DNA of 64,000 bases. Origin: Adineta ricciae. Its lineage: Eukaryota > Rotifera > Eurotatoria > Adinetida > Adinetidae. Position numbers and translations under genes: made by a program. The notes beneath the pieces are model-generated. The model saw only the letters and a list, made by a program, of their open reading frames with translations, had not been told where the DNA came from and did no database searches. Shown here one piece after another: positions 1 to 64,000 of the stretch; the stretch's first letter is position 1; each line of letters starts with the position of its first letter. The stretch covers positions 186,001-250,000 of the forward strand of contig CAJNOJ010000048.1 of assembly GCA_905250025.1 (NCBI GenBank). The letters are read 5' to 3'.

Positions 1-314
1 TATGATTAAGTGCATTCTCTTTTTTTCTCTCGTTTTGGGTTTTCTTCTGCTGCTCGACGCAATGTTTTGGTGTATTCGTCTTTCTTTTGTGCGCGTCGTG
101 CCCGTTTAGAGAAAAAAAAAGAAAGTTAGGAGACTTGCAAAAGGCAAAAATACTTTTTTTCTTCATAGATGTGGTTGTGATAAAAAAAAACAAGAGGGGA
201 GAGAAAGATAGAATGCAATGCATTTACCGCAAAAGAAAAAGAAACGTCGAACTGTCAAAACAAGGAGACGCTCTTGCAAAATCATCTGGTCGGACGGTCG
301 AGTCTTGCATACAA

Positions 315-327
315 AGCGCGCGCGCGC
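315..327. repeat. (CG)n microsatellite
   Basis: A short alternating GC run in otherwise AT-rich DNA. CpG is not depleted at this spot. Confidence 0.7.
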
Positions 328-2173
328 AGAAAGACAAACAGCATTATTGCTGCCGTCAGTGCGTCCTTGTAAGAAACGCAAAATAACAATGATGATGATA
401 TATGAGAAAGAAAAAGAAAAATGAAGAGGAAAATAACATAACCAACAACGATCTATTTTGGAATAGATTAGATTGCTATGGGTGTGTGTGTGAATTTCTT
501 TAGAAAAAAAAAGTTTCTTTTATATAAAATAACTGTTTATATGAAATAATACGAAAACAAATGACGCTTCGACGAAAGAGAACAGATAAAATATGATGAA
601 ACAGATGAATATATCACCATGTGAGTGCGTCGAGCACAGACGAGTATGTTTTAGACAATATTCTGAACTATTCGTCTCGCGTGCGCCTAAGAGACATTAT
701 TCAGAAAGCCAGTTTTGTTACTTTACACTTCAGCGCGTTTGTCGAGTATAGGAGAGAAAATATTTGGTATTAGTCAATATTTACTTGAAGAGATCGTTTG
801 TACTTGACTAAATATGACCTCAAAATATTCTCTTTTTTTTCGGAAAGAGTCTGTATTCGATGCTCGAATCTAATTCATCGTGGATTGTCTTGAACGTCAT
901 TCGAAAGTGGAAGCCCATCGATTGATTTCGTTGCATGTGATTCACGAATGGGCATGTTCAGGCTTTGGGTCTAAACACTTTGTTTTATCTACTTCTTTTT
1001 TTAATGTCAACTAACGTCGTTCTGGGTTGTTTTGTGATTTCTATACCCATCACCGAGTTTCCTTTCCTTCGCATTTCAATTGATCTTACTATTCTTGGTT
1101 GCTGGTTTGTTCTCTACTATTTACACGAACAAGAACGAGGAGAAACAATACTCGTATTCAGTATTGACAACCAATAGAAGAAAACCAGCTGATGCTTGAT
1201 CAGTAGCAATTGGTTGATTTCTTTTTCCTTATTTACTGCCGAGGTAGATATTTCTATGTAATAAAAAAGGAATTTCAATAAAGCACGAGAAGAAAATGCA
1301 AAGAAATATAATTGCATACTTATCAAAGTTGAAATTCTACTCGAATACCTTGATCACTAACTCTATTTACAATTAGTTAGCTAGACGAGATGTTCTCCAG
1401 TAATCAATGTTGTCTGATGAAGAGATAATCATCACATTGATGAACACAAGTGGAAAATTTATGTTGCATTCGCATGACATAACGAATTTCAGTGTAGAGG
1501 GTTCCTGACAAAACGGATTAGAAATCTTCGGTGTTATTTAAAGGGTATCTTTAAATAGCTACGAAGTATTTTTCTGATTTCATATGCTAAACCAAGAACA
1601 TAGACACCATTTGCTCGAGTTGCACCCTGATGATAAAAATAGACCGAGCAAAGAAAGAGTATTTCAACAAAATGACATAGCTGTCTAGAAGTACCTAATT
1701 GTATGGAAAAATAATCAAAGATTTAACACATGTCTTTCTATAAAACACCTCGAAATTCAAAAGTTTTCTCAATGTCGTAGAGTATAATCAACTCTTGTAA
1801 CGAAGATTCAATTCTATCTGTTAACTGTCTAAATACACCCGATAACAATGTCGTCAAAGATAAACACATCATCTGCTATCTGATAATTTCATCAAACACA
1901 CATCATCAATAGATTCCTTCTCATTGAAATCTATTGATGCCATACAATTCGCGTCCACTTACATGAAATATGATGGTATTACAGATTTTTGTAAGATAAA
2001 ACTGATGTCTTCACATTGGAAATAAGCGTGTATCTTAATGACTATCGTTAACGTACAATACAAGCAGGATTGACTGTTGATTGTGTTTTGTTGTCGTGCT
2101 GAAAGCTTGCCTGTCGTTCTCGATGCCTTTATACTCATAGTATTCAACAACAACAAGAACCCTTCGCTTTTTT

Positions 2174-2192
2174 TCTTCTTCTTCTTCTTCTT
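2174..2192. repeat. (TTC)n polypyrimidine repeat
   Basis: About six TTC units inside a longer T-rich tract. Similar TTC tracts occur at 34024-34052. Confidence 0.7.
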
Positions 2193-3615
2193 TTTTCACA
2201 GCCCCCGAGTTGTCGTCTTGCTCGTCGATGGAACGAAAGAAAATATTTTTTACTTCGAGATGTAACTTGGATGTTTTTGTCTTTTTCTTCTGTTTCTCGT
2301 CGTGTTTTTTTTCCTCCCTTCCAGCATAAAAAACCTTTCGCCTTGACATAACGTTCGCCTGAGGAGAACTATTCGCAATTCAAGCATATTCGCCTTTTTT
2401 TCTTTTCTCATCGTCGCCGACGATGTTATTATGGCAAAACATATGTTGATGAAGAAGAAAAGGATTGTAGAATCCGACCTCAAAAAGACTTGCCCTTCCA
2501 CCTTGAAAGGAATATAAACAAAGTATATCGTTCGGATTTTTTTCTCTCTCTATCCTTCTCTTCCTTACTAATATAAACTAAACACGATACATCAGACTAA
2601 TTGGTCTTCTTCGGTTGGTTGATTGAATTTTTTTTATATCTCCGATGTAATATTGACAAAAACAACGATGCAGAAAAAAAAGAAGAGAAATTATTTTTTT
2701 TCTTCTCATTGGACGTCACTTTGGCAACGTTATGTCTAACAAAAAATCTTCGCTCTGCGGTAAATGAGAGATCCAAATACACAGCTGCGTGCAACATATG
2801 TTTTTATTTCTTCTTGTCCTCAGTTGTTTTTTTTCCTGAATAAGTACTCTGCACTTCAATGAGGAAAGTGCCTCGTTGAGATTGAAACTATTGACGATGA
2901 TCATTATCATCATGTGATGAAACTGAATAATAATAATTATTTCGAAAAGCGTATGGCATCTGTGCTGGATGATAAGCAATCATTTCGCCCCCCTAGCAAC
3001 ATATCATAAAATAGAGTTTATTAAAGTATAGAAAGAAAAACTGCATTGTACAAAATTGGGTTCACAGTGGCCAATAAAAAAACCGACTAGAGGTATAAAA
3101 GTTTCATTCATCTGCACAATACAAAACGACGCCCAAAGAAAAAAGGAAAGTGTTACGATAACTATGTCATGTTCAGGCTAACTTGGGAACAAATCATAGC
3201 ACGGTATAGCGGGTTACTAGACACCTAGATTCGGTTTATTTCTCTACTTTTGTGATATAGTCCTCATCGAGATGAACTGAAGAAATGTTTTGTTCATGAA
3301 GTTGCACATTCGTTGTTTCGTCTGATCTGGGATGTTGATATCGTGGACCAGTCTAAAGATAGCGAGGAAATTAGTTTTCGTAAGGCAGTGAAAGCATGAA
3401 GATAAGCTGTGCAGCAGAAGGAAGCAGAAGCAAGTGTTGCAATCAGTCAAACTGATTGTTTTATTTGATTTTGGCACAACAAAAAATAGAAATGTACAGG
3501 TGAAAAACAAACAATGGCAACAACATAGAAAAGCTCGACTAGAAACGTGACAAGTGTTACAAGATGTGTTATAAATAAAGAATATTCACTCTCAAGACAA
3601 GATGCAAGCTCTTCA

Positions 3616-5709
3616 TTATTCACATTCATAATAGAATACCTCATGATGATCACGAATTGGTTGCGAAGATCTTAAATCTTGTAAAGTTGATTGTTTTTGT
3701 TCGAAAGTTTTCGCTTCAAGGTATGGATTGCTTGATTCACCTTTAGCACCATTCTGAATGGCTAGAGCTAGCGCTGTTTGATGTTGTTGTTCCTTGATTT
3801 CTTCGTATAGATTATCAATATCTGCATTCACTGGTTTAATAAGAGATTCACGATCGGAGACACCGTCGTTAGGTTGATGAATAATTATAGATGATGTTGT
3901 CGATGATGCTGAATGTGGACGATTTGAAACGTTACCGGATGTTAATGGAAGGATAGCTGGCGATGATGAAATTAAATAGGGTTGTTCAGCTTGGAGATTC
4001 CTTCCATGATGGTGATTACTATCAGGTGATGTTTTTGAGCTATTTAGATGTTCATGATGATTTTCTTCGCTCTTCAAATATTTTGAAGAACGTTCCCGAC
4101 GACGTCGTCTACAATGAAATCTTAAGAATCACATCTGAGAGTGCGCACATCAGTGACTCACTTCGTTATTCGAATAAAACCAAAGATGGTTGCGATGATT
4201 AATATAACAAACAGGACACCGAGTATACAACCAATCGCTATTCCTATGCAAAAGAAAGAGCTAGTTTCGCGTGATTTAGATAGATCGAAGAACATTTGCA
4301 TCGATCGATCAATCTGGTTGTTTTATGATAAAAACAGGCACATTAATCAAGCACTTGACAAAAGTCGCTATTCTCTTTTCCTATTCAGTGACAAATTCAC
4401 TTGCAGTTCGAAAAGAAAATTTTCTCTGTCCGGAAATCAACAGTTTTATTATTTATACAAATATCATACCCCACTGTCGTTTTAATGACATTTTCCCGTC
4501 AGCTTCCAAACTATATGGTGCATACTCTGATAGATACGAATCGACTAGAACAAAAACAATCGATCAATCTTGACTAGCAGATCTTGTCTTACCTTGAAAG
4601 TACAAGAGAAAGCGTGCTCCATCAAAATGGTTGGTTTTTAGTTGAAATTCAACTAACTCATCATGACGTTTAGACGTGTTTACATCAATCAATTCATTGA
4701 CATTCAGTATTTGAATACTATTCAGTAGACGTATGCTTAATTCATGCGAATATTCCAGAGAATTTTCGAGCATATATAAACGTAATCGAGATTGACGTGA
4801 CACGTACAATTGTTTTTTACATGTGAGATGTTGTCCAGATGTTTGAGGATAATTCGGTGAATGTAGTAATCCACGATCGTGCGTTAATCGTTCTGGAACT
4901 GCCGCTGAACAAATGTCGAATCGAGGAAGCTCGTCTTTGACTTCGTCGCCTAGAATAATCAATGCTCAATCATTAACTAAGAAACGGAAATCAAAATTCT
5001 TACTTGGAATACAAGAATATTCCACCATGGAAAAGTTCGATACCGTACCATACGGACAATCTTGTAAGAGCGGTCGTTTGTTGTATCGTATTTTACACTC
5101 AGCACCATTTCCTTGCTTTAATTGGCTATCACAAATATAACGATAGTCATTTTGCGTTGGCGTTGTACAAATTGTTGGAGTGTCTCGATTACATTTGAAA
5201 CGGTTTCCTGTTTGATCGGCTTGTTGTCGAAGGCTAATACCGGCCAAGGCTGTTTTTATGTACAAACGATAATTCCTTGCACACGACAGATTAATATCAC
5301 CTGACGTCACACGTCTTCCTACTGATGATTCACACAGAAAATCAGTTTGATCATAAATAACAGGCAAACAGCGGTAGGTCGTGTATACTCGTCGCGTTGA
5401 TCCACAAGTTGAATTAATTGAAAAACGTAAATCAGTAATATTAAGACTGCAAGTTCGTTTACGATTACAAGCGAATAATAATGTATTTTTATTTTCAATT
5501 CGGCATCGAGCTGTACCCGAACATGTATCATCGGTTGTTGATTCGTACATGACGTTTTCTATATGAATAATATAGCCGGGTAAGCATGACGGCAAGTTCG
5601 AAGATGGCTTATCGGTTGGTTCTATACATGTATAAGGTGTTAAATTGGTGTTTGATGAAGCGGAGATTTCGATGATAAATAGAATGGAAACGATCGTTCC
5701 GAACAACAT
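3616..5709 (-). CDS. SUEL-lectin / CUB single-pass membrane protein
   Basis: A type I membrane protein of roughly 580 residues in about five exons. It starts at the ATG at 5709 with a signal peptide (MLFGTIVSILFIIEISASS). The first exon (to about 4995) encodes two consecutive cysteine-rich modules, ending in TTYRCLP and VEYSCIP, which resemble SUEL/galactose-binding lectin domains as in EVA-1 and latrophilins. The next exon has a CUB-like signature (GLLHSPNYP), continued in a short exon near 4531-4460. A transmembrane helix (AIGCILGVLFVILIIATIFG) follows near 4240-4170. It is followed by a basic stop-transfer run (KRRRRERS) and a cytoplasmic tail of about 155 residues without a known domain, ending at 3616. 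A cell-surface carbohydrate-binding receptor or adhesion protein is inferred; the ligand is unknown. An AG acceptor lies 5 nt upstream of the start. The small exon around 4315 was placed only by phase. Confidence 0.72.
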
Positions 5710-5891
5710 TTGACCTGATTAAGACATCAACAACCGAAGAAAAGAAGAGAAAAAGAATGCATTCGAACGAACACGAAGATCAATCAATCCTTTCATTGGC
5801 GACAGGCTATATCCAATGAAATTCTTCCAATTGGTTGTCTTAGTGAATATATCAAGAATGGTACATACAACTAATTGAACACGATAGTAGT
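5710..5891. promoter_or_regulatory. divergent intergenic region (lectin gene / CFAP99)
   Basis: Only 182 bp separate two divergent start codons, so regulatory sequence is probably shared. On the + strand an acceptor-like GTTGTCTTAG lies about 45 nt before the CFAP99 ATG. On the - strand TTAATCAG lies just before the lectin ATG. No clear TATA box or X-box was seen. Confidence 0.45.
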
Positions 5892-8039
5892 ATGACTGAA
5901 CGGGATAGAAGTGAATATAACGATCTATTCCATCATTGTGTACGTGTACTAGATGAATATGATGATAAAATGTCAGAAAAAGCATTCCTAGATGAATATG
6001 TTCAATCACATCAAGTATTTTTTTCAATGAAGTTTCTAACTTTTCGTAGTATATTATCGCTGTTTCTATAGGTATCGAATCCGTCGTTTATATCGATAGT
6101 ACTAACTGATTGTATTCGTCATGGTCCGTTACTTAAGATTCTGCTTGACACATTTTATAAAACAATTGATGAAATCAATCTACGGAAATCAGAGCAGAAT
6201 AGTCATAAAGGTTTCTTCTTGTATGTGATGACGGCCTTCATCCTATTGTTTAATTTAGTTCTTATCTACTTGATCTTCTTCCAACTTGATTCCATTGGAT
6301 TTCCATTCTTTCGTGAAATAATTCTTTCGATTCGGTTGCGACAAACGTCCGAAGTAGCTTACGAGATGAATCAGATCTATCACTAACCATTTCTTTGTCA
6401 TAGTTGCTCCAATTTCTTGTCAATGAAGCACATCTATCAACAATCAAAAGTGAATGTATGAATTTATACGAAGAAGAATATATTAACACTCAAATCATGC
6501 GAGTAATTCCAAGGTATGTTCCTTAAATCTTCAATACAACTAATCGTTCATATTATGTAGATATCTCGCAGATTTACGTGATCTCGCAAAGAAAGTCAAA
6601 GAGCAAACATCGATGATACGTCCAACATCAGAACCGACGAAATTTCAACCATTCAACTTAACTAAACCAAAGCCAGTTAGATCGAAATTTATTGATATCA
6701 GCTATGTACAGATTAGAACTTTTAGACTCCGAAAGTGAACCAGTGTCAACCAGTACCAAAACCTCGAACTGATCGTCAAAAGGATCGAAAAACTATTTCT
6801 CGTCATCAAAGTTTACAAAGTTTAAAAGAAAAGTCAACTAACGATGATCAAAGAAATCCTCAACCTAATCGTTTCCGAGCGAGTCCAGCACCGATGAAAT
6901 CGCAGGTTCGTTCTTGTTTTCTCAATCGTATCATTTCATTATCGATTTTAGACAAGTAAAATTCCGGTCAAATCCAACATTGCCACTGTACTGAAAGAAA
7001 ACCAATTCTACAAAAAGCAAGAAGACAACGTTCGCCGACGCTTGAACGATTTCGAAGCAGGTGGTAAAGATGCTGGTGAATTTCTTCACTGGCAGCAATC
7101 AAAGCAGAAACAAGACTACGAAGAAGAATTGCAGACGATTGAACGGAAAAAGTTAGAAGGAAAGATCAGCTATGAAGAAGCCATCTTAGCAAAACAACGT
7201 GTTACCAACGAAAATCGACGGCGAGCCGACGAATTAAAACGTCAAACACGTGAAAAAATTCAAGTTTACGTTCAAGAAAAACTTCAGAAAGAACAACACA
7301 CGAAGTGAATCGAAATATCTAAAACGAGAATGAATTTGTTTATGCGTTGATTTCATTCTAGACAGTTGATCGAGGAAGTCATGGATGGAAGAGACAATGT
7401 CAAACTATCACAACAAAAACTTCGACAATACAAAACAGATTTTGCTAAACAATATAAAGAAGATGTAAAGCAATTGATGAAACAAACGCTCGACGAGGTT
7501 TGTCAATGACATACTAGTGTGCAGAAAAATTCGAATTCATAGATGTCTTCAAATCTATTCAGGCTGAAACTGACATGCAACATCGTATTGAACTAATTCA
7601 ACAAATTCGTGCTATTGAATCCATTCCAATTGCTCGTTCGAAACCTATTGATCTCACATCTACAGCTGGACATAGTTTACATGACGAAATGTCAATAAGT
7701 GAATTACGTCAACGATTGGAACGTTTGAAATCAGAACGAGAGAAAGAACGCGAAGCACGACATGAGCGAATCATCAGAGAAAAACAAATAAAAGAAAAAT
7801 CATTAACGAACACAGCTCAACGCATAGCCAAACATCGAAATGAGTCCACAGCACAATCTGCCATCAAGTAAGATGTTTTATACAATTGAATCCAAGAAAA
7901 ATAAATATTCTTCTGTTTTCTTTTAATTAGGAAATCTCGAGAGACAAGCGCTCCACCTTCTCTCGATCGACACAACTGTGAACTTCAACAACATTTACAA
8001 TCGAGAAAAGCTGAACGTTTAACGAAAGAAAATCTTTAA
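5892..8039 (+). CDS. CFAP99: cilia- and flagella-associated protein 99
   Basis: A coiled-coil axonemal protein of roughly 530 residues, read from about nine short exons. The first exon (LDEYDDKMSEKAFLDEY) and the helical N-terminal exons (YLIFFQLDSIGF, LLQFLVNEAHLS) match the family's N-terminal region. The diagnostic part is downstream: FEAGGKDAGEFLHWQQ followed by a charged helix (IERKKLEGKISYEEAILAKQ), then IRAIESIPIARSKPIDLTST, AGHSLHDEMSISELRQRL and a charged coiled coil to the end. From family knowledge, CFAP99 is a component of motile cilia and sperm flagella. ATG 5892 is the first in-frame Met after an upstream stop. A 50-nt intron near 6679-6728 is needed to keep frame; a 20-nt alternative there is too short. 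The next gene starts only 81 bp after the stop. Confidence 0.8.
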
Positions 8040-8100
8040 AATACTTTTTCTCGACATGTTCTTCTCTTTTTTTCTGTGCACTGGGATTTTACTAGAGTAT

Positions 8101-8119
8101 ATCTGCTATTTTGTAGATT
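8101..8119 (+). promoter_or_regulatory. unpaired 3' splice acceptor before start codon (trans-splice candidate)
   Basis: CTGCTATTTTGTAG ends 3 nt before the ATG at 8120. The preceding stop codon is at 8039, which leaves no room for a conventional upstream exon and promoter. No AATAAA was seen in the 80-bp gap. Confidence 0.55.
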
Positions 8120-9996
8120 ATGGATAGATTACGCCGAAAATTTTCTAAATTAAAAAACAAATCCAATCCAACAAGTGACGGCAGTAAGATGAGTGGACCA
8201 CTTTTTTCGCAACCAAGATTGTTTTCTTTTGTAGGTGTATATAAAAAACATGGTAAGAATGACGATCAAACGTATCTGGATACAAAAAACGGTGAAATAT
8301 TCAGTATAACATCCTCTATCGATTACATTGCCGAAGAGCTTTTTGCTATTGCAAAGAAATCTGTATGTAGTTCCGCGTTTGTCAAAATTGGACAGATACG
8401 AACGGAAAATTTCGACGTTTTAGTCTCATACGATTCGGCTGTCGAAACTTCATGACGATTTGCTACATTTAAAAGTATTTATTACAAAAAAATTCAAAGA
8501 AAATTCGGAAGAGCTTGTCGATTCGAATCGACAAATCAGCGTATTGAAACGGCAGTTGAACAAACAATCCGTCGATTTTGATCTCGATCCTGAAAGCTCA
8601 TTAAACACGAGATACAATCGATCATTCGCGAGCGATCGCAGCATGGCTGATGTGAGAATCATGCTCACAACGTAAATAGACGCAGCTTGTGCGTGTAGAT
8701 ATCTAACCTATAATCATTCTTATTACCAATCTCGAAGAAAAGAAAAATAAATGTCGATTTTCTCTTTTCCTAGTCAACATCGCATCATTCGCTATGGTCA
8801 CCCAATTCAATCATACTGAGTTCATCATTGACGACACCGACATTTCGTCGGCGCCTAGCTGAAACATCGATGTCTGATATCAACCATTCATCTGTGATTC
8901 AAGAACATTTTGTTTATCTTTATCAACAGCTGTGCTCGAATTGCTCGAAATGTTCATGCTATCAATCATTCATTCGTAACCAAATTGAATTAGAATATCT
9001 ATCGATCTGTTCATACAATGAACAAATCAAAAGTGAAAACGATTGTTTACAGCGCTTACTGGCTGATTGTAAGCATGCTTATGAGCAACAGTATGTCTTA
9101 TTCAGTCAATACGAACAATATCTTATTGAATATGAACAATGTATTCAAATTCAATACGAACTCATCAAAGCTCTGCAACAATTTGTTGACCGATATCAAA
9201 TATCGTTCGACCAACGAAAACATACGATCAACACGCATGATGATCATTTGTATCTCAAACCAATTGAGTTAATCACGAAAGGAGCACGTTATGAGACCAA
9301 TGATAGGTAAGTTTTGTTCTGTTCTGCTAATGAGACAGGAAAAAAAATGATTATTTTCTATCACCTCTGGTGGGGATCGAACCCACGATCTTTGGATTAG
9401 AAGTCCAACGCGTTAATCCGCTTCGCCACAGAGGCTCACCATTCTATCGCAAGCAATTCAGTGCCACAATGAAACAAAATTGAATTTCTGCTTTTAGTGG
9501 ACTCTATCAAACAATCTCTCTTTTACAAGAACAATGTCAACGGCATATTTCACAATTGCCCAAACGTGCTCAATTATTTTCCTATTCGCACGAACAATTT
9601 CATCCTCCACCGAATATATCGGGTGTCGTCGATGTTGCTGATCTTGAAATTTCGATCTTACTCGTCGATTTACTAACATTGAAACATGAAAATAATGAAT
9701 TACGTTGGACGAATGATCGTTTCATTCGAGAGACCAAGCTTTATAAGAGTCGACTCGCCGTATTGGAATTAACCAACAGATACTTCGATAAAAATTTCGT
9801 TATCGAAGATTCTTCAAACGAACTTATCCAACGTGAAAAAGCACTTCGTTTATACGTTTATCGTCTTTCGGATTTATTACAAACAACAAGCAATCAACTT
9901 GAAGAACGACAAACATATTACGAAACGCTCGTACGTCAATTGAAAGTTCAACATAAAGAACTAGTTGCTCATATTCGACAAAATGATCATAAATGA
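8120..9996 (+). CDS. coiled-coil protein, possibly MCC-like
   Basis: Read as one gene of four exons, roughly 500 residues. Exon 1 starts at MDRLRRKFSKLKNK. A 60-nt intron (GTATGTAG..GTTTTAG, about 8368-8427) and a 122-nt intron (GTGAGA.., about 8652-8773) both keep phase 0. A third intron (about 9307-9498) carries an antisense tRNA gene. The protein is mostly helical and Gln/Glu/Leu-rich, with a CSNCSKCSC cysteine cluster near its middle and a C-terminal coiled coil (REKALRLYVYRLSDLLQ). That last segment weakly resembles the C-terminal helix of MCC/USHBP1 proteins, but no PDZ-binding tail is present, so no function is assigned. Its position 81 bp behind CFAP99 suggests co-transcription. It could also be split into two genes at the 122-nt gap. 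Confidence 0.55.
9340..9347 (-). terminator. RNA polymerase III terminator of the tRNA gene
   Basis: A run of eight T on the minus strand, about 14 nt beyond the tRNA 3' end. This is the usual pol III stop signal. Confidence 0.75.
9362..9435 (-). tRNA. tRNA-Arg (anticodon TCT)
   Basis: On the minus strand a full cloverleaf can be drawn. The acceptor stem pairs GCCTCTG with CAGAGGT (G-U at the first pair), with discriminator G. The anticodon stem TTGGA/TCCAA holds loop CTTCTAA with anticodon TCT. The T arm GTGGG-TTCGATC-CCCAC contains a perfect B-box core (GGTTCGATCCC). No intron is seen. It decodes AGA. It lies antisense inside an intron of the coiled-coil gene at 8120-9996. Confidence 0.93.
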
Positions 9997-10552
9997 ACCT
10001 GAGTGTCTATTTTTTGCCTTTCACATGTGATAACTTCCACGTAGTATTTCGCGCACGATAGTTTAGATTTGAAACAACGTAATAAAGACGCCAGCGGATT
10101 CAATAACCGACTGCTTTCTCTTATTATGATACCCAAAGTACGCCCATAACCTTCTGTTATTTTATTTTACTGTTTTTTTTCCTGGCAAAACAAAACTGTT
10201 GATAAGATAACGGATGCCTTGCACCGTCGCTTTTTCTCGCTCTCTATTATTCACTAATGAGCTCATACACTTGACCCTTCATCTGAAGCATATTTTGACT
10301 GCGCATATAAGCAGATAGTCATGGAAAAATATGTGTATAAAGATGCAAAATGGACGATGAAGAAAACGTTAGACGATATACAGTGAAACGAAAAAGAAAG
10401 AGAAATGTGCAGAACGAAACGAACTTCATCACACATAACCTAATACGTTCTGTTCGTGGGTCACAACGGCGATAGGGAAAACGTCATCTATTTGTTTTCG
10501 AAGTTGAGAGATGTTTTTCTTGCAGAGCATCTTGATCTTTACTCAGTAAAAG
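9997..10552. other. intergenic region upstream of TBC1D25
   Basis: No coding potential was seen. Near its right end the acceptor-like TTTTTCTTGCAG stops at 10525, 27 nt before the TBC1D25 start, so that mRNA may receive a trans-spliced leader. Confidence 0.5.
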
Positions 10553-12747
10553 ATGCCATCGACTAATGAATTGCAAATGAATTCGTCATACTCATTGTTA
10601 ATTACTGACAATGATTGTGCATGTCAAAATAACGATGAGGTAATACTTTCCACGAACGATGTATTCGCTCCGATCGTCTATTTCCGTCTTATAGATTCTA
10701 TCAACGTTGACATCGAAGCATAATCATCGTCATTGCTCGCGAGATGTGCATCTCTCCAACATCGTCACTTTCATGATATCAGTATAGACACAGATCTGAT
10801 GACTATTTTGTGTGCATATTTTCCTTTGTTTAGTTAAACAAACATAACATCTGTCAATTGCAAAAGACGTTTTCTGTTGATCTTCCATTGCTATCTTATT
10901 CATTTCTTGTTCAACTGATCAATCGTGCGTTTCATCTTCATTCAAACTTTACGGTACAAACCAAAGACAGTTTGCTTATTAACGATGATTTCGATCTCGA
11001 TGGTGTGATAATGCATCAAAACGATGAGCATCATCGAGTTGAATTTCTCGTCAATCAATACGAGGTCGATGATTGGTGTATCATTGAAGAAGATTTGAAT
11101 GATAATTTTGAATTATTTCATATAGAGAATAATCTAATACTCGTAACAATTAAATCGATCTACCATCGGCCGGAAACATTATTGGAAAAAGCAACCAATT
11201 GGCTGCATGGTTCAGTTAATCTTTTGTCAAGTAACTGCTTGACAAAAAAAGAATTCTATCGAATGTTAGATCCCGTCAATGGTCGTCTATTGAATGAAGA
11301 GAATTTTCGACGACGTATCTATGAGAATGGATGTGAACAATCAGTACGAAAGATTGTTTGGTGTTATTTATTTCAAGTATTTAATCAAACAATGACAAAT
11401 GATGATAAGGTTCAGTATACCATCAAGGCAAAAGAACGATATCAAGAGTAAATACATATTTTGCATGTCTACAAGTTTTTGAAATGGATATGTTGTAGAA
11501 TGAAACAAGCATGGCAAAGTAAACGGGAGTCAGAAATCTTAATCCTGGAAAATTTGATTCAAAAAGATGTCACACGTACAGATAGTTCAGTGAAGTTCTT
11601 TGAAAACAAACAAAATCTATCTCGAGAGAAACTCTTGAATATTCTTATGACTTACTGTGTCTATCATCCTGAGCCTGGTTATGCTCAAGGTTTGTTTGAG
11701 ATTTCTTTTGAACGATAAACTCGAATTTAACTGTATCGTCTAGGCATGACAGACATGGCTGCACCGATTTTGTATGTTATACGTGACGAGGCACTGGCGT
11801 ATGCGTGTTTTTGTGCGTTGATGCGTTATATGGCACCGTTATTTCATTCGGATGGTATTGCAATGAATCGTCGTTTAGATCTATTAAGAAAAACGATTCG
11901 AGCGATCGATGTGGAGCTATGGAATAAAATCGAGCAATATGATATCAGTTAGTAGAAAGCGAACACGACAGATTAAAATGAATTTGTAGTTCGTATGCGA
12001 ATATCGGAAATTAGAAATTCATTTGAACCTAGTCGTGTTAGCTTCGTACCGGTTGATCTTATTTCGAAAGTTTTTCTTGTAGGTAATTTAATGTTCGCTT
12101 ATCGTTGGTTACTGTTGGATTGTAAACGAGAATTTCCGTTCAAAGATGTCTTTCGTGTATTCGAAACCTTGTGGTCATCGTTGCCATCCGATCGGTTCGA
12201 ATTGAATAATAGTTCATATTCGGATATCGATGATTTGTGTCCGTCATCGATTTGTTCACATCGTTATTCTTCGATGACTTCATCGATAACAAACACAATT
12301 CTTTCATCGCATTCATTTTCATCGATTCCTGATGAAATACAATCGGAACATTCGAGTATCGACGGTGGTGATTCGGGTTTTCGTGATGAACAAGTCGCAA
12401 CAATCTGCGATGTGCATTGGAACTGTTCGTTGCAAGACAATTTGACCATAGCATCGTGTGTACCATTAGAAAATTGGTTGAAAAACTTCTCGCGAGTGGA
12501 CAACGATATCGACTATTCAGATATGTTTACAATCTTTCTTTGTGTAGCCTTACTCGAACAAAACCGTTCGTCGATTATACAGCTGTCAGCAATGAATCTT
12601 GACAATGATGATTATATTGGCTTCTATTTTACACGTCTTGTTCGACAAAATGATGCGAAACAAGCGTTGAAACTTGCCAGACATTATCACAAACAATATG
12701 TCGTTTTTCAAATGCGAACCAAACAGTTACTATCAACGAATTATTAA
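10553..12747 (+). CDS. TBC1D25: TBC1 domain family member 25 (RabGAP)
   Basis: A Rab GTPase-activating protein of roughly 600 residues that in animals links Rab33/ATG8 to autophagosome maturation. Short 5' exons starting at ATG 10553 lead into a PB1-like N-terminal domain (KTFSVDLPLLSYSFLVQLIN). A linker with RPETLLEKATNWLHG follows, then the TBC domain: LLNEENFRRRIYENG, then the arginine-finger motif region VRKIVWCYLFQV. The glutamine-finger region reads PGYAQGMTDMAAPILYVI across an intron, followed by FAYRWLLLDCKREFPF and VFETLWSSLPSDRFE. An Asp/Ser-rich insert and a helical C-terminus end at 12747. One intron (from 11948) has two possible acceptors; using the distal AG near 12082 removes about 30 residues and gives better family continuity. 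The arginine-finger segment (RKIVW) and the YAQG segment (family YCQG) are largely retained. Confidence 0.87.
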
Positions 12748-13329
12748 CATTCGCCTTCCATTTTCATTTTACTTCTCTAGTCTTTCAACATATTGTCACT
12801 CTGCAATCAGCCATAGTAAATCTTCCTACTCGACGATGATTACCTTCTACGGAAATCATTGCGGCCTTAGGTTTCTTTTTAGATGTAACTCTTTGTTTGT
12901 GCTCAATTCACATAGGATAAATTGTATGAGAATCGATGTTCTTGTTCTTCTTCCTCTTTTCTTTATTTTAATGTCTAACATTGAATGAATAAGAATATTC
13001 TATTAAATATAAATCGAATACTTCTCATAGGTAGGCAGAATATGAAATAGTTTTGTTTGTCTCTTTCGCAATATCTGTCTTGATTGGTCGATAGAGTTCG
13101 CCAGTTAAAATCATTCTCATTCGTAACCTCCTCTGAACAACAATTAATTTAGTATAAAAAACAAAATCGGAAATATCAAATTCATGAACAATGTAATGAT
13201 TTTTTGAAAAACGTCTTCAGTTTTTTTCAAACAAAAAACAAACAAACAAACAACTAGAGGCCAACACAACGAATCATTTCACTATGCCTTAGCAGGTTTA
13301 TTTCACTTCTATTCTTCTGAATTAGAATA
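12748..13329. other. intergenic region TBC1D25 / Smad
   Basis: No gene was seen. The right end has a strong pyrimidine tract ending in GAATTAG, 4 nt before the Smad ATG, a probable acceptor. Confidence 0.5.
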
Positions 13330-14935
<1,606 letters not shown>

Positions 14936-15028
14936 GACGACATCGACAAAGAAAACCTTCATCTCATTTGTTTTATTCGCTTTTAGTTTTGTAAATTTGT
15001 CCATTTTATTTAACATAAATATCTTGTG

Positions 15029-15045
15029 GGTGTGTGTGTGTGTGT
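15029..15045. repeat. (GT)n microsatellite
   Basis: About eight GT units between Smad copy A and eL42. Confidence 0.75.
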
Positions 15046-15082
15046 ATATTCATCCATATACATATGTGTGTAAACGTTTAAT

Positions 15083-15094
15083 GAATATTTCTAG
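15083..15094 (+). promoter_or_regulatory. unpaired acceptor before eL42 start
   Basis: AATATTTCTAG ends 14 nt before the ATG at 15109. The gene has no visible upstream exon and lies 173 bp after the Smad stop. It is a candidate trans-splice site or 5'-UTR intron end. Confidence 0.5.
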
Positions 15095-15108
15095 ATCGAA
15101 TTACAATC

Positions 15109-15429
15109 ATGGTCAACGTTCCAAAAACGCGCCGTACATTCTGCAAAGGCAAAAACTGCAAGAAACATACTTTACACAAAGTATCTCAATATAAAAAAGG
15201 CAAAGACAGTGTTCACGTCCAAGGTAAACGTCGTTACGATATGAAACAAAAAGGTTATGGTGGTCAAAAGAAACCCGTGTTTCACAAGAAAGCGAAAACA
15301 ACAAAGAAGATCGTCTTACGTATGGAATGCACGGAATGTAAATTTAAGAAACAATTAGCCATTAAACGCACCAAACACTTCGAATTGGGTGCGGAAAAGA
15401 AGAAGAAAAATCAAGTTATCAGTTATTAA
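15109..15429 (+). CDS. RPL36A: large ribosomal subunit protein eL42
   Basis: A single-exon gene of 106 residues, the exact family length. It begins [20 protein letters not shown] and carries the basic core [37 protein letters not shown] and [12 protein letters not shown]. The four-cysteine zinc site is present (Cys pairs in TFCKGKNC and ECTEC). The residue after GGQKK is Pro, the cycloheximide-sensitive form. It is a cytosolic 60S component near the E site. An AATAAA lies about 140 bp downstream of the stop. It sits between two Smad genes on the same strand. Confidence 0.97.
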
Positions 15430-16508
15430 ACAAATTCAACGACAAACAAACAATGATTCTACCATCAAATTTGTTTTGCTTTTGTTTGTTGAACTGGAGA
15501 AATTTGTTTATTTTTATTTCTGTTATCACGAATTGACAACATCACGATTCGTTTAATGAAATACAAAAAAAAACAATAAAATACAAATCCGATATTTGTT
15601 TGTTTTTTTTCTAGATTTTTGTAAACGTGAAGTCCGCACTTTAGATAAGAACGCACTTATCGTTTCGCTTTATTGAGTCTCAGGTTTGTCATAGGAGGAG
15701 AACGAGCTGATTGCAGACGACACGACTGTACGTCCTCTCTATCTTATGCTCTTTCGAGTCAGCCGATTGCTAAAATTAACTTCAAAGTGTTATTTTGTTC
15801 TCAGACGACGAGTTAGTGTCATTTTAGCATCGAGCATGCATGAATTCCTCTGTGAGGTATTGAGTAAAACAACGTACATGCGTAGAAATTAAATTTTACA
15901 TATTTTTTTTCAGAGAAAGCGTCACGGAGGCACGATTTGATTCGTAAATCAAATGTGTGCGCGTTTATAGGGGTGAAACATTCCTGAGTCGGACGATATT
16001 TCCATGGTAAATTCTGACGTTCGTGAAAAGGAAGCCTCTTTAGGATAGATTATACGTTGAAAAACAAGAACATCTGTAAGTTCTAATGTGACCCGGCTAA
16101 GAATAAAAACTGAGCTTTGAACATGTCTCAAAGAGTAAAGAAACGGTAATTATATGAAGATTTCATTGAGGGAGGAAAAAAGAAAGAAAGAAAATTACTA
16201 AGAATAAACGACATCGTCGTATTTTCATGAGTTTCTTTCCTTTTACATGTGTGTTACATCGGTTCAAGAAAATATTGCGCTCGTCGACCAACATAAGAAA
16301 ATCTTTCTTTTTTTAATGATGTTTTTCCTTAGAGCTTTACATGAAGGAGTGCGAGAACAAGAAGATCTTTGTTCTCTTTTCTTCTAACCTTGCGATAAAG
16401 GTATGCGCAGACGAACTACACTTCTCTTCCTGCCGTCGTTTCATCTTGAGAGTTTTCGCTTCTAGATATCTTTTCTGAATGTATTAAAGCAAGTTAACTT
16501 CATTCGAT
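15430..16508. other. intergenic region eL42 / Smad copy B
   Basis: No coding exon was recognised. It contains the eL42 3' end (AATAAA near 15573). At the right edge the pyrimidine tract GTTTTCGCTTCTAG ends at 16465, 43 nt before the next ATG. Confidence 0.5.
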
Positions 16509-18360
<1,852 letters not shown>

Positions 18361-18519
18361 CAATTTTCTACATTCTTACTAACAAACTTGCAAAAAACCG
18401 GTTTTATTTTGTCAATTTCTCTATATTGTTTCTTTTATGTAAATAAGAAATATTATTATTACTACTACTCTTGAAAAAACAATGTCTACATGAATATAAT
18501 TATTTTTGTGATGGTATTT

Positions 18520-18531
18520 ATTTATTTCTAG
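18520..18531 (+). promoter_or_regulatory. unpaired acceptor before FKBP12 start
   Basis: TTTATTTATTTCTAG ends 27 nt before the ATG and 171 bp after the Smad stop. It is a candidate trans-splice acceptor. Confidence 0.5.
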
Positions 18532-18558
18532 ACAAGAAAAACAAATACAAACGACATC

Positions 18559-19057
18559 ATGTCATCGGGATTCAAAGTTGAAACGATTTCCGCCGGAAAT
18601 GGTTTGATATTTATTTGGTTACAATCATAAAATCCATGTCAGTTTCTATTCAGGTCAAAAGCCCCGATCAGGTCAACGAGTATCTGTTCATTACACCGGT
18701 AAATTAGCAGTTCATTTTGGGAAATTTATATCTCCTTCATATTTCATGTAGGAACATTAACAAATGGAAAAAAATTCGATTCATCACGCGATCGTAATAA
18801 ACCATTTGAATTCACTCTTGGCAAAGGTGAAGTCATCAAAGTAAATTGAAAGATTATTCTCGAGTGAAAATCGATCATGGTAAATTGAAATGATTGCATA
18901 GGGATGGGACCAAGGTGTTGCTCAAATGTCCAAAGGTGAACGTGCAACGATCACATGTCCACCAGATTATGCTTATGGCAAAGAAGGTGTTGGCAATGGA
19001 TTGATTCCTGGCAACTCAACCTTGATCTTCGACGTCGAATTACTCGACTTCAAATGA
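18559..19057 (+). CDS. FKBP1A: FKBP12-type peptidyl-prolyl cis-trans isomerase
   Basis: About 108 residues in four exons split by 45-60-nt introns. It starts [15 protein letters not shown] and continues [62 protein letters not shown] and ends [11 protein letters not shown]. The active-site/FK506-pocket residues are all there: Tyr of VHYTG, Phe-Asp of KKFD, Phe of PFEF, Val-Ile and Trp of VIKGWD, and Tyr of DYAYG. It is a cytosolic prolyl isomerase that, in animals, also binds the GS region of TGF-beta type I receptors. That makes its position next to two Smads notable, though this may be chance. Confidence 0.95.
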
Positions 19058-19637
19058 ATGATAAGCATCTTGCTCAATAACTAACAAGCAACTATAGACA
19101 TTTTGATGTAGTGAAGTTGTTCAAACTCCTCGTTTTTCCTTATCCTAGCTTTAACTTTGCCTTTTTATGTCTTTGCTCAATCGTAAAAGATGGTAGTTCC
19201 AAATACATCATGTTTAACATAAGCAGATCGGGCTCTTTTAAATTTTGAAAGATACAGTTCGTTGATTGTGTGATGATTCGTAGTCACTTCATGTTCAAAT
19301 TTGCACTTAACTATCTTAGCGATTACCGTTTGTGTCCTGCTATACATAACGAACAGTTTATGTTTTCAAAAATTGAACTTAAGAATGTCGGTTGTTCTTC
19401 TCTGATATATATTTGCACTTAAACCCATCGTCAATTGGTTCATTCACACATTTATTTTTCGGGCGAACCCTGGATTGATATGTGTACATGTGTGTTGGAG
19501 TGAAAAGGACGACGAGAAGGAAAAATATATCCGATTGTCTGCTCGATGTTTTCGAAGCATTTCCATCTATTCGTTTTCGTGTATATACACATGTATTCCT
19601 TTTCGTGACTTGCTAACGATACAAGCAAGACTTCATC
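19058..19637. other. intergenic region FKBP12 / 3CxxC protein
   Basis: No coding exon was seen. A CTAAC branch-point-like element and an AG (ATACAAG) lie about 13 nt before the next ATG. Confidence 0.45.
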
Positions 19638-20518
19638 ATGCAAAATTTCCAAGCATATCCATTATCTCCGATTAGTAATGGACGACTTCTTGTTGTTGAC
19701 GATAAACAAACATTTCCTCGTTTCACTTCCAATGATTCCGGTATTAGTTTTGGCGATAACGATGAGATCGAAAGCATCTCTTCCGATGAATATGATTTTG
19801 AATTTGATCACAACTCGTCGATCACTATAACAAATGATGGTAAGAGACAGTCCGTCTATGAGTTGTACATTCTCGATTTGTCGTTTTTCGTAGCTCATCT
19901 AGCATCGGCTATTCGTGACGATGACAAGAAATTCTTTTGTGACAACACTGCTTGGGCTTGGCATGGCGAATTCGGTCGATTGATCATGGCTCCGGCTATG
20001 ACATTCAACATTGACTATCGTCTTATGCTATACGATGCCCGTTCGCTATGTCCTCGTGCATTAAATGCACATTATTCTATGATCCGACTAGATAATGCCA
20101 AAGCGCAATTTAAATGCGAAACATGTGAACATTGTTGGACATCCATGAGAGCTCGTTGTTCATTTCATATATCCAAACCACATGAAGGTGGAATCATACT
20201 TTTGAAACTTTTCACTCAACAATGTCAACAGTGCTATTCAACGGTGTACCCATTATGGTACTATGGTAGGAATGAAAGTGGTAATGAAACTTTTGCTAGT
20301 TGACTTTTCTGTTTTCAGATGAAATTTGTCGCGTAATGAAAAATTTAGCATTTATAGTTTTACGGCATTTCCTTCCTCAGTCGATCCAATCGATTGCGTG
20401 GGATTTAACACATGATGGTATAAAACCAGTAAGACGCTTATTACAACGAAAAGGAACAATGCATGGTCAACATAACTCACTCTTATGCGAAGCATGTCAT
20501 CTTGGTTTTTGTTATTAA
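19638..20518 (+). CDS. 3CxxC-type zinc-binding protein (RTP/ZAR1-like)
   Basis: Three exons, about 245 residues. The N-terminal 70 residues are acidic/serine-rich and disordered. After the first intron comes a globular part (FGRLIMAPAMTF). The 3CxxC zinc domain follows: KCETCEHCWTSMRARCSFHI, then LLKLFTQQCQQCYSTVYPLW, and a final CxxC near the C-terminus (HNSLLCEACHLGFCY). The spacing CxxC..W..FH..QxCxxC..CxxC is that of receptor-transporting proteins and ZAR1-type RNA-binding proteins. RTPs aid membrane-protein trafficking and ZAR1 acts in oocyte mRNA control; the sequence does not decide between them. The introns at about 19841-19891 and 20265-20318 are clean GT..AG. Confidence 0.75.
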
Positions 20519-20998
20519 TGAAAATATTTGTACAAATTTACGTAGATCTCGTTTTCTTCTTTTTTTCGACTGTCTCTTTCTCTATGCATATTTATTTATT
20601 TATTTTTATACTCTCTGTACTATTTGCTTATCTTACATTTGATAATCATGATGATGAAATATATTTAAATAGTGGATTAACGTAAGAATCAAACTTGTCT
20701 TTCACAAAACTTCGAATAGCTTTTTGGATAGTTGACATTCGATCGATGTATTGAATACAGATTCTCTATTGTCTTAGTTTCAAATGATATTTGCTCGGTG
20801 TCGTCTTCTATTGTATTTCGTTCTTTTTCCTGTTCTTCGTTTTGTCACGACTACTGACATCTTATTGAATTGAACGAATTTGAAATGAACGAACCAATCA
20901 TGATCATTGTAAATGTTTGCCATTGTCTAATACATTGTTTTCGTCCTTTGACTATCAACTCTCGTATAGATAGATCATTCAACTAAATTCCAAGCAGC
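20519..20998. other. intergenic region upstream of PAK
   Basis: T-rich 3'-UTR-like sequence with no ORF support. An acceptor-like CTCTCGTATAG ends at 20969, 29 nt before the PAK start. Confidence 0.45.
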
Positions 20999-22876
<1,878 letters not shown>

Positions 22877-24004
22877 TGATCAGATAGAGATATTCTATTA
22901 TTTCTTCTCTCTCCTTTTCTATGCATGTGTATTCATTTCATCATCATTCCAAACAATCATACAATTAGATCTTAATTCTGTTTTTGTTCATTGACTTTCT
23001 GTTTTATATAATCAATTATGTGCAATCTTCTTCTTTCTTCTAAAATTCTTTTCATAAAATACACAAGATAGAATTTAAGTTCTACACTACAATCCATGCC
23101 TGCCGTAGTTTACTTTAGCATCACTTGTCGAATATTCATGGAACAGGACGAGATGCGTTAAAACTGCAGGACGCATTTCATGTGCAGTCCAGAATATTGT
23201 CATGTAATGAAATCATCAGTTCATGCTTCTCTGATACTATCCTTACTCACGTTAATACCATTTTTTTTTAAAAATGGATAAAAGTATATAGATCAAGTAA
23301 ATCAAATTTGTCCGAAAGTATCTATATCCGAAGTTTCTTACAAGAGATCATAACACTAAGAGAAACTTTTATTAAAAACCGTAACTATGGAACTAAAATT
23401 AACATGACCATTCAATGAAAATGAAAAATATCTTTTTGTATTATATAAAGTGATCGCCCGATGAGAACGTTGTTTGACTGACATTGTTCAGCAACTCAGA
23501 AAAGTCACAAATATATTAGTCGAATTCTGTTAACAATATTATCTTCATAAGGGGATCAATAAGCATGGTTTTATAACGTTTTCCTTGAAATCACAACTAA
23601 AAGATTTTTCAAGAAAGACAATTGCACCCCTCGCTCTGTACTGATCCGCCCATGCTATCGACCGGTTCAAATTTCATACTGGTACGATGTCAATGTATGT
23701 TTATGGCCTTTTTACATACACGTCGAGTAATGAAAGCAAGAATTTGATTCAAACACGTTTCAACGAAATAAACAATTCAGCAGCAGTTATAAATGGTATT
23801 TTTATGTAATAAATTTCAGAAGAGAAAACCAATCCATAGGTTGAATCCTACGATTTATCAGAGATGACTATTGTATTGCTATAATCGATATGAGTTCTAC
23901 CATGACGGGCGGATCTCGAGGGTGTGTAGGTAAAAAATTACAGACATTCGATCTATTTCTTTTCCTCTATATTCTTCTCATAAAAATAGTACACACGATC
24001 GAGT
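22877..24004. other. convergent 3' intergenic region PAK / CCDC157
   Basis: Both flanking genes end here. The left part is the PAK 3' UTR. A diverged copy of the CCDC157 terminal exon is listed separately (about 23040-23150). The rest shows no convincing gene. Confidence 0.5.
23040..23150 (-). pseudogene. decayed duplicate of the CCDC157 terminal exon
   Basis: Read on the minus strand, this segment aligns by eye over about 70-90 nt with the last coding exon and 3' flank of CCDC157 (about 23970-24080). Shared blocks include TAGAACTTAAATTC versus GCAGAACTTAAACTCG, and a GATGCTAAAG / GATGACAAAC region. The reading frame is not intact. The two copies lie about 920 bp apart in the same orientation, which suggests a local tandem duplication followed by decay. 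Confidence 0.45.
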
Positions 24005-26825
24005 TTAAGTTCTGCAATATAATTTATGCATGTCGTAATTCCGTTTGTCATCAAACGTTGTATTACAATTTGAACATCGATGATTTACATTCAATGCTAG
24101 ATGTTGCGTTTTAGCTGATGAGACATCACGTCGCGCGCTCGATGACCGGTTCGTTCCTGAGCTTGCCGGTCGAGTTTTGTCTGAAAAGGTATAGTACAAC
24201 TTTTCGAATTCGACGTATCAGAATATTTTACTGTGATTTGTCTGCGAAGGACTAGTTAATTTCCGAATATTATTTACATTACGAGATGAACGAGTTACTG
24301 TGGGTGGTCGAGATTCAATGGTAGTGACTAAATTGCTGTAAAAGAAAAGAGAATTCTATAGTATTGTTGCGAAAAAGATAATCCTACGTTGGTTGAACAT
24401 GAACGGCATCTGATAGTTTCGAATGATCGACTCGTTGAGATAACGTTTCTATATTAACATCTGATACAGACTGAATCCATCGACTAACACGAGGATTGTT
24501 TCCAGGTACTGATATCACCGGTCTGCAAAGAGAAAACAGTGAAATAATGTGGTTATCGGTAGTCAAACATACCGAGTTTCTGTAAATGCTTGCTGTTCAA
24601 GAATTTCATTGCTTAATAACCATAATGGTGTTGGTTTGGGTTTCTGAAAGATGACGAAAAGTTTGAATAGTATATAGATAATTTTGAAAAATGTCTCATA
24701 CTGGTTGACGATGTGATTGATCTTGAATTTCTTCTGATATTCTGGATAGATTAGAGCTACGATTTGAGAGCAGAAGATTATCCAAAGAAATTTTGAACGA
24801 ATCATTCTGTTTTCGTAATAAATCAATCTGAACTTCGTTAGAACGCATTTGGTTCTGCATATCATGAATGAGTTCATCCGACACTAAGAACAGAAGTTTA
24901 CCGAGATCAGTTCATAGTGAGCAGTTTGAACTTACTTAGCATTGTTTGTTGTTGATGTTGATTTAGTTCCGACTGTTTCGATAACATTTGCTCACGTTCA
25001 TGTATCTGATGATGAAGTTGTTCGATATTTGCTCTTAGAGAAACAACTTCCTCCAATACATGATTATTCGTTTCTAATAGAGACTTCAATTTGACAGTTT
25101 CACAGGTCGATTCTTGATGTTGTTTTGACATCGTTAAAAGCGCTTTCTGTAATTCATCACGTTGATTTTCTAAATCTATGACTTGTTTTCTAAAATTAAG
25201 AAAATGGTTTCTATGTCTTGGAAGAAATGAAAGAAGTTTTACTTCAATGTCTCACACTCTTGCGATAATTCTTCGTAAGATTTCGTCAATAGTTTTTGTT
25301 TTGATTGATGATTCTATTAGTAAAGAAAAAACAAATGATTTCAAGATTACTTAAAACTTCATTCTCACTTCTTCTTGTCGAATCATGTTTTCAATACGCA
25401 TGCGTTCTTTTTGTAAATCACGATTGCGTTCATCAAGATCACGTTTGACTACGTCTAATTCTGTTTGTAAACGAATACGATCCTGTTCAAATGTTTTTAT
25501 GATTTCGTCGGATTTAATCCGATAATCATTAAGATATATCAATTCGTTTTTCGACGATTCTACAGTCAAATTTTGGAAATATGTTATGCAAACGAGAGAA
25601 TCAATCCTACCTAATGTCTCCAGTTGTTCGCCTTTCAGAAGACATTCCTCATTCAATGTTTTCAGTTGTTGTTCGACATTGAATTTTTCTGTTATTAAAA
25701 CTTTGATTTGTTCATCACAGTTCAATTTATCTTGTTCATGAAGTTTCTTCATTTCATTGATTCTATTATCATACGACTCCTGTAAGATCTTTTTCGATTG
25801 TTTTAATTCGTTGATCGTGTGTTGTAAACGACGATTTGTTTCATTTTGTTGTTTATACAATTTCTCACTGGCGTCTAAATCCGTCTTTGTTTTGTTCAGC
25901 GTGGTATTCAAAGTTTCGACATATTTCGATAGACAGTCAAAGTCCTTCGATTGAAATTCGAACCATTGAATGATATCAGTAGCGGATAACCATTCAGGAA
26001 TGTTTGCTGTTGAGCAACGATGATGGGCAAGCGTTGAGGGCAAATTGTACAAATGACATCGATTTATGATATTATCACCATGATTACGAAGACTTTGTTG
26101 AAGTTGAAAACAAGAAGAACACGGACTGAATGATGTGTCAACGGTTTGACAGTATTTATCGGTCGTCAATGTATTAGAGATCGATGTTACCGGAATAGGT
26201 TTAGATCGTTTATGACGAGACTAAAAATAACGCAGAGATGAATAGAGTAGAGTAGATCTGTCTATCTCCCGACATCATCGGGATCGAACCTCATGCTGCT
26301 GAAGAATTGTAAATAATTGTACTAATTTAGTCCAATATTTCTTTATGACTAGCCCAATACTAAGACAAGTCTGTTGATCGATAGTCGATGATGGATCGAG
26401 AGTATTTGGTAAGATTTTCGTTTGAACTTCGTGTAGGAAGTGCCATGAACCATGAATAACAAGTAGAAGTCTAACAAAAAAAGTGAATGTATTGAAATGA
26501 CATTCTCGGTCATACACTCTATACCTATCAATAATAATTTCAAATAAAATTATGTGTGAAACTTGATTATCAACTTCATTTTTGCCATGTCGATAACGTT
26601 CCAGCAATTCTTTGATATTAACATCAGTTGCTAACTTATCCGGGAATTTCCATGAATGACATCTATATAAAAGAACAAAATCTCCTTACAAATCAAATAA
26701 ATTCTGTTTATTTATCTACTTGATCGAACCAGTTTTACAAATAATATCATAGACAACATTTTGTAAATCATCGATGTCAACATGTAAACTTTCGATACAT
26801 GCTTTGCTTCCTAAAAGATGAGCCA
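24005..26825 (-). CDS. CCDC157: coiled-coil domain-containing protein 157
   Basis: Roughly 770 residues in about eleven exons. The N-terminus is highly diagnostic: MAHLLGSKACIESLHVDIDD, then SWKFPDKLATDVNIKELLER, SHIILFEIIIDRLLLVIHG and CLSIGLVIKKYWTKLVQL, matching the vertebrate protein. The centre is a long coiled coil (LDASEKLYKQQNETNRRLQ and following). The C-terminus has a C2HC-like putative zinc knuckle (CSNCNTTFDDKRNYDMHKLYC). In mammals CCDC157 is Golgi/centrosome-associated and needed for acrosome and sperm-flagellum formation; a ciliary or trafficking role is inferred here. An RFX-type X-box lies 53-65 bp upstream of the ATG, in the region shared with eIF4E. Internal exon limits between 24200 and 25350 are approximate. 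Confidence 0.87.
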
Positions 26826-26877
26826 TTCTGTGTGTAACCTATATGACCAATCGAACAGCCATTTTTATAGTGTAATC

Positions 26878-26890
26878 GTTGCCTAGCAAC
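26878..26890. promoter_or_regulatory. RFX-type X-box with nearby CCAAT
   Basis: GTTGCCTAGCAAC fits the X-box RYYNYY(N1-3)RRNRAC and is nearly palindromic; flanks extend the arms to ATCGTTGC/GCAACGAT. It lies 53 bp from the CCDC157 ATG and 226 bp from the eIF4E ATG. An inverted CCAAT (ATTGG, reading toward CCDC157) follows about 30 bp closer to that gene. RFX factors drive ciliary genes through such sites. Confidence 0.65.
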
Positions 26891-27115
26891 GATCTCTTTT
26901 CAAAATGAAAGAACATCTCGATCGTATAATAAACAAAACTCGTTTCTCCACAAATTTAATGTTAAATTTCGTTAATTTTCCTCTCAAAAATCGATTCACA
27001 CCAAAATCAAACAAAAACATCGACACACTTGAGTGAATCATCTTGTATCGCTGATTATTTTTTTCATATACTGTTTTGTTTTTTCATATTAGAATATAAA
27101 AAAAAAACGTAGACA

Positions 27116-27909
27116 ATGACGAGTACAGCAGCTAATACAAGAGAGTCATCAAATGATACAATCGTTCCCAAAAGTCCATTGGAATGTTCGTGGACATTTT
27201 GGTACTTGAAACCCGATAAACGAACCAGTTGGGAACAGTCATTAATTAAACTGATCGATGTGGGTTTCGTCGAAGACTTCTGGGCAACATTCAATCATTT
27301 AGCAACCCCAGCGAAACTAGCGTCAATGAGAACCAATTCGGATTATTTTTTCTTCAAAAAAGGAAGTAAGTCTTGCGTAAATCCAGTAAGATTTGTACTT
27401 CAACGGTCATTTCATCTTTATTCTAGTTCGTCCAATGTGGGGTAAACTGAATACTTGTTTGTTTTTCTCGATTTGAATATTCATACTCTGATTTTTTTGA
27501 CAGAGGATAAAGCTAACGAAAGAGGTGGTCGATGGTTATTAATGTGTGCCAATCAAGACAACAAACTCGATGACCTATGGTTAGAAACCTTGCTCGGTAT
27601 GATTGGTGACTGCTTTTCCAGCGATTCGTACGTAATCAAGAGAATTCCTTTTCAATGAACCGTTTGCGTTATGCTTTTAGTGATTCTCAACCATTGAGTC
27701 ACTTTGTAACTGGTTGTAACGTGTCCATTCGTAATCGTGGTCATAAAATTGCTCTTTGGTTGTCGGAAGGTCAAAATGAAACCGTCATACGTGAAATCGG
27801 CCGTCGATGGAAATCGATGATCAATCTCTCATCAGACGTTCATATTCAATTCGATTTACACAATGAAAGTGCATCAGGACCGTCGAAGCCAGCACGATAT
27901 GAAGCATAA
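27116..27909 (+). CDS. EIF4E: eukaryotic translation initiation factor 4E
   Basis: A cap-binding protein of about 205 residues in four exons, one a 15-nt microexon (27427-27441). Cap-stacking Trp residues sit in RTSWEQSL and IRPMWEDK, with the cap-contacting Glu following the second Trp. The eIF4G-binding Trp is in VEDFWATFNH. The phosphate-contacting basic patch is in SIRNRGHKIALWLSEG. It starts MTSTAANTRESSNDT, with an unstructured tail before SWTFWYLKPDK. The microexon encodes most of the IRPMW segment, so skipping it (15 nt, in frame) would remove the second cap-stacking Trp. An acceptor-like TTTTTTCATATTAG ends 24 nt before the ATG. It is divergent from CCDC157. Confidence 0.95.
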
Positions 27910-30660
27910 ACATCAATCTAGGCGTTTTTCAGTTTTGTTTGTCTGTTTTTCTTTCTATTTGTCGTTTATTGAGCAAGTTTGTTAAAGAAAAAATTTTCTT
28001 TTTTATTTTAAGTAATTATTTATTTTCTCTCATTCCTTCTTTCCTAACGTGTGTTCAAACTATTCGATGAATTTCATTTCGAATTTTGTCGAGTTTTTCA
28101 CTGATAGGATTTTAAACGATGAAGAAAATAACATCAAGAAAAGAATATCCAACCGAATAGAACGATACCATACCTATACATGATAATGTCGACTTAGGCA
28201 AATCTTCTTCTCAGCTAGAAATCAATTGCCATCGCTCTACTTTACTTCTTTCAGATACGGAAGCAATGGGCACGGCGAGCGTTGAAACAACAGTTAACTC
28301 GAAGTGCAAAAGGAATATTTCTCAAGTATGTAGCGCAAAACAACCAGTACGTTTCTAATTCTAATTTTATTGTTTATTCTCCTTGAGATAAACAATGTGG
28401 GCGAGGCATATTCTAATGATATATATTATTGCTGAGCTGGAAATTTGAGCGCGAGGAAAGACTGGAAGAGAATTTGTCTTGTTTAGTCTCGTTATTTGTA
28501 TAATTATCATTTCTTCGTAAATTAATATGCGCTGTTGACATTAGAAGGAATTGTATGATAAACGACGGATTTCTTCAATAGAAAAAAAAACTTATTTGAG
28601 AGAAATCGATAAGCAATTGAAGCAGAAACGTTTGACTGTTCTTTTTCGAAAAACAATTTCTTGTTTTCTTTTCCCGATTAAACTCGAAAGATTCTTTCTA
28701 ATCCAATAACATTAGATAATCATTTCTCTGCTTCATTGACTCGCCAATGTAACTATTCAGTTTCTGATTGCTCTAGTTCCTACTCGACATTAATAATAGA
28801 TCAACTTTCATAACACATGAGAGTCAATGAAAAAAAACTTTGTCTATTATTCATCCTTCTTAATGATCATATAACATATTCATTCCGAATGATCTAACCA
28901 TCAATAGACATGCACGATTATGGCAGAGATAGATCTGCTTTTTCTTCCCCCTTTTCTCTTCTCTTTGCACAGAGAAAATTGATTGCATATATTGACAAAT
29001 TGATCAATATCTACATAATGGTCGAGTCAAGCGAACTGAAAATGAGACATTTGTCTTTATATTCTTATGATAATTCCACATCCTAGCGATTATTTCGAAT
29101 ATGAATGGAATGAATATTGAGACGAGAAGATGAAACCAAATCGAACGAGCAGACTGTTCCTTTTATCGAGTAGACAAATGGAATATAATTATTTATTGGA
29201 ATGTATGTATGCACTTGATGAAAATCCTTGAGTGACGAATATGAAAACGGATTTTCTTTGTTTACCGTCACTTCTTTTTCTTCTAATCAAACATACTTGC
29301 TTAGTACTTATAGACATAACATTGCTGTTGATGTTCTCTTGATAATATCGAGTGAAGATACTTTGTCCTTGAATCAGCTTTTCTTCGTCGCATTTTTTTT
29401 TATCTTCTAATCAAATTTTCTTCTTTTGCAATCGTTCATGTACTTTTTATCTTTACACGCATGAGAAAAAGAAAGATTCAAGCAATATTAAGCGGACGAA
29501 TTCCGGCAGTTTTACCATCAATTTAACTTGAGCTAGACTGTATTTATCCATGACAAAGATTAGTTACATAGCAGACAAAGCGTAAAATAGAGACGAGGAA
29601 ATATACAATTAGTTCACGCACTTTAACCTCGTGAAGTTTCAAAGATGACGTTGATGGGTGCCGAACGGACATGTATGTATGTGAATAGTGCCTTCCCACT
29701 TGAAACTTTTGACTGTCATCTTGTTGAACGAGACAAAAAGAACGTGTCGTTACTAGCCGATAGTGTATCAGTGAACGTCCACTTGAATGCTGAATTATTC
29801 ATTCAATTTGATATGTATTTGACTGATGTTGCTTAGGCTTCGCGTATTGATTTAGTCCAGGAACAGTCTGTTCCACGTATACAGAATTCTCCTAAGACGA
29901 TACTTTCTCTTGAGTATAAGCGTATGCGGTGATGTTTTATAATGACAAGACGAGAACTACTCGAACGTGGCCAGTGACATGTCATCAGTGACGTTCAACA
30001 GACTAAAAGAGTCTATTCAGTATTCTGAATCAGAAAAATGAATAATAATCATCAGCGTCATTGTCGCTCAGGGGTACGAAGAAAGTCTCTGCGATAGAAA
30101 GAATACAAAAGCAGTAGACGAAAAAAAAGAAATGATGATTTTCATGAGATACTATCCAAAGTAGAGTGCTCGTTATGCAATCATTAAGTCTAATCATTTT
30201 TGACAAGCAGTCAGTTCGAATGAAATGTTCTTCGACAAAAGAAAATACTCGGAATTAGTTGATTTGTTTAAGTCGATTCGAAATTTATGTGCTAGGCGTA
30301 CTAATTGTTTGTAAACATTGCATGTCAATGAACAATAGTAATGAACATCTTGTCGGTAAACTATCAAATTTCATCATGATCACATTCTTCAAGCTTAAAA
30401 CGAAGGAGATTCTAGCTTTGTCCCCTTGAGAGTATTTTACTTCTTTGTTTTCGTTATTTACATAGTAAATGTAAACTAGAGAAGGAAGACTAAGCAAGAT
30501 TGTGCATCGTTAGATTAAATTATTCATTAGAAAAAAGAAAAGAAACGAAGAATAGTTGGGAGTTGGTCTTCATTGTCGTTGTTACATAGATGAATTCATC
30601 TATTGTTACATCATACATTGCATCAATGCATGAGAAATAAATACATAGTGTCTGATATAA

Positions 30661-30687
30661 AGAGAAAGAAAGAAAGAAAGAAAGAAA
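30661..30687. repeat. (GAAA)n microsatellite
   Basis: About six AAAG/GAAA units. Confidence 0.8.
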
Positions 30688-30860
30688 TTCAATCGTATTT
30701 TGTCTGATGCTCCTCCTTCTGCAAAAAATTGAGCTATTGTATTTAGTAGTTCTTATCATTCGTATCATGTAATAATCAGTAAGCAGTGAAAGAAAGGGGA
30801 GGAGATGGAGTTGTGTGAACATGAACAAACGAATGTATATATTATGTCGATGTGTGGAAA

Positions 30861-30868
30861 TATAAAAG
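30861..30868 (+). promoter_or_regulatory. TATA box
   Basis: TATAAAAG lies 55 bp before the ATG of the small cysteine-rich frame at 30923. This spacing allows a transcription start about 30 nt downstream of the box and a short 5' UTR. Confidence 0.45.
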
Positions 30869-30922
30869 CTCGTATCAAAATATTGACGATGAGATGACAA
30901 CATCAGACGATTAACGAATATT

Positions 30923-31153
30923 ATGCCTTCGAGTAGCAATAAGTTGTTAGATTGGGCCTGTTATATATCTTTCTATCTTCGATTAATCGTTCTTCTCTCG
31001 TTGTTATGCTTCTGCAGTATGTCAATGGCCATGACTGCACTGAGAAATAATTGCGAGTTTTGTTCAGGGTTATCACTACTTTGTCTGTTAATGTTTTGTG
31101 AACATCTAGCGCGGTATGGATGCCAATCTGGCGCCTACATCCGGTGCGAGTGA
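30923..31153 (+). CDS. candidate small cysteine-rich secreted peptide
   Basis: A 76-residue frame. It begins MPSSSNKLLDWACYISFYLR and has a strongly hydrophobic signal-like stretch (LIVLLSLLCFCSMSMA). The possible mature part of about 40 residues has six Cys (spacing C2C6C4C7C7C) and ends GCQSGAYIRCE. No family was recognised and no dibasic processing site was seen. Support comes from the signal-like start, cysteine density and a TATA box at the right distance. Against it, the mature part is itself hydrophobic and the region is otherwise gene-poor. Treat as tentative. Confidence 0.33.
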   Translation: MPSSSNKLLDWACYISFYLRLIVLLSLLCFCSMSMAMTALRNNCEFCSGLSLLCLLMFCEHLARYGCQSGAYIRCE

Positions 31154-32525
31154 TCATCACTTTGTATATGTTTGATCAAATGAATAACGATTGTCAATGG
31201 GTAGTGAAAAGAAATTACTAAACAGTAGAAACAATATACAGCTATCAATGTAAATGTATAAAAAAGAGACTCTCTCTCTCTTCTTTTCTTTTGTTAGCAG
31301 GTGTCTTCCTAAATTTTCTCGTTCGATAGAACTGCAGAAATTATTTCCAATGATGACTAAGGGGATTTGCAATCAACTAATTTTAAAGCCATCTGTCTGT
31401 CTTATATATGCATATGTATACATATAGACATATATACTATTCATGCGGACATTCATTTATATTCTCCCTCTATTTAGATCAATGTCGTATTGAACATTCA
31501 GAACGCGATCTCTCCATGGAATCTCCTCTTTTGTTCGAATAATGAACAAATAGACAGACACATTTACCCCGTACTAGATGATTAGAAGGACAAAAGAAAC
31601 GGAGGAAAATTAAAAGAGAATGACGATGTCCGATATTGTACTAATGTTTTTTTCTTCTCTTTACTTCTTGTTTTCACTATCATCGATTGAGTTGGCAACG
31701 ATAGCCTTGAAAATTTTCTTTCCGTTCACGGTCGTGCGCTCCGCACGTATTCGAATAGTGCTGCAAAGAAAAAGAAGAAGCAGAAGGAGATTTTCCAGAA
31801 CTATTGAACTGGAATGACATCAGAAAGAAGACGGTATAGACGAGAAGAATTCGTCGCTCTGCATTTAATTCAAGTTAATTTCTTAAATATAAGCAGGTGT
31901 TGATTTTCTCCGCACTTCCAGGAGATTGCCTAGTGAAATATTGTCGTTATTATTTTTTGCTTTTTTTTATTCGCCGTTTTTTGCCTGGGATAGTCTTCTT
32001 TCTTACAGGCACTTGACCGAGGACGTGCGGGCGCACGCGTTCATTGCATAAGGAGAGGAGAAAGAGAGAGAGAGAGAGGAAGAGAGGGCGAAGGGAGAAG
32101 GAGGAGAGAAGAAAAGGATATGAGCGTAGTCGGTCTTTCTTCTTCTCTTTCCTTCGTTTCTCGTCATCAACATCATTTGCCCATTCAACTACATTCGCGG
32201 AAGTCGGAAGGGAGAGAAGCTTAATACGATTCGAAATTATCGTCGTTTCTAACTAACAATCGCGACTGGAATATGCGAAAAAATTAATGTGAAATTGTTA
32301 AATTAGAAAAAACAATTAACAAATCTACGCTGGTATGTGTTTTAATTAAACTAGTCGCTGAGATCAGAGTCATCGCTTTCGGACTCATCATGCTGGGAAC
32401 CCATATAGATTTCTATTAATGAGAGAGGAGAACGAAACTATGTAAATATTGATTTCTGTACACGTAATGATTTAATTAAGAACAAAACCTTGACCATATT
32501 TCTATTTAGTATCAATATTTAAATA
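31154..32525. other. gene-poor region upstream of the Ig-domain gene
   Basis: No supported gene. A purine-rich (GA)n tract lies at 32049-32117. The acceptor-like ATTTCTATTTAG ends at 32509, 16 nt before the next ATG. Confidence 0.5.
32049..32117. repeat. (GA)n-rich purine tract
   Basis: About 70 nt almost purely A/G, with an uninterrupted AGAGAGAG core. Confidence 0.75.
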
Positions 32526-33773
32526 ATGTATATTATAACTTCGATTATCACAGTCGCCATCGTCATTCCAATTGTTCAACTAGCTCGACCATCGATAAAC
32601 TTAACATTTACTCCCGATGAGAAGTATATGTCACGTTATGCAAAAGTCGAAATACAATGCGGACAAATTCAACCAAATGCTCAGAGCGAACCTCTTCAAC
32701 TATGGTACGTCGATTATAAAACTGGCAAACGTACACCCGTATCGCGGACATTATTAACCGCACCAACGGATGACGCACCGGATGTGTTTAGGAATCATCA
32801 AAACCATCGATATGAATTCGTACGAAAGAATCACATACGTATTCGAAGTTTACAGATGGAAGATTCAGCGAGATATGAATGTAATTGTCCTGATTGTGAA
32901 GAATCGATACCAAAACAAACAAAAGATTTGTATGTGATGCAATTAGCAACACCAGTATGGGTAATTGATTTGGGTGGACCATTACATGAAAATACTAAGA
33001 CAACAATAAAATGTCAAGTAGATGATTTTTACCCATATGTCCGACATCGAATTCTGCGCGATCAAACAGAAATTACTAAAGATGGTAAAAGTGATTTATC
33101 GGACAGTAATTCATTTCCACAGAAGTTCGTCTGGCAAATGACCATCACACCAAAAGCTGATTGGCATAATTCAACATTAACTTGTTCAGTTAGACAAGGT
33201 GAGTTCAAACTTAGTTCATTTCCTGTGTTAATACACTACATCATCTTTCTGCCTTGAATAGGTAACACCGAACGAGTAGCAACTGAAACGCTTAACGTTT
33301 TATTCACCCCAAATTTTCTTGATTGTTCCGAACGTCAATTTGTCGATCCTCGTAAAGATCAATCAAGTATCGAATGTTCGTACAATGGAAATCCTGCGCC
33401 ACAATTAACCTGGCTTCGTCAGTCCGATCAAAGACTAGTAACATCGGACGCTGGCATAACGATCGAAACGAAAGACGAATCCAAAGGCAAATATCGAAGC
33501 ATCGTTACGTTTGACCGAAATAAATTAACATCACTTCCATTACCGCCGATGAAAAATGGCTCGGTAGAAAACTATTACCAATATTTACTTAACAATGGTT
33601 TTCTAGTAAAACTAACTGTTAATGGCAATGAAAAGGGCACGCGAGCTATCAAAATTGTCAAAGATGCCCGTCAAGTTCAATCGAAAGTATCTAGCAGTTC
33701 AACAACGACAATTTCATTAGCAACTATGATCTTATTAGCATTTTCATTACTATTCGCTACTCTTCATCGTTGA
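32526..33773 (+). CDS. three-Ig-domain surface protein, probably GPI-anchored
   Basis: About 395 residues in two exons (one 60-nt intron near 33200-33261). A hydrophobic N-terminus (MYIITSIITVAIVIPIVQLA) acts as signal peptide. Ig domain 1 has Cys in VEIQCGQI and the DSARYECNC motif. Ig domain 2 has TTIKCQVDDFYPY and STLTCSVRQG. Ig domain 3 has SSIECSYNGNPAPQLTWLR, but its second Cys is not obvious. The C-terminus is a Ser/Thr spacer (SSSSTTTISLA) followed by a short hydrophobic tail ending LFATLHR, which is the form of a GPI-attachment signal rather than a TM with a cytoplasmic tail. It is likely an adhesion or recognition protein; no orthologue was recognised. Confidence 0.72.
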
Positions 33774-34023
33774 AATTTGTTTGTTTCTCTAGTCTAACGT
33801 GTATTTTTTTACTAAGATTCGTTCTGCTCAGGTACGATGACGAATGAAAAAGGATATAATTCCTTGGATATATTTACCTCTCATCGCGAACAGTGTCCAT
33901 CGTACATAAGCATACAACAAAACACAAACACACTCCATAAATTCTTTTCTTTTCTCGCTGCTTCGTTTCTCTTCTTATTGTTGTCTTGTATTTGTCGATG
34001 TCTAGTTTTGCTTGGTTATGTTT

Positions 34024-34052
34024 TCTTCTTCTTCTTCTTCTTCTTCTTCTTT
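34024..34052. repeat. (TTC)n microsatellite
   Basis: About nine TTC units followed by a T run. Confidence 0.8.
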
Positions 34053-34507
34053 TTTTTTTATTTTGTACAACTTGCTTCTTCATTCTTATTAACACAACTT
34101 TCATCCTTCGTTTTCTTCTTCTTCGTTTTGGTTGAGACAATCATTTAACCAGATGCCGGCGGAAGTGAACTAGACTGTCTTTTTTCCTTTTTCTTGTATT
34201 TCACAGTCGATTGAATGCATGCGGAATTACTTTCGGAGGGGAAAATTTCAATTGAACGTTCCTTCGTCTTTCTCATTCGTACATATGCATATACACACCC
34301 TGTCTCTTTTACTTGCCTTTGATGATGATGTTGAGAAAGAAAAATAAGGTCACATCCGGATGGCTTCAATGAGGACTAACACATCATAATTGATTTTCTT
34401 CTTCCACTTCTCGAACAAATCACCACCCCATGATGAACAAATTCGATCATTCAGAAATGTCACTACATGTGGAGAACGAGAGCTGTTCATCTATTGACAT
34501 CTGTCAC

Positions 34508-34518
34508 CATATTTTCAG
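34508..34518 (+). promoter_or_regulatory. 3' splice acceptor abutting the DHTKD1 start codon
   Basis: CATATTTTCAG is followed immediately by ATG, giving a zero-length leader after splicing. The 5' UTR must therefore come from another exon or from a trans-spliced leader. Confidence 0.6.
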
Positions 34519-37500
34519 ATGCATCTGCGTATTGTTCAACAACGATTAGCATTTATTCAAACTAATCTTATCCGGACATATAAACATCAAACTAAAGTCT
34601 TCGGATATAATACTCAATTAAAAACACTTGGAAATGTCAATGAAGTGGAGAAAACACTTTGTAAATACATTCGATTCGATGATAATAATGTTCATAATGA
34701 CCAACTTTTTTTTTCTCGTCAATATGTAGGTGATTATAATCAAGCACGTCAAGCTAATCCTCATGTGGCATTACTTATTGACGCTTATCGTAAGCATGGT
34801 CATCGTCTAGCTAAGATCGATCCATTGGGAATCAATGTTAACACGTGAGAAAACGACTCAATTGATTTATGAATCAATAAGAGAAAAAAAATGAGAGGGG
34901 AAAAGACAGAATGAAAAGATCAACTTCTTCTCTCTCTTTAGATCAATTCCGGAATTGGATGAGAAATTATTTACAGCAGATTTCCATCTTGAAAATGAAC
35001 AAGATGCTCGATCGTTATTTGGCTTAGCCAATGGCCAATCAATTCCGAAGAATAAAACTGATTGGATTCGACAACTCAATGATACCTATTGTCAATCAAT
35101 AAGCTTAGAATGTGAATACATTGAAGTGGGTTGAAAACGAAACAAATAGAGATTAGATTAATGATTCTCTCTACACATATAAATCTTTAGAGTGACATTG
35201 AACGTCTTTGGATTGCTCGTCGATTTGAACAATTACGTTGTTCATCATCAATCTCCTCTGATCTTCAACAACGGATTAGTGAACAGATGCGTAAATGTGA
35301 AGTAAAATTCCATCTGTTTTCTTTTTTGAAGTTTTGCTTGAGTTCGACCATTGATTATTGATATGTCGAAGGCGACATCCATATCTCTCCTGTTATCTCT
35401 AATCATCATTCTAATTTCCCTCGAGAAGATCCTTTGATTAACACACAAAGATAACATGATTGTTCAGACAAGAAATTTCATGTTCGCAGGCATTTGATCA
35501 ATTTTTACAAGCCAAATTTCCGACGTTGAAACGTTACAGTGGCGAAGGAGCTGAGGGCATGATGGCTTTTTTCGACTTAGTATTTCAACAGTCTACTCAA
35601 CGTAGGTTTCTCATCTTTTGGCCAAAGGCTTCGATGTCTCTAATGAATATTTATTATCTAGTGAATATCGAAAATGTCATTGTTTGCATGCCTCATCGAG
35701 GTCGAAATAATCTTCTTGTATGCTTACTCAATTATCCAGCTGAGACAATGTTTCGAAAAATAAAAGGCAAACGTGAATTTCCCAAAGATGCGAAATCGAC
35801 CGGCGACGTTCTCTCGCATCTTTGTGAGTTTTTTTTTGTCTAAAATATCATATCCGTTCTTTAATCTTCTTATCCATTCAGATACATCGACGGATTTGAC
35901 TTATGATGGCAAAACACTTCATGTTTCACTTATTCCTAATCCATCGCATTTAGAAGTACTCGAAAGTCTTTTCTTCCGATCTTTTTATCGTTTCTGTTTA
36001 TTAAAAACAACAAGGCCAATAATCCTGTTGCTGTTGGAAAAACTCGGGCATGTCAATTATCATTGAAAGATGGTCATTATGCTGACTCAGACAATGCTGG
36101 ACGACATGGGGATAAAGCTTTGTGTATTCAAGTTCATGGCGACGCATCATTTGCTGGACAGGTACAAACTAAGAACAAAAAATATCAATAAGTTAGTTGT
36201 AAAGACGTTGAGTTGACACTTATGGAATCAGTGTGAAGTAATCTGATGTATATCGACTGATTCTCCGTGGGTGAGAGTTCTGTTGCTTTAATTTTCTTTG
36301 TTCGTGTTTGTATAGAATAAATATGTAATCTTTCTCTAGGGCATTATTCCTGAAACATTTCAATTGAGTCATCTCCCACATTATTCGATAGGAGGAAGCA
36401 TTCATCTTGTTACGAATAATCAAATCGGTTATACAACACCTCAACATTTAGCACGGTAAATAGAAATAAAGTGATTTATGTTCAATACTCTTAGGATTAA
36501 TTGTTTTTTCAACTAAAGTTCATCACGCTATTGTACGGATTTCGCTAAAGTCGTCAATTGTCCAGTGATTCACGTTAATGGTCAATGTCCACAAGTAAAT
36601 TTCAGTTTATTGACATTAAGGATTGATTTATCGTTTTTAAATATTAGGAAATTGCGCAAGCTGTTCAATTATCATGTGAATATCGTGATCTTTTTCGTAA
36701 GGACATTGTTGTCGACTTGGTTTGTTTTCGCAAACACGGTCACAATGAACTGGATGATCCAACATTTACTCAACCTTCAATGTATAAAAAAGTGCAAGAA
36801 TTTTATCAACAGGAGCAACATGCCGATAAGGAATTAGATGACAAAATTCAGGCGTTTCGAAAACATTTAGAAGAGCAATTTGCCAATGCGGATGCGTATC
36901 AGCCAAAAGTAAGGTGTTCATGCTGATATTAATCTCTTTTTTTTTTAATAGTTTTTTATGTGCAATTTTAGGCACCGCATCTCGAACGGCAATGGTCTGG
37001 TATCATTCAAGCAAGATTGACTCGATCTCAATGGAATACCGGACTTGATCAGAATTTGTTGAAATACATTGGTGCTAAATCTGTCGCTGTACCTGAAGAC
37101 TTTGTAGGATTCTGTTTTTTTGATGATTTTCTTTTCGTCAGTGTTTGAATATTTCGTAGCACGTGCACTCAACAATTGCTCGATCACACGTACAAAAACG
37201 ACAACAGCGTATCGAAGCTGGTACGGGCTTAGATTGGTCAACAGCTGAAGCACTCGCATTCGGATCCTTACTTCTCCAAGGTTAAATAGTAAAGAACAAT
37301 TTTCATCAGAAAATCGACTTTCTATAGGTTATAATATTCGTATAAGTGGTCAAGATGTTGGTCGAGGAACTTTCAGTCAACGGCACGGCATGCTTGTAAA
37401 TCAAAAAGACGATGATGTTTATATTCCATTGAATGCAATGGATTCTAAGCAAGGCTTTCTTGAAGTAAAGTTCGAAATAGTTCTAGAGAAAAAAAACCGT

Positions 37501-38815
37501 TGAAATTGAATATCTATTTCAAGATTTGTAACAGTATTCTTTCTGAAGAAGCAGTACTTGGTTTTGACTACGGTTTTAGTATTCATGATCCAAAGAATCT
37601 CGTTATATGGGAAGCTCAATTCGGTGATTTTTTTAACGGTGCACAAATTATTATTGATACTTATATCAGCGGTGGTGAACGTGAGTATTTCGACAGGAGA
37701 ATAACGGAGAACAAAATATTTGTTTGTAGTAAAATTTCTGACACAATCCGGTATTGTCATGTTATTGCCACACGGCATGGATGGTGCTGGACCGGAACAT
37801 AGTAGTTGTCATATCGAACGATTTTTACAGGTCAATAATGAGCACGTACATTTGACGAAATAGAAAAAGAATGTTTTCAGATGACAGACAGTAAAGAAGA
37901 TGGCATTGATGGTGACGATGTCAATATGCAAATTGTCAATCCGACTACACCTGCTCAATATTTTCATCTGTTACGACGTCAGGTAAATTCTATTGTCCAT
38001 TATCATTCAAAAGTGATAGCTATTCTCGACTTTGCAAATGATACTCTAACTTCTAGAAAAATAAATAGTATCGATCAATAGAATAAGTATTAGAAAATTA
38101 GTTCTGCTAAAAGGAAATTGATTTGATTGAAGTTCAATGCAAATGAAAAATGTAATTATTTCATTTCTATTTAGATGATACGAAACTTTCGTAAACCATT
38201 GATTGTCGCCGGACCAAAAATTCTACTTCGTCATCCTGACTGCGTTTCTTCGTTGGCAGAAATGAGCGACAGTACGCATTTCTTACCTGTTCTAACCGAT
38301 AATATCTCTAAAGTATGCTCAACAATTGTCATTCTGATTACTGAAAAACTGTTTCAATATTCAGACAAAAATCAATCCGGAAAAGGTTCGTCGTGTTCTA
38401 TTTACTAGCGGAAAGCATTATTACACATTGAATGATGAACGCGAAAAACGAAAACGAGATGATGTGGCCATTGTCCGTCTCGAAGAGCTGTGTCCATTCC
38501 CTGCCGACGAATTGCGACAAGAAACGAAGAAGTACAAAAACGCCAAGGAATTCATCTGGTGTCAAGAAGAGCATCGCAATCAAGGTGCTTGGGTTTTCGT
38601 TAAATCAAGATTTGAAAACATCGTGGGAATTCATGTAAGTTAGAAACGGTTCAGTTTTTCGTATGCGTTAATTTACCGTGTAACGCTCAGTGATGCCTTT
38701 TTGTTCCCTCTAGCTCAAATATGCTGGCCGCGATGTCCTCGGTACACCCGCTGTCGCTATTGGCGAAGTTCATCAACAAGAGTGTGGTCAAATTTTAAAA
38801 CTTGCATTCGACTAA
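34519..38815 (+). CDS. DHTKD1: 2-oxoadipate dehydrogenase E1 component (DHTKD1)
   Basis: A mitochondrial thiamine-diphosphate enzyme of about 900 residues in about 17 exons. It decarboxylates 2-oxoadipate in lysine and tryptophan breakdown. The N-terminus ([20 protein letters not shown]) is basic and Ser/Thr-containing like a mitochondrial presequence. Signatures in order: [85 protein letters not shown] (the TPP GDx..N motif spans these two), [62 protein letters not shown] and [10 protein letters not shown]. The gaps and C-terminus fit DHTKD1 better than the larger OGDH, since the extra OGDH N-terminal calcium-binding and lipoyl-interaction segments are absent. The ATG directly follows an AG acceptor. 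Confidence 0.94.
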
Positions 38816-39418
38816 GGACAATTGCATACATTTGATTGATTTCCGTGTGTATGTGTGTGTGTGTGTGCGCACGATTTTAGCAAATAAAGAAAGAGAACAT
38901 AGGAACAGTATTTGATTTCTAATAGATCATTGAACCTTGTTGGTATTGGTATAATCGAAAAAGTATTTCTAATTTGCTGTATTTAATTGCACTGATAGAA
39001 ATAATTGTCCGGAAACTTTTGTCATTATATACCGTAGTATATTATAGAAAGCCTTGGATCATAGCTTGAACAGTATTTCATCATATGGACAAGTAATTTC
39101 AAGGAGACGAAAGTCTAATGTTACACATGAATAATCGTTCACACACTATCATCTTTAGTCGGTCATACATATTTTGACATAACTTTCTTCTTTTTTTTTC
39201 AATTTACGAAAACGAAGAGAAAAAACGATGACGACCAAAAAGAAAAGAATAGTTACAAAGGAAAAAGAAGAAGACGGAAGGAAGAAAAGAGAGAATAGTC
39301 AATGGCAAACTAGTCAATCAAAAAAAAACCTGCCAGCGTTGATTACTACGTTATCATACCTAATTTATTCGGTTCAATTCGAGGGTAGGTGCAACATTAT
39401 CTACAAGACAAAGAAAAA
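38816..39418. other. intergenic region DHTKD1 / proline-rich gene
   Basis: It holds a (GT)n run (about 38845-38868) in the DHTKD1 3' flank. A Lys/Arg-rich open stretch at 39228-39422 may be 5' sequence of the next gene rather than a separate gene. Confidence 0.45.
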
Positions 39419-41089
39419 ATGAAAAAGAAACGATATGTCATTTCTTCTTATAATACAAACAAATTCATCCATCGACCGAAGTCGGACGCTCCACATCCAC
39501 TGAAGAACGATCGGATATCAGTTATAAGTTCGCCTACGATGGAACATTCAAATGGATATTCTCAAATATCAACGCTTGATGATAGTCAAGCATTTAATGT
39601 TGGGGGAGAATTCCAATATTCGGAACCTTATACCGCAACAACTTCGACAACTGGTGGTAATAATACTCAACTGGATACTGAAATTCACAGTTGGGAACAG
39701 TTACTAGGAGAGAAGATTGGAACAAGTTCCTATCCGAATTCTCCACCAGTCGAAGGAACAATTGATCAATCGGTTCAGTTGGGCTTTTCACCACAAGGAG
39801 ATACCACGAAGTTTCGTCGAGCTTCTCCAACTGAAAAGCCAAACTCGGAAGCTGACTACGAAACACTGGTTCGAACTAAAAATTTATACTATGATCCCGA
39901 ACCAAAAGTTATTCGTAAAACCTCAACAACGAACCCGATTGTCTACAATCAAAACATTATGGTACGGTTTTTACAGCCACCACCCGTGCCACAAGCACCG
40001 TTGATTATTCGAGAAGTGCGCGCACCACAACCTCCACCGCCGCCACCGCTCGTAAGCGAAAATCTCTCGGCTTCAAACAAAACATCTTTTTCTCTTGTTA
40101 ATTAGGTTATTCGTCAGCATCCACCACCGCCTCTATCACCTCCACCAATTATTCTTCGTGAAAAACCACCGACGGCACCTTCGGCAATGACTGGTCAGTT
40201 CTAACCTAATTCTCATATGTATATAGAATAAATCCGCTCGTTTTCCTTGTAGCAACAGTCATCACCCGAACGCTTCCACCGATTCCACCACCACCGCGGT
40301 CAGTTATCATTGAAAATCTTCCACGATTGCCTCCTAAACCACGGGACGTAATCATCGAACGATGGATACCATATGAAGCTCTGTACAAACGTCCAGTTGT
40401 TGTTCATCGAGCGAAAGAATCAAAACCATATCCTCCACCAAAAAATGTTATCATAACGTATGATATTCGAACGACTTTTGTCTTTTACTTGTTCTATATC
40501 CTTGCAGATATGAACCTATACAAACACGTGTTATTCGCCAATTTCAACGATTAGGAGTCACGCCTGAAGATCCGACGAATTACGCGAAGAATTATGGAGA
40601 TAGTCTACTTGATACTGATCAACTATTAGCTCAAATCAAAGAACTAGGTCTAAATGTAGATCTCGTATGTATCCATAGCTTTCTATCTCTGTTTTCGATG
40701 CTTTCTATTTCATCATTCATCTAGTCTCCTCCGGCACTATTTAATAATAAGAATTCATCAATACTACTAGATAATCTCGACCCAAGCTTTAGTAAATCAC
40801 CCGCTGCTTCTCCACAAAAACAATTGTACGGCGAAGTTAATAGTAACAATGCAAATTACGCTCCGACCTTTGAAAATCTTATTCAAGAAACAAAATCAAC
40901 CAAAACTGTGGAAGATTCCAAGGTTCTACAATTGGCAAAGGAGCATCATAATTTTTTCTCAAGTAAAACAAGAAAACGTCGTCTCTCGTTTGAACCAAGG
41001 TCTCTTCATTTGTTTCCTTAGGTACGAAAGAAGATTTAACAAGCCAATTTGCTCATTTTGGTATCTCCTCCGAAACGATTCCTTATTAA
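39419..41089 (+). CDS. proline-rich protein with repeated P-x-x-I-I-R/E motifs
   Basis: About 460 residues in about six exons with 50-60-nt introns. The first long exon starts MKKKRYVISSYNTNKFIH and is polar and disordered. Then comes a proline-rich centre with repeated hydrophobic-basic punctuation (APLIIREVRAPQPPPPPP, PPPIILREKPP, RSVIIENLPRLPPKPRD, VIIERWIPYEALYKRP, PPPKNVIIT). After it is a compact segment with charged helices (VIRQFQRLGVTPEDPTNY, QLLAQIKELGLNVDL). The final 59-nt intron removes an apparent extension and gives the ending FGISSETIPY. No known domain was recognised. The alternating Pro and V/I-I-x-R/E pattern suggests a structural or cytoskeletal role, which is inference. 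An earlier start in the Lys-rich stretch at 39228 is possible. Confidence 0.6.
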
Positions 41090-42129
41090 AGCAAAATTAG
41101 TGTTATTATTTTAATCTATTAGACTATTTATTCGATTCTTTCTTATCGAAAGAATCGAATTTTGTTTTATCAAAATAATCAGGTCAATCGCTGATCTTAT
41201 TATTTTCTCCTCTCGTTCTTATATTCAAAATCTTTGTCTTTACTCAGATGAAGATTAAAAACACGACTTTTTTTTTGTAGCGTATACTTCTATTAGACTA
41301 GAAGTAGACTATTATTAAGATTATTCTCACTTGTTTTAAGTTTTGTCTGCAATTTATTAAATAAAATATTTCTTCCGAAGAACTCACACACAGCTTCGTT
41401 GATGTAAACGTTATCACTCAACTCAAGACTATTTCCCATACTCTTGAAGTTTGCCAACACTCCAGAACCTTGACCTGCAAATTGCTTTTTTCCTAGTTTG
41501 TGTTTCATAACTTCGATTACAATCTACCCATCATGTATTTGACTAAACAATAAACATGGCCCTCTCTGCTCACCCAACATATCTTCAAAACACTTACTTC
41601 CCATGCATACGATCGGTCAGATCCGTAATGAACGTAAATCTCCGCATGTATATTCTCAATAGAAATCAATGTGACCATGAAAAAGACTTCCTACAACAAA
41701 TTTCACGTGTTTTTATTTATGTTGGATATTGTCCATGGCAAATGATGCGTCACAGTTCATTAAAAACACATCTATGTGTAACCGGTCAGAAAGATACCAT
41801 CATTTTTCACATAGGGTCGTCCTCGAGGACATTGATGTTTCTTACGAATGCAATTTTATGAACTTGTGTATTATATTCAATGCAATCACCCAATAAAAAA
41901 CGTATTACACGATAAGACATAATCAGTGATTATATACGCTTTGATTCATCGATTAAGATCAATTTTACACATGAGAAATAATTAGCTATCTAATGCTAAA
42001 TCGTTAATAAATGTCTATATTTTTTTTAAAATAGGAGAGAAAAGTAAATATTAACAGAAAAAAAGTGTTCTCGGGAAAAAAGTCTAGAGTCCATGTTATA
42101 CTTCAGATCTCATTGTTATGCTCTTGTTC
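41090..42129. other. convergent intergenic region with weak minus-strand fragments
   Basis: Between the proline-rich gene (+) and SDHA (-). On the minus strand an open segment near 41690-41600 reads IHAEIYVHYGSDRSYAWE. It is bounded by GTTGTAG and GTAAGT, recalls the end of a SET domain, and is followed by a possible 55-nt intron. A 71-residue frame at 41293-41508 (-) has no recognised domain. No complete gene could be built. Confidence 0.35.
41130..41160. repeat. perfect 13-bp inverted repeat (hairpin), probable 3' UTR
   Basis: ATTCGATTCTTTC, five bases (TTATC), then its exact reverse complement. It lies 41 bp after the stop of the proline-rich gene, so it would form a stem-loop in that transcript. 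Confidence 0.7.
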
Positions 42130-44801
<2,672 letters not shown>

Positions 44802-45410
44802 TATGTTTGTTGGGTCCGATAAATCAACAGAGTAAATATTCGGTACACAAAGAAGTGCCCTCTTTCGCTGTGGTAGAGTGATTCATCGTCTTATATAATT
44901 CGCTGGATTCCATCAATGGACCAATTCCATTTTTCAATTCTCAGACCATTTTAATATCACCGAAATTCATTTAGAAATTCGTTTTCTTGAAAGTTGAATT
45001 CCATAGCTCTTAATATAGACTTTCCGTTATCAATCGCGGATATTCAGACGTGGTGATATATGCGCCATCTAGCGAGAATAGAAGCACAGAATTCTTCTGC
45101 CATTTTCAGTATAGTATCAAGTAGCTGATAAAGAACTGGGTCAAAAACAGACGAACTCATATTAACATGCAAAATTCATCATTTTATCCTCACTCACATT
45201 TCATGCTTACCGCTCTCCTATTTCCGTGCTGTACGACGTTTCCTATAATAATTGTTATTCAATAGTACTCGCCCATTCTCTAGCAAAGTAAATAGCATCT
45301 TCTCCTATTTCAATTCTTACTGAGCTTATTTCTTCTTGAACTTATCCGTAGGATCTCTTCCGTCATTCATTCGATTTGTGTTGGGAAGTTTTCCAAAGTC
45401 GATCGAAAAA
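44802..45410. other. divergent intergenic region SDHA / two-TM protein
   Basis: About 610 bp between divergent starts. No coding exon was recognised and no clear core-promoter element was seen. Confidence 0.45.
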
Positions 45411-45854
45411 ATGTTCTTCTTCAATGGCCGAATACGAAACACTCACATTACCCCGGGAATCATGCGTGAAGATCCATATACTCATACAATTGGTCAGTCA
45501 TGTATTATTACAACTTGTCTTACGCTTATTATTGGTTTAACGCTCATTGTCACCGGCGTTATATCCGAAACGAAGAAAACAGCTTTGATTGGCATTGGAG
45601 TGATCAGCATAGGTGTTAGTCTATTTCTGACGACAATACTTTGTTTCGATACTCAATTGAGAATTTGCTATCGAAACTGGGCGTATGGACCGCCGATTGT
45701 GCCTATTCGTATGGAATGTTCACAAGGAATAATGGCAGCGACGATGTCAATATCGACTATGCGTGAGGCAACACGGTTGGATAACGAAGCGACTTACAAT
45801 TCGGTTTTTACTACAGATACTTATGTTCATTCTAAAAGTTGTGAGAATAAATAA
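45411..45854 (+). CDS. small two-transmembrane protein, unknown function
   Basis: About 147 residues from ATG 45411 (MFFFNGRIRNTHITPG). Two hydrophobic helices (CIITTCLTLIIGLTLIVTGV and TALIGIGVISIGVSLFLTTI) are joined by a short loop (SETKKTA). A basic-aromatic segment (RICYRNWAYGPP) and a Ser/Thr-rich tail follow. This hairpin arrangement resembles small TMEM-type proteins, but no family could be named. A GT donor just before the stop (after YVHSK) could join it to a further exon after 45896. If so, it would run into the sequence upstream of the next gene. The separate-gene reading is preferred because the next gene starts with its own signal peptide. Confidence 0.5.
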   Translation: MFFFNGRIRNTHITPGIMREDPYTHTIGQSCIITTCLTLIIGLTLIVTGVISETKKTALIGIGVISIGVSLFLTTILCFDTQLRICYRNWAYGPPIVPIRMECSQGIMAATMSISTMREATRLDNEATYNSVFTTDTYVHSKSCENK

Positions 45855-45928
45855 AAATGTCTATTGTGATGTAAATACTTATTGATTTCTTGACAGTTAG
45901 CATTATAGATAATGCCGGCCAACGCCTC

Positions 45929-45936
45929 TATAAAAA
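45929..45936 (+). promoter_or_regulatory. possible TATA box
   Basis: TATAAAAA lies about 98 bp before the ATG of the secreted protein at 46034. Confidence 0.3.
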
Positions 45937-46033
45937 AGTCACCTGGCGCTTATTCCCACGGTCAATTATATATTTTTGTCTGTTAATACTGTTTTTATTT
46001 TATGTTTCTATTGTTCCGAAACGCAATATCAGA

Positions 46034-46856
46034 ATGAAATTATTGATTTGCTCATTGATTCTTAGTTTCTTGCTCGATATTTCACGTAAATTTCCGTCAT
46101 ACCTTTCTAATTAACACTGATAAATATTCTTATTCCATATAATCTAGTTCAATCGTCTGCTGATATTGATCAACAGCGAGAAATTTTATCGAATCTAAAT
46201 CTTCGCTCGTTACCATCTGTCTACCAACAAGCATTCCTTGAAGCTCGAGCTGTATCGGAAGATCGTGCTGATGAAGTGTAATGAACTCTTTCCGTTTTTT
46301 GAAAACACCAGATTTTATTTTGACTTTTCTAGTACATGGTGCTGTAAAAATGGAAATCCAGCGAAAATGAAAGTTATTACCACCACTTACATTCGTTGGG
46401 AACCCACCGGACAAACACAAGCAGTCCATAATGGTTATGATAGCTGTGGTTTTGGTGGATGGTCGAAATGTTCAACATATGGCATCCAACATGTGTAAAG
46501 TTTATATGAGATGTTTGAATGATTCTGGTTTTTTGTCTGTCTTCTACATAGACCAACTTCACATCTTGCCTATGGTCATGAACTTGTTCCAGATGTCGAA
46601 AACAGTCAATGTCCCGAAAATCATCTCGTTTGCTGCAAATCAATGGTACCCGTGGCTGGTTTTTGCATGAGTAAATCATTTCTAGAATAGCTCGTTTGCA
46701 CGGGAAAAAACTTCGTTTCGATCTAATTTAGGTATTTCTGAATTCAATCGTGTTGTTGCTGAATGGGCAAAATTACAAGCAACACATCCGGATGCTACAC
46801 TTGCCAATTTGATCGTTACAATACAAAACAATGGTTTATCGTCATTAAGCGGTTAG
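46034..46856 (+). CDS. cysteine-rich secreted protein, unknown family
   Basis: About 195 residues in four exons. A clear signal peptide (MKLLICSLILSFLLDIS) continues over a 60-nt intron to LQSSADIDQQREIL, a helical segment (SVYQQAFLEARAVSEDRAD). The Cys-rich core has eight cysteines: TWCCKNGNPAKM, YDSCGFGGWSKCSTYG, ENSQCPENHLVCCKS and VAGFCM. A helical C-terminus ends NNGLSSLSG. The paired CC motifs suggest a disulfide-stabilised extracellular domain. The core was not recognised as a named family. It lies 45 bp from the stop codon of TTC29, which converges on it from the right. Confidence 0.6.
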
Positions 46857-46900
46857 AGAGAAGAGAACATGAAAAAGAATAATAAAAAGCCGAGGAAAAT

Positions 46901-48621
46901 CTAATTCTTCGATTTTGTTAAGTGACTTTCGAGTCTTGTCTGCTTCCAGTCAAGTAAATTCTTTGTATTCATTTGATCGATGTGTTCGTTAAAGCAGCCT
47001 CGTAATTTCAATCCATTAGCTATACCATATAGAAGGCGACAACGATCAAGATCAGAAGAACGAGTTGCTAATGAAATACTGTACGCTTTGCTACAGGATG
47101 CAATGGCAGAGTCATAGTCCCCCTAATATCAAACAAACATGAAATATGCAAATAAAATCCGGAGATTCAGAATCTACCAGTGTAGCGTTGATCAAACCGA
47201 GTGCATTGCAAGCTTTCGTATATTGATGACTGCCTTTCTGTCCCGAAGCTTTCTGAAGATATTTTGTTAAATATTCCGTGCTTTTTTCGATATTTGATTT
47301 CCTACAAGATTTGAAAGAGTGAGTCGATCGAGAGTATTCAGTCGATACTTTTGGTAACAAATAGCAATCGCTTCACTTGCTTGACCGAAACCTTCATCAT
47401 CATTAACTTGCTGGCAATAGTCGTAATATTTCTCTAAATATTGTAGTGCTGCATCAATATCATTAAGCTCAAGATAGAGTAGCCCTAATTTGTAGCGAAT
47501 CTCATTCTCAATTTTCTTATCATCGCCTAAGAGAAAATGAAGTTGTCACCATAGAACAATGAACTGTTTACGCTTTTACTCTGTATCGATGCTTCGTAGG
47601 CTTTAACCATAAAATCCAATTTTTCATTCGTGGTTCGTCGTTCTGCTAATTTCATGTATATACGTACTAATTGAAGATTTGCATTCGTTCGTAGATCATA
47701 ATAGTTTTCACCGGCTTGATAATACTGTTTAAAACTTGCTAAAGCTTGCATCAGATCACCTAAACATATACCCGAGGTTTTCCTCGTAGGTATTCACGCT
47801 CGATCGGTTCATTTAACTATAGCTTACCGTGTCTCTCATAGACTGATCCAATATTTAGATAAGCCCGAGCAACCAATTCAGTATCGAGTTGTGAATAGGC
47901 TTGAGCGATAGTCAAGCATTTCTTGTAAAAATAATCCGATAGCCAATAATCTTCTGCTTCACGAAAAAATGATGCCATAGCTAGATAGCTTTCATACATC
48001 TTTGCATATTGACCTAAATTCGAGAAAAAAAAGTAATTTTAATTATGAAGAAAGGTTGAACAACTTACGTCTTCGTTCGGCCTCTTCAGCTTTAGTTAAA
48101 TATATGGAAAGAAAACGTAATTTATCGGCATTATCTTCTATTAAAACTTGTGGTTGTTCACTTCTTGACTGTTCGCGATTATCTTTTTGCCATGTTAGTA
48201 TATCAGACAATTCACGAAACGCTTGATGATAACCTTGACGAAGCATATCTATGGATAGTTGACGCTGCAATGAACTCCGTTGTCTATTTAGAACGAGAAT
48301 TGCATATTTGATCAGTGAGATTTTGATAAATACCTTTCAATATCGGCATTTGACAATGGCGGTTGTTTGTTATAAGTTCGTGCCGCTTCTTTAACTTCTT
48401 TGGGTGACGACTGAAGGGAAAAAAGATCAGCGAATGAATCGAAAATCAAGCTCGACAAACTTTATGTCTCTCCGCGTAGGTTTTGCTTGGCAAAATTACA
48501 TGACGATAGAATTCGGAATGACCCTTATTCGTAGATCTAGTTGTTAATTTTCTGGTTATTTCAGCTACAAGATTCTACTCTTAGAAATCAATATCTTTTC
48601 ACTTTATTTCGACTTACTCAT
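46901..48621 (-). CDS. TTC29: tetratricopeptide repeat protein 29
   Basis: About 460 residues in about nine exons. A very short first exon (ATG plus one base, donor GTAAGT at the ATG near 48621) joins TEITRKLTTRSTNKGHSEFY. The N-terminal family segment MLRQGYHQAFRELSDIL follows, then TPR units: ESYLAMASFFREAEDYWLSD, VARAYLNIGSVYERHGKL, NLQLVRIYMKLAERRTTNE, and others to YGIANGLKLRGCF and LLDWKQTRLESH, which matches the TTC29 C-terminus. TTC29 is needed for sperm-flagellum and ciliary motility in animals, by way of intraflagellar transport and dynein delivery. TPR solenoids mediate protein-protein contacts. Its stop lies 45 bp from that of the converging secreted-protein gene. Confidence 0.82.
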
Positions 48622-48947
48622 CGTATTATTGACATGTCTTAACAACTCTGTCGTTTATCTTTCGGTATCATAGTTATGCTTATCAGTACATACGAATGCG
48701 ACATCTATTGAAAATTCCTTTAATCGTTCTAAATTTTTCAAGAATATCTTTTTTGAATTTAAAAATGATTTTCATTTTAAAATGAAAACTTTGTTGACCA
48801 GTTCAAATCCATTGATCTTTTCCTTAACCAATCTATGGCTTCCAAAACTTCGCCAATCATTCCATTCCATCCATCGGTGTGTCGTGTTGTACTGTTGTGT
48901 TCGCAGTTCACATCTGTTACAAAACAGACTAACAAAAACGACGGGAA
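48622..48947. other. divergent intergenic region TTC29 / GANAB
   Basis: About 330 bp between divergent starts, AT-rich. No X-box was found. The acceptor-like CATCTGTTACAAAACAG lies about 24 nt before the GANAB ATG. Confidence 0.45.
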
Positions 48948-51900
48948 AATGATTAGATTTTGGCATTTATTAGGTCTAATTCTTATTCTAAATATCCCAC
49001 CGATTGAAAACGTCGATCGGAACAACTTTAAAACATGTGATCAAAGTGCATTTTGCCGGTTTGTATTCTCCTTTCTCGAAATTGCCATACTAATTAACGT
49101 ATTTAATCGTATGAGTCTTTTCTTAGTCGACAACGTAAATATAAACCGGAAACATCACCCTATGAAGTTGACCTTAGCTCAATGGAAACGCTTGCAAATG
49201 GACATCTACAATTTACTCTACTCAACACGTTGAAAACGCATGTCAAATTTCAATTAGATTTGTACACGCTTGAACAGAATTCACTACGAGTGAAAATCAA
49301 TGAGATAAATCCGATTCGAAAACGTTATGAAGTGCAATCTGTATTGGTCGGCGAACCGAAACTTGTTAAGTGAGGAGAACGAGGAGTGCTCTGCTAGATG
49401 ATAAAATGCGAATGTTTAGGGTGAACATTACGAAATCAGATGGAAATCAAATCGAAGGACGATTCGATAAATCAGCTCGATTTCTACTCAATGCAAAACC
49501 ATTTCGACTAGATTTGTTTACTAATGACATATTCGTTATGAGTGTCAATTCGAAAAATATGTTCAACTTCGAACATTATCGAAAGAAGCCCGGGTATGAA
49601 TCGGTTTCATCAACCTGTTTTCTTTGATTTCTTTCCATGTTCTAGATCTGATGGAACTCCAGCTGAAGACAACGTAAGTTGTTCATGTACAGATGAATTC
49701 TATTGAAAAGATATTTTCTTAGAAGGAAGACAATGAAGATGGTATGTGGGAAGAAACATTCAAAACACATCACGATTCCAAACCGTATGGTAGGTGTTGT
49801 TTATATTGTCATCGAATGCGAAATGTCAGTAATATTTTATTTAAAAGGTCCATCGTCGATTGGTGTTGATGTTAATTTTCTAAACTTCGAAAATGTTTAT
49901 GGTATCCCTGAACATGCTGATGCCTTTGCACTTCGCTCAACTCAGTACGTTTGATTTCTTCATCTAAAATCTTATTGAAATTCTTTTGTTTTAACTTCAG
50001 TGAAACAGATCCATATCGTTTATTCAATTTGGATATTTTTGAATATGATATTAACAATCCTATGGCTTTGTATGGCTCAATTCCTTATATGCTTGCTCAT
50101 AAGTAATTTGAATAGGGCATCTGCGTGTTGTGTAGAATATCTTATGTTATTTCTAGTGAACATGCAACTGTTGGTTTCTTCTGGTTGAATGCTGCTGAAG
50201 GTTGGATCGATGTTCAGAACGATAAATTGAACACAAAAGTAAGAACATTTCTCGAAAGAAAACGGGATCTCATGCGCGAATGTTTGTTTCTGAGTAATGG
50301 AGTTTGTTTTTTGTCTTGCAGAGTAACTGGTTAAAATCTCAGGTAATCAAAAGACACGTGTTTTTGCATGTGATCAGCCGCAAAAGAACACCATCTAATT
50401 TCAATAAACTTTCAAAATCCTTTTCATTCAGTAATTCCGCATGACTAATCAAATGATGATAATTTTTATTTTTTTGATCTTAAAGTGACAAGAAATTTTT
50501 CTAAAATATTGTCAAAACAAAGAATTATTAAATGTTCGTTTTGCTTTTCGTTAAGAATCTTTTTTCGACAATCACCAGTTTCTTTGGTTCAAAATCAAAC
50601 AATGAGAATAATGAAGTACCGGAAGTGACAACACATTGGATGTTTGAATCAGGTATTTTCGATGGTTTCTTCTTCTTGGGACCAACACCAAACGATGTTT
50701 TCAAACAATATACAACTCTTACGGGAACTGTACCAACACCGCCGGTATGTTGAACTGGTAGAATCACAATCGAGACAACTCCATCTTTGTTTAGCTTTGG
50801 GCAATTGCTTATCATCAATGTCGTTGGAATTATAATGATGAAGATGATGTACGAGGGTAAGTGTTTGATTTATATAGTTGAATTCTCGAGAATCATTGTT
50901 TGTGAATTAGTGTTAACAATGGTTTTGAACAACATCAAATTCCACTTGACGTTATTTGGCTTGATATTGAACATACGAATGGCAAACGTTACTTTACATG
51001 GGACACATCGAAGTTTCCTAATCCGGAAAAACTACAAGATGACATGGCTGTGTACGGAAGGAAAATGGTTACGATCAGTGATCCTCATATTAAAAAAGAT
51101 GATGGATACCAATTGTATGCCGAAGCCAAATCGCTTGGATATTTCGTTAAATCAAAAGAAGGATCAGACTTCGAAGGATGGTGTTGGCCAGGTAAAAATT
51201 GCCTACGGAAAATCTGATCTATTGATGTCATTTGTTCGCCCTTAGGTTCATCGATGTGGCTCGACTACTTCAATCCTGAAATCTACAAATGGTACTCTCA
51301 AAGATACTCCTACAATAACTACAAAGGCTCGACATCAAATCTTTTCATTTGGAATGATATGAATGAACCCTCGGTATTCAATGGACCAGAAGTTACATTC
51401 CCGAAGGATCTTGTACACTTCGGTGGATGGGAAAATCGTGATGTGCATAATCTATATGGTATGCTTCAACATATGGCAACTTTCGATGGCCTGTTGGAAC
51501 GTTCTCATGGAAATATTCGACCATTTATTTTAACACGTTCGTTTTTTGCTGGTACGCAGCGAACATCAGCCGTTTGGACAGGTGACAATGCTGCTCACTG
51601 GAGTCATTTGAAAATGGCTGTTCCGATGTTGCTGAGCTTATCAGTTACTGGCATCGGTTTCATTGGCGCTGATGTTGGTGGATTCTTCTTCAATCCTGAT
51701 GCGAAATTACTCGTTCGATGGTACCAAGTACGTGAAATCAAAATCGCATTGTCTTCTTTCCTCTCTATGTGTTCTTTTCATTCATTAGGCTGCCGCATTT
51801 CAACCATTTTATCGTGAACATGCCCATATCGACACAGCTCGTCGTGAACCTTGGCTATTCGGTGATGACAATACACGGTTAATTCGACAAGCGATCGAAC

Positions 51901-52917
51901 AACGTTATACTTATCTACCTTTTTGGTATACCCTATTTCGTAAACAAGAAAAAGATGGTGTACCACCAATGTTGCCACTATGGGCCAACTTTCCATCCGA
52001 TACAAATACATTTAAAACGGAAGATTCATTTATGGTTGGTATGTATCATAGAGTAATGAATTGATTTCATTGGAGGAAACATTAAACTTTCGTTTTAATA
52101 GGCAATGGTCTTCTTGTTTATCCGGTTACGGACGCAGATGTCAATCAAGTGACACTCTACTTTCCGGGAAAAAATTCGGTAAAAAAGTTCTTGCAAAAAG
52201 TGTTTTATTTATATTTCTTTCATCAAGGTTTGGTATGATATACGAACATTTGTTCAACACAATGGCTCGGAGACCGCTCTTATCAATGTTGACATGGAAT
52301 CCGTAATGAAAACATATCGATTCGACAAAAGGATCATTCTGAGGTTTCTGTTTACTTTAGATTCCTGTTTATCAACGCGGTGGTTCAATTATTCCACAAC
52401 GCTTACGAAAACGACGTGCATCAATGCTTGCTATACATGATCCGATTACTCTGGTTGTTGCGCTCGATCGAAATGTGAATAACAACACTATTAGTCTCTT
52501 TTCGAACTCATTCATATTTCATGTTCATTATTTAGAATGAAGCTGAAGGTGAATTCTATCTGGATGATGGTCAAACATATAACTATCGTCATAAACATGA
52601 ATTTATTCATCGTCGTTTCACATTTAAAAATAATGAACTAAAATCCACGTATGTCATTCGTCGATACTAGGATCTGCTTTCAATTTTGATTCATGAATCT
52701 GTTTAGATCTGTCGATAACTCAGCTAGATTTGAAACCGACGCTTGGATTGAACGCATAGTTATTCTCGGTTATCCAAAAAATCCCGCTCGAGTTACGATA
52801 AATTCAGGTGACAAACAAGCCATTCCATTGCATAGTTATCAAGAAACTTCTCAAATGCTCGTTATTCGACGACCTGGCCCGTCTGTAACAGCCGACTGGA
52901 CACTGATTCTCTCCTAA
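48948..52917 (+). CDS. GANAB: glucosidase II alpha subunit (GH31)
   Basis: The ER enzyme that trims the two inner glucoses from N-glycans and so controls the calnexin/calreticulin cycle. About 900 residues in about 15 exons. A signal peptide ([19 protein letters not shown]) leads into the family start [14 protein letters not shown] and [14 protein letters not shown]. Landmarks: [93 protein letters not shown] and [15 protein letters not shown]. The nucleophile Asp is in [15 protein letters not shown] and the acid/base Asp in [29 protein letters not shown] and the C-terminal [11 protein letters not shown] follow. All catalytic residues are present. The first exon starts at the only Met that gives a signal peptide. 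Confidence 0.95.
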
Positions 52918-53139
52918 ATGAATAGACATATTTCGTAGTTTTACGCTTTGTTATCTTTCTAACCATATTCTTTTCTTCTGCTTCTCTTTGTTATTTCGGT
53001 GATTAATAAAGATTCTTATATGCGTTGCGTTCTATTTTCTTGTTATTGTTCTTGCTCTTGTTATCACAAAGACGAAGGTAAGTTAGAAATCTTATCATAC
53101 ATTCGAACATTTCATTCGTTTGAATACACAAAAAGAGTC

Positions 53140-54305
53140 ATGATGCACATAAGCCTAACATCCATCGGACTGCTCCTACTATGTTTAATTTATCATGCTT
53201 CTGCACAACACACCATATGTAATTCGTTGGAAGGTTACGATACGAAATTTTTACTGAAGTAATTCCGAGCGAATGTAGTTCATAGAAACTTCAACTTTTC
53301 CATTCTCTAGTGCTGTTCAATGGCGAGTTACAGCAGATTATCAATGCCTTGGTCATCCAGCCGCTAATTGCACTTATTTTTTCAGCTTTTGTCAAACAGG
53401 CATGTTTGTTTGGGTTTTTTTTTGCCGTGCGAAAACTCATCCATGCGTGTTGTCTTCTTTAGCTCCTAATTGTCTTAACGAATACTCGGCATGTCAAAAC
53501 TCGTCAGCGTCATCGAATATAACGGTTCTTGGTGCTCTTTCAACAACAGTCTTTTATGAAAATGGTAAATTTATCATCGAGATAATCATTCTTTTTATAG
53601 AACAACAACCATCATCATGACAGAGAAATCAAATATGTGATCTCGTTTAGATCCGGGAGAAAAAGGTTTCTACGCTCTCTTTGCCCGAGCGCCCAATCAA
53701 ACTGTATCAAACACAACTACTTGTGCGCCGTCATTTAAAATCAAATTTCGATGTAATCTTCAATCGCACTGGTTTGCACCTGTTGGTGATGAGACAGCAA
53801 ATACACCAGAGCCAACCGATATTGAAATTGATGACCAATGTTTAGTACGTCTCCCATGTGTTGTAATTTGAGAAAATCTCCTTTCATCATCACGATCTTG
53901 TAGACTACGATGACATTCGACTTTCCAGGGGCATGTATACACGAAGATGAACCTAAGAAAGGATTAAGCGGCGGATCAGTTTTCCTTCTAATGTACGTAG
54001 GAAACTTTCAAACATGTGTCAAGAATTATGCATTGATTTTTAGATTATTCTCTGTCCTGATAGCTTATTTTCTAGTCGGTGTAGCATACAATGGCCTTTA
54101 CAAACATAAATCAGGTATCCATTTGATTCCCCAAGCAGAATTTTGGATATCATTACCATTACTTGCTATCGTAAGTATAAATATTTACCGATACGAATAA
54201 TCCGAAATAAAATCATGTCTTCAACTTTAGGAAGGTTGCCGTACTACGCTTGGTATCTGTTCAAGATCTTCTTCTGAGAGTCGCGCAACTTACGATTCGG
54301 TTTAA
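53140..54305 (+). CDS. cation-dependent M6P receptor / ATG27-like membrane protein
   Basis: A type I membrane protein of about 270 residues in about seven exons. Signal peptide MMHISLTSIGLLLLCLIYHA. The lumenal part has about ten cysteines and many N-glycosylation sequons (NCTYFFSFC, SACQNSSASSNITVLG, TVSNTTTC), ending MTFDFPGACIHED. The TM region GGSVFLLMLFSVLIAYFLVG is followed by VAYNGLYKHKSG and IPQAEFWISLPLLAIEGC. These correspond closely to the TM-proximal YxxL..FPHLAFWQDLxxLVADGC segment of CD-MPR and related Mrl1/ATG27 proteins. The cytosolic tail is short and lacks the acidic dileucine DxxLL signal of vertebrate M6PR. A role in lysosomal or Golgi-endosome sorting is inferred. Confidence 0.68.
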
Positions 54306-55356
54306 GTCAAACAATATCTATTCCTTCTTTATGTGCGTGCATGTGTGTTAAAATTGATCAAAATAACCCTTTTTTATTCGAAACATTGTTACGTCTATTT
54401 AAATCACAGTCACTAATTCTACAGATCAAAGACATAAACTTGTTGTTCATTCTTTCGAAATGATGTCATATTGCTGAAGAGAAGAATTCTATTGATCATT
54501 TTGAAAATGATGTTGTCTATTCTTTAACTTCGTTATCTCACTTGTTTTATTTACTTTTCTCTTCACAACTTGACTATTTGCTTTTCATTGAGATTTCATC
54601 AATGAGAAAAAAAAGGGGATGTAAGCCATTCTATTTGTTCTGACTGATAACAGCACACGACGAAAATGCTCTTTTTTTCTTATATTTCATATTCAAAGTG
54701 TAATGAGTAATTCTTCGAAGTCATTCATTGAATTGTTCAGATCTTATCGTACCTATGTAGATAAAAGTTCGATTGAATTGCTGTTTCATATATCGAATTA
54801 GCAGCGGACAGGAATTTTTTTTTCGTTGAATCTTGTACGTGCATGTATTTCATTTACATATCCTGGAAAGACCCACCGAATAGTCATGAGTCAAGACAGA
54901 CGAAGAAGAGAAAAAACAACAGAATCATCCTTTGTCGTCTTATTTCGACTTTTTATTTAATTTGAATACACATACGAGTAGCTTATTGTCTTTTTGCAAG
55001 TAGACATCAGGTAAGAGACATCCTTCCGATAAGTTTAGTCGTGTGCTGTTGTGTTTCATGAAAGTCGACTCTATCTTGTTTCTCGACATTTTCGTTTTGA
55101 TAAATGACATTTTTATAACGATAATCACCAGCGATAATTTTTATCAAAATTTTCGTACCACCCCACAGCCTGGAATGAGAACAGCAGGCATAGAAAGAGA
55201 AGATTCTTATCGTTTTACTCGAATAGAGCATTTTTTTAAAATAGTACAGTAAGATACGAGATTGACTAAGGATGTTTTTCAAGGGTACGTTAATTTCCCT
55301 AACAAATATCACTAAAAACTTTCATCTTGTTACAGTGACATTAGTTTATCATCAGA
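54306..55356. other. intergenic region upstream of the GATA gene
   Basis: No coding exon was supported. The short frames near 54940-55312 lack domains. CATCTTGTTACAG ends at 55335, 21 nt before the GATA ATG. Confidence 0.5.
55324..55335 (+). promoter_or_regulatory. unpaired acceptor before GATA start
   Basis: ATCTTGTTACAG, with no visible upstream donor exon, lies 21 nt before the ATG. It is a candidate trans-splice site. Confidence 0.45.
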
Positions 55357-57215
55357 ATGTCATCAACTTGGGCACAAAACAATGAAGAACCATTAGTTAA
55401 ATCAATAGTCAAGAATGAAAATACAGATCCAGAAGGTGAACATAGTAATCAATCGAATAGTAGTCATACCACATCGTCCTCATTGGTAGGTGATCGACAA
55501 CAAACGTCTGCAGTCGATCCCGTTTATACCGAGCCAACATCATTGAAGAATATCAATATCGTTTCGTTGGATCATTCTCAATCCGAGCAGTATGTAGCAA
55601 ACAACGGTAAGACTAGATGATCATCATTGATATCTATAAATCATCGTATGACAATGAATAGAATCACCTTCGTTTTCAAATGCATTCATCAGATCCGATC
55701 TTCAGTCTTATACGGATCCAATAGTGTACTATGGAGAAGGTATGATCGATCCATTTCAACAGAATTATGCACATTTACAGCAAGGTATCATAGTTATATA
55801 ATACAATTTCCTTTCTCTATCTCTCACCTTCTCTTACAGTTTTGTATTCACCATCGCTATCAAGTCTTCATCCTGCTTCGCATTTATCCTACGACGAAGT
55901 AGCTCGATCGAGACAACTCTTTTGTGATAATGGTACTCTTCAATCATGGCCATCCAATGAACATCAACATTATCTAGCATATCAACCGACAACCATACCT
56001 AACATTGCTGAACTAGCGCATTTTCCATCACATCAAACCGATCAAGCACACTTTTGGCAAGATGCTGCCACTGGTGGAACGTATATGCCGTGTATTACCG
56101 CTTCATGTATAGATGCATCGAACACACATCAATGTGTTACATGTGGAATAACATCGGTACCACTTTGGCGACATGATGACACAGGACATTACTTTTGTAA
56201 CGCTTGTCGTCTACGATATCGAGCAGATAGTTCAGATCGAGCATTACAACGACATTCGCAACGAACAGTAAGGAAATTTGTTCGCAAGAAATAAAGAATA
56301 ACCTTCGAAAACCAATGTTCTTTCAGGATGATGAAGATCACATCCGTTCAACTGCTATGGATACTTCATATTCACTTCCACTGTCACAATCAACAACAAA
56401 AATGTTATCAACGTTAGCTCTTCAAGACACAGATAGAACATATTCAACAACGAAAAACAATACTTGTGTAAGTTGCTTAAACGAAGAAGCACACGATGTT
56501 TCCTTGTCTTGTGTCTACGTAGAATAACAAATCGATTTCTGAAACGAATACTAAACGAGTAAGTCAAGTTTGATTTAACTATCACCTTTCTATTCGATAT
56601 TTATTTCTAGACTTTAACTAATCCACGACGTTCAGGTCTTCAATGTGCTAATTGTCAAACTCAAACGACAACCTTATGGCGACGAAACTCCGATGGAGAA
56701 CCTGTTTGTAATGCCTGTGGTCTATACTATAAGCTTCATCATGTAAAACTCAAAACTTTTCGCATGACTTATTCTCCTCCTACTACGTTGTTTAGGTTGC
56801 TCGTCCATTGAACATGGTTAAAGAAGGCATACAAACTCGCCGTCGAAAGCAAAAGAATAGCAATACAATAGTTCCGCCAAAATCGAAATATAACAAACCG
56901 GTAAACCAGTTGGCAGCTATGAAAGAAGCCAAAACACTGGAATTAAGTCGTCGTCACGAGATACCAAAATCCATCGACGATTATCAGTATGATGATTTGC
57001 ATTTAGTTCATCATTCATATGCATCTGCATTCGAACAACATCAACGTTATTCTTCGGCGCAACAATTAGACATGACAACAAATGATTTCGACGCTGAGTT
57101 ATACGCAAGAGAAATTGTTACATCGCCACACTCCCCGACAGGCCCAATGACAATGAAGAATAACGAGGAACCGCATTTAGACGCAATGACAAGTGCAAAC
57201 AACAATCAATCGTGA
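55357..57215 (+). CDS. GATA transcription factor with two zinc fingers
   Basis: About 520 residues in about seven exons. The long N-terminus is Ser/Gln/His-rich (transactivation-like). The N-finger reads [20 protein letters not shown] then [10 protein letters not shown]; the usual CGLY is CRLR, and the basic tail after it is unlike family members. About 90 residues later, across two introns, comes a canonical C-finger: [40 protein letters not shown] and the basic tail [13 protein letters not shown]. The KEGIQTR-x-RK-x-KN tail is closest to the GATA4/5/6 class. In most animal GATA factors the fingers are about 30 residues apart, so this spacer is unusually long. It is a nuclear factor binding WGATAR sites through the C-finger. 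A poly-A signal-like GAATAAATAA lies about 80 bp downstream. Confidence 0.9.
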
Positions 57216-58707
57216 AGACATTGCCTTTTCTTTTGTATGTAAACACGACTAGAGAAAAGTTTTGAAATGTACTGTTTGTGATTCTGTTTTTTTGAATAAA
57301 TAATTTATACTGGTTCGTTGAAAATATAAGAAATCTTTCTGCCCTGCTGATGTGTGTCTCGAATGACATATGTTCCGCATAAATTTCGTTCGTCGACGTT
57401 TCGGATTACTAATGTGGTAGTTCATAGGATTTTTCTCATCGAAATGATGAGTATGAAAGTGTTTCTCTGAATGCGCATGTTTATCTGATGGAAACATTAG
57501 TGAACGATCCAAAATGATATGTCAGATACCATAAAGTTCGTTCAGTGAAGTTGAAGGAGAAGAATGCGAAACAAACTAACATCGATGAATTTCTCTCCGA
57601 GAACATCATTTGATAGAAACTCTTGTTCTTTACTCCGCCTTGATATTTCCTGCTGAAATAACCTTCATTACAATCTCTGATATATATATATATGTGTAAT
57701 CCTCGCCAGCTTATACACTTAATTGTTTCTTTGAACCATCAAATCTTGGTTCTCGTTTTTTCTAGTAATTATTCAGCATCAGCTCCTGCACAACATCCGT
57801 CGCTGAATGACTATCAAGGGCTTGTTTGTATCTATCAATACGGATGAAGATAAGCCTTCACCTCGAAGATGCTCTAATCAAGATCATTGTTTTCGCTTGC
57901 ATTCATTCTATAGTTCGCCATCGGTTACATACGTTTGTAAATTGACACACAAAATATGTAAAGTGAAAGGTTATTGAAACGAAATATGCCGTTTTAGTGT
58001 ATAAATATCGTATCTAGTTCGAATTCTTACATGTGCTTGTTTGGTTTTCTTTCGATCACGTAGGTGCCAACTGAACTCGATTAATGTCATGAAAATAGCG
58101 GGTTCTCTCTTTGAATGGAACATAATTCCAACGATTCTATTGATCAAATTCATCGAGTACATGCTAATCTCCGCTTTTTTACTTCTCTGAAGCAAACTCG
58201 CCGTTTCATCGGCTGTTTACTTTCTCCCAAATAGGAGAAAGATAACGTGTCATTACTGAAATGAACTTATTAACAACAGCTGCTGCATTCTAATTTCTAA
58301 AAAAGCATAGTGTGAAAACCCGAGAACAACTGAGAATATCCTTCAGTAAGATCACACGTTCATTAAACAATACGTTTCGAAATACGATGAGAATACTTCT
58401 GATGATTACTAGATTAGAGTATTACTTTCATAGTATCGCTAAACGATGTTTCTTTGAGAACATATTAGAATGGAGTTTGTTTGATTACAAGAGAAAAAGA
58501 CAAGTCATCGATTTCATTTGAAGTGGATTCGCTTTTACTGTTATGAACCATTCTCTGATCGAATGTATACACAAATACTGTTGTTTTTTTTTCGACAAAA
58601 ATAAACAAGAAATTTGAAAACGCACAACAATTACTTTTTCTAGATTATTTTTCTTGAAACTTATTTCAATTGCTTTAAAAACGAAGAAAGTCATTTGGCT
58701 AGTTCGC
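57216..58707. other. gene-poor region downstream of GATA
   Basis: No supported gene. It contains a (TA)n run near 57678-57692. The open stretches near 57249 and 57971 (-) have no domain or signal peptide. Confidence 0.5.
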
Positions 58708-59067
58708 TTAGCCGAATTTCGGTATACCCGAAAATGCCGATGTAAAAGCGCGTTTGCCGAATTTCGGAATACCGTGAAATAGATTGGACGTTAAACGTTT
58801 GGGTTTAATCGCAGCACGAACGTAGTCTTGACGTTCTTTCGAATAACAATCATCATAAAGTACACACAAGATTTTCCAATAGTCGGCGTTCGTTTCATGA
58901 TTTTTCATCGATGCTTTGATCAGATTCGGCTCATCCACATAAGCTGGTGTTATAATTTGTTCTTGTTCATTTTGGTCAGTATACGAGATAGGTGATGAGT
59001 AACAGTAAAAATTGCAAAGAACAAAAATAAGCATCAATGGAAATGATAAATGATAATGCATGGCCAT
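58708..59067 (-). CDS. amidated neuropeptide precursor (GIPKF-amide type)
   Basis: A single-exon 119-residue preprohormone. It has a signal peptide (MHYHLSFPLMLIFVLCNFYC), a propeptide with one Cys pair (LCVLYDDCYS) and basic cleavage sites (KPKR, then GKR). The cleavage releases two related C-terminal peptides: LTSNLFHGIPKF and AFTSAFSGIPKF, each followed by Gly (amide donor). The first is bounded by KPKR and GKR; the second ends FG at the stop codon. Both share F-x-GIPKF-amide. The signal peptide, dibasic sites, amidation Gly and duplicated terminal motif together make a neuropeptide role very likely, though I cannot name the family. A TTATAAG element lies upstream. An assembly scar duplicates the 5' half (see repeats). 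Confidence 0.78.
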   Translation of the reverse strand: MAMHYHLSFPLMLIFVLCNFYCYSSPISYTDQNEQEQIITPAYVDEPNLIKASMKNHETNADYWKILCVLYDDCYSKERQDYVRAAIKPKRLTSNLFHGIPKFGKRAFTSAFSGIPKFG

Positions 59068-59082
59068 TTGTCGTGGATGTCT
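58893..59082. repeat. 190-bp direct repeat, copy 1 (assembly scar)
   Basis: Identical by eye to 59084-59273, from TTTCATGATTTTTCATCG to TCGTGGATGTCT. The two copies are separated by a single N, which is typical of two contigs sharing an unmerged overlap. Confidence 0.85.
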
Positions 59083-59083
59083 N

Positions 59084-59273
59084 TTTCATGATTTTTCATC
59101 GATGCTTTGATCAGATTCGGCTCATCCACATAAGCTGGTGTTATAATTTGTTCTTGTTCATTTTGGTCAGTATACGAGATAGGTGATGAGTAACAGTAAA
59201 AATTGCAAAGAACAAAAATAAGCATCAATGGAAATGATAAATGATAATGCATGGCCATTTGTCGTGGATGTCT
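59084..59273. repeat. 190-bp direct repeat, copy 2 (assembly scar)
   Basis: Repeats the 5' half of the peptide-precursor gene without its 3' half. It carries the true upstream flank of the gene. The second signal peptide seen here is probably not a separate gene. Confidence 0.85.
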
Positions 59274-59337
59274 GCGTGTGCGTGTTCGTCTTATAAGAAT
59301 GATGAAGAAATAGATCTGAATCTCTTGGAAAGATTTT

Positions 59338-59364
59338 CTATCTATCTATCTATCTATCTATCTC
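59338..59364. repeat. (TATC)n microsatellite
   Basis: About six to seven CTAT units. Confidence 0.85.
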
Positions 59365-60881
59365 TTTTTCTCCTTATCGTCTCGTTTTCTCTTCCTACAT
59401 CCGCAATTATTTTTATGAACTTGTTATCAAATTAGTTTATAACACTTTCAATGCATAGAAACGAATCTTGTTCCGAAATAATAATAAAAAAAAGAGAGAC
59501 AACTCTCGATCATAGTAAACGATAACGGATCGTAGCTGATCGAGGAAACTGACAGATATTGACAGAACAACAAAGGAATTATTATTGATATGTCAATATC
59601 TTATGCTCCGTTAATTTTACTCAATTAATCATAAAAAAGACATGTCCAAACAATGAACACCCACGCAGACTGTTCATTCGTATACACAAGAGTTTGGTTT
59701 TTTTTTAAACTCGAATATAATTTCGTCTTACCAGATGTTTCCAAGCGAAAGGAAGAGCGAGAGATAATCACCCTTAATAGGTATTATTAGAGTGAATAAT
59801 ACACTGACGACATGCATCATTATCTACATAGAATATGAGCTTGTTTAAGTGCAAAAAAGCATCGAATATGATCGGTTTCAAAGATCTTGTTCTTTTGCAT
59901 CACGAATGACGTCGTTTGAATGCTATTCGAGACCGATTCGATAATGATCCTCATTAGACAAGAGAGAAGATTTTGAAAGAGACTATTTGTACAGGATTTA
60001 GTATTACAATTGGCATCGATTTTACAGTAACAAATCATTCCGATTGAGCTTTAAACAAGTCATTCGGTCGATCTCTGACTTGAGACTAGATCGCAATGAC
60101 ATTTTAAGTTTCGAAGAGTTTTAGCAAGAAAAGTCTTCACATTCGAGGATTGACATGTGCCAAAAGACTATTTGGTGACTATCTGACAATTATAACACAG
60201 AATAATCATATGCGGATGAAATATTCACGTCTATTATCATAAATTCAAACAGATGCTTCGTTTTTAAAGAAACGAAAAATTTGTCGTGTTTATATTCTCA
60301 TCTTTTGTTTATCAAGATATCCACTTATCGGGTTTGAACATCATTTAAAGATTAATTTTCCTTCAACCACATTATACCAACCATAGAAGAAAGTCATTTT
60401 GTTTATTAGAATTTTCACTTCAACAAAATTGACTTTGACTTGAACTTCTCATGACATTAGCAAAATTAAATTAAAATGATCTTCTTCACAAAACATGGGC
60501 AAACGGAGATTTCGCCACGTACTTGATGCAATATCACGAACCTACGCTTTCAATATGTTTATGAAAATATTTGCTAATAGAAAAACTACGGCATATGATA
60601 TGTACTATTAGCTAATAAAATATTTTCTTTCCTTATTGTGTTACTGTTATCTAATACTTAATAAAGTTCGAGATTACACCATTGCTTGCATTCACCTCTA
60701 AGATCGTCGTAACGCATATAGAGAAGTTATTAGCACAATCTTGCACTAGGTCATATAATTACTTTTCTATTCTCTATTGTTCTTGTTCAACTGGAAGGAA
60801 AGAGTACCAGAGAAAGAGAGAGTTGTTTTATCCTACGCACTACCCATGTGTATTGAAGTGATGTTCAACGGCTTATAAGTA

Positions 60882-60889
60882 TATAAGAA
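60882..60889 (+). promoter_or_regulatory. TATA box
   Basis: TATATAAG lies 68 bp upstream of the ATG at 60950. This fits a transcription start near 60912 and a short 5' UTR. Confidence 0.5.
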
Positions 60890-60949
60890 AAGTATCGCGA
60901 TACACTACATTAGAAAAATTAAACGACAAGCAATAGATATATTTTACCA

Positions 60950-61270
60950 ATGGTTTCCAGTAAGTCAAATCTTCTTAATTCTTGTCTTTTCACGCATCAG
61001 TACAAGAAACTTCTTTTAGCATACGTCTGCCTTATCATTGCTATGCTCTGTGTATCCTTTAATCAAGTTTTACCGTATCCATCAGCCTTCTATTCGGATG
61101 AGATTCCACCGTCTATTCTTGACGATTTGTATTTAACTCGACGACAAGTGTTCGATCCGTATGGATTTAACTCAATATTAAGTCGATTTGTTGATCACGA
61201 ACCGTACTACAACCTGCAGAAGAAGAGAACTATTGAACTGGTTCAAGATGATATTTACGACGGTATATGA
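60950..61270 (+). CDS. candidate secreted peptide-hormone precursor
   Basis: A single-exon, 106-residue protein. The N-terminus (MVSSKSNLLNSCLFTHQYKK) leads to a hydrophobic signal-like stretch (LLLAYVCLIIAMLCVSFN). An acidic spacer follows, then a dibasic site (TRRQ). The released segment would start QVFDPYGFNSILSRF and run to a KKR site, and the C-terminus is a short acidic tail (TIELVQDDIYDGI). The segment of about 26 residues between RR and KKR could carry an N-terminal pyroglutamate. No Gly amidation donor precedes KKR. The family was not recognised. A TATA box lies at the right distance, and the neighbouring gene is also a peptide precursor. Confidence 0.55.
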   Translation: MVSSKSNLLNSCLFTHQYKKLLLAYVCLIIAMLCVSFNQVLPYPSAFYSDEIPPSILDDLYLTRRQVFDPYGFNSILSRFVDHEPYYNLQKKRTIELVQDDIYDGI

Positions 61271-61920
61271 CATCAATGGCAAACCTTGAAATCTGAATTA
61301 ACACAATTACGCATGAAATAAACTCGTTTTGGAAATAAATGTTGTTGAATTCGTAGTTGAATCAACTTTCTTTATCAAGAAAATGTTTCCAAGATGAGTG
61401 AACTGTATTCTTTTGCTATGAACTGTAAAACCCGATCGGCTGGAAAGTTTCTAATGAGATTTCTTCGTGTATGATTGAGATCTAGGCACACTTATGTAAT
61501 TGAACACTCTTATAGACTATCTACTTGTATAATCAAGATGTGTAGGTGGATTGATGTGAATTCAAGTCATCGCATGATTAGAGTGACATAAGTAGATCTT
61601 CCCGACTGAGACTATTTTAAGCTTCACAAGTGTTTCGAGTAAGATTGGAAACAATGCTCAGTGCATCCAGTTGCATCTGGGAACTCAAAAGACCTCTTCA
61701 ACGAGAATTACTGTAGTTTCTATTTAGACGAACTTTCACTAACAAAATGGCCATGACATGTGAGAAAACTTCTTTGCATTACACACACACACACATCATT
61801 CCTTTGCTTCGCCATCTAACTAACTCAAGAATAGCACGCCATTTGTTCAAAGTTATTCCGGAAATAAATACTTGATGATAAATGAGAAATGAAGGACGAA
61901 CAGCATTTATTTGATAAAAT
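61271..61920. other. intergenic region, no gene seen
   Basis: Includes the 3' flank of the peptide gene (AATAAA near 61337) and a short (CA)n run near 61783-61796. Confidence 0.5.
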
Positions 61921-62773
61921 CTACTTCGTAGTTTCTTCAAAAAACAGTTTTTCTAATTGATGTTTATTTATTTTCAATTGCGTGATCACTGCATTGATAT
62001 CCGACGTTGATTGAAATTCAGGCTTTAACGATGAGACAGGCGATTCGCGTTCGATATACTCGCGTAATACATAACAATTGCCAACTTCATAATGATAGCG
62101 TGTATCAAAGCATCGAAAAAGTACGCCATCGACGCGCAGAAAATATCGTAGAAGAACAAAATATCCGCTTGGCATACAACGAATTTTCAATGTTAAATTT
62201 GACGTACCATTGTCAGCTAATTCATCATCATAGAGTGTTAATTCATCGTAGAATAAGATCGGCTCTTGTCGTTTGAGTTTCTCTAAATCAAGCTGTTGAT
62301 TCGTTGCTTCGACACGCCATGCATGCTCATTCGATGAACACAAAGTACCTTGAAACAAAAAAGTGGAAGGATCATCTACATCTATCACTCATGCATCCAT
62401 CCATCTGAATGGACGGTTTACCTTGGTATCTCGTTGTATATGTCCAATCGTACGGCTTGACATAATCTAATTCTCTATCTTTACTACGTGACTTTGTCCA
62501 GACATCACTCATCGAGACTTTAGGAATTTGTTCGATGTTATTATACATATCAACATGTTTCAATGCATCGAATGCATTAAAGATGATTTCTAATTTCTTT
62601 TTTATATGAACAATTTTCAGTGTTGTTTTATCAAAGATCATCTCTGGTAAATGATGTGTGCCGAGACCAGTTTCGTACTCCTGGCGTCTGTCACCTTCGG
62701 ATGCTAAGATTGAGCCATGACTTGTACTAATGGACCATTCATTATTGAATAGAATAGGTTGAGGATGAGACAT
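61921..62773 (-). CDS. TIPRL: TIP41-like protein (PP2A regulator)
   Basis: About 260 residues in two exons (intron about 62351-62423, donor GTAAAC, acceptor TTTCAAG). Family landmarks in order: HLPEMIFDKTTLKIVH, IIFNAFDALKHVD, VWTKSRSKDRELD, VKPYDWTYTTRYQGTL, LDLEKLKRQEPILFYDE, LYDDELADNGTSNLTLKIR, CMPSGYFVLLRYFLRVDGVL, RCFDTRYHYE and VLREYIERESPVSSL. TIPRL binds catalytic subunits of PP2A-type phosphatases and modulates TOR/ATM-ATR signalling. The start MSHPQPILFNNEW is chosen because the ATG directly follows an AG acceptor (TTTATTTAAG) and fits family length. An upstream in-frame Met at 62818 would add a hydrophobic stretch not found in the family. SLC12A9 lies 210 bp upstream on the same strand. 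Confidence 0.93.
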
Positions 62774-62784
62774 CTTAAATAAAG
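62774..62784 (-). promoter_or_regulatory. acceptor abutting the TIPRL start codon
   Basis: On the minus strand CTTTATTTAAG is followed immediately by ATG, 210 bp downstream of the SLC12A9 stop. It is a strong trans-splice candidate in a possible two-gene operon. Confidence 0.5.
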
Positions 62785-62982
62785 ATACACACACAAACGA
62801 AAAACAGATCACATACAAAGATTATTATTAGTGGCTAAAAAGAAAAATGAATGAGAGAAAAACATTTATAGACAAAGCACTTATTGTATAAGTCAACAAT
62901 ACAAAAAACAGAGCAATAAAAGAGATCTAAAAGAGAATAGATAGGAAATATTCTGACGAAAATGAATATTTTTGATTGAAAT

Positions 62983-64000
62983 TTATAATTGTGTACATGT
63001 GACGGATGACACACCATGTACGAACATAACGGGTGGGAGATCATTTGATAGCATATCCAAAACGCGTATATAACGTTGAGAAAGTGTTTTGTCTTTCGGT
63101 GGACGTGGTAAGTACAGATACAAACATGATGTGTTATCACATTGTTGCCGAATTAGTTCATTCACACCACGAACATAGACATCATTGATATCAACGAACG
63201 AGTTAGTTGACGCGGCTGTTGTTGTCGTTGTTGCTGAAGCCTGCTGTTCAACAGGAATTGTTGCAGCACTATCATTAGTCACTGTCGGAGCGATGTTCAA
63301 TAAGCTCGTGACGTTTTCCCAAGCGATCATTCGTGTTTGAGCGTTGATACGTAATTGACTAAGTAGTTCGTCCAAATGTTGCTGAGTACGCAATGCATTG
63401 TCGTTGATCGCATCAATACAAAGAAAAACGCGTAGGGTAGCACGAGTTTTCCATGGCTTAACCATTGCTAGAATCGTTGCTAATTGCAGCATATACAAAC
63501 ACGTGACGTCAAACTGAGTTGACGTTTCCGGAAAGATAAAATTGACCTAAACAGAACAAAAGTCATGAATATGTTTGTGATAAGTTAAGAACTTACTGGC
63601 CAAATGTCGACAAAGACCTTCCGTCTGTTGATTTCAATCTCATCCTTTTGTAATTGATGAAAGTTTCGAGCCAAACAAACACTTTTATTCAAATGGAGTG
63701 CATCCTTTATTATTTGCACATAGGAATGTGCATCGAGTTCTTTTTCTTCATTTTCTTGCCGTAATTCTAAATATAATTTGGTTTGACCATTAAGAAACAA
63801 TAAACGATTTCAATTTACCTCCAAAATTAAATATCGGGTACATATCATTTCCATTAATTGCAGTAGAACTATTGAATGAATTCAAAGTGATTGTACTTGC
63901 ACCTTCCATTCTACCAGATTGTATAGTTTCTTGTTGATGAAATGCAGGTGTAGCCAGCGTATTGATAGGCGTACTCGACTTGAGCCAACGTCTTTTGAAA
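62983..64000 (-). CDS. SLC12A9: cation-chloride cotransporter family member SLC12A9, C-terminal part
   Basis: A partial gene; the 5' part lies beyond the right edge. Three exons of the cytosolic C-terminal domain are visible. They contain FKRRWLKSSTPINTLATPAF, SYVQIIKDALHLNKSVCLAR, NFHQLQ, VFVDIWPVNFI, TCLYMLQLATILAMV, ATLRVFLCID, LSQLRINAQTRMIAWENV, YVRGVNELIRQ, CLYLYLPRPPKDKTLSQRY and the terminal DLPPVMFVHGVSSVTCTQL. The terminus matches the SLC12A9 ending (LHGVTPVTCT-type) closely. SLC12A9 is a divergent CCC-family member with no settled transport substrate. A Thr/Ala-rich insert (ASATTTTTAASTN) is low complexity. The membrane domain is not in the window. Confidence 0.88.

Follow-up and report, generated by a model that had tools for sequence, protein, structure and literature searches.

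The PRXamides (ETH, pyrokinin/neuromedin U and the PRXamides of the myomodulin precursor) are short amidated peptides with a Pro-basic-hydrophobic end, and tachykinin-related peptides have an FxGxR-amide C-terminus. As far as the available parts of the sources go, the octopus FMRFamide precursor includes FMKFamide (PMC4208409), a sea-cucumber SALMFamide precursor holds a putative peptide ending in KF (PMC3432112), Lymnaea has the KF-ended ILGGGYKFamide, and KFamides are reported from Clytia in a passage that does not give their sequence. For Rotifera, the accessible sections of two surveys list FCAP-related, FMRFamide/RYamide and CCAP precursors and the bursicon components (PMC6425005, PMC6660194). 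The FCAP-related precursors of Rotaria carry 8-9 copies of 11-residue peptides (PMC6425005, in part), and an APGW/AKH precursor is described from Brachionus (PMC10730642, in part). According to excerpts of a 2021 spiralian survey, a study that included three species of Rotaria yielded only a very small number of proneuropeptides, and an in-depth gnathiferan survey is the next frontier (PMC8557429). Within the accessible parts of the rotifer and gnathiferan literature searched, no in-depth bdelloid neuropeptide survey was found.

The gene described here lies in a window of 64,000 nt, which is the whole stretch of DNA that was analysed, and its features are the following.

58708..59067, minus strand: coding sequence for the 119-aa GIPKF-amide precursor in a single open frame, stop codon at 58708-58710
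58993..59067, minus strand: leader, hydrophobic by hydropathy and probably a signal peptide, spanning roughly residues 1-25 with an approximate cleavage point
58846..58866, minus strand: C-x5-C pair (C68, C74) of the propeptide, with equal spacing in 3/3 copies
58795..58800, minus strand: KR site (KR90-91) 5' of peptide 1
58759..58794, minus strand: predicted peptide 1, LTSNLFHGIPKF-amide; LLSRLFHGYPKF in the copies on contigs C169 and C215
58750..58758, minus strand: amidation Gly and KR site between peptides 1 and 2
58714..58749, minus strand: predicted peptide 2, AFTSAFSGIPKF-amide; AFTSAFDGIPKF and AFTSAFAGIPKF in the remaining copies
58711..58713, minus strand: C-terminal Gly (amide donor), with the stop immediately after

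Translated from the minus strand, which the original prediction had not specified, the precursor reads MAMHYHLSFPLMLIFVLCNFYCYSS-...-C68VLYDDC74-...-KPKR-LTSNLFHGIPKF-GKR-AFTSAFSGIPKF-G-stop. The leader, dibasic sites, amidation glycines and two 12-residue C-terminal peptides listed in the original prediction are all present, the leader as judged by hydropathy (Kyte-Doolittle mean of 2.6 over the best 11-residue stretch of MAMHYHLSFPLMLIFVLCNFYCYSS). An AlphaFold model has a helix over residues 5-23 at low confidence (mean pLDDT 50) and was set aside as too weak. At the DNA level, both peptide units end in a repeat of 28 nt (82%), suggestive of a duplication inside the gene. The amidated peptides have predicted [M+H]+ masses of 1372.77 and 1271.68, and further [M+H]+ values calculated are 1476.85, 1299.67 and 1255.68. 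From its sequence, the locus is best understood as a gene for an amidated neuropeptide (peptide-hormone) precursor from an animal that is probably a bdelloid rotifer, with predicted processing and signalling, a reading to which we give a probability of about 0.88.

The window's own assembly (130 Mb, 1033 contigs), the sole animal genome examined, gave five matches to the precursor protein: the window gene, its partial duplicate, and one each on C169, C215 and C45. The copies at C169:207269-207682 and C215:114038-114451 are 45% and 46% identical to the window protein, respectively, and each is a 138-aa ATG frame without stops. The C45 match was rejected as a further copy (weak, E 0.163, with 4 stops) and left out of the counts. 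Common to all three copies are a hydrophobic leader (hydropathy calculated for two of them), the C-x5-C pair, which had already looked conserved in the window alone, and the order KR-12mer-GKR-12mer-G-stop. The predicted ending F-x-GIPKF-amide holds for the window gene, and across the copies it widens to F-x-G-[I/Y]-P-K-F-amide. Searched as degenerate DNA, FxGxPKFG matches the genome six times, two per copy and all within these three genes, against 0 in the reversed control. The window has 125 ATG ORFs of 60-250 aa, and one of them combines a leader with at least two amidation sites, thresholds that were set after the ORF had been seen; 300 first-order Markov sequences gave 14,470 ORFs of 60 aa or more, none with this combination. 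A pattern search for relatives in a collection of prokaryote genomes matched 88 stretches, and none was confirmed.

The frame is short, has a single exon and lies near an assembly gap, features that would suit a chance ORF or a dead gene. The chance of this is negligible, since three conserved copies already refute it, the motif is confined to them, the peptides are under constraint (see below) and the Markov sequences yielded no comparable ORF. The frame at 58708-59067 is a real, selected gene. Next to the gap lies the following repeat.

59084..59273, minus strand: exact duplicate of 58893-59082, in which the 5' end recurs

This 190-nt duplicate is separated from the original by the only N of the window (59083) and is probably an assembly artefact, namely the unmerged overlap of two contig ends. 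Since the duplicate is exact and lies across the N, the second 5' end (ORF 59034-59258) is probably no second gene, and it was rejected as a tandem copy; for the same reason, the true upstream sequence of the GIPKF-amide gene starts after 59273. The intact gene is unaffected.

Compared with the PRXamides, the GIPKF-amide peptides are likewise short and amidated with a Pro-basic-hydrophobic end, but have K instead of R, F as the last residue and GIP or GYP ahead; where a PRX-amide C-terminus would stand, 6/6 peptides have PKF-amide. The F-x-G core of the tachykinin-related peptides is also found in 6/6 peptides, but four residues (I/Y-P-K-F) follow it in place of xR-amide, so that all six read FxG[I/Y]PKF and none FxGxR-amide. 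A basic residue with an F-amide end is shared with FMRFamide-like peptides and KF-ended variants, whereas the Pro before K, the FxG core, the presence of only two peptide copies and the KF-amide instead of RF-amide in 6/6 peptides differ. In the accessible parts of the sources, PKF is absent from the printed KF-ended peptides of octopus, Lymnaea and sea cucumber. The FCAP-related precursors reported for Rotaria and this one, probably also from a rotifer, are propeptides with several related short peptides, and they are set apart, by description alone, by 8-9 11-mers in the former versus two 12-mers here.

Descent by strong divergence from a known bilaterian family of amidated peptides, i.e. 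PRXamide (ETH / neuromedin U / myomodulin), tachykinin (FxGxR-amide) or FMRFamide-like, with R changed to K and the last residues altered, is an unlikely origin of these peptides. GIPKF-amide does resemble IPRI/VPRL-amide ends, and FxG precedes the end as in FxGxR-amide. Moreover, KF-amide variants occur within known families (PMC4208409, PMC3432112, in the parts available), and FMRFamide and RYamide precursors reported for Rotifera (PMC6425005, in part) mean that there are families to diverge from. However, the exact C-terminal signatures are missing from 6/6 peptides, no Pfam family was matched, and the place of pyrokinin is held by a separate pair of precursors. One of these (C8:1015133-1015714) contains FSPRLGKR and its partner (C6:77552-77902), 48% identical to it, contains YSPRLGKR. 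The FxPRx-G pattern is not enriched in the genome (2 matches versus 10 in the reversed control), and the C8 gene is credible because of its conserved partner. Given this FSPRL/YSPRL-amide pair, the GIPKF-amide gene was rejected as the animal's canonical pyrokinin. The pair also has a second conserved stretch, RRASISRPYF. For RFG-K, 23 genome matches against 18 in the control revealed no clear multi-copy RFamide precursor. Two near-identical short frames with SFHVLRFGKRSESFVK (C31:117014 and C214:44099) were seen as well and are possible exons of an LRF-amide precursor.

With Pfam, none of the three copies was assigned to a family at E up to 1, a search in which the HMMER filters drop most matches above 0.1. 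Among solved structures no relative was found, the single match being a weak one to annexin (E 0.43). In the literature searched, mostly the main texts of open-access papers, no neuropeptide with GIPKF, GYPKF or PKFamide was found, and the papers in which the strings do occur deal with other subjects, judging by their titles and abstracts. The suggestion that the peptides may be undescribed therefore stands within that literature and Pfam. The best reading of the sequences, with one animal genome compared, is an unrecognised precursor family that is perhaps lineage-restricted. What appears new is the peptide family together with a linked second gene, and its working mode would, we infer, be that of ordinary amidated neuropeptides.

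Substitutions were counted according to Nei-Gojobori, with the peptide end defined as the 30 codons from the KR site to the C-terminus. Between the window gene and the C169 copy, pN is 0.128 and pS 0.698 at the peptide end (26/30 residues identical), versus a pN of 0.413 and a saturated pS of 0.752 before the KR site, where 26/85 aligned residues are identical (112 alignment columns, of which 27 gapped ones were dropped and 85 compared). The values for the C215 copy are similar, with pN 0.111 and pS 0.609 at the peptide end (26/30 identical) against pN 0.415 and pS 0.784 before KR (27/85). At the peptide ends of these distant pairs dS is 1.25 and 2.0. Synonymous sites are thus near saturation between the diverged copies, yet the predicted peptides are conserved, and the contrast in pN/pS and identity identifies the cleaved peptides as the constrained part. 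C169 and C215 differ from each other by a dS of 0.197 and a dN of 0.034 over 138 codons, with 1 non-synonymous change in the 30 peptide-end codons versus 10 in the other 108, too few for a contrast on their own. The original prediction had named conservation of only the propeptide with loss of GIPKFG as a pattern that would count against it; the diverged copies display the opposite, with the peptide end best kept and the mature peptides more conserved than the spacer.

Precursor anatomy alone cannot separate neurons from gland cells, so an amidated peptide secreted by a gland or the epidermis (as a pedal, retrocerebral or defensive secretion) might look the same as a neuronal signal. We nevertheless consider this quite improbable: a near-invariant amide motif despite near-saturated synonymous sites would be expected of a receptor ligand, and the peptides are short with few basic residues.

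Returning to a neuropeptide precursor, the families for its processing are found in the genome. Secretogranin_V (7B2) matches lie on three contigs, one stretch having 2 stops, and Cu2_monoox_C matches in 16 places, both with 0/14 control genomes matching. P_proprotein, a marker of convertases in general and not of PC2 specifically, matches in 13 places and in 1/14 control genomes. One of the Cu2_monoox_C matches, on C371, is a PHM frame with 13 PDB matches at E <= 1e-5, all to PAM/PHM (best 1.1e-18). Frames L032 and L035, by eye closer to dopamine-beta-hydroxylase relatives, were rejected as the amidating enzyme and L034 was used. Based on the 7B2, PHM and P_proprotein matches, the parts for cutting and amidating look present. 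Together with the sequence and the conserved copies, these families support a precursor of two amidated peptides, as originally predicted, with the processing steps as follows. The leader would bring the chain into the secretory pathway, where the Cys pair of the propeptide might assist folding or sorting into dense-core vesicles. A convertase would cut after KR and a carboxypeptidase would then remove KR, after which PHM/PAL would convert the exposed Gly into the amide, giving LTSNLFHGIPKF-NH2 and AFTSAFSGIPKF-NH2. Both peptides would act on other cells, most likely via a rhodopsin-type GPCR reading the shared amidated FxG[I/Y]PKF end. Expression in neurons, cleavage and amidation, the receptor and the role of the peptides are all inferred, as is the bdelloid origin.

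The surroundings of the gene are shared by all three loci, where it is flanked by a GATA-factor gene and, on its opposite side, by a second precursor-like gene, with the relative orientations unchanged. In the window these neighbours are:

55842..57215, plus strand: GATA-factor gene, with a GATA finger found by Pfam in ORF 55842-56294 and a second seen by eye at about 56629-56732
60950..61270, plus strand: second peptide-precursor-like gene, divergently transcribed, with an ATG start and the core DPYGFNSILSR after RR

At 93.4% over an alignment of about 10 kb, C169 and C215 form a homologous pair, with the window contig as a distant third copy. Over 10 kb, blastn (E <= 1e-3) between the window contig and C169 recovers only 73 nt of the peptide end (79%) and 106 nt of a GATA zinc finger (76%); against C215 the same two pieces are found at the same threshold (73 nt at 84% and 107 nt at 76%). 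The correspondence of the GATA genes between the loci is based on the zinc fingers, and BLASTP between ORF 56808-57215 and its counterpart gave a non-significant E of 0.071.

The second gene has counterparts at C169:202537-202728 and C215:118986-119207. It has a hydrophobic start and lacks an amidation Gly, and its 11-residue core after RR is invariant in 3/3 copies, with an overall identity of only 34-36%. The listed frames on C169 and C215 begin at TTG, and a different exon may therefore hold the true start in these two copies. About 1.9 kb separate it from the GIPKF-amide gene in the window, versus about 4.5 kb on C169 and C215. As a string, DPYGFNSILSR had one unrelated hit in the literature covered and does not appear there as a peptide. 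An undescribed two-gene cluster of GIPKF-amide and non-amidated DPYGFNSILSR precursors, kept since an ancient genome duplication and serving a bdelloid- or gnathiferan-specific signalling with its own receptors, is a tentative proposal to which we give slightly less than even odds.

As described in the available part of PMC5916493, a bdelloid gene can have four copies at most, arranged as two pairs, with homologs close and ohnologs far. For Adineta ricciae (GC 35.6%, span 174.5 Mb) the same source gives a mean Ks of 0.14 between homologs and of 1.27 between ohnologs, and for A. vaga (GC 30.8%) 0.05 and 0.61. The dS of the close and distant pairs, taken from one gene, and the window GC of 36.0% fit the A. 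ricciae figures best, but the 130 Mb of this assembly differ from that span; the animal is perhaps A. ricciae. The repeat TGTGGG, the bdelloid telomere repeat, shows no excess in the genome (38 versus 44 in the reversed control).

The locus provides a concrete candidate peptide family, in addition to a neighbouring second one and the pyrokinin-like pair elsewhere. Since its peptides and their predicted masses are defined and can be synthesised or looked for, peptide-receptor pairing can be tested directly in animals whose nervous systems are tiny. The glutamate-receptor ligand-binding domain PF10613 has 67 matches in the genome, many of them within 700-1000-aa frames, which may reflect a large receptor expansion. 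For one glutamate-receptor frame (L026), taken as a test for Adineta, the best 60 of 286 matches are AMPA-type glutamate receptors.
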